Source: Emcibacter sp. SYSU 3D8
GTDB taxonomy: Bacteria > Pseudomonadota > Alphaproteobacteria > SMXS01
Assembly: GCF_039655875.1 (NCBI RefSeq)
Contig: NZ_JBBYXK010000001.1
Span: forward strand, 806,001 to 870,000
DNA: 64,000 nucleotides
Direction of reading: 5' to 3'
A program made the position numbers and the translations under genes. Shown here in pieces: positions 1 through 64,000 of this stretch; the first letter of the stretch is position 1, and every line of letters begins with the position of its first letter. Under the pieces are notes generated by a model, which was not told the origin of the DNA, ran no database searches, and saw only the letters and a program-made list of their open reading frames with translations.

Positions 1-939
1 CAGCTTACATCGCGCGACTTCGAGGCCATTGGCGACGAAGCGTTCGTTCCGCCCAGCGAGACCTTCAACTGGGGATTGTTCACCTTTCAGGAGGTGAAGC
101 TGGGAGCAGTGACCGTCGAACTCGGCGCGCGCTTCGAGAACCAGCGCGTCGAGGCGCTCGGCGAACGGCGGACCTTCGACAGTTTGAACGTATCGGGCGG
201 ACTGGCGTGGACGCCGGACGAGGACTGGCTGCTGGGCGTCACGATCAGCCGGTCGAGGCGCGCGCCTACAGCCGAGGAACTATTCGCCGACGGCGCCCAC
301 CTTGCCATCGGCGCCTATGAGATCGGCGACCCGGGCCTTCGGCAGGAGACGGCGGTAAACGTCGAGGCATTCCTGAGAAAGCGCGCCGGCGTGGTGACCG
401 GCTCGATCAGCGGCTTTGTCACCTGGTATGACGACTTCATCACGCAAGCGTTCACCGGCGGGGAAATGGATGGCCTGCCGGTGCTTCTGCGCGGCCAGAC
501 CAACGCACGGTTCGTCGGCCTCGAAGCCGAGGTCGAGGTCAAGGCGGTGCAGACCGACCTGTGGTCGCTGACTTTCGACGCCTCGGCCGACTATGTGCGG
601 GCGACGGACACCATCTCCGGCGGGACACTGCCGAGGATTCCCCCGTTCCGCCTCCAGTTGGGCGCGGAATACCGGCGCGACTGGCTGACCGGCAGGGTCG
701 AGGTGCAGCGGTTGTCGCGTCAGGACCGGGTGGCGGCGTTCGAGGAGGAGACCGAAGGCTACACCATGCTGAACGCCAGCCTCTCGGTACGTCCCTTCAC
801 CGCGCGGCCTGACGTGACCATCATGCTGCGCGGCCGCAACCTGACCAACGCCATAGCCCGCGCCTATACCTCGTTCCTCAAGGAATTCGCACCGCTGCCG
901 GGCCGGGATATCCGGGTATCCCTCCAGGTGGGCTTCTAG
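1..939 (+). CDS. TonB-dependent outer-membrane receptor, C-terminal part (5' end outside window)
   Basis: The frame is open from base 1, so the gene begins upstream. About 312 residues of the beta-barrel are present; the plug domain and TonB box are missing because of the window edge. The stretch APTAEELFADGAH followed by YEIGDPGL and QE is a barrel signature shared with ZnuD-like and other metal or siderophore receptors (family knowledge). Alternating hydrophobic strands run to a terminal Phe, the usual outer-membrane assembly signal. The protein would import a ligand using TonB energy; the substrate cannot be read from this part. Its TAG stop lies in a CTAG that also holds the stop of the convergent neighbour. 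Confidence 0.9.
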   Translation, partial: QLTSRDFEAIGDEAFVPPSETFNWGLFTFQEVKLGAVTVELGARFENQRVEALGERRTFDSLNVSGGLAWTPDEDWLLGVTISRSRRAPTAEELFADGAHLAIGAYEIGDPGLRQETAVNVEAFLRKRAGVVTGSISGFVTWYDDFITQAFTGGEMDGLPVLLRGQTNARFVGLEAEVEVKAVQTDLWSLTFDASADYVRATDTISGGTLPRIPPFRLQLGAEYRRDWLTGRVEVQRLSRQDRVAAFEEETEGYTMLNASLSVRPFTARPDVTIMLRGRNLTNAIARAYTSFLKEFAPLPGRDIRVSLQVGF

Positions 940-2363
940 CGAGCGGCTCCGCCATACTCGAAGGCGCCCACGTCGAGCTTGCCGAGCGCCTTGCGCGGCG
1001 TCATCGGCTTGGGGAAGCCATACTCGTTGGCGGGCATCAGTGAAGTCTTGCCCGCATTGCCGACCTTGACGCCCTGATCGATGGCGTCGGCGTCTTTGGC
1101 CAGATGGTAGTCGTAGCCCGCACGGTCGACGAACTTCTCGCTGGACTCGATCCTGTTGTTCACGTCCTTGGCCGGTCCGTCGGACACGCCGATCCTGCCG
1201 ACCAGCAGATTGTTGGCGACAAACGCCGTGGCGCCGGACCGGTTGAGCACGAAGGTGCCGGCATGGCGGTCGTTCACCATGGTGTTGCTGGTGACATACA
1301 GCCCCAGCGGCTTGCCTTCGCATCCCTCGGCCCCATAGGACACCGCATTGGAATTCTCGGCGTTCGCACCCTTGTGCAGCACATTGCCGATGACGAAGGT
1401 CGCGCCGCAATTGGGCGCCTCGATCAGATAGCTGGCGCCGCCATTCTGGTCGGTGACCTTGTTGTAGAGGATCCAGTTCTCGGCACCGCGCACCTTGATG
1501 TGATGGCCGACGTCGTTGTGATGGAAATAGGAATTCATCACCACAACCCGCCTGGCGGTGCCGATGTAGATACCATGGGCCTGGCCACTGCCGGCATGGA
1601 CGCGATAGGCGAACTCGGAGTTGCGGATTTCCACCACCATGTCCGGCCGGTTGATGGTCAGGATGCCGCTCTGGTTGTGGTGAAAGCTGGAATTGCGCAC
1701 GTCGAGTTTGCCGCCCTCGTAGCGGATGCCCGCGCCATTCAAATCCGGCACCACGGCGCCGGAGAATTCGATGTTGTCGACGCTGACATTGTCGCCGCTC
1801 AGCACCCAGATGCCCTTGTTGTTGGGCGGGCCGACGGTGGCGCGGAAGTGCGGCCTGCCGTGCACGCCGCGCAACGTGACGTCGCTGGCGGCAATCTCGG
1901 CGAAGTCGTTGAGGTAAAGGCCGCCTTCGATCTCGACCACGTCGCCGTTCTGCAGGCTGCCGGCCACATCGCCAAGACGTTCGTAGTCCTTGCCCGGCCC
2001 CACATGAATGATCCGGCCGCTGCCGCCGCCTTCGGCGGTGTCCTTGCCGAAGGCCCCGGTCTTGAAGCTGGACGCACCGGGCAATTCGGGGCCTTTCGCC
2101 TTCGCCAGATCCTCGGGCGACGGCGGCGCCTGCTTGTATTCCGCAGGCCTGGCGGGCGTCGCGGGGGCGGCTGGCGCGGCTGGCGGGGGCGGCGATGCAG
2201 ACTTGCCGCCTTCACCCAGATTTATCGACGCGATGTCATCGTTGTTCACCGGGACCTTGATCTCGACGCCGTTCTTCAGCTTGATGATCACGTCGCCATG
2301 GGCAACCGACGCTGCGGCAAGGCCCGCGGCCAGGATCATGGCCATCCACACCGGCTTGCGCAT
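936..2363 (-). CDS. Exported right-handed parallel beta-helix protein
   Basis: The protein is about 475 residues. A signal peptide (MRKPVWMAMILAAGLAAASVAHG) is followed by a short basic/hydrophobic segment and a Pro/Ala-rich linker at about 60-85. From about 120 there are many Asn-ladder repeats (NSSFHHN, NSEFAY, NSYFHHN, NTMVN) typical of parallel beta-helix carbohydrate-acting or surface proteins. No catalytic residues can be assigned, so binding or polysaccharide lyase/epimerase activity is only a possibility. I chose the Met that begins the signal peptide; an upstream in-frame start adds eight polar residues that would spoil it. It lies 20 bases after lutC on the same strand and may be cotranscribed. 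Its stop overlaps the receptor stop convergently. Confidence 0.8.
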   Translation of the reverse strand: MRKPVWMAMILAAGLAAASVAHGDVIIKLKNGVEIKVPVNNDDIASINLGEGGKSASPPPPAAPAAPATPARPAEYKQAPPSPEDLAKAKGPELPGASSFKTGAFGKDTAEGGGSGRIIHVGPGKDYERLGDVAGSLQNGDVVEIEGGLYLNDFAEIAASDVTLRGVHGRPHFRATVGPPNNKGIWVLSGDNVSVDNIEFSGAVVPDLNGAGIRYEGGKLDVRNSSFHHNQSGILTINRPDMVVEIRNSEFAYRVHAGSGQAHGIYIGTARRVVVMNSYFHHNDVGHHIKVRGAENWILYNKVTDQNGGASYLIEAPNCGATFVIGNVLHKGANAENSNAVSYGAEGCEGKPLGLYVTSNTMVNDRHAGTFVLNRSGATAFVANNLLVGRIGVSDGPAKDVNNRIESSEKFVDRAGYDYHLAKDADAIDQGVKVGNAGKTSLMPANEYGFPKPMTPRKALGKLDVGAFEYGGAAR

Positions 2364-2383
2364 TCTCTCGCCTTTTCCGCTGC

Positions 2384-3031
2384 TCACGTTGGTGTTTCAT
2401 CCGAAATCAGCACATGCACGCGGCGCGGGCCATGCGCACCCCATTCGATGGTCTGCTCGATATCGGCAGTACGGGAGGGCCCGGTGATGAAGCTGACGAG
2501 ACGCGGTGCGATGCCGTTACCCGGCACACCGAGCCGTTTCCAGACATCCTCGTAGGCCTCGACAAGCTGTCCGGCACCGACCAGCACGATCAGCGTCTCG
2601 GCCAGGTAATTGAGCCGGGGATCATGCTCCGGTCCGCTGACGACAACCAGCGTGCCGGTTTCGGCAACGCCCGCGATACATCCGGCCAGCACCGCGCGGC
2701 CGTCAGCGATCGGCAGCGCCTCGTCGATGGCGAGCGCGCCGTCGCTGAAGTCGAGCAGCGGCCTGAGTTCCGGCGCCACGTTGAGCCGCGCCGGAAGGCT
2801 CTGGTCCGCCAGATAGCGGGCCACCGCACCCGGCACGCCGGCAAGCGGGCCGACCCGCTCTAATGTGCCGCGTGCCGCCGCCAGGCGCTCGGCGAACCGG
2901 ACGGATATTTCGGCCGCGTCTGCGGCCGGCGCGACGCGAAATCCGGTTCCCTGCGGCGCCAGTGAGGCGGCATGCCGCGGCACGGCGGCGCGCAGCTTGC
3001 CCAGAATTTCGGCGCGGCTACCGGCGGCCAC
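2384..3031 (-). CDS. lutC: LutC-type LUD-domain protein (lactate utilization)
   Basis: About 215 residues of the LUD/YkgG family, the third component of the LutABC L-lactate oxidation complex. Family features are GCIAGVAETGTLVV and the C-terminal ITGPSRTADIEQTI and GAHGPRRVHVLI. I chose a GTG start because a GGAGGA Shine-Dalgarno sequence sits just upstream, inside the end of lutB, giving a 14-base overlap and translational coupling. Longer frames reading further into lutB lack family similarity at their N terminus. It works with lutB and lutA, which lie directly upstream on the same strand. Confidence 0.9.
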   Translation of the reverse strand: MAAGSRAEILGKLRAAVPRHAASLAPQGTGFRVAPAADAAEISVRFAERLAAARGTLERVGPLAGVPGAVARYLADQSLPARLNVAPELRPLLDFSDGALAIDEALPIADGRAVLAGCIAGVAETGTLVVVSGPEHDPRLNYLAETLIVLVGAGQLVEAYEDVWKRLGVPGNGIAPRLVSFITGPSRTADIEQTIEWGAHGPRRVHVLISDETPT

Positions 3032-4448
3032 CGCGTTTCCTCCATTGATGCTGGAAGCTGTTGCCCGCCGGCGCGTGCATGTCGCGCTCGCCGGTCCAGC
3101 CCGCGCCGGCCAGCGGTAGCCGTCTGATCCAGCCATTGCTGGCGATCAGGCGCAGGAAGCGGGACGCCGTCCACTGCATGGAACGGTAAAGGCGCGGACT
3201 GGCCGCGATCATCGACCAGGCGCGCAGGCCCCATCGCGTGCCGCTCGGGCTCAGGTGGCGCTCGAATTCACGCTCGCGCCAGTGGCGCATCAATTTCGGC
3301 AGCGGGATGCGCACCGGACACACCGCCTCGCAGCGGCCGCAGAAGCTCGACGCGTTCGGCAAATGCCCCGCCTTGTCGATGCCGGCGAGGCTGGGCGTCA
3401 GCACCGCGCCCATGGGCCCCGGATATACCGAGCCATAGGCGTGGCCGCCGATATTCGAGTACACCGGGCAATGATTGAGGCAGGCGCCGCAGCGAATGCA
3501 GCGCAGCATTTCCTCGAACTCGGTGCCCATCATGTCGGAGCGCCCGTTGTCGAGCAGCACCACATGGAAGGACGACGGCCCGGACAGGTCGTCCGTCCGC
3601 TTCGGTCCGGTGAAGAAACTGACATAGGCGGTGATGTCCTGGCCGGTCGCCGAACGCGGCAGCAACCGCAGCATCAGGTGGCAGTCGTCCAGCGTCGGCA
3701 CCAGCTTCTCGATGCCGGTGACGACGATGTGGGTGTCGGGCAGCGAGGCCGTCAGATCCGCATTGCCCTCGTTGGTGACCACCACCGCCGATCCGGTCTC
3801 GGCCACCAGGAAGTTGGCGCCGGTGATGCCCACGTCGGCCTTCACGAAGCGCTGGCGCAGGATCGAGCGGGCCTCGCGCACCATGCCGGAACGCTCCGTC
3901 AGCCGGGTGTGGAAGCCGTGCCTGCCATGGTGTTCGTGAAAGGTGTCGGCCACCTGGTCCTTCGAGAGGTGGATAACCGGCGCGATGATGTGACTGGGTT
4001 TCTCGCCGCGCAGCTGGATGATGTATTCGCCCAGGTCGGTCTCGATCGGCTCGATGCTGTGCTCTTCCAGATACGGATTGAGCTCGATCTCCTCGGTCAC
4101 CATGCTCTTGCTTTTGGTGACCGTGCGCGCACCGGCCGCGCGGCAGATGCCGTGGATGATCGCCCGCGCCTCCCGGGCATCCCGCGCCCAGTGCACCTTG
4201 CCGCCCCGCGCGGTGACGTTGGCCTCGAACTGTTCGAGATAGTCGGCGAGATGGGCGATGGTGTGCGCCTTGACGTCGCGGGCGCGGTCGCGCATGGCCT
4301 CGAAGTCCGGCAGCCGAGCGGCGGCGTTCGCCCGGGCCTCGACGAAGCCGTGCTTGATGTGCTTCAGCGCGTGCTGGAGGGTCGCGTCGTCCAGTGCGGC
4401 CCGTGCCTTCTCGACGAACGCACCGCTTTCAACCTCCACGGCGATCAC
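3018..4448 (-). CDS. lutB: LutB-type iron-sulfur protein of lactate oxidation
   Basis: 476 residues, normal for LutB/YkgF. An N-terminal LUD domain is followed by two 4Fe-4S clusters: CIRCGACLNHCPVY near residue 310 and CGRCEAVCP near 360. A C-terminal region holds the family's DUF3390-like tail. With LutA and LutC it would oxidise L-lactate to pyruvate in the cytoplasm, passing electrons through the clusters. The GTG start overlaps the lutA stop in a GTGA junction. No transport or regulatory gene of the GntR/LutR type is adjacent. Confidence 0.95.
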   Translation of the reverse strand: MIAVEVESGAFVEKARAALDDATLQHALKHIKHGFVEARANAAARLPDFEAMRDRARDVKAHTIAHLADYLEQFEANVTARGGKVHWARDAREARAIIHGICRAAGARTVTKSKSMVTEEIELNPYLEEHSIEPIETDLGEYIIQLRGEKPSHIIAPVIHLSKDQVADTFHEHHGRHGFHTRLTERSGMVREARSILRQRFVKADVGITGANFLVAETGSAVVVTNEGNADLTASLPDTHIVVTGIEKLVPTLDDCHLMLRLLPRSATGQDITAYVSFFTGPKRTDDLSGPSSFHVVLLDNGRSDMMGTEFEEMLRCIRCGACLNHCPVYSNIGGHAYGSVYPGPMGAVLTPSLAGIDKAGHLPNASSFCGRCEAVCPVRIPLPKLMRHWREREFERHLSPSGTRWGLRAWSMIAASPRLYRSMQWTASRFLRLIASNGWIRRLPLAGAGWTGERDMHAPAGNSFQHQWRKRGGRR

Positions 4449-5206
4449 CGTCCATCAGGGCGCTCCAGCATGCCGGCCAACAACTCGGCCACGTGGCAGG
4501 CGCGGATATCCCTGCCTTCGCGGCGCAGCTTGCCTTCGATGTTGAGCAGGCAGCCGACATCTCCCATGGCGACGATGCCGGCGCCGGTCGCGGCAATGTC
4601 GGCGGTCTTGTTCTCGGCCATCCGCCCCGAAATATCCGGATATTTGACGCAGAACGTGCCGCCGAAACCGCAGCACACCTCCGGTTCGGCCAGCTCCAGC
4701 AACTCCAGCGACGGCGACCGTTTCAGAAGCGCCCGCGGCTGATGGCGGATGCCCAGTTCGCGCAGGCCCGAGCATGAATCGTGATACGCGACGCGCACTG
4801 CCGCCGGGGCCGCGTCGGGCGTATAGCCATGCCGCTCCAGGAACACGGTCAGTTCCTCGGTCTTGCCGGCCAGCGCCTGCGCCTTGCCGAACAGCGCGTC
4901 GGCCTCGTCGAACAGTAACGGATAATGCACCTTGATCATGGCCGCGCACGAGCCGGACGGCACGACCACATATTCATAGGGCTCGAGGAGCTCGATGGTG
5001 CGCCGCGCCATGCTGCGCGCGGCGCGGCGGTCACCGCTGTTGTAATTGGGCTGGCCGCAGCAGCTTTGCCCCCGGGGCACGACCACGTCGAACCCTGCGG
5101 CCTCGATTAGCGACGCGCTGGCAAACCCCACCTCCGGCCGCATCAGATCGGCCAGACAGGTAACGAACAGCGCCGCTTCCGGCTTTGTCTGCAACGGCTT
5201 TTTCAC
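4445..5206 (-). CDS. lutA: LutA-type cysteine-rich (CCG) subunit of lactate oxidation
   Basis: 253 residues, the normal size for LutA/YkgE. Two CCG domains are seen: SCCGQPNYNSG near residue 50 and VCCGFGGTFCVKYPDIS near 170, each preceded by the first Cys/SGSC part of the motif. These bind an Fe-S cluster in LutA, GlcF and heterodisulfide reductase relatives. The start is a GTG with no strong ribosome site. Gene order lutA-lutB-lutC with overlaps at both junctions indicates one operon; the SnoaL-like gene 63 bases upstream may be part of it. Confidence 0.93.
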   Translation of the reverse strand: MKKPLQTKPEAALFVTCLADLMRPEVGFASASLIEAAGFDVVVPRGQSCCGQPNYNSGDRRAARSMARRTIELLEPYEYVVVPSGSCAAMIKVHYPLLFDEADALFGKAQALAGKTEELTVFLERHGYTPDAAPAAVRVAYHDSCSGLRELGIRHQPRALLKRSPSLELLELAEPEVCCGFGGTFCVKYPDISGRMAENKTADIAATGAGIVAMGDVGCLLNIEGKLRREGRDIRACHVAELLAGMLERPDGR

Positions 5207-5269
5207 CGACTCATAGTGCCAGACCCTGCCGGCAAGGCAAAGGCGCGATGGGCAGGCAAGGCCGGGCGA

Positions 5270-5830
5270 TCAGACGCTGTCGAACGCGACCGGCCGGGGC
5301 TCGTCGCCGGGCGCCAGCTTTTCCAGCTGATCGAACGGGTTGGTGCCGAAATAGATGTCCTCGCCGATCAGCTTGCCGTCTGGATCGGCGGGCCACACGG
5401 TCAGAAGCTGGGCATTGGAGACATAGCGGGCGGCGGCATCCACCGCGTCGCCGTTCACCTGCGTCACGCCCGCGGCCAGCAGGGCCGAACCGGGATGGGT
5501 GTTGCGCAGCCGGCCTTCGGTCACCACCGCGTTATCATCGACGACGACCTTTTCGACGTTGAATTCGAACAGGTTGCCACCCGACGCGATCAGCATCTCG
5601 TAAAAGCCGCGTACAGCCTGGCGGCCCTTGGGGCCCCGGTCGGGCCCCTGGCCCCAGATGTGATATTGCGGCTCGGCGGTCAGCGTGGCCATCAACAGTT
5701 CGATCTCGCCGCAGATCTCCGTCTTCATATGGTCACGGACCTCCTTCAGCAGCGTCTTGTGCCGCGGATTGGTCTCGGCTTCGTAGGCAGCCTCGACGGC
5801 TGCCCAGGTTCTGGTCGGATCGACTTTCAT
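5270..5830 (-). CDS. SnoaL/NTF2-like fold protein
   Basis: 186 residues with the layout of a SnoaL-like polyketide-cyclase/NTF2 fold: N-terminal helices (about 10-45), a PQYHIWGQGPDRGPKGRQAV segment, then beta strands NVEKVVVDDNAVVTEG and RYVSNAQLLTVW. Proteins of this fold serve as isomerases, dehydratases or ligand-binding proteins, so no reaction can be stated. It is on the same strand just upstream of lutA and may share a promoter with it. The start Met has a GGGATG region upstream. No signal peptide is visible, so it is probably cytoplasmic. Confidence 0.75.
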   Translation of the reverse strand: MKVDPTRTWAAVEAAYEAETNPRHKTLLKEVRDHMKTEICGEIELLMATLTAEPQYHIWGQGPDRGPKGRQAVRGFYEMLIASGGNLFEFNVEKVVVDDNAVVTEGRLRNTHPGSALLAAGVTQVNGDAVDAAARYVSNAQLLTVWPADPDGKLIGEDIYFGTNPFDQLEKLAPGDEPRPVAFDSV

Positions 5831-6065
5831 GCAACATCCCCGTTTCGTGTTCCCCTGCCGCCTATCCTAATGGCCCGGTGCGGCGGAAAACAGCGTGGAA
5901 ACCATGCAGGACAATAAATTAATCAATGCTTATGGATTTGTGATGCGATAGCTTTCATGCCTGTATTCCATTGTCCCCGCCTCTGAGCCTGAGCGGCAGA
6001 GACACTCGATAGCCTCATGAAAACAATGATGCAGGCTCAACTCATCGCTTCCGGGAGAACCGATC

Positions 6066-6590
6066 GTGAATGAAAAGACAACCCGCCCGGCCTGGTTCGC
6101 AAGGCGCGAGATCAGCCCGTTCACGCTGGACGACGACGCGGTCAAGGAGGTGCTCGGCAAGGCCACCCATGCCGTGGTGTCCTGGGTCACCAAGGACTGC
6201 AAGCCGGTTTCGGCGGTGGTGGTCTATGTCCTGATCGACGGGGTTATCACCATCACGTCCACCACCAATCGGGCCAAATACCATGCATGGCGGCGAAACC
6301 CGGCGGCATGTTTCTGCATCTGGGATCCCGACAATATCGGCCGGCAGGTCACGCTCCGGGGCCAGGTGGAAATTGTCCAGAGCGCGGACCTTCTGCGCCG
6401 CTTCACCGAGACGTTCCTGACCCAGCGCAACGACGGCAAGCCGCCTTCGCCCGAGCGCCTCGCCACCGAGATTGGAAAATTCGACGCGCCGGACCGGCAC
6501 ATGATGCAATTGCATGTGGAAAAGGTGCTCACCCACGACCTGACCGCCCTGTTCAAGGCTGAACGGGACGGGACGGACGTCTGGAGCTAG
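6066..6590 (+). CDS. Pyridoxamine 5'-phosphate oxidase-like flavoprotein
   Basis: 174 residues with a split-barrel FMN-binding layout: HAVVSWVTKDCKPVSAVVVYVLIDGVI (strands 1-3), then TTNRAKYHAWRRNPAACFCIWD, which matches the K-x-x-N-L-R-x-N-P region of F420/FMN-dependent PPOX proteins. Members reduce or oxidise small molecules with FMN or F420, or bind haem; the substrate is unknown. The start is GTG with GGGAG placed eight bases upstream; an ATG four bases later is out of frame. Its only neighbour transcribed in the same direction is far away, so it looks monocistronic and ends at a strong hairpin. Confidence 0.8.
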   Translation: MNEKTTRPAWFARREISPFTLDDDAVKEVLGKATHAVVSWVTKDCKPVSAVVVYVLIDGVITITSTTNRAKYHAWRRNPAACFCIWDPDNIGRQVTLRGQVEIVQSADLLRRFTETFLTQRNDGKPPSPERLATEIGKFDAPDRHMMQLHVEKVLTHDLTALFKAERDGTDVWS

Positions 6591-6615
6591 GCGCCCGCCA
6601 CGCCTTTGCGGGCGC
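6591..6615. terminator. GC-rich hairpin between convergent genes
   Basis: GCGCCCGC and GCGGGCGC form a perfect 8-bp stem with a nine-base loop directly after the stop of the PPOX-like gene. The mscS gene ends 37 bases away on the other strand. There is no long T-run, so termination strength is inferred from position and stem only. It could serve both strands. Confidence 0.6.
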
Positions 6616-6651
6616 GGCAGGGCAATGGCGGCAGGTTTCCGGCGGCAGGCC

Positions 6652-7821
6652 CTACGCGGCCTTGCGTCCCGCCTGGTCCGCGTCTGATTTCTCGCCGGGC
6701 GGATTGAAGGCCTCGGGCATGTCGAACGGCACTTTTTCCAGATACAGCGACTGACTGGGAAAGGCGAAACCGGTACCGGCCTCCTCGACGACGTGCTTCA
6801 CCTTGTAGGCCAGCTCTTCCTTGATCTTGAGCCACTCGCCCCAGCTCGTCGTCTTGGTGAAGCAATACAGCATGATATCGATGCTTGAATCGTTGAAGCT
6901 GTCGACATTCACGAAGGTCGACACCTCGTCACTGCCGGCGAAGTCCTCGCTGGCGGCCAGGTAGGTTTCGATCTCGCTGCATATCTGGCGCAGCTGATCC
7001 ACCGTCGTCCCGTATTCCACGCCGATCTTCCAGTAGATCCGGCGATGGGTCATCCGGGTGAAGTTCGTCACGGCATTGTCCGAGAGCTTGGCGTTCGGCA
7101 CGAACACCGGCGCCTTGTCGAAACGCCGGATGAAGGTCGAGCGGAAGCCGATGGACTCCACCGTTCCCTCGACAACGCCGTCGACCTGGATCCACTCGCC
7201 GGGCGCGAAACGCTTTTCAACGAGGATCAGGACCCCGGCGATCAGGTTCTTGAACAGGTCCTGTGCACCCAGCGCCACCGCGACGCCGAACAGTCCCAGG
7301 CCCGCCAGCAGCGGCCCCACCTCGATGCCCCACATCTGCAGGATCACCGCACCGCCCAGGAAAGCGATGATGCCCTTCACGGCCTTGACCAGCCAGGAGA
7401 GGGTCGCCTCGCCCAGCATGCCCGCCAGTTTCTCGAATATCTGGCTCAACGGCGTGATCAGCCGAAAGAAGGCCCAGAAGATGCAGAACGCGACCATGGA
7501 TCGGACGAGTTGCAGCACGACGTCCCAATATTCGGGCGCCAACTCGAGCATCCGGAACGCGAGATAGATACCCAGGATTACCGGCACGAGCCTGACCGGC
7601 GGCGCGATCGCGTCGACCATCAGGTCATCGAATGTCCCGCTTGTGCGCTTGGCCAGCATTCGCAGATTGCCGATGACGATGCGGGCGAACAGGTGCCGGA
7701 AGACAAGCGCCAACGTAATGATGCCTACGGAGATAACCAGCTGGCCGATCGTGGCGCCCAGCAGTCCCCGGTTCCAAACATCCTGGACGATGATCCAGAA
7801 CTCCCAGAAGGGCTCCATCAT
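6652..7821 (-). CDS. MscS-family mechanosensitive channel
   Basis: About 389 residues. Four or five membrane segments occupy residues 10-190. The pore-lining and beta-domain region follows (GLGLFGVAVALGAQDLFKNLIAGVLILVEKRFAPGEWI, then VEGTVESIGFRSTFIRRFDKAPVFVPN), the classical MscS signature. Such channels open on hypo-osmotic shock and release solutes from the cytoplasm. The first ATG of ATGATGG overlaps the stop of the upstream MFS gene and AAGGAA precedes it; the second ATG has better spacing. Its place as the last gene after ectABCD and two transporters suggests paired control of ectoine accumulation and release. Confidence 0.93.
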   Translation of the reverse strand: MMEPFWEFWIIVQDVWNRGLLGATIGQLVISVGIITLALVFRHLFARIVIGNLRMLAKRTSGTFDDLMVDAIAPPVRLVPVILGIYLAFRMLELAPEYWDVVLQLVRSMVAFCIFWAFFRLITPLSQIFEKLAGMLGEATLSWLVKAVKGIIAFLGGAVILQMWGIEVGPLLAGLGLFGVAVALGAQDLFKNLIAGVLILVEKRFAPGEWIQVDGVVEGTVESIGFRSTFIRRFDKAPVFVPNAKLSDNAVTNFTRMTHRRIYWKIGVEYGTTVDQLRQICSEIETYLAASEDFAGSDEVSTFVNVDSFNDSSIDIMLYCFTKTTSWGEWLKIKEELAYKVKHVVEEAGTGFAFPSQSLYLEKVPFDMPEAFNPPGEKSDADQAGRKAA

Positions 7822-9077
7822 GTTTCCTTTCTGTCCGGTGCCGGATCGTCGTCCCCGTCCGGAGCGAACGGGTCGAGCGACGCCGGCATTGGCGTTGTTC
7901 GAGGCAGTATCTGATAGTGCTGCTGCAGTTCGCCGGGCACGGGCATGTTGGCAGCCTGGCGCCACAGGGCGAAAGCCAGCGCGCCGATGGCACAGCACGC
8001 GATAAAGACATAGAGGCCGGGCGGCCCCATCGCCGACATGGCGGCCGCGCCCGCCATCGGGCCGGCGACGGCGCCGACTGAATAAGCGAGCACCAGTCCG
8101 CCACTTGCGCCGACACGGTCTGCCGGCGACAAACGGTCATTGGTATGGGCGACGCAAAGCGGGTAAAGCGCGAAGGTCAGGCCTCCGAACAACCCGCCCA
8201 GCACCAGCAATGCCGTTCCGGGCGCGCCGGTGAGCGAGATCAGCCCGCTCGCCAGCACGGCCGCGGCAAAGGTAGAAACGATCACCCGACGCCGATCGAA
8301 CACGTCGGATAGCCAGCCGATCGGCCACTGGAGCACGACGCCGCCCAGGATGACCACGCTCATGAACAGCGCCGCCCCGGACAGGTCCATGCCGAGCCTG
8401 CGTACATGCACCGCACCCAACGCATAAAAGGCGCCCAGCATCATGCCGGTCGCCGCCGCGCCGATGATGCCCAGCGGCGAGCTTTCATAAAGCTTGCGGA
8501 TACTCATGGCCGGCGCTTCATCGAGCACCGGCGCATTCCTGCGGGTCAGCGCAATGGGCAGCACCGCCAGCGACAGCAGGATCCCGGCAACCAGGAACGG
8601 CATGGACGGCTTATCGCTGCTGAGCGTCAGCAGGAACTGGCCGACCGCCTGGCCCGAATAAAGCACCGTCATATAGACGGCCAGCACGCCGCCACGCGTT
8701 TCGGGCCCGGATTTGTCGTTCAGCCAGCTCTCGAGGCAGACAAAGACGCCCGCCATGCAGAAACCATCGACGAACCGGAGGGCGCCCCAGAGCATGATGT
8801 CCTGATGCACGGCATAGGTCAGGGTGCTTGCCGAAAAAAGCGAGACGAACGCGGTGAAGGCACGGATGTGGCCGACCCGCTGGATCAGCGGCGTCACCTT
8901 CAGCGCACCGACTGTCAGCCCGGCGAAATATGCGGTCGCGACCGGTCCGATGAACAGCGGTGACGTCCCCGCCGCTTCCAGCTGGAGGCTGATCAGCGTC
9001 GCCATGAAGCCGCTTCCCGCCATCAGCATGAAGACGGCGAGCAGCAGGCTGCGCACAGACAGGATCGCTGTCAGCAT
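7818..9077 (-). CDS. MFS transporter (YcaD-like) in the ectoine gene cluster
   Basis: 419 residues with 12 predicted membrane segments. The loop between helices 2 and 3 carries RVGHIRAFTAF, and the later DVFDRRRVIV matches the MFS cytoplasmic loop signature. The C-terminal about 35 residues are acidic and polar. Family members export or import small solutes; no substrate can be read. The start shares one base with the stop of the MHS transporter (TGATG) and the stop overlaps the mscS start, so translation is probably coupled. Operon context suggests a role in osmolyte traffic, an inference only. Confidence 0.88.
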   Translation of the reverse strand: MLTAILSVRSLLLAVFMLMAGSGFMATLISLQLEAAGTSPLFIGPVATAYFAGLTVGALKVTPLIQRVGHIRAFTAFVSLFSASTLTYAVHQDIMLWGALRFVDGFCMAGVFVCLESWLNDKSGPETRGGVLAVYMTVLYSGQAVGQFLLTLSSDKPSMPFLVAGILLSLAVLPIALTRRNAPVLDEAPAMSIRKLYESSPLGIIGAAATGMMLGAFYALGAVHVRRLGMDLSGAALFMSVVILGGVVLQWPIGWLSDVFDRRRVIVSTFAAAVLASGLISLTGAPGTALLVLGGLFGGLTFALYPLCVAHTNDRLSPADRVGASGGLVLAYSVGAVAGPMAGAAAMSAMGPPGLYVFIACCAIGALAFALWRQAANMPVPGELQQHYQILPRTTPMPASLDPFAPDGDDDPAPDRKET

Positions 9078-10492
9078 CAGGGCGTTCCGGCGCCTCCGCC
9101 TGGCTGAACCGGGATACCGCCGGGCAGTGGATCAGACGGTTTCATTCCCCCTGAAGCGGTACCGGGAATCCCCGTGCCCCTGAGCGATTGCCCCGCTGTC
9201 TCGACGACAAACAGCAAGGCGACGCCACCGATGGCGCAGGCGGCCATCATCATATAGGCGGGAACCAGCACGTCGCCCGTGAGCGTAATCAGCCAGGCAT
9301 TCACCGCCGGGGCCGTACCGCCGAACACCGACGTCGAGATATTATACGCGATGGCGAAGCCTGCGAACCGCACATGGGTAGGGAACATGGCCGGAAACGT
9401 CGCCGATATGGTCGCAAGCTGCGGCACATAAAGCAGGCCGAGCAGCGCGAAGCCGGCCACAGCGCCGACAAGCCCAAGCGTCATCAGGTGGTAAAGCGGA
9501 ATGGCAAGGATGAACAGTCCGGCCAGGGACCCCCACCACATCGGCTTGCGCCCGATCCTGTCCGACAGACGCCCCGCCACGGGCAGGAACATCATCATGA
9601 ACAGCATGCCGACAATGGGGACGACCAGCGCCGCCTCGGCCGAGAGACCGAGCCGTCTGGCCAGGTAGGTGGGCATATAACTCAGCAGCGTATAATTGAC
9701 GACATTGAGGGCGATGACGAGGCCGCCCAGCGCCAGCAGCGGCTTGCGATAGGTCGAGATCAGATGCCACAGTTCGGTGGTCATCCGCTTTTCCTGCACC
9801 CCCGCGCTGACAACCTCGTTGAAGATCGGCGTGTCATCCATTTTCGAGCGCAGATATAGCCCGACGAGCCCCATGGGCGCCGCCACCAGGAACGGCAGAC
9901 GCCACCCCCAGTCATGCATCGCCGCGTCGCCCAGCAGAAGCGAGAATCCCAGCATCAGGAGCGCACCCAGCGAAAACCCGCCCAGCGTGCCGACTTCCAG
10001 AAAGCTGCCGCAAAAGCCGCGCTGGTTGTCTGGCGCGTACTCGGCCATGAAGGTCGCCGCGCCGCCGTACTCGCCACCCGTGGAAAACCCCTGGATCAGC
10101 CGCAGGGTTACCAGCAGGACCGGGGCCCACATGCCGATGGTCGCATAGGACGGAATCAGCGCGATGCAGAAGGTGGCCGCTGACATGAGCAATATGGTCG
10201 CCGCCAGGATCGTCTTCCGGCCGAAACGGTCACCGAGCGGCCCCCAGAACAATCCGCCGAATGGACGGGCCAGAAACGAGATGGCAAAGGTCGCGAGCGC
10301 GAACAGGGTCGCCTCGCCCGCGCTGCCCGGAAACAGGGCTGCGGAAATGTAGGACACCCCATAGGCATAGATGCCGTAGTCGAACCACTCGGTCGCGTTG
10401 CCAATTGACGAGGCCGCGATGGCCCGCCTGAGAATCCAGGGCGGGGTCGCGGCGCCGGCATTCTGCCCCGATGTGGGCGCGGTCTGACTCAT
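9077..10492 (-). CDS. MHS-family (ProP-like) osmolyte/metabolite-proton symporter
   Basis: 471 residues, 12 membrane segments. The N-terminal GNATEWFDYGIYAYG and the loop GDRFGRKTIL are hallmarks of the metabolite:H+ symporter family that includes ProP, the proline/betaine/ectoine carrier. A Pro/Gly-rich tail of about 35 residues follows helix 12; it lacks the coiled coil of E. coli ProP. The ATG overlaps the ectD stop (ATGA). In this operon uptake of ectoine, hydroxyectoine or betaine is the likely role, but the substrate is inferred from context. Confidence 0.88.
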   Translation of the reverse strand: MSQTAPTSGQNAGAATPPWILRRAIAASSIGNATEWFDYGIYAYGVSYISAALFPGSAGEATLFALATFAISFLARPFGGLFWGPLGDRFGRKTILAATILLMSAATFCIALIPSYATIGMWAPVLLVTLRLIQGFSTGGEYGGAATFMAEYAPDNQRGFCGSFLEVGTLGGFSLGALLMLGFSLLLGDAAMHDWGWRLPFLVAAPMGLVGLYLRSKMDDTPIFNEVVSAGVQEKRMTTELWHLISTYRKPLLALGGLVIALNVVNYTLLSYMPTYLARRLGLSAEAALVVPIVGMLFMMMFLPVAGRLSDRIGRKPMWWGSLAGLFILAIPLYHLMTLGLVGAVAGFALLGLLYVPQLATISATFPAMFPTHVRFAGFAIAYNISTSVFGGTAPAVNAWLITLTGDVLVPAYMMMAACAIGGVALLFVVETAGQSLRGTGIPGTASGGMKPSDPLPGGIPVQPGGGAGTP

Positions 10493-11403
10493 GAGCGGCT
10501 TTTCTTCAGTGGACCATTTTCGACACGGATCGGGTTTACCTTGCGGGCGGCAAGAAAGTCCGGCCGGGGTGCGGGCGCACCGAACGGCTCGACCAGACGG
10601 TTGGAAACCGCGTTATAGACGATGAACGCATTTGCCCGCGGCCAGGGTGTGATGTTGCTGTTCGAGCCGTGCATGGTGTTGCAGTCGAACATGATGACTG
10701 TCCCTGGCGCGCCGATGGGGGCGGCAATACCGTGGGTATGGGCCAACTCGGCCAGGCTGTCGTCGTCCGGCACGCCATATTCCTGCCGCCTGAGCGAAGA
10801 CAGGTAGTGGTCGGGCGGGGTTTCGCCGACACAGGTCAGGAAGTGACGGTGCGACCCAGGTATGAGCATCAGCGGTCCATTGTTGGGCGTATTCTCGGCC
10901 AGCAGCACCGACATGGACAATGCCCGCATCCTGGGCATGCCGTCCTCGACATGCCAGGTTTCGAAATCCGAATGCCAGTAGAATTCCTTGCCCTGAAAGC
11001 CGGGCTTGTAATTCAACCTGGACTGATGGACGTAGACGTCGTCATCAAGCAGAAAGCGCGCCACGCCAGCGAGGCGTTCGTCGGCGGCAAGCCTGGAGAT
11101 CAGCGCACTCTGCTCGTGGATCCGGAACACCGAGCGAATCTCGTCGGCATCGGGCTCACGGATCACGGTCGCCGGGTCAAGATCGCCCGGATCGCCGAGA
11201 ATGCGCGCCGTTTCGGCTTGCAATGCCGTCACTTCGTCGGCGGTGAACAGGTTCTCGAGCACAAGATAACCGTCGGCATCGAACCGTTTGACATCTGCCT
11301 GGCTCAACGGCGCGCCGGCCTCCCAATCGCTGTGCACAACGGGGTCGAGGCGAGGCATCAATTCGGGGCGTGCCGATCGGCGGGAAGGATAGTCGTCACG
11401 CAT
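10489..11403 (-). CDS. ectD: Ectoine 5-hydroxylase
   Basis: 304 residues, the usual EctD length. This non-haem iron, 2-oxoglutarate-dependent dioxygenase converts ectoine to 5-hydroxyectoine in the cytoplasm. The diagnostic EctD block FYWHSDFETWHVEDGMP supplies the His-x-Asp iron ligands, and MFDCNTMHGSNSN gives the distal His; the Arg that binds 2-oxoglutarate is expected in PWPRANAF. It starts eight bases after ectC. The terminal bases overlap the start of the MHS transporter. Confidence 0.97.
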   Translation of the reverse strand: MRDDYPSRRSARPELMPRLDPVVHSDWEAGAPLSQADVKRFDADGYLVLENLFTADEVTALQAETARILGDPGDLDPATVIREPDADEIRSVFRIHEQSALISRLAADERLAGVARFLLDDDVYVHQSRLNYKPGFQGKEFYWHSDFETWHVEDGMPRMRALSMSVLLAENTPNNGPLMLIPGSHRHFLTCVGETPPDHYLSSLRRQEYGVPDDDSLAELAHTHGIAAPIGAPGTVIMFDCNTMHGSNSNITPWPRANAFIVYNAVSNRLVEPFGAPAPRPDFLAARKVNPIRVENGPLKKSRS

Positions 11404-11411
11404 TTGGGATA

Positions 11412-11816
11412 TTACTGGCTCTCCGCCAGCTCCTTTTCAGGAAGTGGATAGGCGCCGGTTTCGTCGTGAACTTCTCGTCCGGTGACCGGCGGATTGAATA
11501 CGCATGCCGTGATGATGTCGGTCTTTGGTCGAACGACATGGCGGTCATGCTCATTCAGCGCGTAGAGCATGCCGGGACGAAGGTCGTGAATCTCGCCGGT
11601 CGCGAGATCCTCGATGGTGCCTTCGCCCTGCAACACGTAAACGGACTCCAGGTGGTTCTTGTAATGCATGCGCAGCTCCTTGCCGGCATACAGGGTCGTG
11701 ATGTGAAAGGAAAAGCCCATGCCCTCGTCCTTGAGGAGCATGCGGGCGCTTTCCCAATCATCGGTGACCACGTTCCGGTTTGAGTCGCGGATCACGTCGA
11801 GATGGCGAACGATCAT
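11412..11816 (-). CDS. ectC: Ectoine synthase
   Basis: 134 residues, cupin fold. It cyclises N-gamma-acetyl-2,4-diaminobutyrate to ectoine, the last step of the core pathway. The start [10 protein letters not shown] and blocks [24 protein letters not shown] and [15 protein letters not shown] are classical for EctC; they carry the metal-binding Glu/Tyr/His set. AAGGAA precedes the ATG and the spacing to the ectB stop is ten bases, so it lies within the ectABCD operon. Confidence 0.97.
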
Positions 11817-11826
11817 ATTTTTTTCC

Positions 11827-13131
11827 TTACTGGGCGGCCGCGACCAGGGTCGGCGACAGCGCCTCACGGACACTCGTCTCCAGGATATCAAGGCCGGAAT
11901 CGAGGAGTTCTTCGGTGATGACGAGCGGCGCCAGCACCTTGATCACTTCGTCATTGGGTCCGCTGGTCTCGATGATCAGGCCCTTCTTGAAAGCGGCCTG
12001 AGTGATCTGGGCCGCAACTTCGCCCGAGCCGACGTCGAGGCCGCGCATCATGCCGCGTCCCAGAACCGCGAGGTTGTGTTCCTCGGCCATGGTGGTGAGA
12101 CGCCTGGCCAGTTGCTCACCCCGGCGCGCGACGTCAAGGGCGAACAGATCTTCCGTCCAGAAGTGCCGCAACGCCGCCGTCGCCGTGACGAAGGCGTGAT
12201 TGTTGCCACGGAAGGTGCCGTTGTGCTCACCCGGCATCCACAGATCCAGTTCCGGCCTGAACAGCGTGAGCGCAAAAGGCAGCCCCATGCCCGACAGCGA
12301 CTTCGCCATCGTCACGATATCCGGCGTGAAGCCCATTCCCTCGAAACTGAAGAAGCCGCCGGTGCGGCCGCAACCGGCCTGGATGTCGTCGACGATCAGC
12401 AATGCGCCATGGCGCTTGGCGATCGCGGCAATGCTGCGCAGCCATTCCGGGGACGCGGCGTTGAGGCCGCCCTCGCCCTGAACCGTCTCGACCAGGATGG
12501 CCGCCGGCGCATCCAGACCGCTGGACGGATCGGCAAGCCGGCGATCGAGCATCTTGGCGGTATCGATGCCATCGCCGAAATATCCGTCGAAGGGTTCATG
12601 GCTCACATGGGTGAGAGGAACACCCGCCCCGCCCCGCTTGCCGGCATTGCCGGTGCACGCGAGCGCGCCGAGCGTCATGCCGTGAAAGCCGTTGGTGAAG
12701 GCGATCACCTGCTGGCGGCCGGTGACCTTCCGCGCCAGCTTGAGCGCGGCCTCGACGGCATTGGTGCCCGTGGGGCCCGTGAACATCATCCGGTAGTCCA
12801 GGCCGCGCGGCTTGAGAATCAGGTTCTCGAACGCTTCGAGTAGCTCGGCCTTCGCTTCGGTATGAAGATCGAGACTGTGGGTGATCCCGTCACCGGAAAT
12901 ATAGTCGATAAGCGCCTGCTTGAGGACCGGGTGGTTGTGGCCATAGTTCAGGGTCGAGCAGCCCGACAGAAAATCGAGGTATCGTCCGCCCGCATCATCG
13001 TACATCCATACGCCCTCGGCGCGGCCGAACTGGCGCGGCATGGAACGGGAATAGCTGCGCACCTCGGATTCCATCCGCTCGTAGATGGCCAAATTGGGTG
13101 CATTCCTGGTCGGCCTTGGCTGACTGGTCAT
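11827..13131 (-). CDS. ectB: Diaminobutyrate-2-oxoglutarate transaminase
   Basis: 434 residues, class III PLP aminotransferase. It makes L-2,4-diaminobutyrate from aspartate semialdehyde for ectoine synthesis. Visible signatures are [19 protein letters not shown] (cofactor phosphate site), [15 protein letters not shown] (Asp over the PLP ring) and [10 protein letters not shown] with the Schiff-base Lys. The chosen ATG ([10 protein letters not shown]) has AAAGGAG upstream and overlaps the ectA stop by four bases. A longer frame into ectA has no family similarity. Confidence 0.97.
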
Positions 13132-13712
13132 GATAACTCCTTTGCGGCTGTTGCCGGCGGCTCGAACGGCCCGATGGACACAAGGAACTCCGTGTCGTGC
13201 AAACCGGCGAAATGGGTGTCCTTCTCGAACAGCGGACACTTGTTGACAGGGGCACCAATTCGGCTCGCGAAAGCGCCAAACAGGGCCCAGGAGGCGTCAT
13301 TGGCCTCGGTGATTGTTGTCGTCAGCATGGTCGCGTTACGAACGGCTGGCCGCTTTATCAGTTCCGACAACATGCGGCTGGCAAGTCCGATTCCCCGTGC
13401 CCGGGCGTCGACAGCTACCTGCCAAACAAAGATCTGCTCCGGCGCGGATGGTGGACGGTAGGCGGAAATCCAGCCAACGATCTCACCGTCGGCTTGCGCG
13501 AGCACACAGGTATCGGCGAAGTGCGTGCACTGCAGCAGATTGCAGTAGGTCGAATTGGTATCCAGAGGCGGGCAGCGCTCGATCAGCGCAGAAACCGCCG
13601 GACCGTCCGCGGACTGCGGACTGCGAAACAGGATCGGCGTGGTGATCCGATCCTCTTCCGACGTGACGTTACGCCGGAATGTAGTATTCCGTTCGTCGTC
13701 TTCAGTTAAAAT
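13128..13712 (-). CDS. ectA: Diaminobutyrate acetyltransferase with an apparent ATT start
   Basis: GNAT-fold acetyltransferase that forms N-gamma-acetyl-diaminobutyrate. The conserved N-terminal block ILFRSPQSADGPAVSALIE, CPPLDTNSTYCNLL and HF-ADTC is all in frame, then QVAVDARARGIGLASRM (acetyl-CoA loop) and TTTITEANDASWALF. No in-frame ATG, GTG or TTG occurs between the stop at 13737-13739 and this block. The first canonical candidate (GTG at 13505) would delete about 69 conserved residues. An ATT at 13710-13712, eight bases after GGGAG, gives a normal 194-residue protein. Function is clear; the start codon is inferred. A sequencing error is the alternative. Confidence 0.9.
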   Translation of the reverse strand: MLTEDDERNTTFRRNVTSEEDRITTPILFRSPQSADGPAVSALIERCPPLDTNSTYCNLLQCTHFADTCVLAQADGEIVGWISAYRPPSAPEQIFVWQVAVDARARGIGLASRMLSELIKRPAVRNATMLTTTITEANDASWALFGAFASRIGAPVNKCPLFEKDTHFAGLHDTEFLVSIGPFEPPATAAKELS

Positions 13713-13898
13713 TGCTTCAACTCCCGAAGTTTTTCTTCAGTCGCGGCGAGGCGTCTGCCGCTTGGGAGGTGCATATCTAGGGGGAAAGCCATGACTTTTC
13801 AACCCCTAGCAGGCTCAAAGTTCATTTCGATAACGATATAATGCTAAAAAATACTTCTATTCCCGAACTGTTTTTGCCGCTTCACAGCAGGCCGTGAA
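13713..13898. promoter_or_regulatory. ectA-ectR divergent control region
   Basis: The 186 bases between the divergent ectA and MarR-type gene are AT-richer than their surroundings. TATAAT at 13837-13842 faces the regulator. A perfect 7-bp inverted repeat, CTAGGGG at 13777-13783 and CCCCTAG at 13803-13809, lies toward ectA; inside it GAAAG and CTTTTC are nearly complementary too. GGGAG for ectA is at 13721-13725. EctR proteins of methylotrophs bind ect promoters, so this repeat is a candidate operator. Binding is inferred. Confidence 0.5.
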
Positions 13899-14402
13899 AT
13901 GTCTAGTGCTTGGGTCATGACGGACCAGATCACCAATGGCGCGCTACGGGCGATTCGGCGCATCCTGCGTGCGGCGGAACAGGGCGGGCGCCGGCTTGCC
14001 GCAACCACCGGGCTGACGCCGTCACAGCTTCTGGTGCTGCAGCAGATCGAGAAGACCGGCGTGACGACTCCGAGCGTCATCGCCGCCACGCTCCATTTCG
14101 GCCAGGCGACGGTCACCAACATCGTCGACCGTCTCGAAGCCGCGGGTCTGGTGACCAGAAGCAGGGGCGAGCGGGACAAGCGCCAGATCCTGCTGCGCCC
14201 GACGGCAGCCGCGGGACAGTTGGTCAACCGGGCGCCCGATCTCCTGCAGGAGCGGTTCACGGACCGTTTCGAATCACTTCCCGCATGGGAGCAGGCGATG
14301 ATCCTCGCCGCGCTGGAAAAGCTGGCACTGCTGCTGGACGCGGGCGACATGGACGTCGCCCCGCTGCTGGACGCCGGCCCGATCGACCGGCCCGCCGACT
14401 AG
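13899..14402 (+). CDS. ectR: MarR-family regulator, EctR-like
   Basis: 167 residues with the MarR winged helix: LTPSQLLVLQQIEKTG, VIAATLHFGQATVTNIVDRLEAAGLV as recognition helix region, then the wing SRGERDKRQILLRPT. Known EctR proteins are MarR-family repressors encoded beside ectABC in halotolerant methylotrophs. The divergent position here supports the same job, so the symbol rests partly on context. An internal ATG at 13917 is an alternative start. The protein has a 30-residue tail rich in Asp and Ala after the dimerisation helix. Confidence 0.82.
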   Translation: MSSAWVMTDQITNGALRAIRRILRAAEQGGRRLAATTGLTPSQLLVLQQIEKTGVTTPSVIAATLHFGQATVTNIVDRLEAAGLVTRSRGERDKRQILLRPTAAAGQLVNRAPDLLQERFTDRFESLPAWEQAMILAALEKLALLLDAGDMDVAPLLDAGPIDRPAD

Positions 14403-14429
14403 CATGCCTGCACCGGCGCGAGTCCGACG

Positions 14430-17249
14430 CTATTCCTCCTGCGACGGCCGGCTGATTTCAAAGACAACCCGGAATCTGTGAGGCGCGCTGACCGGCGTGC
14501 CATTAAGCATGGCGGGCTGGAACCGCCAGTTTACAGCGGCTTCGGATACGGCCGCCTTGTCGAGAGACGGGTATCCGCTGCTCTGCTTGACCACAATGCT
14601 GTTCGGATCGACGAAGCCGTCCGCCTCGACGATGAACTGCAGGATCACCTCACCTTCCTGGCCCGCAATGAGCGCATCATTCGGGTAAGGTGGTTGGGTT
14701 ATCGGCCGTGCTGGATCCGCCGACGGACTGCCAGAGTCCTCATAGGTTTCGCTTAGAATACTTGGCGTCTCCGGGACCCCAAAGTCGATCTGCTGCAGCC
14801 GGCGCAATGCGAACACCACTTTGAACTGGTGCGGACTGGCTACCGGCTTGCCTTTTTTTCTCGCGGGTTTGAACCGCCATGTCGCCGCCTCTGATATGGC
14901 GGCGACGTCCAGCAGGGGATATCCGCTGCTTTCATCCACGCCGATGCTCTCCGGATCAACGGAACCATCCCTCCTGACCGTGAAATGCAGGATGACCGCA
15001 CCTTCCTGCGACTCCATCACCGCCTGTCGTGGATAATAAGGCTGTGTCACGGGATAGTCGGGATCTTGCTCCGGCGGTGTCGTGACGTCGTCATCACTCT
15101 TGGCCTGTGACGCAGGTACGGGCTCTGTCTCGGCTACCTCGGCTGCCTGCACAGCCGGTAGCGGGGCAGTATCGGACGCCATATCCCGCCCATCGGGCGC
15201 GGCGCATGGCGCCGCCGGACTTGTCCAGTCGATCGCAGCCTGTTCGCCGCCTGGGTTGATGCGGCCAATCGATACTGCGGTACTGGACTGCCGGCTTCCC
15301 CCGTCGACTTGGATCACGCGGGAGGCATATTTGTCGAACCTAGGCAGGCTATCGTTGAGCGCCTGCGCCTCGGTTGGCGATATTTCCGGAACGAGGGTGC
15401 GCTTGCTCATGACGGTACGCATGACGCCGTCTTGTAGGCTTGCCCTACGCCAATAGGCGATGCCGCCGAGACGTTGGTCGATGGGCGCGGCATCGTAGCT
15501 CCAGCGCCATCGTCCCGCTTCCGGCGGCAGCCTCATGGTCGTCACCCAGCATTTGTAGGCTGGAAAGTCCGTTACCCAGGGCGCCGTCTGGTCCTGGCTC
15601 TTCGGCCGGCGAAGCGGCGTCGGTGCTACGAAGCCGGCATCGAAAATCTCCAGTGTCCGTCCCTGCAGGGCATCTCCCTGCCAGAACAGCCTGCCCTCGC
15701 CGCTCATGCTAAGAACCACGATTCCCTGCCCCTCGTCATAGCGCCAGGCGGTGGTGACCGGCTCGGCCCATGCAATGGCCTGCCGCCAGAACGCATCCTG
15801 AGCTCGTTCGGCATCCTCGGGTGCCATGGCCGAGAGCCGGGTTTTCAGCCCCACCACGCCTTCACCCCGCAGGATATGTTCTGCGGCGACCTTGGCGGGC
15901 GCATCGAAGCCGGCCCGTGCGTCGACATCCAGCACCTGGATGACGTCAGGCAGCGCGGGTGCTTCCGGGGGCACTGCCTCAAGGCTCACATCGCCTGACC
16001 TTAGCGGTAACACCCAGCGGAATGTTGGCGGGGGCAAGGTCGCAAGGCGCTCGCCGATATGTGTCCCGTCGAGCCAGTAAGCGCGCCCAGCTATTGTTGC
16101 GCGGACCAGCACATGATCGAATACCACCTGCGTCGGCAGCCGCTCGTCAATACCGTCGCCGCCAATGGCAGGGATAAGGACGGCCTCTCCAGCGATGCCC
16201 AATTCCCCCAGCAGCGCCAGCAAAAGAGCTGTCTTCGCCTTGCAGTCACCAAAGCGCCGGACCCAGGTCTCGTCGGCACTGGCAGGCCGATAATTTCCGC
16301 CGTCCAGTCCCACATAAACATATCGAATGCGGTCCTGCACCAGCGCCAGCGCCGCCTCGGCGCGGGCAGCGGGATCGGCGGTCGTAGCAGCGATCCTGGC
16401 GGCCTCGGCGCGGACCGGCGAGTCCGAAGCGAGCGTGGCCGCCTTGTCGAAAAGCGGCCATAGCACGCTGGAAACACCGGACCAATCGGTGAAACTGGAA
16501 TATTCGATCAGGCGGCGCACGTTAAAGCGCCAGGGTGCGCCGTCGGTGGCATGGGCCAGTTTCGGATCGCGGATTTCGTAGGTCAGTTGGTTCCAGCCAT
16601 CGCGCTCGACCGGCGTCTCCTCTTTCATGTCCGGCGACACCTGCCAATGCAGGGTCCTTTCAGCCGGCCACGTGAAGCGGGCACGATATGCTCCTGGCAT
16701 CGTGACCACCGGCATCTGTGCAAAGCCGCTGGGCCGATCCCCGAAAAGTGGGTCGCGCCGCCTGATGGTCACCGCGAATTCGAATTCATCTCCAATCTGA
16801 AGTCCAGGAATCTGCATGGTGGCGGTGAGCTGCCCGTCCAGCATGGCATAATCGAGCCGGTCCTCTCGCTGGATGACCTGAAACTTCGTCGTCGTCAGAA
16901 CGTCGATCGTACGGTTCCCGCGCGAGACCTTTAGGCTATGTATCGTGATGTCTTCCGTGGACGGGTCCCAGGCTAGGGCAAGGTTGCCAAGTGCCAGGCC
17001 CTCCGGCGTCAAAATCTTCACCCGCTGCGCGGAATATGTTTGCTGTTCGTCGAAATCCAGCCGGATCTGCGTGTCCGAATATGACACCTGAACCGGAGCA
17101 CCTTCCGGCGGGGTGGTTACTGTCGGCGTGGGCGGGACAAATACCCATTCGGCCGCAGGACCGTATTGCACGTCCCGGGAAGCGGCGGCCGCACCGCCGC
17201 CAGACTGGAAAAACAGCACCGTCGCCATGGCGCAGACCAATATGCGCAT
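14430..17249 (-). CDS. Exported DUF3857-transglutaminase protein with two TonB C-terminal domains
   Basis: 939 residues. Signal peptide at 1-24; DUF3857 at about 60-230; transglutaminase-like core near 290-400 with Cys in RRFGDCKAKTALLLALL, His in VFDHVLVRA and Asp in YWLDGTH. A beta-rich region follows, then two successive TonB_C-like domains at about 735-820 and 850-935, each with a P-x-YP start and an SGYP-LD-AA-SEA-WRF core. TonB_C domains normally touch TonB boxes of receptors. The combination suggests a periplasmic enzyme or scaffold working at the cell envelope, but its substrate is unknown. No TM anchor besides the signal peptide is obvious. Confidence 0.85.
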   Translation of the reverse strand: MRILVCAMATVLFFQSGGGAAAASRDVQYGPAAEWVFVPPTPTVTTPPEGAPVQVSYSDTQIRLDFDEQQTYSAQRVKILTPEGLALGNLALAWDPSTEDITIHSLKVSRGNRTIDVLTTTKFQVIQREDRLDYAMLDGQLTATMQIPGLQIGDEFEFAVTIRRRDPLFGDRPSGFAQMPVVTMPGAYRARFTWPAERTLHWQVSPDMKEETPVERDGWNQLTYEIRDPKLAHATDGAPWRFNVRRLIEYSSFTDWSGVSSVLWPLFDKAATLASDSPVRAEAARIAATTADPAARAEAALALVQDRIRYVYVGLDGGNYRPASADETWVRRFGDCKAKTALLLALLGELGIAGEAVLIPAIGGDGIDERLPTQVVFDHVLVRATIAGRAYWLDGTHIGERLATLPPPTFRWVLPLRSGDVSLEAVPPEAPALPDVIQVLDVDARAGFDAPAKVAAEHILRGEGVVGLKTRLSAMAPEDAERAQDAFWRQAIAWAEPVTTAWRYDEGQGIVVLSMSGEGRLFWQGDALQGRTLEIFDAGFVAPTPLRRPKSQDQTAPWVTDFPAYKCWVTTMRLPPEAGRWRWSYDAAPIDQRLGGIAYWRRASLQDGVMRTVMSKRTLVPEISPTEAQALNDSLPRFDKYASRVIQVDGGSRQSSTAVSIGRINPGGEQAAIDWTSPAAPCAAPDGRDMASDTAPLPAVQAAEVAETEPVPASQAKSDDDVTTPPEQDPDYPVTQPYYPRQAVMESQEGAVILHFTVRRDGSVDPESIGVDESSGYPLLDVAAISEAATWRFKPARKKGKPVASPHQFKVVFALRRLQQIDFGVPETPSILSETYEDSGSPSADPARPITQPPYPNDALIAGQEGEVILQFIVEADGFVDPNSIVVKQSSGYPSLDKAAVSEAAVNWRFQPAMLNGTPVSAPHRFRVVFEISRPSQEE

Positions 17250-17323
17250 CGACTATCCCCCACGGGGACCTACCGAAAGGATCACCCCGGCTTTTGCAGG
17301 CAGGGGCCTCGCCTCCCGCCTCG

Positions 17324-18952
17324 TCAATATGTCGGCAGTTTGTAGCCCTTGAATTGCTCGCGCAACTTGATCTTCAGCAGCTTGCCGGTGGCGGTGTGAG
17401 GCAGTTCCTCAACGAACACCACATCGTCGGGCATCCACCACTTGGCGATCTTGCCGGCCATGAAATCCAGCATGTCCTGTTTGCCCACGCCCGAGTCTGC
17501 CGCCCGGACGCAGACCAGCAGCGGACGCTCGTCCCATTTCGGGTGATGGATTCCGATCACCGCTGCCTCAGCGATGCCCGGATGGCCGACGGCGGTGTTC
17601 TCGATGTCGATGGAACTGATCCACTCGCCGCCCGACTTGATCACGTCCTTGGCCCGGTCGGTCAGCTGGACATAGCCGTATCGGTCGATGTTGGCGATGT
17701 CGCCGGTGTCGAAGAAGCCTTCGTCGTCGAGAATCACGCCGCCCTCGCCCTTGTAATACTCGCTGACAACCCACGGCCCGCGCACCATCAGGTGGCCGGC
17801 GGCCTCGCCGTTCCAGGGCTGGCGGTTGCCCTCGTCGTCGGTGATCTTCAGGTCGACGCCCCACATGGCGCGGCCCTGCTTCATCTTCAGGTCGAGCTGA
17901 TCCTGATAGTCCATGCCGTCCATGGCCGCCTTGGGCGCGCCGACGGACCCGATGGGATTGATCTCGGTCATGCCCCAAAGATGGTTCACCGAGACGCCGT
18001 ACTTGGTCTCGAAGGTCTCGATCATGGACCGGGGCGCCGCCGAGCCGCCGATCACCACGCGGTCGAGATAGGGCAGGTCCAGATCGTGCTCCTGCAAATG
18101 GCGCAGCAGCATCAGCCAGACCGTTGGCACGGCGGCGGTGAGGCTCACCTTCTCGTCGTTCAGGAGCTGATAGATGCTGGCGCCGTCCATCTCCTTGCCG
18201 GGCATGACGATCTTGGCGCCCGTCATCGGCGCGAAATGGGCGATGCCCCAGCCATTGGCATGGAACAACGGCACCACAGGCATGATCGTCGTCCGCGAGC
18301 TGCACCCCATCACATCCGGCAGCGCCGCCGCCATGGCGTGCAGCACGCAGGAGCGGTTGGAATACACCACGCCCTTGGGATTGCCTGTCGTGCCCGAGGT
18401 GTAGCACATGGCCGCCGCCGCCCGCTCGTCGAGCTGTGGCCACTGGTAGCCGTCATCCTGGGCAGCCAGCAAATCCTCGTAGCAGATGACATTGGGCAGG
18501 CTGGTTTCCGGCATGTCCGCCCGGTCGGCAAGAATGATGAAACCTTCCACGGTCGGAATCTGGTCGAGGATGCCCTCGATCATGCCGGTGAAGGTCGGAT
18601 CGAGCACGATGAACCGGTTCTCGGCGTGGTGGATGATGTAGGAGAGCTGCTCGGCGAACAGGCGCGGATTGAGCGTGTGGGTTACCGCTCCCATGCCGGT
18701 GATGCCGTACCACGCTTCCAGGTGCCGGTAGGTATTCCAGGCCAGCGTCCCGATGCGGTCGCCCTCTTCCACGCCCAGCGCGACCAGCGCCTTGGCAAGC
18801 TGGCGCGACCGGCGCCCGGCATCGGCGTAGGTATAGCGGTGAATCGGCCCCTGCAGGGTGCGGGTGACGATTTCCTGCTCGGCGTGAAACTTTTCCGCAT
18901 ATTCGATCAAGGAAGAAACCAGCAGGGGAACATCCTGCATCTGTCCGAACAT
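17324..18952 (-). CDS. Fatty-acyl-CoA ligase, AlkK-like
   Basis: 542 residues of the ANL superfamily. Motifs: [20 protein letters not shown] (AMP/phosphate loop), [28 protein letters not shown] and [32 protein letters not shown], ending with [10 protein letters not shown] that carries the catalytic Lys. This spelling matches the AlkK / Thermus long-chain ligase group, which activates medium to long fatty acids to acyl-CoA with ATP. It is cytoplasmic and has no cofactor needs beyond Mg2+. It stands 74 bases upstream of the DUF3857 gene on the same strand; no beta-oxidation gene is adjacent. Confidence 0.93.
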
Positions 18953-19351
18953 AAACCGCCCTCGTTTGCCTGTTTGACGCTGAATTTCTTATACATGACG
19001 GCGCGCGCGCCGCGAACAGAGTTGGCGGACAGGACACACAGCTCCGGGGCTCGCGCCACCAAGCACACTTTAGAGTTGTGTTTTCGCTTGCGCGGCCCGC
19101 GCGTTTGTCCGCTAATTACCCATGAGGACGACAACACCAGACTGCCCAGTTCCTGAGGGTCTGCACTTGATCGGGGCGGCTGGCATGCCGGGCGGCGACG
19201 TCAGAGGCTGACACATGACGATGAGCACCTTGGCCGAAAGGCCGATGGAGGGGGACCGGTCGCATCCGTGCCTTGCCCACAGGGGCAAGGCCATACGGCC
19301 GAACACGGGCGCGGCGACAGTCTGCGCCAGCGCAACCGTGCAGGCCCGCTG
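18953..19351. other. Intergenic region between acyl-CoA ligase and luxR
   Basis: About 400 bases between divergent genes. I found no reading frame with a convincing protein, no RNA gene and no 18-20 bp lux-box-like dyad. It presumably holds both promoters. Confidence 0.5.
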
Positions 19352-20071
19352 ATGCTCGTCGACGAGTTCTTCCAGACCACGGCCCAGGCCACGACGCAGG
19401 TCGACCTGATAGAGGGTTTTCGCGCGACCATGCTGTCACTGGGTTTCGACCGTGTGCACTATTTCGGCTACCCGAACGCCATGACGCGCGGCCCCTCGAC
19501 CGAGGTGACCCTGTTCACGATGATCCCGCCCGAATGGTTCGAACACTATGACGCCGAGCAGTACGAGAAAATCGACCCCCTGAGCGAGCATGTGATCCAG
19601 AGCCACGTCCCGTTTGAATGGGACAAGGTCATCGGCACGATGGAATTGACCCGACGGCAAAAGCGGCTGATCAAGGAAATCCGGGAGGCGTCGCTGCACG
19701 ATGGCGTCACGGTGCCCATCCATGGCCCGTTTGGCCAGGTAAACGGCGTCAGCTACATGCGCAGCAGCGCGCAGGGCGTCACCGCCAGGGATCTGCATAT
19801 CGGCCGGGTTCTGGCGGTTCAGTTCCATCAGGCCTACACGGCCCTTGATGAGACTGCCGGTGCGGATGCCGGATCGCCGCTGACGAAACGCGAACGCGAC
19901 GTTCTCCTGCGCCTGGTGGAAGGGCTGAACAACGCGGTGGCGGGCGAGCGGCTCGGCATATCCGAGCACAGCGTCAAGTTCCACCTGCAGAATGTCTGCA
20001 AGAAGCTGGGCGTCAATTCGCGGGTCGCCGCCGTGGTCAAGGCGATCCGCCTGGGCCTGATCGTCCCCTGA
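19352..20071 (+). CDS. LuxR-family quorum-sensing regulator (solo)
   Basis: About 239 residues. The autoinducer-binding domain (about 10-150) keeps the conserved pocket positions: PPEWFEHYDAEQYEKIDPL (Trp, Tyr, Asp-Pro), FEWDKV (Trp) and a Gly in GPFGQVNGVS. The C-terminal LuxR helix-turn-helix reads LTKRERDVLLRLVEGLNNA and ISEHSVKFHLQNVCKKLGV. It should bind acyl-homoserine lactones or related signals and then DNA. No luxI synthase lies in the window, so it is an orphan here. The start is the Met of MLVDEFFQ; an upstream extension in the same frame is Arg/Gly-rich and unlike the family. Confidence 0.9.
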   Translation: MLVDEFFQTTAQATTQVDLIEGFRATMLSLGFDRVHYFGYPNAMTRGPSTEVTLFTMIPPEWFEHYDAEQYEKIDPLSEHVIQSHVPFEWDKVIGTMELTRRQKRLIKEIREASLHDGVTVPIHGPFGQVNGVSYMRSSAQGVTARDLHIGRVLAVQFHQAYTALDETAGADAGSPLTKRERDVLLRLVEGLNNAVAGERLGISEHSVKFHLQNVCKKLGVNSRVAAVVKAIRLGLIVP

Positions 20072-20081
20072 AGCCGCAATG

Positions 20082-20127
20082 GGCGCGGCGGCCGAAACCT
20101 ACTGGATTGGCTAGGTTTCCCCGCGCC
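20082..20127 (+). terminator. Two-part hairpin after luxR
   Basis: GGCGCGG (20082-20088) pairs with CCGCGCC (20121-20127) and AAACCTA (20095-20101) pairs with TAGGTTT (20112-20118), with internal unpaired bases between. It begins ten bases after the luxR stop. There is no T-run, so terminator function is inferred. Confidence 0.55.
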
Positions 20128-20197
20128 GCGGAATTGTGTCCAATGGCAGCCTATGACCTGATCCGGCCGCAGGGGCCGGCCCCATGGAGACCGCCCA

Positions 20198-20407
20198 GTG
20201 AGACAACCCGGCCACAGCAATGGCACCCGCTCGGACCGCCAGTACCCGCCGGCATGCGAAACCCCGGAAGAGGCGGCCGACGCCATCCTGGGCGGACTGG
20301 AATACCTGGTGCGTGAGGCCCATGCCGCCGGCCTGCAGGATCTGGCCCAGGCATTGACGGGCGTGATGCTGAGCCCGTCACACTGGCCGCTTTCCGCCCG
20401 CAGCTGA
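20198..20407 (+). CDS. Small hypothetical protein, 69 residues
   Basis: A GTG start at 20198 is preceded by GGAGA at good spacing. The product has a hydrophilic N terminus and a helical middle, EEAADAILGGLEYLVREAHAAGLQDLAQALTGVM, whose pattern resembles small conserved alphaproteobacterial proteins. No domain is recognised. It ends four bases before the convergent corA stop. Short length and lack of a family make it uncertain. Confidence 0.45.
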   Translation: MRQPGHSNGTRSDRQYPPACETPEEAADAILGGLEYLVREAHAAGLQDLAQALTGVMLSPSHWPLSARS

Positions 20408-20410
20408 CCT

Positions 20411-21544
20411 CTATTCCGCTTTCCGCGGTGCGCGTTCGCCCAGCCATCCCTTGCGCCTGAAGTACACCAGCAAACCGCCGGCGATTGTCGCCATGAAGGC
20501 GAGTGCGGCCGGATAGGCCCACGGCTCCTTCAATTCGGGCATGTTCTCGAAGTTCATGCCCCAGATGCCCGCGAAAAAGCTGAGCGGAATGAAGATGGTC
20601 GCGATGATCGTCAGCACTTTCATGATCTCGTTCATGCGCGCGCTCATGCTCGACAGGTAGACGTCCAGCAGGCCCGAGGCAATTTCGCGGTAGGTCTCGA
20701 CGATATCCATCAGCTGGATGGCGTGGTCGTAGCAATCGCGCAGATAGATCCGGGTGCTGTCGCAGAACAGGTGATGTTCGTCGCGGATCAGCGCATTGAC
20801 CAACTCCCGAGTCGGCCACACCGCCCGGCGGATTTCCAGCAGGTCGCGCTTGATCGCGTGCAGACGCTCCACATGCGACGGCTCCGGCTGGGAGACCACA
20901 AGGTCTTCCAGGTTCTCGATCAACTCGCCGTAGTTCTCGAGCAGCGGGAAGAAATTGTCGATAACCGCATCAATCAGCGCATGCGCCAGCCTGTCCGGCC
21001 CCTCCGAGCGGAGCTGGCCGCCGACACGCTTCAGCCGCGCGCGGGTGGCATCGAAGCAATCGCCAGGCCGTTCCTGGAAGGTGATCAGATAGTCGTCGCC
21101 CACAATGATCGCCATCTGCTCGGTCAGGCCCGCATCCGAATGGTCCAGCATCTTCATCACGATGAAGACGTAATGGTCGAAGGTCTCGACCTTGGGCCGC
21201 TGGTGGGTGTTGGTGATATCCTCGAGGGTCAGCTTGTGGATACCGAAGGCTGCGCCGACTTCCTCTATGGTCCTGGTATCCCTCAGGCCGGTAACGTCGA
21301 TCCACAGGACGTCGCTGGCATTGCGCAGAGTCGCCAGTTGGGACGGCGCCACACCATCATGTTCGTGGAGCGCCGCGGCATCGTAGGACACGGTGCGGAC
21401 ACTGGTCGGGGCCGCTTCCTGGTCGGCCGCGATGGTGCCTGCCGGCATGTCGACGGACTTCTTGTGGTGGCGGATAAGACTCAGCAGGTCGTGGCGCTTG
21501 TGACGGCGCTTGTGGCGCGCCGGCATGCTGGACGCGCCGGCCAT
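20411..21544 (-). CDS. CorA-family divalent cation transporter
   Basis: About 377 residues. A long soluble cytoplasmic N-terminal domain (1-310) with helical coiled segments leads to two C-terminal membrane helices. The signature GMN at GIWGMNFENMPEL sits at the end of TM1, and TM2 runs AYPAALAFMATIAGGLLVYF. CorA/ZntB proteins form pentamers that pass Mg2+, Co2+ or Zn2+. The start at MAGASSM has GAGGGG upstream; the preceding in-frame residues are not conserved. The N-terminal 20 residues are rich in His, Arg and Lys. It is monocistronic. Confidence 0.92.
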   Translation of the reverse strand: MAGASSMPARHKRRHKRHDLLSLIRHHKKSVDMPAGTIAADQEAAPTSVRTVSYDAAALHEHDGVAPSQLATLRNASDVLWIDVTGLRDTRTIEEVGAAFGIHKLTLEDITNTHQRPKVETFDHYVFIVMKMLDHSDAGLTEQMAIIVGDDYLITFQERPGDCFDATRARLKRVGGQLRSEGPDRLAHALIDAVIDNFFPLLENYGELIENLEDLVVSQPEPSHVERLHAIKRDLLEIRRAVWPTRELVNALIRDEHHLFCDSTRIYLRDCYDHAIQLMDIVETYREIASGLLDVYLSSMSARMNEIMKVLTIIATIFIPLSFFAGIWGMNFENMPELKEPWAYPAALAFMATIAGGLLVYFRRKGWLGERAPRKAE

Positions 21545-21729
21545 GGCATTCCCCTCAGGTTTCACGTCGCCGTTCCTCCGATGGTGCCCCATGGATGTAG
21601 CACGCCGCCGAAACGTTGGAAACGCCGGGCCGCTGCCTGACAAGTTACCGCCCGGATCGGAGGGCTGGCCAAGCCGGGCACGCCCCCTTAAGCTGCCGCC
21701 GCATACATATCTTCGGGGAGAGAATAGGA

Positions 21730-22746
21730 ATGCAGTACCGCCGCCTGGGCAAGAGCCCTATCACCGTGTCCGACATCTGCATGGGCACCATGACATTCGG
21801 CAATCAGGCCGACGAGAAGACATCCTTCAGGATCCTCGACATGTCGCTGGATGCCGGCATCAACTTCTTCGATACGGCCGAGAATTATCCGGTGCCGCCG
21901 GATCCGAAATATGCCGGGCGCACCGAGGAGTTCTTCGGACGGTGGATGAAAACCAAGGACCGGGACGCCATCATCCTGGCCACCAAGGTCTGCGGCCCGA
22001 GCCACGGCTGGATCAAGGGCGCCCTGCGCGCCGGCATGACCGCGCTCGACCGCCACAATATCACCCGCGCGCTCGAGGCCAGCCTGAAGCGGCTGGGCAC
22101 CGATTACGTCGATCTCTACCAGACCCACTGGCCGGATCATGGCACACCCTATGACGAGACCATGGAAGTGCTCGACGACCTGATCCGTGCCGGCAAGATT
22201 CGCATTGTCGGCTGTTCCAACGAGACCACCTGGGGCCTGATGAAGTCCATCGCCGCCTCCGAGCGCGGCGGTTACGCGCGGCACCAGACCATCCAGAACA
22301 ATTTCAGCCTGAACAACCGCCGGTTCGAGGACGAACTCGCGGCGGCCTGCAGGAACGAAGGCGTCAGCCTGATCCCGTATTCACCGCTGGGCGGCGGCGT
22401 GCTTTCGGGCAAGTACAACAACGGCGCCCGCCCGGAAGGCGCGCGGTTTACCAATTATCTCGGCATGGGCGGCCGTCAGGCGACCATGGCGAGGCGCTTC
22501 GTCAACGACAAGAGCGTGGATGCCACCGCCCGCTACATGAATATCGCCGCCGAGGCAGGCATGTCGCCGGTGACCATGGCAGTGGCGTGGAGCAAGCAGC
22601 ACGACTTCGTCGCGTCGACCATCGTCGGGGCGACGACCGTCGAACAGGTGCCCGACATTCTTGCCGCCGCGGACCTGACCTTGAGCAAGGATGTCATGGA
22701 TGCCATCGACAAGGTGTCGAAGGAAATCCTCTATCCGATGGGATAA
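21730..22746 (+). CDS. Aldo/keto reductase, Tas-like
   Basis: 338 residues, TIM-barrel NADPH-dependent oxidoreductase. The start MQYRRLGKSPITVSDICMGTMTFG is family-typical. Catalytic tetrad positions are visible: Asp in FFDTAENY with Tyr in the same block, Lys in ILATKVCGPS and His in LYQTHWPD. The ENYPVPP loop and late ASTIVGATTVEQV are shared with E. coli Tas. The substrate is unknown. GGGGAGAG and AGGA lie upstream of the ATG. The gene stands alone, divergent from corA and ending at strong hairpins. Confidence 0.92.
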   Translation: MQYRRLGKSPITVSDICMGTMTFGNQADEKTSFRILDMSLDAGINFFDTAENYPVPPDPKYAGRTEEFFGRWMKTKDRDAIILATKVCGPSHGWIKGALRAGMTALDRHNITRALEASLKRLGTDYVDLYQTHWPDHGTPYDETMEVLDDLIRAGKIRIVGCSNETTWGLMKSIAASERGGYARHQTIQNNFSLNNRRFEDELAAACRNEGVSLIPYSPLGGGVLSGKYNNGARPEGARFTNYLGMGGRQATMARRFVNDKSVDATARYMNIAAEAGMSPVTMAVAWSKQHDFVASTIVGATTVEQVPDILAAADLTLSKDVMDAIDKVSKEILYPMG

Positions 22747-22790
22747 GGCCGCCCTGGCGGCCGGCCAGGGGCAAGCCGCTTGCCGGCCGG
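22747..22790. terminator. GC-rich hairpins after aldo/keto reductase
   Basis: GGCCGCC and GGCGGCC flank two bases right after the stop (22747-22762). A second dyad, GGCAAG with CTTGCC inside a CCGG/CCGG pair, follows. Placement between convergent genes supports bidirectional termination; no T-run is present. Confidence 0.55.
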
Positions 22791-22793
22791 ATC

Positions 22794-22830
22794 TTCACGC
22801 ATGAGGCAGCGCATCAGCCTCATGTGTGAA
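22794..22830. terminator. 14-bp stem overlapping the usp stop
   Basis: TTCACGCATGAGGC (22794-22807) pairs with GCCTCATGTGTGAA (22817-22830) with a single G-T wobble and a nine-base loop. It covers the last codons and stop of the universal stress protein on the minus strand. Confidence 0.6.
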
Positions 22831-23677
22831 GCATGAAGACCGGTATGTCGGCATGCTGCAGCATGAATTGCGTGACACCGCCAAACATGCGCTGCCTCAG
22901 GCGGCTGGTGCTGTAGGCGCCCATGACGAGAAGGTCGGACTTGCTGCTCCGATATCCGTCGAGGATCGATTGCGCATCATGTGCTTTCCGTACGGTGACG
23001 CGCTTGCTGTCGATTCCCCAGAATCGGAGATAATTGGCAAGCTGCGATGATTTGGGGCCCGGCTTCGTCTCTCGGCCCGAGGTGATGATGCTGACCTGTT
23101 CGGCAAGCTGCAGGAGCGGCAGCGCCGCCGTGACCGCCCGCGCCGCCTCGGGACTCTGGTTCCAGGCAATGGCGATACGCTTTCCGGTCACACTGGGACG
23201 CGAGTGCGGCAGCACCAGAACGGGCTTCGAGGAATTCAGCAGCGCCGCCATCAAGACCACGCGGGCCACCGTGCCGCCGCCTTGTGCCGGCCTGGAAACA
23301 ACGACCAGATCGGAGACCGGCCCCTCGATGGCAAGGATTCTGTCCGGCGACCCTGCCTTCTCCATCCAGACGGCGCCGGCCTCCCGGCGAGGCTTGGCGA
23401 TCATCGAAAACCCGTTGTCTTCAGCCATCCTGGCATACAGCACCTTGGCCTCGGCCGAGCCCGGTGAAGCCTTTTTGCCCGACCAAACGGCTTCCCAGGC
23501 CACGTCGTATTCCGCATAGGCATCCAGTCCGGCCGGCAGTGCGACCTCCGAGTATGCATGCGGCCTGATATGGCAGCCGACCACATTCGAGCCAAGCTGC
23601 CGCGCCAGGGAAAAAGCGGTGTTCAGAGCGTGGACGCACTCCGGCCGATCAGCCACCGGCACGAGGATCACACGCAT
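22820..23677 (-). CDS. Universal stress protein with two UspA domains
   Basis: 285 residues. The first UspA domain starts with VILVPVADRPECV and the second with KRIAIAWNQSPEAARAV near residue 165. The protein ends in LLVMGAYSTSRLRQRMFGGVTQ, the usual nucleotide-binding end of UspA folds. Such proteins act in stress survival by binding ATP or partner proteins; targets are unknown. GGAG precedes the ATG. The neighbouring ion-exchanger gene is downstream on the same strand, 98 bases away. Confidence 0.9.
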   Translation of the reverse strand: MRVILVPVADRPECVHALNTAFSLARQLGSNVVGCHIRPHAYSEVALPAGLDAYAEYDVAWEAVWSGKKASPGSAEAKVLYARMAEDNGFSMIAKPRREAGAVWMEKAGSPDRILAIEGPVSDLVVVSRPAQGGGTVARVVLMAALLNSSKPVLVLPHSRPSVTGKRIAIAWNQSPEAARAVTAALPLLQLAEQVSIITSGRETKPGPKSSQLANYLRFWGIDSKRVTVRKAHDAQSILDGYRSSKSDLLVMGAYSTSRLRQRMFGGVTQFMLQHADIPVFMLHT

Positions 23678-23788
23678 CTCACCAACTCCATCAAACTCTC
23701 CCGACTGTGGCCCATCATGGAATGGGCATGCTAAAGCCAGTGCGCCGTTTGGCCAACACGTTCCGGCGCCAGGTCCCCGGCAGACGCG

Positions 23789-24721
23789 TCACATTGCCGC
23801 CGTCGTCACGACAAAGGCCAGGTACAGGGCGAGCAGGATGGCGCCGCGGTACCGCGCGATTTCGCCACCGCGCGGCTGCATCATCAGCACCGCAACCACG
23901 CCGAAGACCAGCGCAAGTCCAACCTCTGGCTGGGGCGCATGGATGGCCTGGATGGCGGATGCGATCCCGATTACCGCCAGCCCGTTGAACAGGCAGCTTC
24001 CGAGAAGAATTCCCAGGCTCAGATCGTGCTGGCCGCGCAGGCGCGAGAGCAGCGTCGTGACCAGTTCAGGCATGGATGTCCCGATCGCGACGATGGTCGC
24101 ACCGATCACATAGTCCTGCACCCCGAGGCCGGCGGCGATGTCCGATGCGCCGTCGACGAAAAGTATGCCAGCGAGGATCAGGCACGCCAATCCGGCAATG
24201 CCGCCGAGCAATGCCAGTACCAGACTGATTTCGGACTGAGGCGCGTGTTCGGTGGTGCGCCGCGACGCGATGCCCTGGCGAAAGACCATCGCGAGCCATG
24301 ACGCGAACAGAGCAAGCAATATCCCGCCATCGAGTCTCGATACTGTCCCGTCGAGGCACAACACCAGGGTGACGAGAGGCGTGGCTACAGCCAGCAAGTA
24401 ATCGCGCCGGAGCCCTTCAAGGCTCGCCGGCATTGCGCCAAAGGCGAGCGACAGGCCCAGGATCAGGGCAATATTGACGACATTGCTGCCCAGAGCGTCG
24501 CCCAGGCCGATTTCCGGTTTGCCGGACAGCGCCGCCATGGTCGACAGCGTCAGTTCGGGACTCGATGTCGCGAATGCAGCCAGGGTGGTCGCCACGAGAA
24601 ACCGGGGCAGACGGGACCAGGTGGCCAGGCCGAGCATGCCTTTGAGAAAGAGATCGCCGCCCAGCGCCGCAACGGGAATGGCGGCCAGGGTCATCAATAT
24701 GGCGGTGGAGGCAACAGTCAC
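23789..24721 (-). CDS. CaCA-family Na+/Ca2+ exchanger (YrbG-like)
   Basis: 310 residues, about ten membrane helices. Two alpha repeats are clear: FATSSPELTLSTMAALSG with ALGSNVVNIALILG, and GTSMPELVTTLLSRLRG with LGSCLFNGLAVIG; the Glu in each SPEL/MPEL binds the cation in the family. It exchanges Ca2+ or similar ions for Na+ or H+ at the inner membrane. The first codon is GTG with AGGCAGGAA immediately upstream. Confidence 0.92.
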   Translation of the reverse strand: MTVASTAILMTLAAIPVAALGGDLFLKGMLGLATWSRLPRFLVATTLAAFATSSPELTLSTMAALSGKPEIGLGDALGSNVVNIALILGLSLAFGAMPASLEGLRRDYLLAVATPLVTLVLCLDGTVSRLDGGILLALFASWLAMVFRQGIASRRTTEHAPQSEISLVLALLGGIAGLACLILAGILFVDGASDIAAGLGVQDYVIGATIVAIGTSMPELVTTLLSRLRGQHDLSLGILLGSCLFNGLAVIGIASAIQAIHAPQPEVGLALVFGVVAVLMMQPRGGEIARYRGAILLALYLAFVVTTAAM

Positions 24722-24842
24722 TTCCTGCCTTTGCGTGATATCCGCCCATCGGCATAGGGCGCCTAGTAAAGGCTACGGCCTTCCGCGATGGCTGCCCTCA
24801 TATTCCCCGGCTTCGGCAAGGAAGTCGATGGCATGGCGGCCT

Positions 24843-26087
24843 TCAGCGCATGAACAGGTCCAGCACCAGGAGCAGTGCACTCGATATCAGCCCCGCTACC
24901 GGCACCCAGGGTTTGCAGATGAACGCGCCGGGCGGCGGCGCCGCCTCCTGCCGCTTGATCCGGATGAGCGCCAGATTGACGATCACGAATATCACCAGCG
25001 TCAGCCGCGCCGTCCAGTCCGCGAGACCTTCAATGGGCACGACGAGAGCAAACAGCAGGATCGCACCCACGCCGATCGCCGTCGCCAGCAGCGGAGTTCC
25101 CGTCACCGGGCTCAGCCCCTTGAGCACGGGCGGGAGATGCCCGCGGTCCGCAAGACCATAGATCACCCGTGCGATCATGATCATGTGGACGATGATGCCG
25201 TTCAACGTCGCGACCACGGCGATCAGGCTCATGCTGGCCAGCGGCATCCCGGTCAGGCGCTCGAATACCAGCGCAAGCGGCGCGGAGGAAGTAGCCAGTT
25301 CCTCCGGCGGCACAGCGATCAGGGACACCCAGACGACCGCTGCATAAATGAACGCCGTTATGCCGAGCGTGAGAAACAGTGCGCGCGGCAGCGTACGCCG
25401 CGGATCCTTGATTTCCTCGGCGATGTTCACGAGATGCTCGAAGCCGATGAACGCGAAGACCGCGATCAGGCTGGTGCCCGATATGCCGATCCAGACCGAA
25501 AGTTCGGTGGATGCCGGCCACATCTCCGGCAGGCGGGTCAACGCCGCCGGCGCAACGCTGAACCCGGCGCCGATGATAAGCATCAGCCCGCCTACTTCGA
25601 TCAGCGTCATCACCCCGGCGAAGGTCACCGACTGGATCGTCGCGAGGCAGGCGATCACGCCCATGAAGAGAACCACGCCCGCGACGATCACCGGCTCGGA
25701 TAACGGCACGAACACGGCGATGTAGCCAGCGCTGCCGACGCTGATGGTCGCTGCGGATATGACGGCTGTGAACACAACCAGCAGCCCGACGGCAAGGCTC
25801 AGCCAGTTGCGCCGATAGGCCGCCTGCACATAGGCGGCCTCGCTGGCGCTTACCGGCATGCGGGTGCCCAGTTCGGCAAAGCTGGCGGCGCTCAGCGCAA
25901 TGACGGAAGCGGCGCCGACAAAGGCCAGCGGCGCGTGCATGCCGCTGCGTCCTGCGGCCACCCCCACAAGGACATAGATGCCCGCACCGATCGTTACACC
26001 CAGCCCGTAGAGCACCGCATGGGTCAGCGACAGGGTTCGGGTCAGGCCTCGCGGCGCCTCCGCCGGCAGCGCGGCCTTATCCGACAT
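24843..26087 (-). CDS. APC-superfamily amino acid permease
   Basis: 414 residues, about 12 membrane helices. TM1 reads VLYGLGVTIGAGIYVLVG, the APC motif GxGIG that binds the substrate carboxylate, and FIGFEHLVNIAEEIKDPRRTLPRAL is the conserved helix 6 to loop region. The substrate is probably an amino acid but cannot be specified. It is followed on the same strand by the CaCA exchanger. The upstream symporter ends 69 bases before its start, so it may share a transcript with it. Confidence 0.9.
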   Translation of the reverse strand: MSDKAALPAEAPRGLTRTLSLTHAVLYGLGVTIGAGIYVLVGVAAGRSGMHAPLAFVGAASVIALSAASFAELGTRMPVSASEAAYVQAAYRRNWLSLAVGLLVVFTAVISAATISVGSAGYIAVFVPLSEPVIVAGVVLFMGVIACLATIQSVTFAGVMTLIEVGGLMLIIGAGFSVAPAALTRLPEMWPASTELSVWIGISGTSLIAVFAFIGFEHLVNIAEEIKDPRRTLPRALFLTLGITAFIYAAVVWVSLIAVPPEELATSSAPLALVFERLTGMPLASMSLIAVVATLNGIIVHMIMIARVIYGLADRGHLPPVLKGLSPVTGTPLLATAIGVGAILLFALVVPIEGLADWTARLTLVIFVIVNLALIRIKRQEAAPPPGAFICKPWVPVAGLISSALLLVLDLFMR

Positions 26088-26156
26088 CGCACGACACTTG
26101 CTTCATACTGAAGGACATTAGAGCACCGGCAGACGATGGTAAAAGCGGCCTTTCGC

Positions 26157-27620
26157 TCAACCGCCGCTCCCCTTGCCCTGCTCGAGCGTGACGTTTTCAC
26201 CCGTCTCCGCCTTCTGGCGCACCGCCGCAGCCTCGAGGCCGGCGATTTCCTCCGGGGTGTTTTCACCCCCGACCCAGCGGTTCATCAGCACGCACGCCAC
26301 CAGATCGCCGCTGACATTGATCGCCGTCCTGCTCATGTCGAGGATCCGGTCGACGCCGATGATCAGGGCAATGCCTGCGGGCGGTATCCCGACCGATGTC
26401 AGCACCATGGACAGGATGACGATCCCTACTCCCGGCGTCGCCGGCGAACCGATCGAGGCGCCCACGGCGGTGACGACAATCAGCAGCAAGCCGCTGAAGC
26501 CGATCTCGACGCCGAAGACCTGCGCCAGGAATATGGTTGCCACGCCCTGATAGAGCGCGGTGCCATTCATGTTGAGGGTGGCACCGACAGGAATGACAAA
26601 CTGCGAGACCGACGGCCTCACCCCCAGTCTTTCCTCGGCCGTCCGGATGGACAACGGCATGACCGCGGCCGAACTGGAGGTTGAGAACGCCAGCAGCATC
26701 ACCTCCCGGATGTCGCGCAGGAAACGCAGCGGGTGCATTCGCGCGCCCAGAAACACGATCGCCAGATACATGCAGAGCAGCAGAAACAATCCCAGCAGCA
26801 CGACGCCAACGTAAACTGCCATGCCAGCCAGCGCATCGAGTCCGATTTGCGCCGTGAGTTGGGCAAGCAGGCCGAAAACCGCCAGCGGCGCCAGCATCAT
26901 CGCCCAGCGCACCACGGTCATGCACACTTCCTGCACCGACCCCAGGAGTTCGAGCAGTGGCCTGGACTGCCGCGGCGACATGATGACCAGCGCCGCCCCG
27001 ACGATGGCCGAGAACATCACCACCTGCAGCATGTTGCTCTCGACCATCGAGGTCAGCGGGTTGCTGGGGAGCAGGGTGATGATCTTTTCCGGCAGGGAAT
27101 CGAAGGCCGGGGTACGGGTCCCCGAAGTCTGGGCCGCGGCATCGATATTGAACGATTGGAGCAGCGCATCGCCGGGAACGTAGCGGCCCGGCTCGATCAG
27201 CAGCGCCAGCCAGAGGCCGATGGTGATGGCGACGGCGGTCGTGGCGACGAAATAGACCACCACGATCGAGCCCATCCGGCGCAACTGATCCAGATTCTCG
27301 CTGGCCGAGAGCCCCCGGATGATCGACGCGAACACCAGCGGGATCACGATCATCTGGATAAGCGCCAGGAAAAGCTGGCCTGGAAACGCCAGCCAGTTCG
27401 TGATGCGGGTCGACAGATCGTGATCGACCCACCCGGTGGATGGGCCCAGCGCCATACCCGTCGCCAGCCCGAGCACCATGCCGACGATGACCTGCAGCCA
27501 CAGCCGCCCCTTCACCAAGACGTGCAGGGATTCGCTCAGATATTTCAGGGAATGCGGGTAGAGCACCGCAAAGGCCTGCTCCTGCCGGCTGCGGCGGCGA
27601 TCGTCGTCCGGTTCAGGCAT
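26157..27620 (-). CDS. DAACS glutamate/dicarboxylate:cation symporter
   Basis: 487 residues. Re-entrant loop HP1 with SSSAAVMPLSI, the TM7 motif NMNGTALYQG (NMDGT in most relatives) and HP2 with GSPATPGVGIVIL are GltP/DctA family signatures. It takes up glutamate, aspartate or C4-dicarboxylates with Na+ or H+. A long basic N terminus (about 30 residues) precedes TM1. GGAG stands eleven bases before the ATG. It starts 39 bases after the DUF389 gene on the same strand. Confidence 0.93.
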   Translation of the reverse strand: MPEPDDDRRRSRQEQAFAVLYPHSLKYLSESLHVLVKGRLWLQVIVGMVLGLATGMALGPSTGWVDHDLSTRITNWLAFPGQLFLALIQMIVIPLVFASIIRGLSASENLDQLRRMGSIVVVYFVATTAVAITIGLWLALLIEPGRYVPGDALLQSFNIDAAAQTSGTRTPAFDSLPEKIITLLPSNPLTSMVESNMLQVVMFSAIVGAALVIMSPRQSRPLLELLGSVQEVCMTVVRWAMMLAPLAVFGLLAQLTAQIGLDALAGMAVYVGVVLLGLFLLLCMYLAIVFLGARMHPLRFLRDIREVMLLAFSTSSSAAVMPLSIRTAEERLGVRPSVSQFVIPVGATLNMNGTALYQGVATIFLAQVFGVEIGFSGLLLIVVTAVGASIGSPATPGVGIVILSMVLTSVGIPPAGIALIIGVDRILDMSRTAINVSGDLVACVLMNRWVGGENTPEEIAGLEAAAVRQKAETGENVTLEQGKGSGG

Positions 27621-27659
27621 CGGCGTACTCCATTGGCCGGCTCCAGCCGCAGCCGCGGA

Positions 27660-28667
27660 TCATAAATCCCCGATTCCCTGCAGCCAGGCAATGGCGGCCG
27701 CCAGCGCGCCCAACAGAGCCAGCCACACGGCAAAGTTCGTCCGCACCGACTTTTTCGATGCCTGCTTTTCCCACCATGTCCGCGGCCGGATTGCCTTGCT
27801 GACGAAGACGGTCTGCGCCGCCAGGTTGACGCAGACCACGTTCACGCTCAGCAATGTGATCGCGCCCATCGCCTTTTGCATCTCGCCCGCGCCCAGCATG
27901 ATGCCGAAGGTGACCGCCGGCGGCATCAGCGCGACGGCGACCATCACGCCGACCAGCGTGCTGGACAGGCCCGATACCAGGGACAGCACGGCCGCCGCGC
28001 CGGAGGCGAGCGCCAGCGCGATATCGCCATAGCCGACGGTGGTCCTGCTGGCCAGTTCGCTCCCGCCCACATCGCTCACCCAGAACAGCGCCGTCACGAC
28101 GCCAAGGGAGATGGTCAGGCCAAGGCCGACTGCGTTGGTCCGGATGGCCGACAGCATCAGCTTCTGGTCGCCCAGCGCCGTGCCCAGCGCAAACGCAAGA
28201 TTCGGGCCCAGCAAGGGTGCGATCACCATGGCGCCGATGATGATGGCGACATTGTTCTTGAGCAGGCCGATGGACGCCACCACCGCCGACAGCACCGTGA
28301 GGATCAGGAAGTCCGAATCCAGCCGGGCGTTGCGCGCCACTTCCTCGTAGATTTCCTCGCGGCTGGCGGCGCCGACCCGGAACGCGGCCGGCTCGTCCGC
28401 ATCGTCGGGCAGGGCCTTCGGCGCAAAGCTTTCGACCGGCAAGGTCACGATCCGCCAGGGATCGCCCTTCCCCAGCACCTGCTCGGCGGCATCGGTCATG
28501 ACCTGAACGCGGCTGGTCTCGCACAGGATCCGGACGACACAGCGTCTCGGCTCCTGCTCGCCGCAGGGAGAAACATAATATTCGATGGCCTTGTGCTGCT
28601 CCGCCAGTGCGAGCAGTGAATCGGCACTGCCGCTCGGGGCCAGAATGTCGATAACGCGGTACGTCAT
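27660..28667 (-). CDS. DUF389 / TIGR00341 membrane protein
   Basis: 335 residues. A soluble N-terminal domain of about 120 residues is followed by five to seven membrane helices with NNVAIIIGAMVIAPLLGPNLAFALGTALGD, the family hallmark. The function of the family is not established. It heads a run of minus-strand transport genes (symporter, permease, exchanger). Confidence 0.88.
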   Translation of the reverse strand: MTYRVIDILAPSGSADSLLALAEQHKAIEYYVSPCGEQEPRRCVVRILCETSRVQVMTDAAEQVLGKGDPWRIVTLPVESFAPKALPDDADEPAAFRVGAASREEIYEEVARNARLDSDFLILTVLSAVVASIGLLKNNVAIIIGAMVIAPLLGPNLAFALGTALGDQKLMLSAIRTNAVGLGLTISLGVVTALFWVSDVGGSELASRTTVGYGDIALALASGAAAVLSLVSGLSSTLVGVMVAVALMPPAVTFGIMLGAGEMQKAMGAITLLSVNVVCVNLAAQTVFVSKAIRPRTWWEKQASKKSVRTNFAVWLALLGALAAAIAWLQGIGDL

Positions 28668-28961
28668 TCACACCGACGCCTTCCCGTCGTGAACGCCGAT
28701 CTCGTTCAATAATGTCCGGGCACGCGGCCGATGGAGGATTCCGCCGATCGGATCGGAAGTCGGTTGCCCGGTCGCCTCATACTAGCTGGATTGGATATTC
28801 GCGGCGAACGCAATAGCAGGCGTTGCTGGATGCTCCCCTGTCGTCGGCAGGACGACGGCGGCACGCCAGATACGCCACCGGCAGGCGAATGCCGGCCGGC
28901 CTGAAGGCCGCAAGGCGTCCTCCAGACCGGTTGCCATGTCGCGAATTTCTCGACTGTGGGC

Positions 28962-30197
28962 TCAGACCGGCTCACAAAGAGCAAGGTAACTGCTCGCGGG
29001 CGGGTGACCGAGGAATGTCGCGCCCAGCTGTTCATAGTGCCGGTACGATATCAGCGCATGGTTTGCCGCCTGCTGCGCGTCCCGCAACTGACGCTCGAGC
29101 GGGCTGTCCATCCGGCACCCGGTGGTGGCTGCCGTGTTGTTGATCATGCTGACGACTTCCCGGCAGGTCTGGGCGGCATGGGCGCAGGCCAGCAGTGCCG
29201 GCCAGAAATATTCCCATTCCGGCATCAGGCGGCCGCCCTTCGCCGGCAGCGGCCCGAGATGGTCCTCGAGCCGGTCCTGCGTTTCCATGACGAAGCTGCG
29301 CACGGCCATGAGCTTGGCCTGCGCCTCGCCGACCCGGTACTGGACCACGGATTGATCCTTCAGCGACGTGCTGAGGCCCCACGGCACCTTGCCCATGGCC
29401 AAGCCGATGAAATTGTCGATGGCGCCCCGGCACACGCCCAGCGCCACCGCCGCCTTGTTGTAGATGGCATGGGTCGGGTTCCGGTAGGTCGGGTTGTCCC
29501 AAAGCTCGCTGGGCGCCAGCGATCGACCAGGCAGGAGATGATGGGGCGGGACATAACAATCCACCATCCGCACGTCGTGGCTGCCCGAGCCGCGCATGCC
29601 GGATGTATTCCAGGTATCGACGATTTCGAATTCGCCCTTGGGGATCATGAACGAGGCCTGGGCGGTCTCGCCGGTTGCCTCATCGACGCACATGGGACCC
29701 ATCAGGTAGTTCCATGTAGCGTTCTGACAGCCGCTGGCAAAACTGCCCTGATAGTTCAGGCGCCAGCCATCTCCGTCCCGCCGGGCCTTGCGCCCCGGGT
29801 TGGGCCCGTTTGCCGGACCATGGCCTGAGCACACCAGCGCATACCAGTCGTCGAAGATCTCGGTCGCCAGCGCCGGCCCCATCTGGCGGATGACCAGGGC
29901 ATTGATCTCGGACGAGATCTGGACACACCAGCCGACCGATCCATCGATGGCGGCTGCCGCCTCGACGATCTCGATCTGCTGGCGCGCCCGAAGATTCTCG
30001 CCGCCAAGCTCGGCGGGCAATGCATAGCGATAGAGCCCGATTTCCGCCATCTCCTTCGACGCCCACCCCGGCAGGTGCCGAAGCTGCTGGGCCTCGTCCC
30101 CCGCCGCAACGAGTGAGTCCCTGATGGACGCGATCCGCTCGAGCATGGGCGTCTTCGAAATCGCTCTCTGGCGTTCGATAATTTCAGCTTTGACCAT
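28962..30197 (-). CDS. Acyl-CoA-dehydrogenase-fold flavoprotein (possible monooxygenase)
   Basis: 411 residues. The helical N-terminal domain contains LPAELGGENLRARQQIEIVEAAA-DGSVGW, the middle beta domain has NYQGSFASGCQNATWNYLMG, DTWNTSGMRGSGSHDV, and a helical C-terminal half follows. This pattern fits group D flavin monooxygenases and ACAD-like hydroxylases (DszC, HpaB/HsaA relatives) more than true acyl-CoA dehydrogenases, because the catalytic Glu motif is not apparent. The substrate is unknown. GGGAGA precedes the ATG. No reductase gene is adjacent. Confidence 0.82.
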   Translation of the reverse strand: MVKAEIIERQRAISKTPMLERIASIRDSLVAAGDEAQQLRHLPGWASKEMAEIGLYRYALPAELGGENLRARQQIEIVEAAAAIDGSVGWCVQISSEINALVIRQMGPALATEIFDDWYALVCSGHGPANGPNPGRKARRDGDGWRLNYQGSFASGCQNATWNYLMGPMCVDEATGETAQASFMIPKGEFEIVDTWNTSGMRGSGSHDVRMVDCYVPPHHLLPGRSLAPSELWDNPTYRNPTHAIYNKAAVALGVCRGAIDNFIGLAMGKVPWGLSTSLKDQSVVQYRVGEAQAKLMAVRSFVMETQDRLEDHLGPLPAKGGRLMPEWEYFWPALLACAHAAQTCREVVSMINNTAATTGCRMDSPLERQLRDAQQAANHALISYRHYEQLGATFLGHPPASSYLALCEPV

Positions 30198-30887
30198 TTA
30201 CGTGATGTCTCCCCGATTCTCCGTCTGGCGGAGGCGATGTATGCGCGTTGTGAGGTCGATAGGTGTGTGGAACACCGACCGTTTGGGATTAGAGCCTGCG
30301 CCAGGCGACCGCCCATATTCCACCGGCCACCCCAGCGGGGCAACGGTGACACCCCCTGCCGCCTTTGGCCAGCAAAGCGATGCGGCGCGGCCGTCGTCCC
30401 GTTCCGCGGACGTTTTCGGGCGCAGCGCGTGGATCATGATGTATTGTCGCACCGACCCCGCCGCACGGACGCCCCGGTCGCGATTTGAGGTCTCGGCACG
30501 GCCGAGTAGAATTTACCGGGTGTCATTCAGGGGAAAATTGTGGAGCCAGACGGGAACTCCACCAATTTCGCAAACCCTAAGATTTCTGCGAGTTGCGGGC
30601 CGTCGAAACGGGCCTCGAAGGGCCATTGTGTAACGATCTGTGTAACGATGGCAAGGTCTGATAGCCCCGTAGCCACTGGCCAACAGTCAGGCACGCCCCG
30701 ACACAGTCGCCCCAACCCCACCATCTCAAGCCCGCGAACAGATACACTGCTGCGCCCATATCGAGGTCGATGACGTGGAGCGCCAAAGTTCCTGACCGGC
30801 TGGCGCAAACCTGTAACGGGCTTCAGGTCGCTCTCTCGCGCGACGAAGGAAAACGATCACAAGCACTGAAGTAAGTTTTTCGACGCA
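30198..30887. other. 690-base gene-free stretch at the left edge of the metal region
   Basis: No frame here has convincing protein character, and no RNA gene is seen. Two structures stand out. GTGGAG at 30540-30545 with CTCCAC at 30557-30562 form a dyad ending in CTCCACCA, which resembles a tRNA-type 3' end. Two tandem copies of TGTGTAACGAT lie at about 30628-30650. Base composition drops compared with the flanking genes. It may mark an insertion boundary. Confidence 0.4.
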
Positions 30888-31994
30888 TCAGAACCACGCT
30901 CTGACGCCGAAGGTCAGGAACCAATCGCCCGCCTTTTCACCGTCCAGCCTCTTCAGGTCGGCTGTCTCGCCAAACGCCCGCTCGTACTCGATGCCGACAT
31001 AGGGCGCGAACTCAGGCCGGATTTCGTATCTGAGCCGCACCCCCAGTTCCGCTTTGTTGAGGCCGCTCCCGAGTTCGAGTTCCGGCACCTGCTGGGCGCT
31101 CAGTTCCAGTTCGGCTCGCGGTTGAAGGATCAGCCTCTGCGTAATGCGTAGGTCGTACTCCACCTCGAGCCTGGCGGTCAGGTCTCCCTTGTCCGAGAGA
31201 AACAACGCAGCGTCGACTTCGAGCCAGTAAGGCGCAAGACCCTGGAGGCCGAGCACGAGATGCGTCCGTTCCGGATCGGGCCGAAAGTCGTGGCGCGCGC
31301 CGGCCTGGAGATTGAACCAGGGCGTAACGGCGCGACTCCACAGCACCTGTACTTCAGCGCTCTCGACGCCACCGGAAAACTCTCCTTCGCCCTCCGTCTT
31401 GAGCCAGACCTTGTCTATGTCGCCGCCGTACCAGGCTTGCGCGTCCCAGAGAATGACGTCGTGTCCGCCGCGAACCCGACCTTCCAGACGATCGATCATC
31501 ACCTTGTAGGCCTTGCCACCCCCGTGCATGCGGTGAAGCTCGCGCCGCGAGGCCTCCATCGACGATGCACCGAACACGGTATCGGCAGCATGTGCCGGTC
31601 CTGCGCTCGCTTCAGCCGGGGCCGGGCCGGAAGGTACGGCCGCCCCCTCGCCATCACTCGCTGCGGGTGAGTGACCCTCGTGCTGGTTCGTAGGCTCGGC
31701 GTGGGGCGCCGGCTCTGTCTGATGATCCATCCCCTGATGGGCGCCATGGCCGTCCGCGCCCGGAGACAGAGCGGGGCCGGCGTCGCCGGAGGGAGCAGCG
31801 TCCATATGCCCGGGTTCAGGGTGCACCATCGGAGCGGGCTGACCTTGTCCCGTGGCGGGCGCGGTGCCGTGCCCCACATGCCCAGCGTGCGGGTTGACCG
31901 GTTCCTCCGGCGCCGCATGGCCCTGGTGGCTATGCTGCGCCAAGGCCGATGTCGCCATCGCAGTCCAGACAAGCAGTGCGGCTAACGTCCTCAT
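30888..31994 (-). CDS. copB: Copper resistance outer-membrane protein CopB
   Basis: 368 residues. Signal peptide MRTLAALLVWTAMATSALA, then a His/Met/Pro-rich metal-binding stretch from about 20 to 150 (HSHQGHAAPEE, GHMDAAPSGDAG and similar), then the CopB barrel domain from about 165 with GRVRGGHDVILWDAQAWYGGDIDKVWLKTEGEG. It ends in WF. CopB is thought to bind copper in the outer membrane together with CopA. The ATG overlaps the copA stop by four bases. The family usual length is about 300-370, so it is complete. Confidence 0.95.
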   Translation of the reverse strand: MRTLAALLVWTAMATSALAQHSHQGHAAPEEPVNPHAGHVGHGTAPATGQGQPAPMVHPEPGHMDAAPSGDAGPALSPGADGHGAHQGMDHQTEPAPHAEPTNQHEGHSPAASDGEGAAVPSGPAPAEASAGPAHAADTVFGASSMEASRRELHRMHGGGKAYKVMIDRLEGRVRGGHDVILWDAQAWYGGDIDKVWLKTEGEGEFSGGVESAEVQVLWSRAVTPWFNLQAGARHDFRPDPERTHLVLGLQGLAPYWLEVDAALFLSDKGDLTARLEVEYDLRITQRLILQPRAELELSAQQVPELELGSGLNKAELGVRLRYEIRPEFAPYVGIEYERAFGETADLKRLDGEKAGDWFLTFGVRAWF

Positions 31995-33718
31995 GCGGCG
32001 CCTCCATCGAGAGGCCGCACCGTGACGACGCGCATCATGCCCGCGTGCATGTGGTAGAGCATATGACAGTGAAACGCCCAGTCGCCCGGCGCATCGGCCG
32101 TCAGATCGAGGCTCACCTTCCCGCCGGGCAACACCATGACCGTGTGCTTGAACGGCTGGTGCGCGCCATGGCCGTTGACGATCTCGAAGAAGTGGCCATG
32201 CAGGTGCATCGGATGCGTCATCATCGTGTCATTGATCAGGGTGAGGCGCACACGCTCATTCCGGGCAAGACGGTAAGGCTCGGGGCGCTCGCTGAGCTTC
32301 TCGCCGTCGATCGACCACATGAAGCGCTCCATGTTGCCGGTCAGATGGATCTCGATGTTCCGAGACGGCACTCGCCGATCGGCGCGAGGTGCGAGTGAAA
32401 CCAGGTCACGGTAGGTCAGCACCCGGTGGCCCACGTCTTCCAGACCGATGCCCGGTTCGCCGGTGCGATCGACCGGGTTGGGCGAGATCATGTCGACGCC
32501 CACGCCGGGATCGAACGCGACCTTCGACTCATCCCGCATGTCCATCTCATCATGGCCGGCCTTGGCCTCACCGGATGCAGCATGCGCATGTGCTCCGCCA
32601 TGGGCACCATGATCCATGCCCATGTCCTTCATGCCGAGCAGGGGCCGCTCGCGCAGCATCGGCACCGGCGCCGACATTCCCATCCGCGGCGCCAACGTCG
32701 CGACCGCCATGCCCGAACGGTCGATGCTCTCGGCGACGACCGAGAACGCCTGGTCAGTATCAGGCTGCACGATGATGTCGTAGGTTTCGGCGTTGCCGAT
32801 CTGGAACTCATCGACGGTGACGGGTCGAACATTCTGCCCGTCGGCCGCCACGACAGTCAGGGGCAGGCCGGGAATGCGGAAGTTGAAGATTGTCTGGGCG
32901 GCGGCGTTGATGATCCTCAGACGAACGCGCTCGCCTGGCGAGAAGAGCCCCGTCCAGCGGTCAACCTGCCCATGTCCATTGATCAGGTAGTCGTACGCGG
33001 CACCAGTCACATCCGCGATGTCGGTCGGATCCATGCGCATGCCGGCGAACATGGCCCTGTCCTGCTGGGTCATGCCGCCCGCGTCGCGCAGCCTGCCGGC
33101 GATGGTCTGCTTTTGCCGGTTGAAGAACCCGCCCTTCTGCTTCAGCCGCGTGAAAATCTCGTGCGGGTGCATGAAACTCCAGTCGCTCAGCACCAGCACG
33201 TGCTCGCGGTCGTACTCGACCGGATCTGCTCCGTCCGGATCGATGATCATGGGGCCGTAGTGGCCCATCTGCTCCTGAAGACCGGAGTGACTGTGATACC
33301 AGTAGGTGCCCGATTGTATGACCGAGAAGTCGTAGGTGAAGGTCGCGCCGGCGGGTATGCCTGGGAAGCTGACGCCCGGCACGCCGTCCATCTCGAACGG
33401 CACGAGAAGCCCATGCCAATGGATCGACGTATCCTCGTCGAGGCCATTCTCGACATGAATGCGCACGCGCTGGCCTTCCCGAAGACGTATCAGCGGCGCG
33501 GGCAAGACCCCGTTGAGGGTGATGGCATGACCCGTTCGTCCTTTGAGCGAGAACGGGCTGTGACCCACCCGAAGCCTGAACTCATTTCCTGACAGCAGCG
33601 GCATTGCCGGGCCGAGGCCGGGCGACCCGGAGCGTGCCCACGCGGGCATCAACCCGCTCAGGGCGAGCCCGGCGGCCGTGGCGCCCAGAAGCCCGCGCCT
33701 CGTGATCAAGCGGCTCAT
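31991..33718 (-). CDS. copA: Multicopper oxidase CopA, Tat-exported
   Basis: 575 residues. A twin-arginine signal (RLITRRGLLGATAAG) precedes three cupredoxin domains. Copper ligands are visible: HWHG and WYHSHSG in domain 1, and HPMHLHGHFFEI with FHCHMLYHMHAGM at the C terminus. A Met/His-rich loop near 370-400 (MGMDHGAHGGAHAHA) is typical of CopA/PcoA, which oxidise Cu(I) in the periplasm. AAGGAG precedes the ATG. It lies between the copper ATPase gene and copB in one operon. Confidence 0.97.
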   Translation of the reverse strand: MSRLITRRGLLGATAAGLALSGLMPAWARSGSPGLGPAMPLLSGNEFRLRVGHSPFSLKGRTGHAITLNGVLPAPLIRLREGQRVRIHVENGLDEDTSIHWHGLLVPFEMDGVPGVSFPGIPAGATFTYDFSVIQSGTYWYHSHSGLQEQMGHYGPMIIDPDGADPVEYDREHVLVLSDWSFMHPHEIFTRLKQKGGFFNRQKQTIAGRLRDAGGMTQQDRAMFAGMRMDPTDIADVTGAAYDYLINGHGQVDRWTGLFSPGERVRLRIINAAAQTIFNFRIPGLPLTVVAADGQNVRPVTVDEFQIGNAETYDIIVQPDTDQAFSVVAESIDRSGMAVATLAPRMGMSAPVPMLRERPLLGMKDMGMDHGAHGGAHAHAASGEAKAGHDEMDMRDESKVAFDPGVGVDMISPNPVDRTGEPGIGLEDVGHRVLTYRDLVSLAPRADRRVPSRNIEIHLTGNMERFMWSIDGEKLSERPEPYRLARNERVRLTLINDTMMTHPMHLHGHFFEIVNGHGAHQPFKHTVMVLPGGKVSLDLTADAPGDWAFHCHMLYHMHAGMMRVVTVRPLDGGAA

Positions 33719-33739
33719 CGTACGCTCCTTGTCTTGCGT

Positions 33740-36058
33740 TCAGTCCAAGTCCATCGCGCGAAGGCGCAACGAGTTCCCAATGACGCTGACCGAGCTGAGC
33801 GCCATGGCCGCCGCCGCCACGATCGGCGAGAGCAATATTCCAAAGGCAGGGTAGAGCACTCCCGCCGCGATCGGGATGCCGGCCACGTTGTAGGCGAACG
33901 CGAAGAACAGGTTCTGGCGGATGTTGCGCATGACTGCCCGCGACAGGTGGCGGGCGCGCACGATGCCCGTGAGATCGCCCTTCAGCAGGGTGACGCCGGC
34001 GCTCTCCATCGCCACGTCGGTACCCGTGCCCATGGCAATGCCAACGTCCGCGGCGGCCAGCGCCGGTGCGTCGTTCACGCCGTCGCCGGCCATCGCCACG
34101 ACCCTGCCCTCGGCCCGCAGCCGAGCGACGACGCGGGCCTTGTCCTCCGGCAGCACCTCGGCCTCGAACGACGTGATGCCAAGCCGGCGCGCCACTGCCT
34201 CGGCGGTCTTGCGGTTATCGCCAGTGAGCATCACGACCGCGACGCCCACCGCACTGAGCGCATCGATCGCCTTGGGGGTCGACTGCTTGATCGGGTCGGC
34301 GATACCGATGGCAATCGCCGTACGGCCGTCGATAGCAACGAAGATCACGGTCGCACCGTCCGACCTGAGACGATCGGCCGCCGCCTCCAGCAAGTCCGTT
34401 TGAGCGCCATGCTCGGCGAGCAGACGGCTGCTGCCAATCACGATTTCCTTGCCAGCAACCGTGCCTAGAACGCCCTTGCCGGTGACAGACTGGAAGCGTG
34501 ACGGCTCTTCAAGCGTGAGACCCCGTTCGATCGCCGCGCGCACCACAGCCTCGGCGAGAGGGTGGGCGCTGGCACGATCGACACTCGCGGCCAGCCGCAA
34601 CGACTCAAGCTCGTCGGCGTCGGGAGCGGCGTGGATCGCCACCACCTTCGGCTTGCCCTCGGTGAGTGTCCCGGTCTTGTCCACGACCAGCGTGTCGATC
34701 TTCTCGAAGCGCTCCAACGCCTCGGCGTTCTTGATCAGCACCCCGGCCTGCGCGCCGCGGCCCACGCCGACCATGATCGACATTGGCGTCGCCAGGCCGA
34801 GAGCGCAGGGGCACGCGATGATCAATACCGAGACGGCGGCAATCAGTCCGTATGTCAACGCGGGCGATGGTCCGTAGATCGCCCACGCCACGAAGGCCAC
34901 CACCGCCGCCGCGATGACGGCGGGCACGAACCATCCGGAGACAATGTCGGCGAGGCGTTGGATGGGCGCTCTGCTGCGCTGCGCTTCCGCGACCATCTGC
35001 ACGATCTGCGCAAGCATGGTGTCACGGCCCACACGATCCGCCGTGATGACCAGGGCGCCTGTCTGGTTGATCGTGCCACCGATCACCTTCGACCCGTGCT
35101 CCTTCTCCACAGGCAGGGATTCGCCCGTGACCATGGCTTCATCGACTGCGCTGGCGCCATCGACCACCGTGCCATCGACAGGCACCTTGTCGCCTGGGCG
35201 CACACGTAGGCGATCTCCCGCGACCACATGCTCCAGCGGGATCTCTTCGTCAGAACCGTCAGCGAGTATCCGGCGGGCCGTCTTGGGCGACAGGTCGAGC
35301 AGCGCCCTGATCGCGCCGCCCGTGCTCTCCCGCGCCCTCAATTCAAGCACCTGCCCCAGGAGAACCAGCACGGTGATCACCGAAGCGGCCTCGAAGTAGA
35401 CCGAGACGGCGCCGCCCGGAGTCCGGAACTCCGCAGGGAATATCCCGGGCGCCACCGTGGCCACGATGCTGTAGAGCCAGGCGACGCCGGTGCCCATGGC
35501 AATCAACGTGAACATGTTCAACTTCATGGTGCGCAGCGAGAGCCCGGCGCGCTCGAAGAAGGGCCAACCGGCCCACAGCACCACGGGCGTCGCCAGGCCC
35601 AGCTGGAGCCAGTTGCCCAGACTCTGTCCTATCAGGTGGTTGAGGCCGAGGAAGTGCCCGCCCATCTCCAGAACCACGACGGGCAACGTGAGCGCGAGGC
35701 CGATCCAGAAACGCCGCGACATGTCTGCCAGCTCGGGGTTGGGGCCTGCCCCGGCCACCGGCATCATTGGCTCGAGAGCCATGCCGCAGATCGGGCAGGA
35801 ACCCGGGCCGTCGCGTACGACCTCGGGATGCATCGGGCAGGTCCATTGCATTCCCGCCGGCACGGTCGCCGGATCAACGACGGGCGCCGCACTGTGATGG
35901 CCTGAATGGCCATGTGCCGCGGCCGCCTCGGTGCCGCCATGACCGCCATGGCAGGAGCCAGTTACTCCGCCATGCGAATGGTCGCCGCTACCATCATGGG
36001 CGCCCGGCTTCGGTGTTGCCTTATCGACCTTGCAGCCCGAGTGGTCGTGTGAGCTCAT
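33740..36058 (-). CDS. Cu(I)-exporting P-type ATPase with His-rich N terminus and HMBD
   Basis: 772 residues, P1B ATPase. The N terminus has His-rich repeats and then a heavy-metal-binding domain ([22 protein letters not shown]) near 75-105 in place of the CxxC ferredoxin-like domains. Eight membrane helices carry CPCALG. DKTGTLT holds the phosphorylated Asp, SAHPLAEA the HP motif, and [22 protein letters not shown] the hinge. YN and MALSSVSV in the last helices match Cu(I) sites. It pumps Cu(I) to the periplasm, where CopA and CopB handle it. Transcribed from the CsoR-type operators directly upstream. Confidence 0.95.
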
Positions 36059-36091
36059 CGGAAATTCCCTTGTCTGGAGAGGGCTCCCTAC

Positions 36092-36130
36092 ATACCCTAT
36101 GGGGGTATCTTATAAACCCCCTGGGGGTAT
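36092..36130. promoter_or_regulatory. Two tandem CsoR-type operators
   Basis: Between the divergent copper ATPase and csoR genes are two dyads: ATACCC-TAT-GGGGGTAT at 36092-36108 and ATAAACCCCC-T-GGGGGTAT at 36112-36130, centres about 21 bp apart. G/C-tract dyads flanked by TA/AT are the known form of CsoR and RcnR/FrmR-class sites. Both genes are probably repressed until Cu(I) binds CsoR. Confidence 0.75.
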
Positions 36131-36139
36131 CTGACAAGC

Positions 36140-36412
36140 ATGAATGCGACAACCAAAAAATCCTGCCAGACGAGGCTGCGGCGCATCGAAGGCCAAGTCC
36201 GCGGGATTGGCCAGATGATCGAAGGTGACCGGTATTGCATCGATGTCCTGACCCAGCTGCTGGCGGTCAAGGCAGCGCTCAAGCAGGTCGAAGACGAGAT
36301 CCTGAAAGATCACATCAGCCACTGTGTCGCTAACGCCATTCTGAGCGGCACTGACGAGGCTCGGAACGAGAAGATCGATGAGCTACTCGATATGCTCGCG
36401 CGGTCTCGTTGA
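36140..36412 (+). CDS. csoR: CsoR copper-sensing repressor
   Basis: 90 residues, all helical. Cys33, His58 and Cys62 reproduce the Cu(I)-binding C-H-C triad with the spacing of Mycobacterium CsoR (36/61/65). The N-terminal RLRRIEGQVRGIGQMIEGDRYCIDVL is a family hallmark and provides the basic DNA-contact surface. It represses by binding G/C-tract dyads and releases on Cu(I). Such dyads lie just upstream. An extra Cys at position 9 has no assigned role. Confidence 0.95.
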   Translation: MNATTKKSCQTRLRRIEGQVRGIGQMIEGDRYCIDVLTQLLAVKAALKQVEDEILKDHISHCVANAILSGTDEARNEKIDELLDMLARSR

Positions 36413-36417
36413 CAGAC

Positions 36418-36745
36418 AGTGACCGGCCCCTTGAGCGAACGCTTGGAGTGCAAAGGGCTGATCGTCTCCGGAGTGTGGGGTCAAGCTGTCGCAGCGTCCT
36501 GCTCAGCCTGGGCACCGCAGTGGTTGTTGCAGAGGCGTTGCACCCGTCGCTCATTGAACGTCTGCCGCCTCTGGCGTGACTTTGGCTACGCCGGCGGCGA
36601 ACTGGGCGCTGGCATCATCGCCAACCTGTTCGGCCGCGTGGCCAAGCGGGGGCCACAGGCGCGCTGACGTTCGTTTCTGGAGCCATGGAAGTCGTTGCCA
36701 TGGTCGAGACCAAGAGCCGAGGCTCCTCATCCGATGGCTGCTGGT
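36418..36745 (+). pseudogene. Decayed 3' end of an MFS transporter gene
   Basis: This stretch aligns by eye with the last third of the intact MFS gene at 47681-48082. Both begin GTGACCGGCCCCTTGAGCGA, share AGCGTCCTGCTC and GCCTGGGCACCGC, then TGGCATCATC, CACAGGCG and GTTGCCATGGTCGAG. Two internal deletions and shifts break the frame. The remaining 82-residue open frame starting with MTGPLSERLECKGLIV runs only through a part of it. The first two thirds of the gene are absent. It lies directly after csoR. Confidence 0.85.
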
Positions 36746-36777
36746 GTTCATTACCTGAAGCCGTGTTTCGTAAGCAA

Positions 36778-39700
36778 TCACACAGCCGTCCCGATATCCA
36801 CAGGTGTTCTGGCTTTGCTAATGGGCGCGGGATCTTTTCCTCTAGACCTCCGCCTGAGCAGAACGAATGCGGCTGGAATGACGATCATCGACAGAAGCGG
36901 CGCTGTGATCATGCCGCCGACCATAGGCGCCGCGATCCGTTGCATTACTTCCGAACCAGTGCCCGCCCCCAGGAGTATCGGCAGTAGGCCCGCCAGAATG
37001 ACTGCCACCGTCATCGCCTTGGGCCTGACGCGCAGCAGCGCCCCTTCTCGTACCGCCGCCAGCAGGCTGGCGTCGTCATCCTCTTCCGCCAGTTGTTTGC
37101 GTTCCCAGGCCGCCTTCAGATAGATCAGCATCACGATCCCGAACTCCGCAGCAACACCCGCCAGGGCGATGAAGCCCACCGCTGTCGCCACGGATACCGC
37201 GTGCCCCAACAGCCAGATCAGCCAGAGCCCCCCGGCCAGCGCAAATGGAAGCGTGATCAGCAGGAGCAGCGCTTCGTCCCAGCGACGGAACGTCAAATAA
37301 AGCATCACCAGCACGATGAGCAGCGTTGCGGGTACGACCAGCCTGAGCTTGCTGGCTGCGCGTTCGAGATATTCGAACTGCCCCGACCACGACACCGCGT
37401 AACCTGCAGGCAACCTCACGTTGGAAGTAACCTTTGCCCGCAGGTCCGCCACGACAGACGACAGGTCACGCCCCCGTACATCCACATATACCCAGCCCGA
37501 CGGTCGGGCATTTTCGCTGCGAATCATGGCGGGGCCATCTGTAATGCCAATTTGCGCAATGTCGCCAAGCTGGATCAGGCCCCCGCCCGGCAACGGCATG
37601 TTCAATCGACGCAATCCATCGACAGAGTCACGGATCTCGCGGGGATAGCGAACGTTCAGGGAGTAGCGCGCGAGGCCTTCAACTATCTCGGTGACGGGCT
37701 CGCCGCCGATAGCCGTGGCTATAAACGATTGTACGCTCGCCAAGGTCAGCCCATAGCGGCCTATTGCCGTGCGATCTATCTCGATGTCGACGTATCGGCC
37801 ACCGGCCAGCCGTTCGGCAAACGCCGAGGTGACGCCAGGCACGGATCGAACAACATCTGCAATGTTGGCTGCCAGGCTGTCAATGGTCACGAGATCCGGG
37901 CCGCTGACCTTGATACCCACCGGGCTCTTGATGCCGGTGGCCAACATGTCAATACGGTTACGGATTGGCGGCACCCAAACGTTGGTAAGGCCCGGCACCC
38001 GCACGGCCGCGTCTAACTCGCTCACAACCCGGTCCATGGTCATGTCAGGTCGCCATTGTTCCCGGGGCTTGAGCCGCACCGTGGTTTCGAACATCTCCAG
38101 CGGCGCTGGATCGGTCGCCGTGTCCGCCCGCCCGGCCTTGCCCATGACCGAGGTGACCTCGGGCACGGTCATGATCATCCGATCGGTCTGCTGGAGCAGC
38201 TGCGTCGCCTTGCCGATGGAGAGCCCGGGCAGCGCCGTGGGCATATAGAGCAGGTCGCCTTCATCCAGCGGCGGCATGAACTCGGAACCAAGCCGCGTCA
38301 ACGGAACGACCGACACCGCCAGGATGACGGCCGCGAGCAACAAGGTTGTCCTGGGGCGGCGCATCGTCCAGTCGAGGCAAGGCGCATAAAGCCGCGCCAG
38401 CACGCGGTTGACCGGGTTCTCCGCCTCGCTCCTGATACGTCCCCGGATCAAGTAGCCCATGAGCACGGGCACCAGAGTGATCGACAGACCGGCAGCGGCG
38501 GCCATCGCGTAGCTCTTGGTAAAGGCAAGCGGGGAGAACAGCCGGCCTTCCTGGGCTTCCAGCGAGAACACCGGGATGAACGACAGGGTGATGATCAGCA
38601 GCGCCAGGAACAGCGCCGGCCCGACCTCGACCGCGGCGCTTGTGATGATCGCCCAACGCTGGGCAGGCGGAGGCTCCGCGTCGTCGTGCTGGAGGCGCCA
38701 GTGTTCCAGATGCTTGTGGGCGTTCTCGATCATCACCACGCTGGCATCGACCATGGCGCCGATGGCGATGGCGATGCCACCCAGCGACATGATGTTCGCG
38801 GAGAGGCCCTGCAGATGCATGACGAGGAAGCTCGCCAGTATTCCCAGCGGCAGCGTGACGATGGCAACGAATGACGAGCGCAGGTGGAGCAGGAACAAAC
38901 CGCACACCAGCGCGACGATGATGAACTCCTCGATCAGCTTGTGTGTCAGCGTCTCGACCGCGCGGCCGATCAGGTCGGAACGGTCGTAAGTGGTCACGAT
39001 CTCGACACCCGGTGGCAGGCTCTTGCGTAGCGTCTCGATCCGGGCATGAACCGCCTGGAGCGCGTTCCAGGCATTCTTTCCCGACCGCAAGACAATGATG
39101 CCCCCGGCAACTTCACCTTGCCCGTTGAGTTCCGCGACGCCCCGGCGCATCTCCGGGCCGACTTGTACGGTCGCTACGTCGCCGACGCGAACGAGGCCAC
39201 CCGTCGATCCGGTCTTGACGGCCGTGCTAGCGATATCAGTGCCGCCGGTCAGGTAGCCGGGGCTGCGCACCATGTACTCGGCTTCGCCCAGTTCAAGCAC
39301 CGAGCCGCCGGCCGATTCATTTGCTCCCTTGAGCGCCGCTATGACATCCGCGGCGGTGAGCCCGACATTGAGCAGCCTGACCGGATCGAGCAGCACCTGA
39401 TATTGCTTCACCATGCCGCCCAGACTGGCAACTTCGGCGATATCGGGAATGGTCTTCAGCTCGTAGCGAAGGAACCAGTCCTGCAGCGAGCGAAGCTGCC
39501 CAAGGTCGTGGCCCCCGGTTCTATCGACGAGCGCATAGGTGTAGATCCAGCCCACACCGGTGGCGTCCGGCCCCATGGCGACGCGAGCCGATGGCGGCAG
39601 CCGGTTCTGCACCTGCGCCAGCGACTCCAGCACGCGTGAGCGAGCCCAATACGGGTCCGTGCCGTCTTCAAACAGGATGTAGACGAAGGAGTCACCGAAG

Positions 39701-39960
39701 AACGAGTACCCCCGCACGGTCTTCGCGCCAGGCACCGACAGCATGGTCGTCGTCAACGGGTAGGTGACCTGGGTTTCGACCAGGTCGGGAGCTTGGCCGG
39801 GGTAGGTGGTACGCAGAATGACTTGCACATCGGATAGATCAGGCAGTGCGTCCAGCGGTGTCGCTCGGATACCCCAGATCCCCCCGGCCGTGATCGCCGC
39901 CGCCGCCAGCAGCACAAGGATGCGGTTGTCCACCGACCACCGGATGATCGCGGCAATCAC
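36778..39960 (-). CDS. cusA: CusA/CzcA-type RND heavy-metal efflux pump
   Basis: 1060 residues, the full RND size, with 12 membrane helices and two large periplasmic loops. [12 protein letters not shown] and [18 protein letters not shown] mark the HME-RND subfamily, whose TM4 carries the proton-relay acidic residues. Met-rich positions in the porter domain fit Cu(I)/Ag(I). The start is GTG and overlaps the cusB stop (GTGA). It takes metal from CusB or the cytoplasm and drives it out through CusC by proton influx. Confidence 0.94.
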
Positions 39961-41474
39961 GGTTCGTCTCCCACGCCGGCGGGGCCCGCAACCGGCTCGA
40001 GCCAGGTGACGGTTGGCGACTTTCCGGCATCCATCTTGAAGCGGAAGCGCACCGCCGTGCCTAAGGGCACTGTTGTCTTGATGTCAGGCGCGAGCGCAAA
40101 CGTCATGGTCATGGCCGGCCAGTCCAATGCAGCCACCGGTTCGTGGCGCAGGGTAACAGCGTCAGCCGTCAAGCCGGTCACCACGCCATTGCCCTCATAG
40201 CCAACTTTCGCTGCGGGAATGGGGTCCGGTCGTGTCGGCGTTTGCACCCGTTTACCCGCCGCTCGCAGGTTGGATTCGGAATCGATCAGGAACTGCGCCG
40301 AGCTGACAACAGTCGCTCCTTCCATCAGGCCCGAGCGCACCTCGGTCTGGCCGTTGATCGTCCGCCCTGCGTCGATCTCGAGCGGCACAAATCGTCCCGC
40401 GTCATTTTGCGCGTAGACAAGCGTGCGTGTTCCCGTGCGGATGATCGCCTCGTCGGGTACGGCCAGCACCTGTTCTCCGGCACCCTCCTCAAAGACAACC
40501 CGAGCCGTCATGCCCGGCACCAGCGTCAGGTCACGGTTGGAAGCCTCAAGCCGCACGCCTCGCGTACGCGTCACGGGGTCAACGGCGGGAAGAACGGCGA
40601 CGACCTTGGCCGTGATCGGCATGTCCATCAAACCCGGTGCCAAAACGGAGGCGGTATCCCCAGGATGGATCGAACCGGTACTCGACTCGGGAAGCGCCGC
40701 CTCGATCCAGATCGGAGACAGTGGTGATATCCTTGCCAGCATCTGTCCGGGGGCGACGGTCATTCCCTCTCGCGCTCCCAGCTCTCGAACGATGCCGGAG
40801 GCCGGTGCGTGTTGTACCAATGTCAGGTCGGGTGCCAGCCCTTGTTCAGCCTTTTCAATGCTGGCTTGATCGACACCAAGAACCTTGAGTCGCCGTATTG
40901 CCGCCTGACGGAGTGGCGCAAGGTCCGATGAACCCGATTGGTTGAGAACTTGATATTCGCGCAGCGCGGCAAGCAGCTCCGGGTTTGTGATGGTAAGAAG
41001 CGGATCACCCCGCCTTACCGTCGCGTAGTTGCCGGAAACATGCACGCTGACGATGGTTCCGGCGGTACGTGCCTGTAGCAGAACGTCGTTGCCTTCCGGT
41101 ACGCCGACGGTGGCTGGCGCCTCGATTGAAAATCCGAACCGCTGACGCGAGGCCTTGGCCGTGCGTAGCCCCAGGTTCTGCGCCATTGCAGGGTCTATCT
41201 TGACACCGGCAGCGGCTTCTTCGTCTGCGTAGACTGGTACCAGGTCCATGTCCATAAACGGCGACTTGCCCGGTTTGTCGAAGCGCTGGCCCGGCACCAT
41301 CGGATCATGCCAGTAAAGAACCTGCTTGCTGCTCTCGCTGCCGGCCTTGCCAGATGACACCGATAATGGGGGAGCGCCGTATGGCGCTGTACGATGACCG
41401 ATCCAGTAGCCGAAGCCCGCTGCGGCGAGAACGCCCGCCCCGGTAACCAGAACCTGAAGTGTCCTGCGGTTCAT
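39957..41474 (-). CDS. cusB: CusB membrane-fusion protein with C-terminal CusF-like domain
   Basis: 505 residues, longer than simple CusB (about 400). An N-terminal membrane anchor is followed by a heavy-metal-binding segment ([29 protein letters not shown]), the hairpin/lipoyl and beta-barrel domains to about 400, and a CusF-like tail of about 75 residues with [25 protein letters not shown]. The Trp and Met positions match the Cu(I) site of CusF. So the periplasmic chaperone is fused to the adaptor here. It overlaps cusC and cusA by four bases each. Confidence 0.93.
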
Positions 41475-42772
41475 TGGCTTGCCTCATTCGTCCGGAATAA
41501 AGATCGCGTGCGGTCGGCATCAAGCAGCATCAGGCTGACCCAGGCGCGACCGAGATCACCCAGCAGCGCCAGCCGTTCCCGCCCGACGTCAATCTGGTTG
41601 CGATCAGCCTGGATGGCGTCATCGAGACTACCGGTTCCCGCACCATAGCGAGCAGCTGCTAGATCGGCCTGTTGCCTGGCCAACGGCACCAGTGCGTCGT
41701 CAAAGCGCCGCAACCGGTCTGTCGCCGACTGCCATGTCGCCCACATGCCGCGGATCTCGGCCAAAGCCTTGCGGCGCGCAGCCTCGACCTTCGCCGCGGC
41801 AGCTATCTCACGCGAGTGGGTTGCCTCCACCACTCGATCCTGCCTCGCGGCCCGGTTGATGGGCAGCGGCACGGAGAACATCAGCGAGACCATCTGCGAT
41901 CTGTCACCATCCCGTTGGCCGAAACCGAGTTTAGCCGTCCAGTCGGGATGCCGCTCCGCCCGCATGACCGCGGTATCGGCTTGGGCGGCGCGCAATGCCG
42001 CAGCCGCAGCCAGAACGGCGGCGTGTGACTGAACCAAGACCTCAAGCTGAGCGGGATCGGCTGGCGCCATTGTGAAATCTGGCAAGGTGCCGCTGGGTTC
42101 CGGGTCAGCCACAAGCGTCCACCGGAAAAGCGCTGCTTTCAGGGAGCCAATCCTGGCATCCAACTCGGCGTGTTCGTTGTCATGTTCCAATAATGCCTGA
42201 CGGGCGGCAATGGCATCTCCGGCGGGCATGGTAGAGGAAGCAACACTCGCCTCCGCACCGGCGATGAGAGTGGTCAGCAGGTGCCTATCCTGATCCAGCA
42301 GGTGCTCTTCGTGCTTGGCCAGCAAGAGCGCGAACCAGTTCGTGGCCACCTCCTGAAGTATCCCCAGTTGATCTGCGTCCGCCTGCGCCATGTTGACGGC
42401 GCCTCGAAGCTGCGCCCGTTCGGCGCGGGCCGCGCGCTTTGACCGGCCGACCCACTGCTGCGACAGCCCAATGGTCTTCATTGTCATGTCAGCGCGGTTG
42501 AAATTGAATCGGTCAGCGCCTGTGAATGGCAGGTTCTGAATGCCGGCCGACAATACCGGGTCTGGTAGCTGTTGGGCCGCCTTGGCGTCTTCGCTGGATG
42601 CCGCGACCTCGGCACGCCCCGCCACCAGACCCTGACTTTCCTGATCGGCTAACCTCAGCGCCTGCGACAGACTCAAGGGTGCCGCTCGCGCCTGCCCCCC
42701 CACAGCCCAGACAAACGCCAACAGAACAAGCGTGGCGATTCCGCACGAGGCGGGCCATTCCCTTCGCGTCAT
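41471..42772 (-). CDS. cusC: CusC/TolC-family outer-membrane channel
   Basis: About 433 residues. Signal peptide MTRREWPASCGIATLVLLAFVWAVGGQARA, then the duplicated helical OEP domains with LSLSQALRLADQES at the start of repeat 1 and long alpha-helical stretches. The start with GGAGGA is preferred over one ten codons upstream. No lipobox is obvious, unlike E. coli CusC. It forms the outer-membrane exit of the CusCBA pump. Confidence 0.88.
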   Translation of the reverse strand: MTRREWPASCGIATLVLLAFVWAVGGQARAAPLSLSQALRLADQESQGLVAGRAEVAASSEDAKAAQQLPDPVLSAGIQNLPFTGADRFNFNRADMTMKTIGLSQQWVGRSKRAARAERAQLRGAVNMAQADADQLGILQEVATNWFALLLAKHEEHLLDQDRHLLTTLIAGAEASVASSTMPAGDAIAARQALLEHDNEHAELDARIGSLKAALFRWTLVADPEPSGTLPDFTMAPADPAQLEVLVQSHAAVLAAAAALRAAQADTAVMRAERHPDWTAKLGFGQRDGDRSQMVSLMFSVPLPINRAARQDRVVEATHSREIAAAAKVEAARRKALAEIRGMWATWQSATDRLRRFDDALVPLARQQADLAAARYGAGTGSLDDAIQADRNQIDVGRERLALLGDLGRAWVSLMLLDADRTRSLFRTNEASQ

Positions 42773-42795
42773 GGTTTCCTCCAAGACATGAGCAG

Positions 42796-42823
42796 AAGGC
42801 ACCCGGCTTTGTCCGGGTGCCTT
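42796..42823 (-). terminator. 11-bp hairpin between ytkA-like gene and cusC
   Basis: AAGGCACCCGG (42796-42806) and CCGGGTGCCTT (42813-42823) pair perfectly around a six-base loop. It sits 11 bases past the ytkA-like stop and about 24 bases before the cusC start. No clear T-run follows. It could end the upstream transcript or tune expression of cusCBA relative to the upstream gene. Confidence 0.6.
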
Positions 42824-42834
42824 GCGCCTTTGTG

Positions 42835-43239
42835 TTACTTCGCCTCGAGGATGACCTGACCGCGAACGGGGGCAGCTTCACCAGGAATTTGCGCCTCGAT
42901 GGTGACCGCCCAGCGCCCTGGCATGGAAAGGGTGGTCGAGAACGCGTACCGGGATGGGTCAGCCGAGCCGGCGGGCACAATCTTACCCGTCATTTCCGCC
43001 ATTCCGTCAGGCCCCATGTCGACCCGCGTCGCCGACACCTTTGCGCCGGTCACCGGGCGCATGTCTGGCCCCATGATCTGAACCGTGAACGTGGCGGGGG
43101 CTCCGGCCTTCACGGCCATAGGCTGGGCGGTGAAGTGGTAGACAGCCTTCGTGGCGGCATCCTGCCCGGCAGCTGCGGTGGTGATGGCGCCAAACAGCGC
43201 GACCAGGACGAGCGCGCCCTGTATCAAGATACGAGACAT
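42835..43239 (-). CDS. Exported YtkA/FixH-like protein
   Basis: 134 residues. Signal peptide MSRILIQGALVLVALFGAITTAAA, then one immunoglobulin-like YtkA domain with GAPATFTVQIMGPDMRPVTGAKV and PGRWAVTIEAQIP. Met residues recur (GPDMRP, VDMGPDGMAEM), common in copper-handling relatives. AGAGGA precedes the ATG. Proteins of this type are frequent beside Cus and Cop genes and are thought to be periplasmic; no enzymatic role is known. Confidence 0.82.
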   Translation of the reverse strand: MSRILIQGALVLVALFGAITTAAAGQDAATKAVYHFTAQPMAVKAGAPATFTVQIMGPDMRPVTGAKVSATRVDMGPDGMAEMTGKIVPAGSADPSRYAFSTTLSMPGRWAVTIEAQIPGEAAPVRGQVILEAK

Positions 43240-43306
43240 GGTGATCCTCTTGCTTTGAACGATGGTCATGGAACCGGCGGCGCACTTGGCCGCCGACGAA
43301 CATCGT

Positions 43307-43672
43307 TCAGGCGCTGGGAGGATGGGTTGGGGGTTTTGGTGTCACGTCGGTCCAGGCCGATGGCCGAAACACGGCTTCGCTGCGCTGGAGCTCGTGATCA
43401 GCATCGCTGACGGAGATCACCACGACCGCCGAACTGCACTTGTTGAAGCAGGTCATATCCGATGCGCAACAGTCCGGCTTATTGCCGTGGCTGGATTTGA
43501 CGGGTGACTGGTGGCAGGGCGAGTGACCCGCGTCAGCATTCATAATGCCGCCCTTAGACGACATATCCCGCCAACTGTCCGCATGCGCCGCAACAGATGA
43601 TTGCACACTGGCTACCGCGAAGAGCAGTCCTGTCAAAAGCAGCAACCATCGCGCATATTTTAGACGGCACAT
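43307..43672 (-). CDS. Cys/His-rich exported protein next to cus genes
   Basis: About 121 residues. Signal-like start MCRLKYARWLLLLTGLLFAVASV, then a Cys-rich stretch: HSPCHQSP and CCASDMTCFNKC near the middle, ending in a Pro-rich tail PKPPTHPPSA. The arrangement suggests metal binding in the periplasm. I do not recognise a named family; CopL- or DUF2946-like proteins are a possibility because of size, location and Cys pattern. The start could be one of two upstream codons. It lies 67 bases before the YtkA-like gene. Confidence 0.6.
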   Translation of the reverse strand: MCRLKYARWLLLLTGLLFAVASVQSSVAAHADSWRDMSSKGGIMNADAGHSPCHQSPVKSSHGNKPDCCASDMTCFNKCSSAVVVISVSDADHELQRSEAVFRPSAWTDVTPKPPTHPPSA

Positions 43673-44003
43673 CACACACTCAATATCGCATCGCGCCGCC
43701 AATGATGGCAAGCCGCTCAGTGTACGCCTTAAGCCGTCTAGGAGAAGTCAGTCGTTATCCCTACAGAACCTCAATAGATTGCCCCGGGAACGGATCGCCC
43801 CCCCGCCACGCCACCGTCGATGTTAACCGGGTACGTGGCGCGGGATATTTACTCCGATGTACGGATCCATCATTCAGCACGACCCTTGAGGAGGCGGCTG
43901 GCCTCCCGGTGGGAGGAGGAGCTTGAGTTTCCCACATACGCTTCCAATATCCGGCCACCTCGGGCCTAGCTCGGTATGGAGACACCAGTTAAGTCAGTTG
44001 CCG
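43673..44003. other. Gene-free stretch right of the cus genes
   Basis: About 330 bases with no convincing reading frame. A hairpin, CCTCCC (43902-43907) with GGGAGG (43911-43916), could end transcription. The Cys-rich gene's promoter should be here. Confidence 0.45.
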
Positions 44004-44750
44004 CTACGGGCGCTTCCTGGGAACCGGAATGATCATGCGTACCCGCGTGCGGTATTGCACGTAATCTTCCCCCAGCCCCGCGACCAGGTCACGCTCCTCG
44101 AAATGCAGCGCGACCAGGATGTAGAGGGTCGTCACCACCGCGAACAGCAGGTGGCCCAGCGTCATCGAAGGTGTTGCCCAGAACGCGATGATGAACCCGA
44201 GCATGATGGGATGGCGCACTATCCGATAAAAGGCCACCATCTTGAACGCCATCGAGGGTGCCTTCCGCCCGCGCATATTGTGGAGCACCTGTTTCAGGCC
44301 GAACAGCTCGAAATGGTCGATCATGAAGGTCGACAACAGCACGATGACCCAGCCCGCGAAGAACAGCCCCACCAGCAGATCGTGGGCAAGGGCATTGTCG
44401 ACGATCCAGATCGGTTGTGTCAGAGGCCGCCAGAGCCAGAACAGTAGGATCAGTGCCAGGCTCGATAACAGCACGTATGTGCTGCGCTCGATCGACTGAG
44501 GCACGATCCTGGTCCAGGCGGTCTTGAAGCCGGGGCGAGCCATGACGCTGTGCTGCACGGCGAAGACGCCGAGCAGTAGCAAGTCGATGGCGATCGACGG
44601 AACGATCGCCCCCATCACGCCGGAGTCGATCGTCTTCGGCACCAGACCGTCTATCCGGTAGTTGCCGACAAAGGCGATGGAATACAGGAACGTCACGAAA
44701 AACAGGGCGTAGCAGGCGATGCCGTAAACAAGTGCGAGAATTCTACCCAT
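44004..44750 (-). CDS. MddA/NnrU-like membrane methyltransferase
   Basis: 248 residues, six or so membrane helices. The C-terminal RHPIMLGFIIAFW and HFEERDLVAGLGEDYVQYRTRV form the S-adenosylmethionine site seen in isoprenylcysteine and phospholipid methyltransferases. The N-terminal VQHSVMARPGFK and IERSTYVLLSSLALILLFW-WRP are typical of proteins called methanethiol S-methyltransferase (MddA), which make dimethyl sulfide. GAGGAGG precedes the chosen ATG. Its location beside sulfur-handling genes fits methylation of thiols or sulfide, which remains an inference. Confidence 0.8.
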   Translation of the reverse strand: MGRILALVYGIACYALFFVTFLYSIAFVGNYRIDGLVPKTIDSGVMGAIVPSIAIDLLLLGVFAVQHSVMARPGFKTAWTRIVPQSIERSTYVLLSSLALILLFWLWRPLTQPIWIVDNALAHDLLVGLFFAGWVIVLLSTFMIDHFELFGLKQVLHNMRGRKAPSMAFKMVAFYRIVRHPIMLGFIIAFWATPSMTLGHLLFAVVTTLYILVALHFEERDLVAGLGEDYVQYRTRVRMIIPVPRKRP

Positions 44751-44836
44751 GGTGTCCTCCTCTGGCTTGGCCATGTTGAGCGATCCCGTCCCCGGCAGGG
44801 CGACGGCTGTTCGAAGAATCTCCTCGCCGCGCGTAT

Positions 44837-45493
44837 CTACGCTACCGGCAGCCCGGCGGCCCTCCATTCGGGATAGCCATCCTCAAGCCGGCGGGCCTGG
44901 AACCCGCTGCTGCGCAACAGGGCGACAGCCTCGAAGGCGAACACGCAATAGGGGCCGCGGCAGTAGGCGACGACCTCCTGGCCTTTCGGGAGCTCGCGCA
45001 GGCGCGCGGCCAACTGGCGTAGCGGGATGTTGATGGAACCCGGCAAATGCCCAGCGTCGAATTCGTCCTCCGGCCGCACGTCGAGAACCGTTACCAGGTC
45101 ATCCTTCATCCGTCGGGTGAGTTCGTCGCGGGAGACAGGCTCCATGGCGTCGTGTTCACGGAAGTAGCCGCCGATGGCCTCGCGCACTGCCGCCAGATTG
45201 AGTTCGGCGACGCGGCGTAGCGCGCCAAGAAGCTCAATGACCTTCGTGTCGTTGACCCGGTAGAGAATGCGCTTGCCGTCCCGCCGCGAGGCGAGCAGAC
45301 CCGCCTGGCGCATGAACCGAAGGTGCTGGGATGCGTTTGCGACCGACAAGCCTGCCCGTTCCGCCAACGCTTCGACGCTCTTCTCGCCCTGGGCAAGAAG
45401 CTCGAGGATTTCGACCCGGTGCACATGCCCGAGCCCCTTCGCCACCTCGGCGACTCCGGTCAGCACGGTTTTCTTCGCGTTGTGGATTGACAT
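44837..45493 (-). CDS. ArsR-type repressor fused to a rhodanese domain
   Basis: 218 residues. A winged helix at about 15-100 (VAKGLGHVHRVEILELLAQGEKSVEALAERAGLSVANASQHLRFM) is followed by a rhodanese domain at about 125-218 with DVRPEDEFDAGHLPGSINIP and the active loop YCRGPYC. The DNA-binding half has no Cys, so it cannot sense persulfide like BigR or SqrR; sensing may sit in the rhodanese Cys. It is divergent from the metallo-beta-lactamase gene with an operator-like repeat between them. It stands 86 bases upstream of the methyltransferase gene on the same strand. Confidence 0.92.
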   Translation of the reverse strand: MSIHNAKKTVLTGVAEVAKGLGHVHRVEILELLAQGEKSVEALAERAGLSVANASQHLRFMRQAGLLASRRDGKRILYRVNDTKVIELLGALRRVAELNLAAVREAIGGYFREHDAMEPVSRDELTRRMKDDLVTVLDVRPEDEFDAGHLPGSINIPLRQLAARLRELPKGQEVVAYCRGPYCVFAFEAVALLRSSGFQARRLEDGYPEWRAAGLPVA

Positions 45494-45512
45494 CCGAGAC
45501 TGCCTCAACAAA

Positions 45513-45534
45513 CATTCAACTCATTAATTGAATG
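45513..45534. promoter_or_regulatory. ATTCAA-type inverted repeat, candidate ArsR operator
   Basis: CATTCAA (45513-45519) and TTGAATG (45528-45534) form a perfect 7-bp dyad with an 8-base spacer, 20 bases upstream of the repressor start on the minus strand and 78 bases before the MBL start. ArsR-family BigR binds ATTCAAT-type dyads, so this is a strong candidate operator. Binding is inferred. Confidence 0.7.
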
Positions 45535-45611
45535 ATTCTGGGCGCCGTTGTCAAGCCTGCGTCGGCATGGCCTTCGGTGTCCATTCCCAACCCCAGCCAG
45601 TCGGTAATGCC

Positions 45612-46346
45612 ATGATCCTGCGCCAATACCTGCATAGCGACCCCGTCGGCCTGTCCTATCTGTTCGGTTGCGGCGGCAAGGCCGCTGGAGCCGTCGTCGA
45701 TCCATTCGGCGACGTGGGGCGGTATATTCGCGCCGCCGAAGAAACTGGCATGCGGATCCTTTATGTCATCGACACCCACATTCACGCCGACCACGCCTCG
45801 GTTGGCAGGGAACTGGCCCGGGCCGCAGGCGGAGAGTACGTATTGCACGCTCGCGCCGAAGCGGCGCCCCCGTTCAGCGGCGTCGATGACGGCGACGTGC
45901 TCGAGCTGGGCAACGTCTCCGTGAAGGTGCTGCACACGCCGGGCCATACCCCGGAGCATGTTTCCCTGCTCGTTACCGACCGCACGCGAGCCGACGAGCC
46001 CTGGCTGGTGTTCACCGGGCATACGCTGATGGTCGGCGACGTCGGCAGAACCGAGCTCGCGACCAGCGCCGAAGACGGTGCCCGCACACTGTTCCGCAGC
46101 CTGGAGGGGCTGAGGAAACTGCCCGACTATGTCGAGGTGCTGCCCGGCGCCTATTCCGGCTCGGTCTGCGGCCGCCGCCTGAGTGGCAAGACCACATCGA
46201 CGATCGGCTTCGAACGCCGGTACAACGCCGCGTTCAAGGTCGGCGACGAGAGCGCCTTCCTCAATCTGATGACCAGCGACATTCCGCCACCGCCCGAGCA
46301 CGCCGCCGAGCTGCGCGCCCGCAATGCCGGCCTCGTGGTGGTTTGA
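45612..46346 (+). CDS. MBL-fold protein, ETHE1/persulfide-dioxygenase-like
   Basis: 244 residues. DTHIHADHASVG is the HxHxDH iron or zinc motif, HTPGHTPEHVS gives the next His and VGDVGRTEL the Asp. The usual late PGH-type His is replaced in VLPGAYSGSVCG. ETHE1-like proteins oxidise glutathione persulfide; BigR-linked Blh proteins are close in layout. An in-frame start further upstream (45567) is possible but the chosen ATG starts the conserved MILRQYLHSD. It lies 49 bases before the DsrE gene. Confidence 0.85.
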   Translation: MILRQYLHSDPVGLSYLFGCGGKAAGAVVDPFGDVGRYIRAAEETGMRILYVIDTHIHADHASVGRELARAAGGEYVLHARAEAAPPFSGVDDGDVLELGNVSVKVLHTPGHTPEHVSLLVTDRTRADEPWLVFTGHTLMVGDVGRTELATSAEDGARTLFRSLEGLRKLPDYVEVLPGAYSGSVCGRRLSGKTTSTIGFERRYNAAFKVGDESAFLNLMTSDIPPPPEHAAELRARNAGLVVV

Positions 46347-46395
46347 CAAGGCCGACGGCAGCTCCACTCGCATTATCCAGACCAAGGCCACCGAG

Positions 46396-46749
46396 ATGAA
46401 AGTGCTGTTCATCCTGAACGATCCTCCCTACGGCACGGAGCGCTGCTACAACGGTGTCCGACTGGCGAACGCGATGGTGCGCAAAGATCCGGCTGCGGAG
46501 ATCACAGTCTTCCTGATGGCCGATGCCGTCGGGTGCGCCCGGAAGGGCCAGAAGACGCCAGAAGGATACTACAACCTCGAACACATGCTGACGCGGTTCA
46601 CGACCGGCGAGCATACGCTGTTGCTCTGCGGCATGTGTATGGATGCGCGCGGCCTCGCTATCGACGACGTCATTGCTGGCGCGCGGCGAAGTTCGATGGA
46701 GGAACTCGCTGCCGCCACCCTGGAAGCCGACAAGGTGCTGGTGTTCTGA
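46396..46749 (+). CDS. DsrE-family sulfur-relay protein
   Basis: 117 residues with the DsrE/TusD fold: MKVLFILNDPPYGTERCYNGVRLANAM, then AEITVFLMADAVGCARKG and HTLLLCGMCMDARGL. The CxxC pair near residue 78-82 is a candidate persulfide carrier. DsrE and TusA/TusD proteins pass sulfur to partners. It directly follows the MBL gene and precedes an MFS gene, forming a small sulfur operon. Several Cys residues are available for relay; partners are unknown. Confidence 0.88.
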   Translation: MKVLFILNDPPYGTERCYNGVRLANAMVRKDPAAEITVFLMADAVGCARKGQKTPEGYYNLEHMLTRFTTGEHTLLLCGMCMDARGLAIDDVIAGARRSSMEELAAATLEADKVLVF

Positions 46750-46819
46750 AGCCATTAGGAGACTTCCGGCGACAGGGTCGACCTCCACCCGGTAGCAAGA
46801 TGACGAAGAGACATTCCCT

Positions 46820-48082
46820 ATGATGGCACACGCACCCGGCGCGCCCGGCGGCATCCGGCTCGGGCTGCGGGAGAACTGGCGCCAGTTCTCCCTTCTCGTT
46901 CTGGTCAACGCCTTTGTCGGCGGCATGGTTGGCCTTGAGCGTACCGTCGTTCCCCTGATCGGCGCGCAGGAGTTCGGGATCGATTCCACCACGGTCATCG
47001 TCTCGTTCATCGTCAGCTTCGGGCTCGTCAAGGCGTTCGCCAACCTGGTCTCGGGCCACTTCGCCGACATCTACGGCCGCAAGCATATGCTCGTCCTCGG
47101 CTGGCTGGTCGGGCTTCCCGTGCCGTTCATGATCGCGTGGGCACCGAACTGGGGCTGGGTGATCGCCGCCAACGCGCTGCTCGGCGTCAGTCAGGGCTGT
47201 GCGTGGTCGATGACGGTGATCATGAAGGTGGATCTGGTCGGCCCCAAGTCGCGCGGGCTGGCGGTGGGCCTGAACGAATTCGCCGGTTATCTCTCCGTCG
47301 GTGTCACCGCCTTCCTGACCGGCTATCTCGCGCAGCGCTATGGCCTCAGGCCGGAGCCGTTCTACCTGGGCATCGGCTACGCGGTGCTGGGGCTGCTGCT
47401 GTCGGTGCTGCTGGTTCGCGACACCCGGGATCACGTCGGGCTGGAGATCGCGAACCACGCCCGGGAAGCTTCACCGATCGGGTTCCGGGAGGTGTTCCGG
47501 CGCGCGTCATACGGCGACCGCAATCTGTTCGCGGCCTCACAGGCCGGGCTGGTGAACAACCTGAACGACGGCATGAGCTGGGGCATCTTCCCGCTGTTCT
47601 TCACGTCGTTCGGCTTGGGCGTCGAACGCATCGGCATCCTGAAGGCGATCTACCCAGTGGTGTGGGGCGTCCTCCAGACCGTGACCGGCCCCTTGAGCGA
47701 CCGCTGGGGGCGCAAGGGGCTGATCGTCGCCGGCATGTGGGTTCAAGCAATCGGGCTGCTTATGACTGCGTTGACGCAGAGCTTCGCCTGGTGGTTTGGC
47801 GCCAGCGTCCTGCTCGGCCTGGGCACCGCGATGGTCTATCCGACACTGATAGCCTCGGTCTCCGACGCCTCGCATCCTTCATGGCGGGCGCGCTCACTAA
47901 GCGTCTACCGCTTCTGGCGCGACCTCGGCTACGCCGTCGGCGCGCTGGTCGCCGGCATCATCACTGACCTGTTCGGTGCCGCGTGGGCGATCGGAGCCAC
48001 AGGCGGGCTCACGTTCGTTTCCGGTGTCGTGGTAGCCGTTGCCATGGTCGAGCCCAAAAGCCAAGGCTCGAAGCAGCCGTGA
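46820..48082 (+). CDS. MFS transporter of the sulfur operon
   Basis: 420 residues, 12 membrane helices. The MFS loop GHFADIYGRKHMLV follows TM2 and DRWGRKGLIVAG follows TM8. The substrate is unknown; context with DsrE and a persulfide enzyme hints at a sulfur compound or metal-thiol. The GAAGAGAC region serves as ribosome site. A decayed copy of its 3' third lies at 36418-36745, so this gene family was duplicated or moved within the region. Confidence 0.9.
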   Translation: MMAHAPGAPGGIRLGLRENWRQFSLLVLVNAFVGGMVGLERTVVPLIGAQEFGIDSTTVIVSFIVSFGLVKAFANLVSGHFADIYGRKHMLVLGWLVGLPVPFMIAWAPNWGWVIAANALLGVSQGCAWSMTVIMKVDLVGPKSRGLAVGLNEFAGYLSVGVTAFLTGYLAQRYGLRPEPFYLGIGYAVLGLLLSVLLVRDTRDHVGLEIANHAREASPIGFREVFRRASYGDRNLFAASQAGLVNNLNDGMSWGIFPLFFTSFGLGVERIGILKAIYPVVWGVLQTVTGPLSDRWGRKGLIVAGMWVQAIGLLMTALTQSFAWWFGASVLLGLGTAMVYPTLIASVSDASHPSWRARSLSVYRFWRDLGYAVGALVAGIITDLFGAAWAIGATGGLTFVSGVVVAVAMVEPKSQGSKQP

Positions 48083-48643
48083 TCGGCTACCGCATCGACC
48101 TGGGCGCCGAGCTCGATGCAGCAGGCTCATCCGTTGAATTGAAATTGACGCGATCTGGCGCGAGCCGAGCATGTCGCGTGCGTCGACGCCGTCGAAAGCG
48201 CGATCAGCGTCGGGAGCCCGGGTTGCTGACTCAGGGACGCTTGCTGAGTGCGTGGTCGGGGTTTCGACGTGTGCGAGTAGCGCGAAACGTCAGCGCGCTT
48301 CAGTGATCTCTGAAACTGCTGGATCGCTGCCGTGCTTGATCGACTGGGGCCGACATGTCCGAGTCGATCGGCCCCTGCTGCGCCTTTCTGCCTGGCCAGG
48401 CATTGGCTCGCCGCGAAGTCGTCGGTTGACTGCTTCAGCGCCCGTTCCACTTTCTCGCGCCCGTCAGCAGCTTCACGCCGCAGGGCTTCCAGTTGCTCTT
48501 CTGGGTCTTGCTGAACGTTTCGATGCGGCCCGATCACGCTCGCCTGTCAGCGCATCAAGCGCTTTTTTCATGCGCTTTTTCGATCACTCCAAAGCCGCTG
48601 ACGATGCGGGCGCGCGTCAAATAGGGAAGGGCGAAGCGATCCG
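48083..48643 (-). other. Gene-poor scar with a possible frameshifted coiled-coil remnant
   Basis: No intact gene is seen. On the minus strand at about 48360-48578 a short frame MKKALDALTGERDR runs into EEQLEALRREAADGREKVERALKQSTDDF after a one-base frame change, giving a helical, charged product. No family is recognised. It may be a remnant of a small coiled-coil protein or a chance frame. Confidence 0.35.
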
Positions 48644-49294
48644 TCAAGCCCGGCCAAGCTCAAGGCGATCGAAGCAGTCGGGGCATATGCCGTGGCTGAT
48701 CATCACGTCGGGGGAACCGCCCCTCCGGTAGTATTCATCCGGTTCGATCCATTCGACATCGGAACCTGGCTCGGCCGGCCAGGCGACATCGTGGCAATAA
48801 CTGCACAGCCGCACGATCTCAGGATCTCGCCCGGCTTCCGGGCCTTCTCCGCGGCTGGCGAAAAGCGACATGGGCGGCCTGGGAGCCTCCTTGAGTACGA
48901 CAGACTGGTAAAGGATCGCCCCGGCCTTGCCTCCCTGCATCACCGGAGTTACCGACATGCGCATGAGCCGCTCGGCTCCCGGGGAGTCGCACCGATAGGT
49001 GTATGTAACTGTCACGCGCCGCCCAGAGGCGACTTCCCGATGCAGATGCTCCTGCACCTGACGTACCTCCACACCAGCGGTTTGCTTGAAGAGGTTCGAT
49101 CCTACGACCGCCGCAGCAGTGCTCAGTTGCGGAGCGCCGTTCGCCGACGCAAAATCCGACCAGTTCCGCTCCCCGACAGCCAGTATGGTGCCATCGGGCG
49201 CGGTTAGGTAGGCCACGCCGTCCATCGCATTCAACAGCGCGCCAACATCCGCAGGTACAGACACCGGGGGCAATCCGTGAGCCTTGTCCGTCAC
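48644..49294 (-). CDS. PAS-like protein with C-terminal double CxxC
   Basis: 216 residues. A PAS-type domain at about 20-135 (LNAMDGVAYLTAPDGTILAVGERNWSDFA) is joined to a tail with CSYCHDVAWP and GICPDCFDRL, a zinc-ribbon-like four-Cys arrangement. It lacks a kinase or DNA-binding domain, so it may sense a ligand or redox state and signal through partners. I chose the GTG that follows GGAAGGAGG; the longer frame adds seven Arg-rich residues. Confidence 0.75.
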   Translation of the reverse strand: MTDKAHGLPPVSVPADVGALLNAMDGVAYLTAPDGTILAVGERNWSDFASANGAPQLSTAAAVVGSNLFKQTAGVEVRQVQEHLHREVASGRRVTVTYTYRCDSPGAERLMRMSVTPVMQGGKAGAILYQSVVLKEAPRPPMSLFASRGEGPEAGRDPEIVRLCSYCHDVAWPAEPGSDVEWIEPDEYYRRGGSPDVMISHGICPDCFDRLELGRA

Positions 49295-49435
49295 GCGCCG
49301 CCTCCTTCCGAGCATATTAGATCAATACTATCGCGCGCCCACCTGGTCGTTACCACTCCCTTTTCGAAGCCGTACCGCACGGCCGGTCGAGCGAGGGGCA
49401 AGAGCCTCAATGCTCAACCGGCCGCCCGGCCAAAC

Positions 49436-49625
49436 TTAATTGACGCTGATCTTGCGCGGCTTTGCGATTTCAGCTTTCGGCGGCACCAGGGTCATCACGC
49501 CGTCCGTCAGTTCGGCCCTGATGCCGTCCTGCTCGATCTTGCTCGAGATACGAAGCGCGAGGAAATCTAACCGTTCACGCGCCTGGAAATAAGGTAGACC
49601 TCACCCGCGCCCAAGGCCTCCAAGG
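49436..49625 (-). pseudogene. Remnant of an Hsp20 (alpha-crystallin) gene
   Basis: The last 40 codons read RISSKIEQDGIRAELTD, GVMTLVPPKAEIAKPRKISVN, the exact style of the Hsp20 C terminus with its conserved LxxGVLxLxxPK core. Upstream, GEVYLISRRVNG lies in another frame and is cut by a stop. The first half of the protein is missing. It is not expressed as a normal heat-shock protein. Confidence 0.75.
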
Positions 49626-49807
49626 AGACCACGATTCCTAAGCGCTATGCGCCGAAGAGCCGATACCGGAGCGGCTCCCGCACGTATTGGCTAGCCAGAA
49701 GCGCGCCACCCGATAGAGCCATGGTGCCTCCGGCGACGACGTCCGAGCCGTGCTAGCCGAGAACGCCGTCATGCCTCGCCAGAGCGCGTTGCCGGATCCC
49801 AGACAGT

Positions 49808-50473
49808 TTACAACGCACGAACGGCTTCGGGAGACGAGTCGATCAACATCCATGTGCCGAAAGCGAGACCAGCGCCGCCACCGATTGCTCGGCCGCGGCT
49901 GGCACGCACCATTTCCTGCTGGAGGTCGGTCATCGCAACTCTGTAGGGCACCGTATTGGGAGCGGTTGACCGCCCTGTCACGACCCCGCGGCGAATGAAG
50001 ACCCCGCGACGGTTCGCGTAGTCGCGCAACCCCAGAATGATCTCCCGTCGATTGAAGAACGCCTGTTGCTGGCCTGTGCGTGCCGCCTCTCGAGCCATGA
50101 GGTCGATCTGGCGCTGGTATTTGCGGAGGTTTGTTCTCTGGGATGCTGGGGTGACGTCCTTGACCTCGATCCGGCCATAGAGGCCGGTTCGGCGATCTCG
50201 GAAAATCTGATCGGCATCCGTGCGATTCTCCCCTTTGCCCACCACGCGGCTGAGTTCCACCAGGTCGAAACGAGGATCGTTGTAGGTCGCGGTCGCATAG
50301 AGCAGTTCTCGTCTGTAACCCTTGGCTTGCGATCGGTTCGGTGACCGCTGTAAGAGAGCGAGCTTCTCGATACCCGGAATGGATGGATCGATAGAGCGTG
50401 TGCCCTCGAAGTTGCCGTATATCCGTTGGAGACCTCGCTCTCCGACTGGGCCTGTCCTGACGAGCGACCTCAT
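49808..50473 (-). CDS. EVK-motif protein, possible nuclease; 3' part of a frameshifted gene
   Basis: 221 residues as an open frame. The centre holds TDADQIF then GRIEVKDV, a layout compatible with a PD-(D/E)xK nuclease fold (Asp, then E-x-K), surrounded by helices (YQRQIDLMAREAARTGQQQAF). No known domain is certain. The bases just before its ATG read SPAREA in this frame and join naturally to NPTL in the upstream fragment, so the true gene likely starts at 50634 and a one-base change near 50490-50495 splits it. The ATG overlap could also be genuine coupling. Confidence 0.6.
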   Translation of the reverse strand: MRSLVRTGPVGERGLQRIYGNFEGTRSIDPSIPGIEKLALLQRSPNRSQAKGYRRELLYATATYNDPRFDLVELSRVVGKGENRTDADQIFRDRRTGLYGRIEVKDVTPASQRTNLRKYQRQIDLMAREAARTGQQQAFFNRREIILGLRDYANRRGVFIRRGVVTGRSTAPNTVPYRVAMTDLQQEMVRASRGRAIGGGAGLAFGTWMLIDSSPEAVRAL

Positions 50474-50634
50474 CGCCTCCCGAGCGGGGCTAAGGTCGGA
50501 TTGCCTGCCAGGAAACGCTCATGCCAAGCCTTCGCCTCTTGATACGTACGGCCTCTATGGAGCTGAGGCTCAGCCCGCAGAGGCCAGCTTGCGGAGAGAA
50601 GGATCAAGCACAACGTTACGGAGAAGGCCTTCAT
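50470..50634 (-). CDS. Signal peptide fragment, 5' part of the split gene
   Basis: 54 residues. MKAFSVTLCLILLSASWPLRAEP is a clear signal peptide. The rest, RGRTYQEAKAWHERFLAGNPTL, continues into a hydrophilic region that ends at a stop overlapping the next start. As a stand-alone product it would be an odd 30-residue secreted peptide. Reading it with the following frame gives an exported protein of about 275 residues. Confidence 0.6.
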   Translation of the reverse strand: MKAFSVTLCLILLSASWPLRAEPQLHRGRTYQEAKAWHERFLAGNPTLAPLGRR

Positions 50635-50786
50635 GGCACATAATCCAACGACTTCTAGATCGTCTTGGCAATCAATGCGGCCAAAATGCACACTGAAAGA
50701 ATTGTTTGCAGCTTATTCACGTCCAACACTCCGGTTCTGAGTATGCAAAGGAACGCTAGCGACAGTTGAGATGCTTTGGGTTTTTG

Positions 50787-51098
50787 CTAAGGCTGTTTCG
50801 AGAGCCCCGCCAATCCCCCACCCCCTCCCCGCAGCGCCCGTACGAAGTCGACACAGCGCCCCTCCATGCCCTCGGCATAGCAGACGCATTTGTCACGACC
50901 ATTGACCACATCGAGCGCCCAGTTCGCGAGGTAAATCACGAGCAGCAGGCACAGGGCACAAAAGGTGATGGCAAGCCACGCCGGCGCGGAAACTGGAAAA
51001 AGCGTGAGGAAGGCAACTTTGCCCCAATAGGGCCAGTGTCGGATCGCAAGAGCTCGTGTAAATATCTCGAGCAGAAAATCTATCAGAGAATTCAGCAT
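50787..51098 (-). CDS. Small inner-membrane protein, unknown
   Basis: 103 residues. One strong membrane helix (WLAITFCALCLLLVIYLANWAL) and a weaker N-terminal amphipathic one (LIDFLLEIFTRALAI). A C-terminal Cys/Gly-rich tail has KCVCYAEG. GGGGGG is eleven bases before the ATG. No family is recognised. It is the last minus-strand gene after the ATPase gene, 86 bases downstream. Confidence 0.5.
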   Translation of the reverse strand: MLNSLIDFLLEIFTRALAIRHWPYWGKVAFLTLFPVSAPAWLAITFCALCLLLVIYLANWALDVVNGRDKCVCYAEGMEGRCVDFVRALRGGGGGLAGLSKQP

Positions 51099-51184
51099 AA
51101 AAAGCCCCCCAATTCCAAACATCACATATCAAGTTCGAAGATTATTAGGCAGAGGTATATGGGTGCGCAACTCGCATCCCATGA

Positions 51185-53848
51185 TCAGCCCTCGACCCTG
51201 CACTCTGATAAATGAATCATCGGTGCACCAATGGTCATGTACCGCCCCTGGTGGCAGGTCAGAATGATGATCTGCACCTTCTTTGCCGCCCTGCGCAGTG
51301 CCAGCTCCATACCCCGAAAACGGCCGTCATCGCTGTTAACCAGCGGATCGTCAAGGATCAGTGCTACCGGCTGTCCTTTCTCGAGTAACAGCTCGGCGAA
51401 CGCCAGCCGCGCGAGCACTGCAAGCTGCTCCCGAGTGCCGAGGCTGAGCTGCTCGAAGCTTTCCTCGTTGTCGTTCCGCCTGATGCCTCGGATGTCAAAG
51501 CTCTCCTCGTCGATGGAGATGTCGCTTCCAGGAAAGACGAGAGAGAGATAGGGCATCATTCTGCTGATGATGGGCTGAAGGAACGCCCGTTTGCTGGCCA
51601 CTTCCGCGGCGCTCATCGTGTCGTGGAGCAGCCGGTAGGCCCTCGCGTCGCGCTCCAGCCGTGCGACCTCCGCAGCTTGTACCTCGATCAGGCCTTCGAG
51701 CTCTTCACGTTCCTCGCCAAGCCCCTGCTGCCCGGCCTCACCGAGCGCAGCTTCCAGCTTGAGGATCTCCCGGTCGGTATCGCTGATGATCCGCCGCGTC
51801 TGCTCGACGGCATCCCGGGCGCGTTCGAGCTCTCCTTCGATGGCGATGCGGTTGATCCCCGATAGCTCCTGCTCCAGTTCGCGGAGACGCCGCTCACTGT
51901 TGGCGCGCTCCACCTCCGCCACATCGGTCTGCCGATCGAGATCGCCATCGCTCAAGATCTCGCGCTTCGCGATCAGCTGGTCTTCAAGCGTCGCGCGCTT
52001 CGACCTTTCGCTCGCCAAGTCATGTTTCAGCTGGTTCAACTCGTCCCACAGCCCCTGCCATTCCTTCATGGCACCGGCATGCGCCAGTTCCGCTGCGGCG
52101 AACGCCTTCTCGGCGCGCCCAAGATTCTCCTCAGCTGCCGTCAGGTGGGCTCGACGCGCATCCACGGCTCCCGTCTCTTTACCAGCATGGCCGGGCAACT
52201 GGCCAATCTGTTCCCGCAGCGAGGCCGCTTCCCGCCGTACGTCCGCCAGCGAACGAGGGGCCCGCTCGATCTGTTCCTTCAGTATCCTCACCCGGTTCGC
52301 CAGGTCGCTCCGCTGATCGTGAGAGGCCTGCGCGTCGCCCAGTGATTCCACGCCGTGCGCCGTGAACTCCTCGTCCAGCGCTGACTGGGCTTTGATGAAT
52401 ACATCTCTGCGGGTCGTCAGCTCGCCGGCTCCCGGCGCCACCGTGACGTCGCCGAAACCCTCGAAGGCAAGCGTCACTCGTTCGCTGACGGTAATCGACT
52501 CCTCACTTACCATACTGCCGGCGAGCTTCACCGACTTGCACCCATCCGGGGCGAAGCTCAACTGAACCGACACAGCCTCCAGCGCCGCCCGCGCGATCGT
52601 AACGGCGTCGGACAGGCGCTGAAGCTCCTTGAGCACCTTTGCGTCGATCGAATGACCTTTCAGTTCGAATTCGAACTCCAAGATCTTCCGCTCGCTCGCG
52701 TCGGCCTCGGCGATGAGGGCCTCGAGTTCCTGCAGACGCTCCGACGCTACGGCCGAATCCAGCGACTCGCGGGCAGATCTCAACACCTCGCGTAGCTCGT
52801 TCCTCTCACTGCGCAGACGCTCGCGATCAGTCTCCCGCTGATGGAGGGTGTCCGCCAGGCGGGCGACATCCCCACCGAGCGTCCGTTCGTCGTCTTCGCG
52901 CGACGCCAGCCCCAGCCCGATCTGCTCGATCTGGCGCGCCAGCCTGGCGCGCTGCTCCATCTCGCTGCGTACCCGTTCCTCCTCGCGCTGCGCTGTCTTG
53001 AAGTGATTGTCGACCTCCTTGAGGCTCTGCTCGAGCGCCCCGAGTTGTGCCTGCTGAGCACTCGCCTGCGTCAGCGCAGCCTCCGCCATGGCAAGCACGC
53101 CGCCTTCCTCAATATCGCGAATCGTGCGCCGCGATGTTCCCAGGCGGTCAACCTTGTCTTCGTGCTCCTTGAGATTGGCACAGACGGAATCGTGCCGCGC
53201 GCAAAGGTCGTCCAGCTGGCTCGCGGGAGCCTTGAGCGCCGCCTTCTTCTGGCCCGTCGGCGTGAAGTACCGCTCCAGTTGGTTCGATACGGCATCGAGC
53301 AGCCGGCGGCCTCGCTCCCCGCCCAGCACATGACCAACCTCGCCTTCGATCGCCGAGGATATGGCGTCCTTGCTATCGCGGTTCGGGTCGAGCGTCGTGA
53401 ATGCGCGGCCCTGCTCAATCCAAAGCAGCCCCGCAAGACCCCTGTTCTCGTTCGACGATTCACCCCGGCCGCGCGGTGTGTATTTCAGGAGCTCCTGCAG
53501 CTGCTCGTCCGCGGCGTCGTTCTGCCAAGGTCCGCCACGAGTGCATTTCAGAAGTGCAGACCCTTGCTGGTTCGCGAACACCTTGCGAAGTTGATAGGTC
53601 TCGTCATCAAGGGAAAAATCCACCTCGAGTTCCGGATTCACCTGGGCACCGTAAGGCGTCATCTGGTCGCGCCCCTGGCCCGTCAGCTTGGCCCGGTCGA
53701 AGAGCGAAGTCTGAACCGCTTTGAGCAGAGTCGACTTGCCTTCTTCGTTGTCGCCAACGATGACCGTCAGGCCATCGCCGATGCTGCCGACCTCGACCTT
53801 GTCGGTGAATTTACGGAAATTCTTAAGCGCAATGCGATGAATGAACAT
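51185..53848 (-). CDS. SMC/Rad50-like ATPase (YhaN/SbcC-like)
   Basis: 887 residues. Walker A GDNEEGKST near residue 33; ABC signature LSLGTREQLAVLARLAF and Walker B ALILDDPLVNSDDGR near 800-850, with the arms forming long coiled coils between. In place of a Rad50 zinc hook a beta-rich insert (SVQLSFAPDGCKSVKL, ERVTLAFEGFGDVTVAPG) lies around 420-480; no CxxC hook is present. It belongs to the AAA_27/COG4717-like group that pairs with Mre11-like phosphoesterases. Its partner ends three bases upstream, so they should form one complex that binds and cuts or unloads DNA ends. Confidence 0.9.
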   Translation of the reverse strand: MFIHRIALKNFRKFTDKVEVGSIGDGLTVIVGDNEEGKSTLLKAVQTSLFDRAKLTGQGRDQMTPYGAQVNPELEVDFSLDDETYQLRKVFANQQGSALLKCTRGGPWQNDAADEQLQELLKYTPRGRGESSNENRGLAGLLWIEQGRAFTTLDPNRDSKDAISSAIEGEVGHVLGGERGRRLLDAVSNQLERYFTPTGQKKAALKAPASQLDDLCARHDSVCANLKEHEDKVDRLGTSRRTIRDIEEGGVLAMAEAALTQASAQQAQLGALEQSLKEVDNHFKTAQREEERVRSEMEQRARLARQIEQIGLGLASREDDERTLGGDVARLADTLHQRETDRERLRSERNELREVLRSARESLDSAVASERLQELEALIAEADASERKILEFEFELKGHSIDAKVLKELQRLSDAVTIARAALEAVSVQLSFAPDGCKSVKLAGSMVSEESITVSERVTLAFEGFGDVTVAPGAGELTTRRDVFIKAQSALDEEFTAHGVESLGDAQASHDQRSDLANRVRILKEQIERAPRSLADVRREAASLREQIGQLPGHAGKETGAVDARRAHLTAAEENLGRAEKAFAAAELAHAGAMKEWQGLWDELNQLKHDLASERSKRATLEDQLIAKREILSDGDLDRQTDVAEVERANSERRLRELEQELSGINRIAIEGELERARDAVEQTRRIISDTDREILKLEAALGEAGQQGLGEEREELEGLIEVQAAEVARLERDARAYRLLHDTMSAAEVASKRAFLQPIISRMMPYLSLVFPGSDISIDEESFDIRGIRRNDNEESFEQLSLGTREQLAVLARLAFAELLLEKGQPVALILDDPLVNSDDGRFRGMELALRRAAKKVQIIILTCHQGRYMTIGAPMIHLSECRVEG

Positions 53849-53851
53849 AGA

Positions 53852-54976
53852 TCAATTTCCCAGCCGAACGTGTTCCTGATAGAGACGCAAAAGCGCGTCA
53901 CGCGCTGTGGATGCCTGCTCATGGCCCGGCGATGCAGCAATCCCGCGAAGGTGCTCGATCGCCTCCCGTACGAAGCCCGACCGGTCAATCAGATCGATGT
54001 CATCCTCGTTCGGCACCGCTGTCAGACCATCCTGATCGAGCCGCAGATGGTGGAAGCGTCCCTCCCAGTCCGCGCACATCTCGTCGAGGTGCCGGCGGCC
54101 AGCGAAGTCAATCAAGCCCTCCAGGCGCAGCCACACCAGGTGATCGGCATGATCGCCCTCCAGGGAGCCTAGAAGGCGGCCCACAGCTTCCAGATCGGCC
54201 GGATCGTTCAGCGTCGCATCCTGCTGGCTCCAGCGATAGCGGCCTACGCGCCGCCGCTCTACCACGGGGGGCGCACCGGCTCCCTGCACGTCGACGAGCA
54301 GCACGTTCCCAGGATCGGATGACGTGAACCGGTCCGCTTCCGGCGTACCGGCATACCAGCAGTGGTCGTTGATCTTTAGTGTTCCATGCCAATCACCGAG
54401 TCCCAGGTAATCCAGCCTTGCGCGTGTCGGCCGATCTGGCGCAATCGGGTTTGGCGCCTCGGATTGGCTCGGGAGCCATTCCGGCACGCTGCCATGGGCG
54501 AGACCAATACGCGGAACTCCGGCCGGCGTAACGGCGCCATCAAACCATTCGGTAAGGTCGCCGACCTCATGTCGACGTTGGAGCACCGCAGGCAGCAGCG
54601 CAATTCGGCCATCGGCGACCATCAACGGCTCTGGCGTCAGCGCGAGCTTCACATTGGGCGGAGCGCCCATGCCACTCAGCCTGCTCCAAGCTGAAACAGC
54701 GAGTGCGGCATCGTGGTTGCCAGGAATGAATACCCAGTCCCCCGAAAACCCCGACAGCGCGTTAACAAGTTGCCTGATGGTCCGGTCGCTGACTGTATTC
54801 GCGTCGAAGACATCGCCAGCGACCAGTACGGCGTCAACCTCTTCCGTCCGCGCGAGAGCGGCGATGGCTTTTACGGTGTCGATACGTTGCGACCGGAGCG
54901 CCGCGCCGGCATCGCCGGGAATGTTGGCGAAATGCTTGCCAATCTGCCAATCCGCCGTGTGGATAAATCTGACCAT
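53852..54976 (-). CDS. Mre11/SbcD-like metallophosphoesterase
   Basis: 374 residues. Motifs: FIHTADWQIGK (motif I, with Gln where SbcD has His), VAGDVFDANT, IPGNHDAA, LAHGSVP and LGLGDWHGTLK. These supply the two-metal nuclease site of Mre11 relatives. The C-terminal 150 residues probably contact the coiled-coil ATPase. Located between the DUF4258-like gene and the ATPase gene on one strand. Such pairs process DNA ends in repair or defence. Confidence 0.9.
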   Translation of the reverse strand: MVRFIHTADWQIGKHFANIPGDAGAALRSQRIDTVKAIAALARTEEVDAVLVAGDVFDANTVSDRTIRQLVNALSGFSGDWVFIPGNHDAALAVSAWSRLSGMGAPPNVKLALTPEPLMVADGRIALLPAVLQRRHEVGDLTEWFDGAVTPAGVPRIGLAHGSVPEWLPSQSEAPNPIAPDRPTRARLDYLGLGDWHGTLKINDHCWYAGTPEADRFTSSDPGNVLLVDVQGAGAPPVVERRRVGRYRWSQQDATLNDPADLEAVGRLLGSLEGDHADHLVWLRLEGLIDFAGRRHLDEMCADWEGRFHHLRLDQDGLTAVPNEDDIDLIDRSGFVREAIEHLRGIAASPGHEQASTARDALLRLYQEHVRLGN

Positions 54977-55017
54977 TGATGCCCCCTAAAATTCTTTTCG
55001 TAACTTTATCTGCGGTC

Positions 55018-55419
55018 TCAGTGGATGACCATCTCGTAACGATCTTCATCAACAACTGGATGAAGTGAGCGAGCCTGTTCCAGCCAAGCGGTAACGACCG
55101 CGCCTTGTTCCGAGACGATGACCACCAGCTTTCTTACCTGCCGCCGCACCCTGTCGCAGGTTCTGGTGTGGCAGGCACGCTTGATGGCCTTCCGTGAACA
55201 AGCGAGCTTGAGCTTGCCGTCACCGAGCGACACGAAGAGATCTGCAAAGGTGAGCACCGCGTCGACGGCATCAGGCAGGATGTGTCGCTGGTCGATGCGC
55301 TCATGCAGATGTCCTGTCGCGCTCCAGTGGCCGCAAATGCTCCGATGGTCTGCAGTAAAGGGCTTCCATGTCGCTGGCTTCACTCGGCCGCTTCCAAAGT
55401 TCTCGATCTGCCTCATCAT
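55018..55419 (-). CDS. DUF4258-like small protein
   Basis: 133 residues, basic. GHLHERIDQRHI matches the H-x-x-R-x-x-R-x-I start of DUF4258, and KLVVIVSEQGAVVTAWLEQ is a typical C-terminal strand pair. DUF4258 is a RelE/BrnT-like fold found in small toxins and in larger enzymes. The N-terminal 30 residues are not family-like. AGGAGG stands five bases before the ATG. It leads an operon with the phosphoesterase and ATPase, and faces the WYL regulator across a dyad. Toxin activity is possible but not shown. Confidence 0.7.
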   Translation of the reverse strand: MMRQIENFGSGRVKPATWKPFTADHRSICGHWSATGHLHERIDQRHILPDAVDAVLTFADLFVSLGDGKLKLACSRKAIKRACHTRTCDRVRRQVRKLVVIVSEQGAVVTAWLEQARSLHPVVDEDRYEMVIH

Positions 55420-55437
55420 GTCTGCCTCCTGATGCGT

Positions 55438-55465
55438 AACAGCTTGTGCATAATGTTTAGCTGTT
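55438..55465. promoter_or_regulatory. Inverted repeat with embedded -10 box, candidate WYL operator
   Basis: AACAGCT (55438-55444) and AGCTGTT (55459-55465) form a perfect dyad with centres 21 bases apart. CATAAT (55449-55454) lies inside, a candidate -10 element for the WYL gene. It sits between the two divergent genes. BrxR/CapW-type WYL proteins bind such dyads and repress themselves and the defence genes, so this is a candidate operator. Confidence 0.65.
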
Positions 55466-55515
55466 GAACCATGCAGGGCTCAGAGGGAGCATTTACCCGG
55501 GGGGGGGTGTGGGCG

Positions 55516-56505
55516 ATGCGATCAAACAGAGAACAAGTTTCAGCGAAGAGATTTGGTCAGGTATCAAGGCTGCAATTCATCGACCAGGAACTTTACTGGA
55601 GCGGCGAAATCACCCGCCGCCGCATCGCTGAGACCTTCGGTGTTTCCCATGACACGGCCAAGGCAGATCTTAGACGCTATCGGCTCGACCTCGCCCCAGA
55701 CCTGACCCCTGACGATCAAGATAACGTTTATCGCGTACCACTCGACTACGAGCCCCGACTTGGCAAGTCGCCCGATCCCGAGGGCTATTTGGGCGCACTT
55801 ACTGCGCGGCAGTCCGTCGAAATCCCTGTCGATGTCGTTCCCGACATTGATCGCAGACCGATCGATCCAACCGTCCTTCAATCGGTCATCCGATGCATCA
55901 AGGCTTCGCAGGAACTGCTCGTGTACTACCGCTCCGCGCGGTCACGGGAGGCAAGGCCGGTGTGGATTTATCCACATGCGCTGACGCATGACGGCTTCCG
56001 CTGGGCGGCACGCTGTTACGTACATCGCGACGAAGAACACGGCTACTGGGGCGACATCGTGCTCGACCGGATCGAAGACGTAACCATCGACACGCGGCCG
56101 GCGTCGAAGGAACTTATGGGCAAGGATGAATCCTGGAACGCCATCGTCGAGATCGAAATCATTCCCAATCCCGGTCTCGATGCGCACGAGTGCGGCCTCA
56201 TCGAGGAGCAATACGGCATGATTGGCGGTCGAAAGATCGTCCGAGTTCGCCAGTGCCAGCTGGTCTACTTCCTGAAGCGCTATCAGCTTGAGGAACCAAT
56301 TACGCTCAAGGCGCCCCACCAGGCGCCAATCGTGCTACGCGATCGCGATATGGCGAACGAATTGGTTCCTGTCGCGATGCAAGTACCGCTCTCAGACCAT
56401 CCTGGCGGCACCGCTAGCTACATGCGCGCCCTCAGGAAGCGGCTTCCGGATCTAACTGAGCAAGAGATTCTGGAAGAGGCGCTTCGCATTTTCCTTGATC
56501 AATGA
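55516..56505 (+). CDS. WYL-domain transcriptional regulator (BrxR/CapW-like)
   Basis: About 329 residues. An N-terminal winged helix (FIDQELYWSGEITRRRIAETFGVSHDTAKADLRRY) is followed by a WYL domain near 130-200 with YYRSARSREARPVWIYPHALTHDGFRWAARCYVHRD, and a WCX-like C-terminal part. WYL regulators of phage-defence operons sense nucleic acids or nucleotides. The ATG at 55516 is chosen because the candidate promoter lies at 55449-55454; an in-frame ATG at 55471 would put the dyad on the ribosome site. A run of nine G (55499-55507) lies just upstream of the start. Confidence 0.88.
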   Translation: MRSNREQVSAKRFGQVSRLQFIDQELYWSGEITRRRIAETFGVSHDTAKADLRRYRLDLAPDLTPDDQDNVYRVPLDYEPRLGKSPDPEGYLGALTARQSVEIPVDVVPDIDRRPIDPTVLQSVIRCIKASQELLVYYRSARSREARPVWIYPHALTHDGFRWAARCYVHRDEEHGYWGDIVLDRIEDVTIDTRPASKELMGKDESWNAIVEIEIIPNPGLDAHECGLIEEQYGMIGGRKIVRVRQCQLVYFLKRYQLEEPITLKAPHQAPIVLRDRDMANELVPVAMQVPLSDHPGGTASYMRALRKRLPDLTEQEILEEALRIFLDQ

Positions 56506-56512
56506 ATTTGCC

Positions 56513-58711
56513 TTAGCTGTCGTCGTCCTCTCCCGCGCCGTCATCATCTCTAATTGTTGATGCGAAGATGCTGGGCGCGGCGTTGGCCGGTGCAAAGAGC
56601 ACCGGCCACCAGAACGGCGCGTCTCTCCAGCCATCTTCGAGGCGCCCTTCTTGCTTGAACAACGCGAGTACTGGTAACCCTCCGATTGCTGTCTTCACTT
56701 TGGCACGATCCTGGTAGGTATGCGGTGCATCTGAGTACCGCCCCTCAGTACGCTGGCGGCTTAGCGTTCTGCCCGTCTCGGCGAAGATCCAGCAGTATCC
56801 GCGGCTCTCGGGCGGCGAGGCGATTCGAGAGAAATACTCGATAGCTGCCCTACAAGCCTCCCAGTCGAAGCCATACCCGCTTTCGAAGTCAAAGCACTGT
56901 TCAACAATGTTGATAATTTCGATCGCTACTTCGGTCGTGACCTTCTCTGGCTTACCGGACGAGATCGCACCGGAGGTGATGAGCTTTTCGACCTTCCCAA
57001 CTAACCTGGCCATCGCGGTTCGTGCGCCTGTCTGAAAGCCGAACGGCAGCAGTGCACCACCAGGGCGAAGCGCAACGATGTCCGAAGCCAGGATCTTGCC
57101 GGGAGCGCAGGGAATGATCCGGTTGCCACTATCCCTGACAACAAAGGCAACGCCTCGATCATGCGCTCCGGTTTCGAAGGCGTAACGAAGGGCTGCATCG
57201 AATTCGTGTATCGATCTCAAGGCATTGAAGTTGTGCGCCGTCGTATAGAAGCGAGTAACCGCTAGGTCACTCGGCGGCCTCGTGCCGTACATGCGAGCGT
57301 GCTGCAGAACGGTGTCCTGCTGCATGCGCTTCGGGGATCTCCCATAGTAGAAGGCGATGAGGCCCGGCACGGTGATGCCACGATCAAGGATCTGGCCACC
57401 AATAAAGACATTGTACGGCGTTCTCAGCCGCAACTCGGCATTCTCATCGAGAAGTGCTTCAACGTCGTTGTCGGAGTTGACCTTCTCCGTGACCACGGCG
57501 CCCTTAAGGAAAGCCCTCCGCACCTCATCGACGATATCCTGCCGATCCGGCATGCGAAATCCGCCCGCGCTGACTGACCTATCAAGGTCATCAAGTGCGG
57601 CATCAATGAGAAGCTCAAAGTTCTGATCCCGCTCCTTGATAGCCGTATTAAGCGCATCAAGGATCTCTCCAGCGACCATATGTTGCCACGCGTGTGCACG
57701 TCGAGCAGTCTCGACATGGATGATCATCGAATACCGGCGGGGCCGCTCATTGGCCGCGCGTTGTTGCAGGCGGCGGATTGCCGCCGCAGTCACGAACGTG
57801 ACCAAGCCATGTCGGAGACCCTTGATCTTATCGGCAGTGAGAGCTTGTGCGGTTTTGACCCTGCGACGATCCTCCTTCTTCAGCGCCGAGAGTTCGTCAT
57901 CGGTCACTTCATTCCAGAGGTAAAACTGTGGATCCCGTTCATCGTATTCGCCGAAGTATTGCTCCCCGCCGACGTACATTGAATGTATTGGCACCAATTT
58001 GGTGAATGCCGGCCGCTTCGGCTCGAATGTGAAGTTGGCTCCGGGAGCCGCATCATACTCGTCGGGCTGGAGGTATAGAGAGTAAGGGGTCGCGGTCACC
58101 TGCAGGACCGCTGGATTCGTCAACTCCCGGCGCAGTTCGTCGATCTGATCGGCAATTCTACCTTGTTCCAGTCCAGTCTTATCCTTGCTTCTGGTGAACC
58201 GAATGGAAGCAAAGTCCGCCTCGTCATCGATAATCAGCACGCGCTTTGCGGCCAAGGAGGGATGCGTCTCTCCAAAAAGCTTGATCAGACGCCGAAGATT
58301 GTTGGTCTCCTTCTTGGCTACGATCACGAGCTTCTGATCTTCGATTTCCCACGCCGTGAGTTCCGGTATCGACATGATGTCGTACACCGCGAGCTCTTCG
58401 TTGTCCCGAAACGATGCGTACTCCTTCGAGATGCGATTAACTGTCTGCTTCGCGAGTGTTCTTGTGCCCTTGGTCAGCACAATGGCGACATCGAACCCTT
58501 CGTCAAACGCCGCCGCGATGATCCCAAGGAATGACCGTGTCTTTCCCGATTGTATCTTCCCGAGCAGCATGCCAGGCCGCCGCGAGTCCGTCGGTTGCGA
58601 GATCAGTTCCTGAACTGTCTCAAGCACACACATCTCGGCCTCGCGGCTTTCGGGAATATTAGCGTTGGCGCGGATCGCCTTGAGCCGTTCGTAAAATCCT
58701 CGACTATGCAT
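56513..58711 (-). CDS. Z1-domain ATPase
   Basis: 732 residues. Walker A LLGKIQSGKTRS near 47, Walker B VLIIDDEADFAS near 160, SAT-like TATPYSLYLQP, and the Z1 core FIGGQILDRGITVPGL and DTVLQHARMYGTR near 440-475. Z1 proteins are helicase-like ATPases found in restriction and defence loci, including Mza systems. No nuclease domain is fused. The gene ends seven bases from the convergent WYL gene. A 12-bp palindrome is 21 bases upstream of the start. Confidence 0.92.
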   Translation of the reverse strand: MHSRGFYERLKAIRANANIPESREAEMCVLETVQELISQPTDSRRPGMLLGKIQSGKTRSFLGIIAAAFDEGFDVAIVLTKGTRTLAKQTVNRISKEYASFRDNEELAVYDIMSIPELTAWEIEDQKLVIVAKKETNNLRRLIKLFGETHPSLAAKRVLIIDDEADFASIRFTRSKDKTGLEQGRIADQIDELRRELTNPAVLQVTATPYSLYLQPDEYDAAPGANFTFEPKRPAFTKLVPIHSMYVGGEQYFGEYDERDPQFYLWNEVTDDELSALKKEDRRRVKTAQALTADKIKGLRHGLVTFVTAAAIRRLQQRAANERPRRYSMIIHVETARRAHAWQHMVAGEILDALNTAIKERDQNFELLIDAALDDLDRSVSAGGFRMPDRQDIVDEVRRAFLKGAVVTEKVNSDNDVEALLDENAELRLRTPYNVFIGGQILDRGITVPGLIAFYYGRSPKRMQQDTVLQHARMYGTRPPSDLAVTRFYTTAHNFNALRSIHEFDAALRYAFETGAHDRGVAFVVRDSGNRIIPCAPGKILASDIVALRPGGALLPFGFQTGARTAMARLVGKVEKLITSGAISSGKPEKVTTEVAIEIINIVEQCFDFESGYGFDWEACRAAIEYFSRIASPPESRGYCWIFAETGRTLSRQRTEGRYSDAPHTYQDRAKVKTAIGGLPVLALFKQEGRLEDGWRDAPFWWPVLFAPANAAPSIFASTIRDDDGAGEDDDS

Positions 58712-58731
58712 TTCAGCCTCTTCATTAAATA

Positions 58732-58792
58732 TGGGTTAACCCACCCCAAAACACCTTCATCACTTCATCGCTTAGGTGGAGAAACACCTTCA
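58732..58792. promoter_or_regulatory. Palindrome and direct repeats upstream of the Z1 gene
   Basis: TGGGTTAACCCA at 58732-58743 is a perfect 12-bp palindrome beginning 21 bases before the Z1 start. AAACACCTTCA occurs at 58749-58759 and again at 58782-58792, 33 bases apart (three helical turns). These lie in the 283-base gap between the UvrD-type gene and the Z1 gene; the rest of this gap holds no convincing frame. A regulator site is inferred. Confidence 0.5.
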
Positions 58793-58994
58793 CGGCGATC
58801 CCTCTCAACGCCGGCTTGTCGAACGGGTGCGAGGTGACCCTGTCCATGTTTCCTTATCATTCCTTGAAACGCTTCCCCACAAACGCGGCCATGGCCAATC
58901 ATGCTACCCTCGGTTGCGACGAAGCAACCTCTTCATGCGCTTCTGCATGTCGATGGCAGCGAGCCACCACTCCACATAAGACAGTGCCGGTCCG

Positions 58995-61073
58995 CTAGAC
59001 GTTTAGGGCGATATCCCCCAGAAACTCAGACCCAGGTTCCACCCCCGTGACCAACAGATGATCCCGCGCCCTGGTGCAGGCGACATAAAGCAGGTGGCGC
59101 TCGGTCGCATAGACCTCTTCCAGGTCGGATTCATCGGCGACTGTCTCGATCCGCTCCTGCAACGGCAGCACTTCGTCATCGCAGGCCATCACAGCGACGG
59201 CTCGAAACTCCAGCCCCTTCGCCAGGTGCATGATGCCGATCGAGACGGAGCCCGGCGTTGTCTCCACGGTGTCGCTCAGCTCGACAAATGCCGCGCCACA
59301 GGCCTTTACGGCTGTGCGAGCGCGCTTCATCTGACGCTCGCTCCGCACGAACACGCCGATCTCCTGCGGCGCGACACCCTCCGCCAGCCGGTCCGTGATC
59401 CAGGTGCCGACGATGCCGGTCTCATCAGCCTCGTCCTCGGCGATTTGGATGTCCGGTGGCGGGCCGTTGAAGACCGAGACGGTGCCATCTCGGCTGTCGG
59501 CGATGCCATCCACGTCGGCTACAGAACGCGGCAGCAACCCATCCAGAGCGCTACGGATCTGGTGTGATGTGCGGTAGCAGACGCGCAGGGTGAAGGAGCG
59601 GCCGCGCACGTCCACGCCCAGCGCTTTCCACGAGAAGGGCTGCTGGAAGATGCGCTGGCCCAGGTCGCCAGCGAAGAACAGTCCGTCTGGCCGTCCACCA
59701 GTGAGCGCCGAGAGAAAACGAAGTTCAGCCACCGAGACGTCCTGCGCCTCGTCGACCACGGCGTGATCGAATGGCACCTTGCCACCAGCGAAATGGGCCG
59801 TCAGCCGACCAAACATCTCCGGCCAGGTAGTCAGCTTGCGCGCGGCCAGTCCAGTACGTACCTGCTCGAAAACGCCCCAAAGGGCTTCCCGCTGCTTCGG
59901 CCCCAGCCGCGTCTTGCGGCCCAGTCGCGCGACGTTGCGGTAGTCGTCCCAGCTATTGAGCTGCCACGCATCAGCGACGTCGGTCCACTCGGCGAAGAGG
60001 AACTGATCCGAGAACCGCTGTTCGCCTAGCGCATCTGCCGCCTGCCGAAGCAATGATCGGATCTGCGCCGGAGAGGCCATGTTCGGCTGCCCGAACAGAC
60101 GACCGTATAGTTCATAGCCGATGCCGGTCATGGTCCGCACCGCGATGCGCTCGGTCGTCGCGCCCTCACCTGCCAGATGCGCCAGCTTGATCTTCAGCGC
60201 GTTCGCCAGCGACTTGGAGAACGTCGCAAGCAGAACCCGCGCCGCCGGATCACGCCCCGTCAGGAACGCCGCCCGGTGCAGCGCCACCACCGTCTTTCCG
60301 GTACCGGCCGAGCCAGCGACGCGGGCCGGGCCGGAATAGCCGCGCTCGATCAACTCGCGCTGCGCGGGATGCAGGAACACCGCCCACTTCTCCCAGGGGA
60401 ACTCCAGCGCCCGCTCTAGCTCCTCGACATTGGTGAGCACGCGGAAGCGACGCTGTGCATCTGGATGCAGGAACGGATCGACTTCGTCCGGCGCCATGAC
60501 GGGAACATTCAGCGTAGCGCCAGTCGCCAGATCAAGCAGAGCCTCCGCGGCTTCCTGTGGCAAGTGGTCGGTGATCGCGAGAAGAGTATCCTCCGTGGCG
60601 GCGCGCACGTCCGCCAGCCAGTCAGGCGGCACGCCATAGCCCAGCAAGGCCGCGTCATCGAGGTTGGCGAAAAGAGGCGCTGGCGGCGCCATCCTTTGCG
60701 CTTGGCTTTCGCCGTCCGAAGTATAGGAAACTGCTTCCTCGACCCGTTCACGGATTTCCACCAGCTGCGCCGCGCCTGTGGTTGGGTGGCGCTCGATCTT
60801 GCGCCTCTCAGCCCAGGTATACGCGTCGTCGTGATGGTCGACATAGCACAGCAGCAGGCTGCGCTCTGTCCGGTGCACGATCATGCGGATGTCGGCATTC
60901 ACCCGCACCGACCAGAAATTCGCATCGCGAGCACGGTCTAGCTTATGGAACTGCATGCCCGGCGCTGCGGCATCGACTTGGAGGTCGAAAGCCGTCGTCT
61001 TGACCGCCTTCTGCTCCTGCCCTGTAAGGCGCGCGAGGCTGGCCGTAAACGTGTCAGCGATACGAAATTCCAT
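58995..61073 (-). CDS. UvrD-type helicase with N-terminal RelE-like domain
   Basis: 692 residues. The first about 105 residues look like a RelE/ParE-type fold, with FWSVRVNADIRMIVHRTERSLLL and VDHHDDAYTWAERRK. The rest is a superfamily 1 helicase: GSAGTGKTVVAL near 255, HAVVDEAQDVS near 437 and YVACTRARDHLLVTG near 665. A similar fusion is seen in other bacteria, but its role is unknown. It starts two bases after the SNF2 gene and probably shares its message. The RelE part could bind RNA or ribosomes, or only mediate contacts. Confidence 0.92.
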   Translation of the reverse strand: MEFRIADTFTASLARLTGQEQKAVKTTAFDLQVDAAAPGMQFHKLDRARDANFWSVRVNADIRMIVHRTERSLLLCYVDHHDDAYTWAERRKIERHPTTGAAQLVEIRERVEEAVSYTSDGESQAQRMAPPAPLFANLDDAALLGYGVPPDWLADVRAATEDTLLAITDHLPQEAAEALLDLATGATLNVPVMAPDEVDPFLHPDAQRRFRVLTNVEELERALEFPWEKWAVFLHPAQRELIERGYSGPARVAGSAGTGKTVVALHRAAFLTGRDPAARVLLATFSKSLANALKIKLAHLAGEGATTERIAVRTMTGIGYELYGRLFGQPNMASPAQIRSLLRQAADALGEQRFSDQFLFAEWTDVADAWQLNSWDDYRNVARLGRKTRLGPKQREALWGVFEQVRTGLAARKLTTWPEMFGRLTAHFAGGKVPFDHAVVDEAQDVSVAELRFLSALTGGRPDGLFFAGDLGQRIFQQPFSWKALGVDVRGRSFTLRVCYRTSHQIRSALDGLLPRSVADVDGIADSRDGTVSVFNGPPPDIQIAEDEADETGIVGTWITDRLAEGVAPQEIGVFVRSERQMKRARTAVKACGAAFVELSDTVETTPGSVSIGIMHLAKGLEFRAVAVMACDDEVLPLQERIETVADESDLEEVYATERHLLYVACTRARDHLLVTGVEPGSEFLGDIALNV

Positions 61074-61075
61074 TG

Positions 61076-63934
61076 CTATGCTGGAGGCGCAGCCGAAGGA
61101 GGAACGGTTCCGGCATCTGCAGCAGCGAGCGCAACTAGTCCATTAGGGTGATTGAAGCGGGTGCTTTTTTCCGCAAGCCGTCGCCCCGCAGCATCGAAGA
61201 GACGCGCGATACTGGCTTGCCTCTTCTCAAGCGAATGGTTCGGGATCGATCCCGGCTGCAGCCCGGCCAGCCAATCAGCTACGAAGGGCGGGTTCGCTAC
61301 CACAGAACCTTCATCCGCTCCAAACAGTGTCACAAACTCCACCGTTGTTGGGTCCCCCTGGTCGTTCTGCCAGCGCAGGTTGAAAGCTGCAAGTACCCCT
61401 GCTTGGCCGCGCGGGTTTACGATAGGCGCATAAAGGCCGTCGAAGCGCTGCTCCTTGGCCTCGGCAACCAGATGCTGAAAAAATGCCGTTTCGAAATCGA
61501 GGAGAACCAGATCCCTCCTGTCTTGGGCCAAGCGACGATCGGTGGTAACACGCACAACAGTGCGTTGACTGAATTCACCGAACTGCCCCTTCAGTTCCTC
61601 GGGCAATCTGAGTTCATGAGCCCTGCCGCCAAATGGTGATGACAGCACCTCAATATCCAGCAGCGGCAACATGCCACGAATAAACATATCGACATGCCTC
61701 ATCGTGAGGCCCAGCGTACCGCTCAACCCGTTCGGGTCGAACCCGGCGACATGTGTAAATATTTCTTCCTGCATGTTCCGAGCACGTCGTGCGCGATCGA
61801 GTGCCTCGGCAACCTGCGCTTCAGTCTTTTCAGGCTGCATAGCGTTGGCTCCCCTCAACACGGATGACAGGTCCAGGTTCTCAAGGAGTTCGCCGAGGAT
61901 CTCGGCATAAAGCCGTTCGTGGAAGTCGGCGTTTACCGGCGCCATATCCTGCACAATCTGCTCGACCCGCCGCATCATCAGGTCGATGGCGCTGTTGTCG
62001 AACGTGTCCTGGGCATGGAGGTTGAACACGACAACGGTTTCTTGCTGCCCATACCGGTAGAGGCGCCCAATCCGTTGCACCAGCCGCGCGGGATTCCAGG
62101 GCATGTCGTAATTGACCATGACGTGGCACGACCGATGAAGATTAAGCCCCTCTCCGCCCGCTTCCGTCGATATCATGAAGGTCGCCGGCCCATCGAACGC
62201 CTCAATCGCGCGGCGCTTATCATCCAGCTTCATTGATCCGTTGATGAGCGCGACTTCGCCCAGTTCTGGGAAACGGCGCTTTAATGCGCCCTCAAGGTAA
62301 GTCTGGGTGGCACGATACTCCGTGAACACCAAAAGTTTCTTTCCCTCCCTCACGAGCGGCTCGACGACCTGATCAAGAAACAGGCGAAGTTTCTCATCAT
62401 TCCGGCGCACATCAACTGCAAGCTCCAGCAGCGCATGAATCATTTCTGCTTCAAAATCGAAAAATTCGCTGCTCGTCGTTCGCCTTATGGTGGTTGCAAG
62501 ATCGTCCTGCTCGTCGCCCCCATCTTCCAAATCCTCCAAGGAGAACTGGTGATCGTAGTCTGAAATCGGTTCAGCATCCGCAGCTCCAGACAACCTGTCG
62601 AGGCGAAGATTCAGCGCACGTTCGATTGCTGCAATACTCGATGACGCCAGCTTCCGATACGTCGTCATAACAAAGCCAATGGCTCGGCCGATAGCGCCAC
62701 CACTCTCGCCCGCCTTGTAACCACGACGCAGATAATCCTGGAGCTTCTGCTGAAAGGCGCGTGTTTCAGGTGAAGGCTCTACGGGCACCCGATGGATCTG
62801 CTGTCCCTTGAAGATGAACTTGCCGTCGGCATCGGTTACTTCGCTCTTGCGATTTCGCAGGATCATCTCCCCTACGACTTCCGGATTGGCTTCCATGGTC
62901 TGAATCTGGGGCTTCAGGTCCGGGCGAACCAACTCCAGCAAAGCGATAAACCGATCCGCGTAGCCCTGATGCGGCGTGCCACTCAGCAGAAGGAACGCGT
63001 CCGACATCTGCCGCAGCATTTCCGCCAGGCGATAACGCTCGCTGACTTCGCCATCACCGTGCCGTGTCAGCTTGTGGCCTTCATCGAATACGATGACGTC
63101 CCAGCCTCCCGTTTGTTTGAACAGCTGCATGTGCTGCTCGCGCTTGGCCAGATCGATCGAGACAATAACGTGATCCTCGCCCTTCCAGTGCTCGGGGCGA
63201 TTGATCACGAAGTCCAGTCCGTAAATTTTGTAATCCTGGTCGAACTTGTACTTGAGTTCGTCCTGCCACTGGCGCACCAGACCCGCGGGCGCAACGATCA
63301 GCACCCGCCGCGCCTGCCCTTTCCGCTTGAGCGCGGCGAGCAGAAGGCCGACTTCAATGGTCTTGCCGAGACCCACGTCGTCAGCGATCAGCCAGTTATA
63401 GTTTCCAGAACTGAGGATGCGGTGAACAAGTTGTATCTGATGCGGCAATGGATCCACGTCGAGCCTGTCCAGGGACCCAGTGAGGTGGTTCCAGTTCTCG
63501 AGCGCGTGGGCGAGAAGCCTTAATCGAAACCGCTCCGCATGGTCAGGCGTGCCGGTTTCCGCGCGCACATAGCGCATGCGCACGTCCTTGACCCTGCGGA
63601 GATTTTCGTACGGCAACCAAACCGATCGCCCATCGTCGTGCAGCTGGATCAGTATCTGCTCGCGTCCGCCGAGCACACGTCGGCTGACAACCTCTCCAAG
63701 GCCCAGCGGGCTGCGCGTAGTCGACAACGGAATGTCCTGTACCGTCCAGCCCTGTTGAATGCCTGACTGCAACAGAGACAGATCAATCCATTCCTGGTTG
63801 TTGCCTGGCCACGAAACTCTGACCTGCGTAGAGCTTCCTGAGCCCCTACTGGCAAGAACCCGCCCAAGTATTTTGGGAAGCTCGATACGCCGCACCCAGC
63901 AGCCTTCGACGGGCACTAGAACATCCGCGACCAT
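61076..63934 (-). CDS. SNF2-family helicase, DrmD-like
   Basis: About 952 residues. Walker A IADDVGLGKTIEV near 185, DEGH in IVFDEGHKLTRH near 281, LLLSGTPHQG, then the C-terminal lobe with FTEYRATQTYLEG, STEAGGEGLNLH near 590 and PARLVQRIGRLYRYGQQ. The PHQG spelling after motif III and the DEGH box are shared with RapA and DrmD of DISARM. I chose the ATG of MVADVLVPVEG, which has GGGAG upstream; a GTG four codons earlier is the alternative. Its start overlaps the end of another coding frame. It likely translocates on double-stranded DNA in a defence complex. Confidence 0.9.
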   Translation of the reverse strand: MVADVLVPVEGCWVRRIELPKILGRVLASRGSGSSTQVRVSWPGNNQEWIDLSLLQSGIQQGWTVQDIPLSTTRSPLGLGEVVSRRVLGGREQILIQLHDDGRSVWLPYENLRRVKDVRMRYVRAETGTPDHAERFRLRLLAHALENWNHLTGSLDRLDVDPLPHQIQLVHRILSSGNYNWLIADDVGLGKTIEVGLLLAALKRKGQARRVLIVAPAGLVRQWQDELKYKFDQDYKIYGLDFVINRPEHWKGEDHVIVSIDLAKREQHMQLFKQTGGWDVIVFDEGHKLTRHGDGEVSERYRLAEMLRQMSDAFLLLSGTPHQGYADRFIALLELVRPDLKPQIQTMEANPEVVGEMILRNRKSEVTDADGKFIFKGQQIHRVPVEPSPETRAFQQKLQDYLRRGYKAGESGGAIGRAIGFVMTTYRKLASSSIAAIERALNLRLDRLSGAADAEPISDYDHQFSLEDLEDGGDEQDDLATTIRRTTSSEFFDFEAEMIHALLELAVDVRRNDEKLRLFLDQVVEPLVREGKKLLVFTEYRATQTYLEGALKRRFPELGEVALINGSMKLDDKRRAIEAFDGPATFMISTEAGGEGLNLHRSCHVMVNYDMPWNPARLVQRIGRLYRYGQQETVVVFNLHAQDTFDNSAIDLMMRRVEQIVQDMAPVNADFHERLYAEILGELLENLDLSSVLRGANAMQPEKTEAQVAEALDRARRARNMQEEIFTHVAGFDPNGLSGTLGLTMRHVDMFIRGMLPLLDIEVLSSPFGGRAHELRLPEELKGQFGEFSQRTVVRVTTDRRLAQDRRDLVLLDFETAFFQHLVAEAKEQRFDGLYAPIVNPRGQAGVLAAFNLRWQNDQGDPTTVEFVTLFGADEGSVVANPPFVADWLAGLQPGSIPNHSLEKRQASIARLFDAAGRRLAEKSTRFNHPNGLVALAAADAGTVPPSAAPPA

Positions 63935-64000
63935 CTGCTCTCCCACTCCCGGTTGTCTTGGTGTTCCAGCAGCAATCCTGCGTAGAGCTTTTCCGCCTCA
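63916..64000 (-). CDS. C-terminal end of an unknown gene (5' part outside window)
   Basis: Minus-strand frame open to the window edge, ending EKLYAGLLLEHQDNREWES-RWSRMF then TAG. It overlaps the SNF2 start by 19 bases, in the style of coupled genes. Only 27 residues are seen, so no family can be named; it would be the next gene upstream in the helicase operon. Confidence 0.55.
   Translation of the reverse strand, partial: EAEKLYAGLLLEHQDNREWESRWSRMF

What the first reader, a model, noticed from the sequence alone, without database searches (positions are those of the whole stretch)
51185..64000. Candidate undescribed defence module combining SNF2, RelE-UvrD, Z1, WYL, DUF4258, Mre11-like and Rad50-like genes
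Seen: a DrmD-like SNF2 helicase, a RelE-fused UvrD helicase and a Z1 ATPase run in one direction. A WYL regulator lies between them and a DUF4258, phosphoesterase, SMC-ATPase operon that it faces across a dyad. Known: each family recurs in phage-defence loci (DrmD in DISARM, Z1 in Mza, WYL in BREX/CBASS control, Mre11/Rad50-like pairs in several systems). Inferred: the set acts together. I recall no named system with this exact set and order, and the module continues past the window.
Basis: partly seen in the sequence, partly recalled or inferred. Interest (0 to 1): 0.85.

Follow-up and report, generated by a model that had tools for sequence, protein, structure and literature searches.

The report
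Restriction-modification operon with plug-in helicase cassette
The genes are the tail of a longer bacterial DNA restriction-modification operon that in many relatives carries the same odd toxin-helicase fusion and here has an extra helicase pair in its middle, with a separate helicase and DNA-repair genes parked next to it on a mobile island.

Summary
The genes are real (two labels weak), but the window cut the operon. Past 64000 it continues, same strand, into a type III-like methyltransferase, a DUF4268-like protein and an endonuclease passing NCBI's BPTD_3080 cut-off (1363.6 vs 800 bits). In relatives endonuclease, methyltransferase and RelE-UvrD recur together: methyltransferase upstream of RelE-UvrD in 18 of 20 viral-contig loci, all three in 7 of 8 plasmid loci fetched, RelE-UvrD beside the core in 10 of 22 genome loci. 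Genes in between vary (GmrSD, HNH, subtilase, DUF3883). The SNF2 helicase forms a two-gene unit with an acidic partner (6 of 7 loci, one by an indirect link), inside this core here and in one other genome. Z1 was beside the core in none of the loci examined, Mre11/Rad50 only in a few Sphingobium-type plasmids with a distant core. So the seven-gene module is not conserved. DISARM and MZA cut-offs are not met; ARMADA II holds the nearest known RelE-UvrD. All appears to sit on a tRNA-Ala island with copper resistance. Best reading: BPTD_3080 restriction-modification with embedded accessory genes, next to a separate WYL and Mre11/Rad50 unit. Mechanism is inferred.

The parts
63916..64000 (-). 3' end of P0001: acidic, low-complexity protein with a conserved, probably helical C-terminal domain, about 450 aa; the whole gene is about 65268-63916 in coordinates continued past the window
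   Evidence: ORF L002:3916-5517; relatives beside SNF2 in L044, L005, L052, L021 (profile), L096 only through L021; no Pfam or PADLOC family at 0.001
61076..63946 (-). SNF2/RapA-like helicase (P0002), 956 aa; GLGKT and DEGH motifs present
   Evidence: 67% to L044, 65% to L005, 57% to L052
58995..61073 (-). RelE-like N-terminus fused to UvrD helicase (P0003), 692 aa; recurrent third gene of the core
56513..58711 (-). Z1-domain ATPase (P0004), 732 aa, 283 bases from RelE-UvrD; not part of the recurrent core
   Evidence: MzaC cut-off not met
55471..56505 (+). WYL regulator (P0005) of the BrxR/CapW kind; real start may be later
   Evidence: PDB matches CapW 8.1e-27 and BrxR 1.1e-26; relatives (34%) first in the core operon in L076, L077, L091 and before BREX-like genes in L012
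55438..55465 (.). 7-base inverted repeat in the divergent intergenic region, possible WYL operator
   Evidence: not tested against chance
55018..55419 (-). small protein of unknown family (P0006), 133 aa; DUF4258 label not confirmed
   Evidence: no relative in the loci held then
53852..54976 (-). Mre11/SbcD-like metallophosphoesterase (P0007) with unusual metal-site motifs (DWQ, GDWH)
51185..53848 (-). Rad50/SbcC-like ATPase (P0008), 887 aa
30540..30555 (+). 16-base direct repeat of the tRNA-Ala 3' end: likely left end of the island (right copy at 84510-84525, coordinates continued past the window)
   Evidence: tRNA-Ala; integrase L003:2625-4412

Best explanation
A BPTD_3080-type (type III-like) restriction-modification operon whose core is endonuclease - methyltransferase - RelE-UvrD helicase, with accessory genes in the gaps: a DUF4268/PDC-S11 protein with a PD-(D/E)xK-like motif between endonuclease and methyltransferase, and an acidic adaptor plus SNF2 helicase pair between methyltransferase and RelE-UvrD. 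Z1 and a WYL-flanked Mre11/Rad50 unit are neighbours on the same tRNA-Ala island, not core parts. Likely working: the methyltransferase marks host DNA (probably adenine N6, by family); the endonuclease, an SF2 motor with a C-terminal PD-(D/E)xK motif, attacks unmarked DNA (inferred by family); the RelE-UvrD motor unwinds or processes that DNA and its RelE part may cut RNA when engaged (inferred from ARMADA, where the ArmD gene and its Walker A are needed); the SNF2 pair moves along DNA and clears or remodels bound protein, its acidic partner serving as tether or DNA mimic (speculative). Mre11/Rad50 may process ends (speculative).
For: Six same-strand genes with overlaps or gaps of a few bases. 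BPTD_3080 equivalog cut-off passed; PADLOC type III methyltransferase 1352 bits; best solved relatives of P0009 are type III Mod proteins, EcoP15I among them. Recurrence: at least part of the methyltransferase within 1.8 kb upstream of RelE-UvrD in 18 of 20 viral-contig loci (the two misses have under 900 bases upstream), endonuclease too in 13 of 20; all three genes in 7 of 8 plasmid loci fetched, out of 11 rows with at least 50% identity among the 30 shown; methyltransferase in 20 of 22 and RelE-UvrD in 10 of 22 genome loci found with the endonuclease. Gap genes vary: GmrSD_N, NOV_C, DUF2971, AAA plus subtilase, HNH. SNF2 with a P0001-family partner in 6 of 7 loci. Motor and catalytic motifs of the three core proteins present by pattern.
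Against: RelE-UvrD is missing in 12 of 22 genome loci: 5 had room (L032-L035, L043), 5 are cut by contig ends (L036, L038, L046, L050, L051), 2 are a distant clade (L066, L067). In L026, L037 and L039 (Tistrella-type) the methyltransferase precedes the endonuclease and RelE-UvrD is on the other strand. L089 has only part of the methyltransferase and no endonuclease despite room. Qipengyuania has RelE-UvrD without the pair. The SNF2 pair inside the core is seen only twice (window, L044). Mre11/Rad50-type genes do lie beside related cores in a few plasmids. Nothing was measured.
Confidence: 0.75

Rival explanations
1. The seven genes of the first reader, with or without the upstream genes, are one new defence system acting together.
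For: All lie side by side on one island; a relative of the WYL gene heads the core operon in three near-identical viral contigs (L076, L077, L091); a BrxR-like WYL gene also flanks the SNF2 pair in L096; four Sphingobium-type plasmid records have Rad50 next to a distant methyltransferase relative and S. aliaeris has a different Rad50/exonuclease set upstream of the core.
Against: Z1, Mre11 and Rad50: 0 of 22 genome loci and 0 of 20 viral-contig loci of the core; 0 of 12 other Rad50 loci hold core genes. Z1 and Mre11/Rad50 are separate units by strand and spacing.
Confidence: 0.1
2. It is a variant of ARMADA Type II or DISARM in which the methyltransferase and main helicase were replaced by a restriction-modification pair.
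For: ARMADA II joins an SNF2 helicase, a methyltransferase, a YprA helicase and a RelE-UvrD in one operon (PMC12458937, passages); P0003 is 33% identical over nearly its length to the E. coli protein that I take for ArmD by gene order, and 39% to a Thermus one.
Against: Each large operon protein is assigned elsewhere: ResIII/BPTD_3080, type III-like methyltransferase, SNF2; no dedicated YprA model was run. P0002 matches the E. coli ArmA-type protein at only 27% over 491 residues and lies in a separate supported clade; DrmD cut-off not met. 21 of 22 genome loci and 20 of 20 viral-contig loci show no SNF2 relative.
Confidence: 0.1
3. The acidic partner plus SNF2 pair is an independent two-gene system that merely entered the operon (this can hold together with the best explanation).
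For: It stands without this core in L005 among metabolic genes, in L052, in L021 and, beside type I restriction genes, in L096; L044 lies in a supported clade of cores that excludes the window, so the pair entered twice or was lost often.
Against: Same gap, same strand and tight spacing in both cores; three of seven loci (window, L044, L096) are beside restriction-modification genes.
Confidence: 0.35

Closest known systems
BPTD_3080 family restriction-modification (NCBIfam NF046055)
   Same: P0011 passes the curated cut-off; annotated relatives show endonuclease followed by methyltransferase
   Different: The model covers the endonuclease only; the recurrent RelE-UvrD third gene and the filled gaps were not found described
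ARMADA Type II (PMC12458937)
   Same: RelE-fused UvrD/GajB-like helicase and an SNF2 helicase in one operon with a DNA methyltransferase
   Different: Type III-like methyltransferase and BPTD_3080 endonuclease in place of PglX-like ArmB and YprA-like ArmC; the SNF2 belongs to another branch and has an acidic partner
EcoP15I-like type III restriction-modification
   Same: Methyltransferase matches type III Mod structures; endonuclease has a ResIII motor and a C-terminal PD-(D/E)xK-like motif
   Different: Endonuclease matches PADLOC type III profiles only weakly (1.1e-6); a third recurrent gene
BREX with embedded accessory genes (PMC9122601, PMC12839542)
   Same: Methylation-based core, BrxR-like WYL regulator nearby, accessory nucleases inside the locus; the SNF2 is BrxH-like
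   Different: No other BREX gene in the hit rows shown for the operon
DISARM, MZA, SbcCD, Lamassu
   Same: DrmD-like, MzaC-like, SbcCD-like and LmuB-like single proteins
   Different: Curated cut-offs not met or partner genes not seen

Membership tests
BPTD_3080 restriction endonuclease family | NF046055 equivalog score at or above 800 bits | tested here: met
   1363.6 bits
BPTD_3080 restriction endonuclease family | adjacent DNA methyltransferase (seen in annotated relatives) | tested here: met
   P0009, N6_N4_Mtase, DPPY and DPTCGSGT motifs
Type III restriction-modification | Mod similar to known type III Mod | tested here: met
   PDB: Mod 6k0w 1.7e-15, EcoP15I Mod 4.3e-11; PADLOC MTase_III
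Type III restriction-modification | Res passes type III Res profiles | tested here: inconclusive
   best PADLOC REase_III 1.1e-6; NCBIfam type III model 20.9 bits, cut-off 564
Type III restriction-modification | cleavage needs two unmethylated sites in opposite orientation (recalled) | not testable with these tools
   needs biochemistry
ARMADA Type II | RelE-fused UvrD (ArmD) | tested here: met
   33% identity over residues 5-677 to an E. coli protein taken for ArmD by gene order; N-terminal alignment
ARMADA Type II | YprA-like helicase (ArmC) and PglX-like methyltransferase (ArmB) | tested here: not met
   operon proteins are assigned to ResIII/BPTD_3080, type III-like methyltransferase and SNF2; no dedicated YprA model was run
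DISARM class 1 | DrmD at curated cut-off, with DrmA, DrmB, DrmC | tested here: not met
   DrmD 314.4 bits, cut-off 610; no DrmB or DrmC in the rows shown; the one DrmA hit (3e-65) is the SNF2 gene itself
MZA | MzaC at curated cut-off with its partner genes | tested here: not met
   72.6 bits, cut-off 1500; no other Mza hit in the rows shown
SbcCD | SbcD subfamily cut-off | tested here: not met
   53.4 bits, cut-off 77.65; unusual metal-site motifs
BrxR/CapW WYL regulators | near full-length match to BrxR or CapW | tested here: met
   residues 27-293 to BrxR 1.1e-26, 29-274 to CapW 8.1e-27
BrxR/CapW WYL regulators | represses its locus by binding DNA upstream | not testable with these tools
   short inverted repeat seen, binding not tested

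The most novel reading that the evidence does not exclude
RelE-UvrD is a shared effector plugged into at least two unrelated methylation-based systems (BPTD_3080 restriction-modification and ARMADA II), so these operons are modular: a self-marking core, a common RelE-UvrD responder, and fixed gaps that take interchangeable second-layer weapons, among them an unnamed acidic-adaptor plus SNF2 pair that entered the same gap at least twice.
Probability: 0.45. Interest if true: 0.65.

Novelty: new variant of a known kind. Interest (0 to 1): 0.48.

Why it matters
It turns a seven-gene puzzle into a testable layout: a known restriction-modification core, a recurrent third gene that the searches made here did not find described with it, and positions where accessory genes are swapped. 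It predicts that the same RNase-helicase responder serves two different recognition machines, which gene swaps in laboratory strains can test, and it names a two-gene SNF2 unit whose partner protein has no family.

Tried and rejected
Seven-gene module: rejected on co-occurrence, with the plasmid exceptions told above. DISARM and MZA: cut-offs not met. Lamassu: the LmuB hit (3.5e-14, residues 264-864 of P0008) has no LmuA-type partner, P0007 having no PADLOC hit. DUF4258 label: no support. Viral-contig scans with SNF2 and Rad50 found no relative. tblastn of P0001 in plasmids found nothing, although a profile later found the gene on the Nitrosococcus plasmid. Single-sequence models of P0012 (mean pLDDT 46; residues 191-250 at 70-84 and helical) and P0006 (pLDDT 32) were too poor, and no fold search was run. 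Of eight Z1 loci fetched (L014, L015, L070-L075) none showed the core endonuclease, methyltransferase or RelE-UvrD; a cytosine methyltransferase lies beside Z1 in two (L014, L071). The host organism was not identified. The trees leave the window's own place open; they only show L044 in a supported clade without the window. Limits: L039 is the same replicon as plasmid L026 by length and sequence, and several viral contigs are near-copies of each other, so counts are of loci, not independent events; PADLOC lists for P0002, P0008 and P0009 were capped at 25 rows.
Full report
What is there. The window is contig 1, bases 806001-870000, of a 4.07 Mb genome in 17 contigs. Coordinates beyond 64000 below continue the same contig. 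Upstream of the SNF2 gene, on the same strand, come P0001 (about 65268-63916, 450 aa, no family), P0009 (ORF 68141-65274, likely start 68075; N6_N4 methyltransferase), P0010 (68986-68075; DUF4268 at 24.9 bits, cut-off 27; PADLOC candidate PDC-S11 1.1e-93) and P0011 (72009-68983; ResIII motor). Neighbours overlap or lie within a few bases down to RelE-UvrD, which ends at 58995. Then come a 283-base gap and Z1, a tail-to-tail WYL gene, and a divergent unit of a small gene, Mre11-like and Rad50-like.

What the core is. P0011 scores 1363.6 bits against NCBI's BPTD_3080 restriction endonuclease model, cut-off 800. It has GAGKT, DEAH and a C-terminal PDF...EIK motif; by my patterns the first two are in 40 of 40 homologues and the third in 34 of 40. 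P0009 matches a PADLOC type III methyltransferase model at 1352 bits, and its best solved relatives are type III Mod proteins, EcoP15I among them.

The recurrent third gene. RelE-UvrD (P0003) is a frequent partner of this pair. In 20 viral-contig loci found with P0003, at least part of the methyltransferase lies within 1.8 kb upstream in 18; the other two have only 518 and 864 bases upstream. The endonuclease is held in 13 of 20; of the seven without it, six are cut by a contig end and one (L089) is not. Of 11 plasmid rows with P0003 at 50% identity or more among the 30 shown (79 records matched) I fetched 8; 7 hold all three genes, one (Qipengyuania) holds neither partner. Starting instead from P0011 in 385 genomes of the same class, 22 genomes had a hit at 1e-100, one being the window's own. 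The 22 loci of the other 21 genomes were all fetched: 20 of 22 have the methyltransferase, 10 of 22 RelE-UvrD, 1 of 22 the SNF2 pair, 0 of 22 Z1, Mre11 or Rad50. Of the 12 without RelE-UvrD five had room for it, five are cut by contig ends, two belong to a distant clade. In the Tistrella-type loci (L026, L037, L039) the methyltransferase comes first and RelE-UvrD is on the opposite strand.

The gaps. Between endonuclease and methyltransferase relatives carry GmrSD_N proteins (L045, L048), NOV_C/DUF3883 (L019), DUF2971 (L032) or a UPF0175 plus DUF3368 pair (L028). Between methyltransferase and RelE-UvrD they carry AAA plus subtilase (L040), HNH (L048), small unknowns or nothing. In the window these places hold P0010 and P0001-SNF2. 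P0010 has a D...ENQ motif that could be a PD-(D/E)xK variant; that reading is mine.

The SNF2 pair. SNF2 relatives at 40% or more were found in L044, L005, L052, L021, L022 and L096. A P0001 relative precedes it in L044, L005 and L052 by sequence search, in L021 by profile (3.9e-10), and in L096 only through L021 (5e-9; the profile itself missed it). In Deinococcus L022 no convincing relative was found. Counting the window, 6 of 7. The L021 and L096 partners begin with weak TPR-like matches below cut-off. L005 is among metabolic genes; L096 is followed by type I specificity and restriction genes. In trees of P0003 and P0011, L044 pairs with L084, which lacks SNF2, inside a supported clade that excludes the window, while the window's own place stays open. 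Two insertions into the same gap, or repeated losses, would explain this.

The neighbours. Z1 (P0004) had no hit at 1e-30 in 288 other class genomes. Relatives of 68% (L073), 40% (L074) and 48.5% (a phage record from human faeces, H161) exist. None of eight Z1 loci fetched showed the core endonuclease, methyltransferase or RelE-UvrD; L072 has a weak SNF2-motor match. Mre11/Rad50: Rad50 relatives in 12 of 385 genomes, own included; all 12 other loci (11 genomes) hold both genes and none holds core genes in the fetched stretch. In plasmids the pair lies before BREX-like genes in Sphingobium (L012; my reading of gene names and sizes), before a distant BPTD_3080 pair in S. herbicidovorans (L023) and before DUF4297-HerA in Burkholderia (L013); three more Sphingobium or Rhizorhabdus records show Rad50 and methyltransferase matches side by side by coordinates. 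S. aliaeris (L019) has YhaN, exonuclease and another ATPase just upstream of a core. So such genes travel with several defence systems, which weakens pure chance but is not a fixed module. In P0007 the usual metal-site motifs (recalled) read DWQ, as in 11 of 14 aligned sequences, and GDWH, with that D in 14 of 14. P0005 is of the BrxR/CapW kind, a family reported beside many defence systems (PMC9122601, passages).

The island. A 16-base repeat of the tRNA-Ala 3' end lies at 30540 and 84510, with an integrase at 82625-84412 beside the tRNA; a further 23-base repeat is shared near both ends. Inside are copper-resistance genes and a HipA-like gene.

How it probably works. Shown: gene order, families, motifs, recurrence. 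Inferred from families: self-methylation and restriction of unmarked DNA. Inferred from ARMADA (PMC12458937, passages), where deleting any of four genes abolishes protection, ArmD's Walker A change abolishes it and its Walker B change reduces it: RelE-UvrD is an active responder here too. Speculative: the SNF2 pair as a roadblock-clearing motor with an acidic adaptor, and WYL as repressor of the Mre11/Rad50 unit and perhaps of the operon.

Known or new. Searches for BPTD_3080 (0 papers), RelE/UvrD/ARMADA, type III restriction with UvrD-like helicase, RelE/GajB/SNF2, embedded accessory genes, DUF4268 and Z1 or Mre11/Rad50 combinations showed no description of this operon in what I saw. For most papers that was the listing with the start of the abstract; passages were seen of PMC12458937, PMC12839542 (also section 28 and the first of two parts of section 35), PMC11980606 (no mention of UvrD or helicase in its main text), PMC9122601 and PMC4619093. 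The library lacks most subscription papers. I call it a new variant of a known kind.

Noticed in passing
30540-64000 (island continues to 84525 past the window): Probable integrated element of about 54 kb at tRNA-Ala with copper-resistance genes (CopB, multicopper oxidase, P-type ATPase, Cus-like efflux) besides the defence genes.
   Followed up: partly
L012:9492-17619, L023:9493-17619: Two Sphingobium plasmids carry WYL - large protein (TM0106 RecB-like in L023) - Mre11 - Rad50 next to conjugation genes, followed once by BREX-like genes and once by a distant BPTD_3080 pair: a swap behind a fixed cassette.
   Followed up: no
L019:2110-13039: S. aliaeris plasmid has YhaN, DNA repair exonuclease and another ATPase just upstream of a BPTD_3080 core.
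   Followed up: no
53852-54976: Mre11-like family with DWQ (11 of 14 aligned) and GDxH (14 of 14) in place of the usual metal-binding motifs (usual motifs recalled).
   Followed up: partly
L096:5763-19668: BrxR-like WYL gene divergent from a weakly TPR-like acidic protein plus SNF2 helicase, followed by type I restriction genes.
   Followed up: partly
L027:9787-21757: Qipengyuania plasmid RelE-UvrD lies in a row with a TM0106 RecB-like nuclease and a large DUF4011 protein, another context for this fusion.
   Followed up: no
L040:5873-11219: AAA ATPase plus subtilase genes lie between methyltransferase and RelE-UvrD.
   Followed up: no
L045:5068-6957, L048:4981-6855: GmrSD-type genes embedded between endonuclease and methyltransferase.
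   Followed up: no
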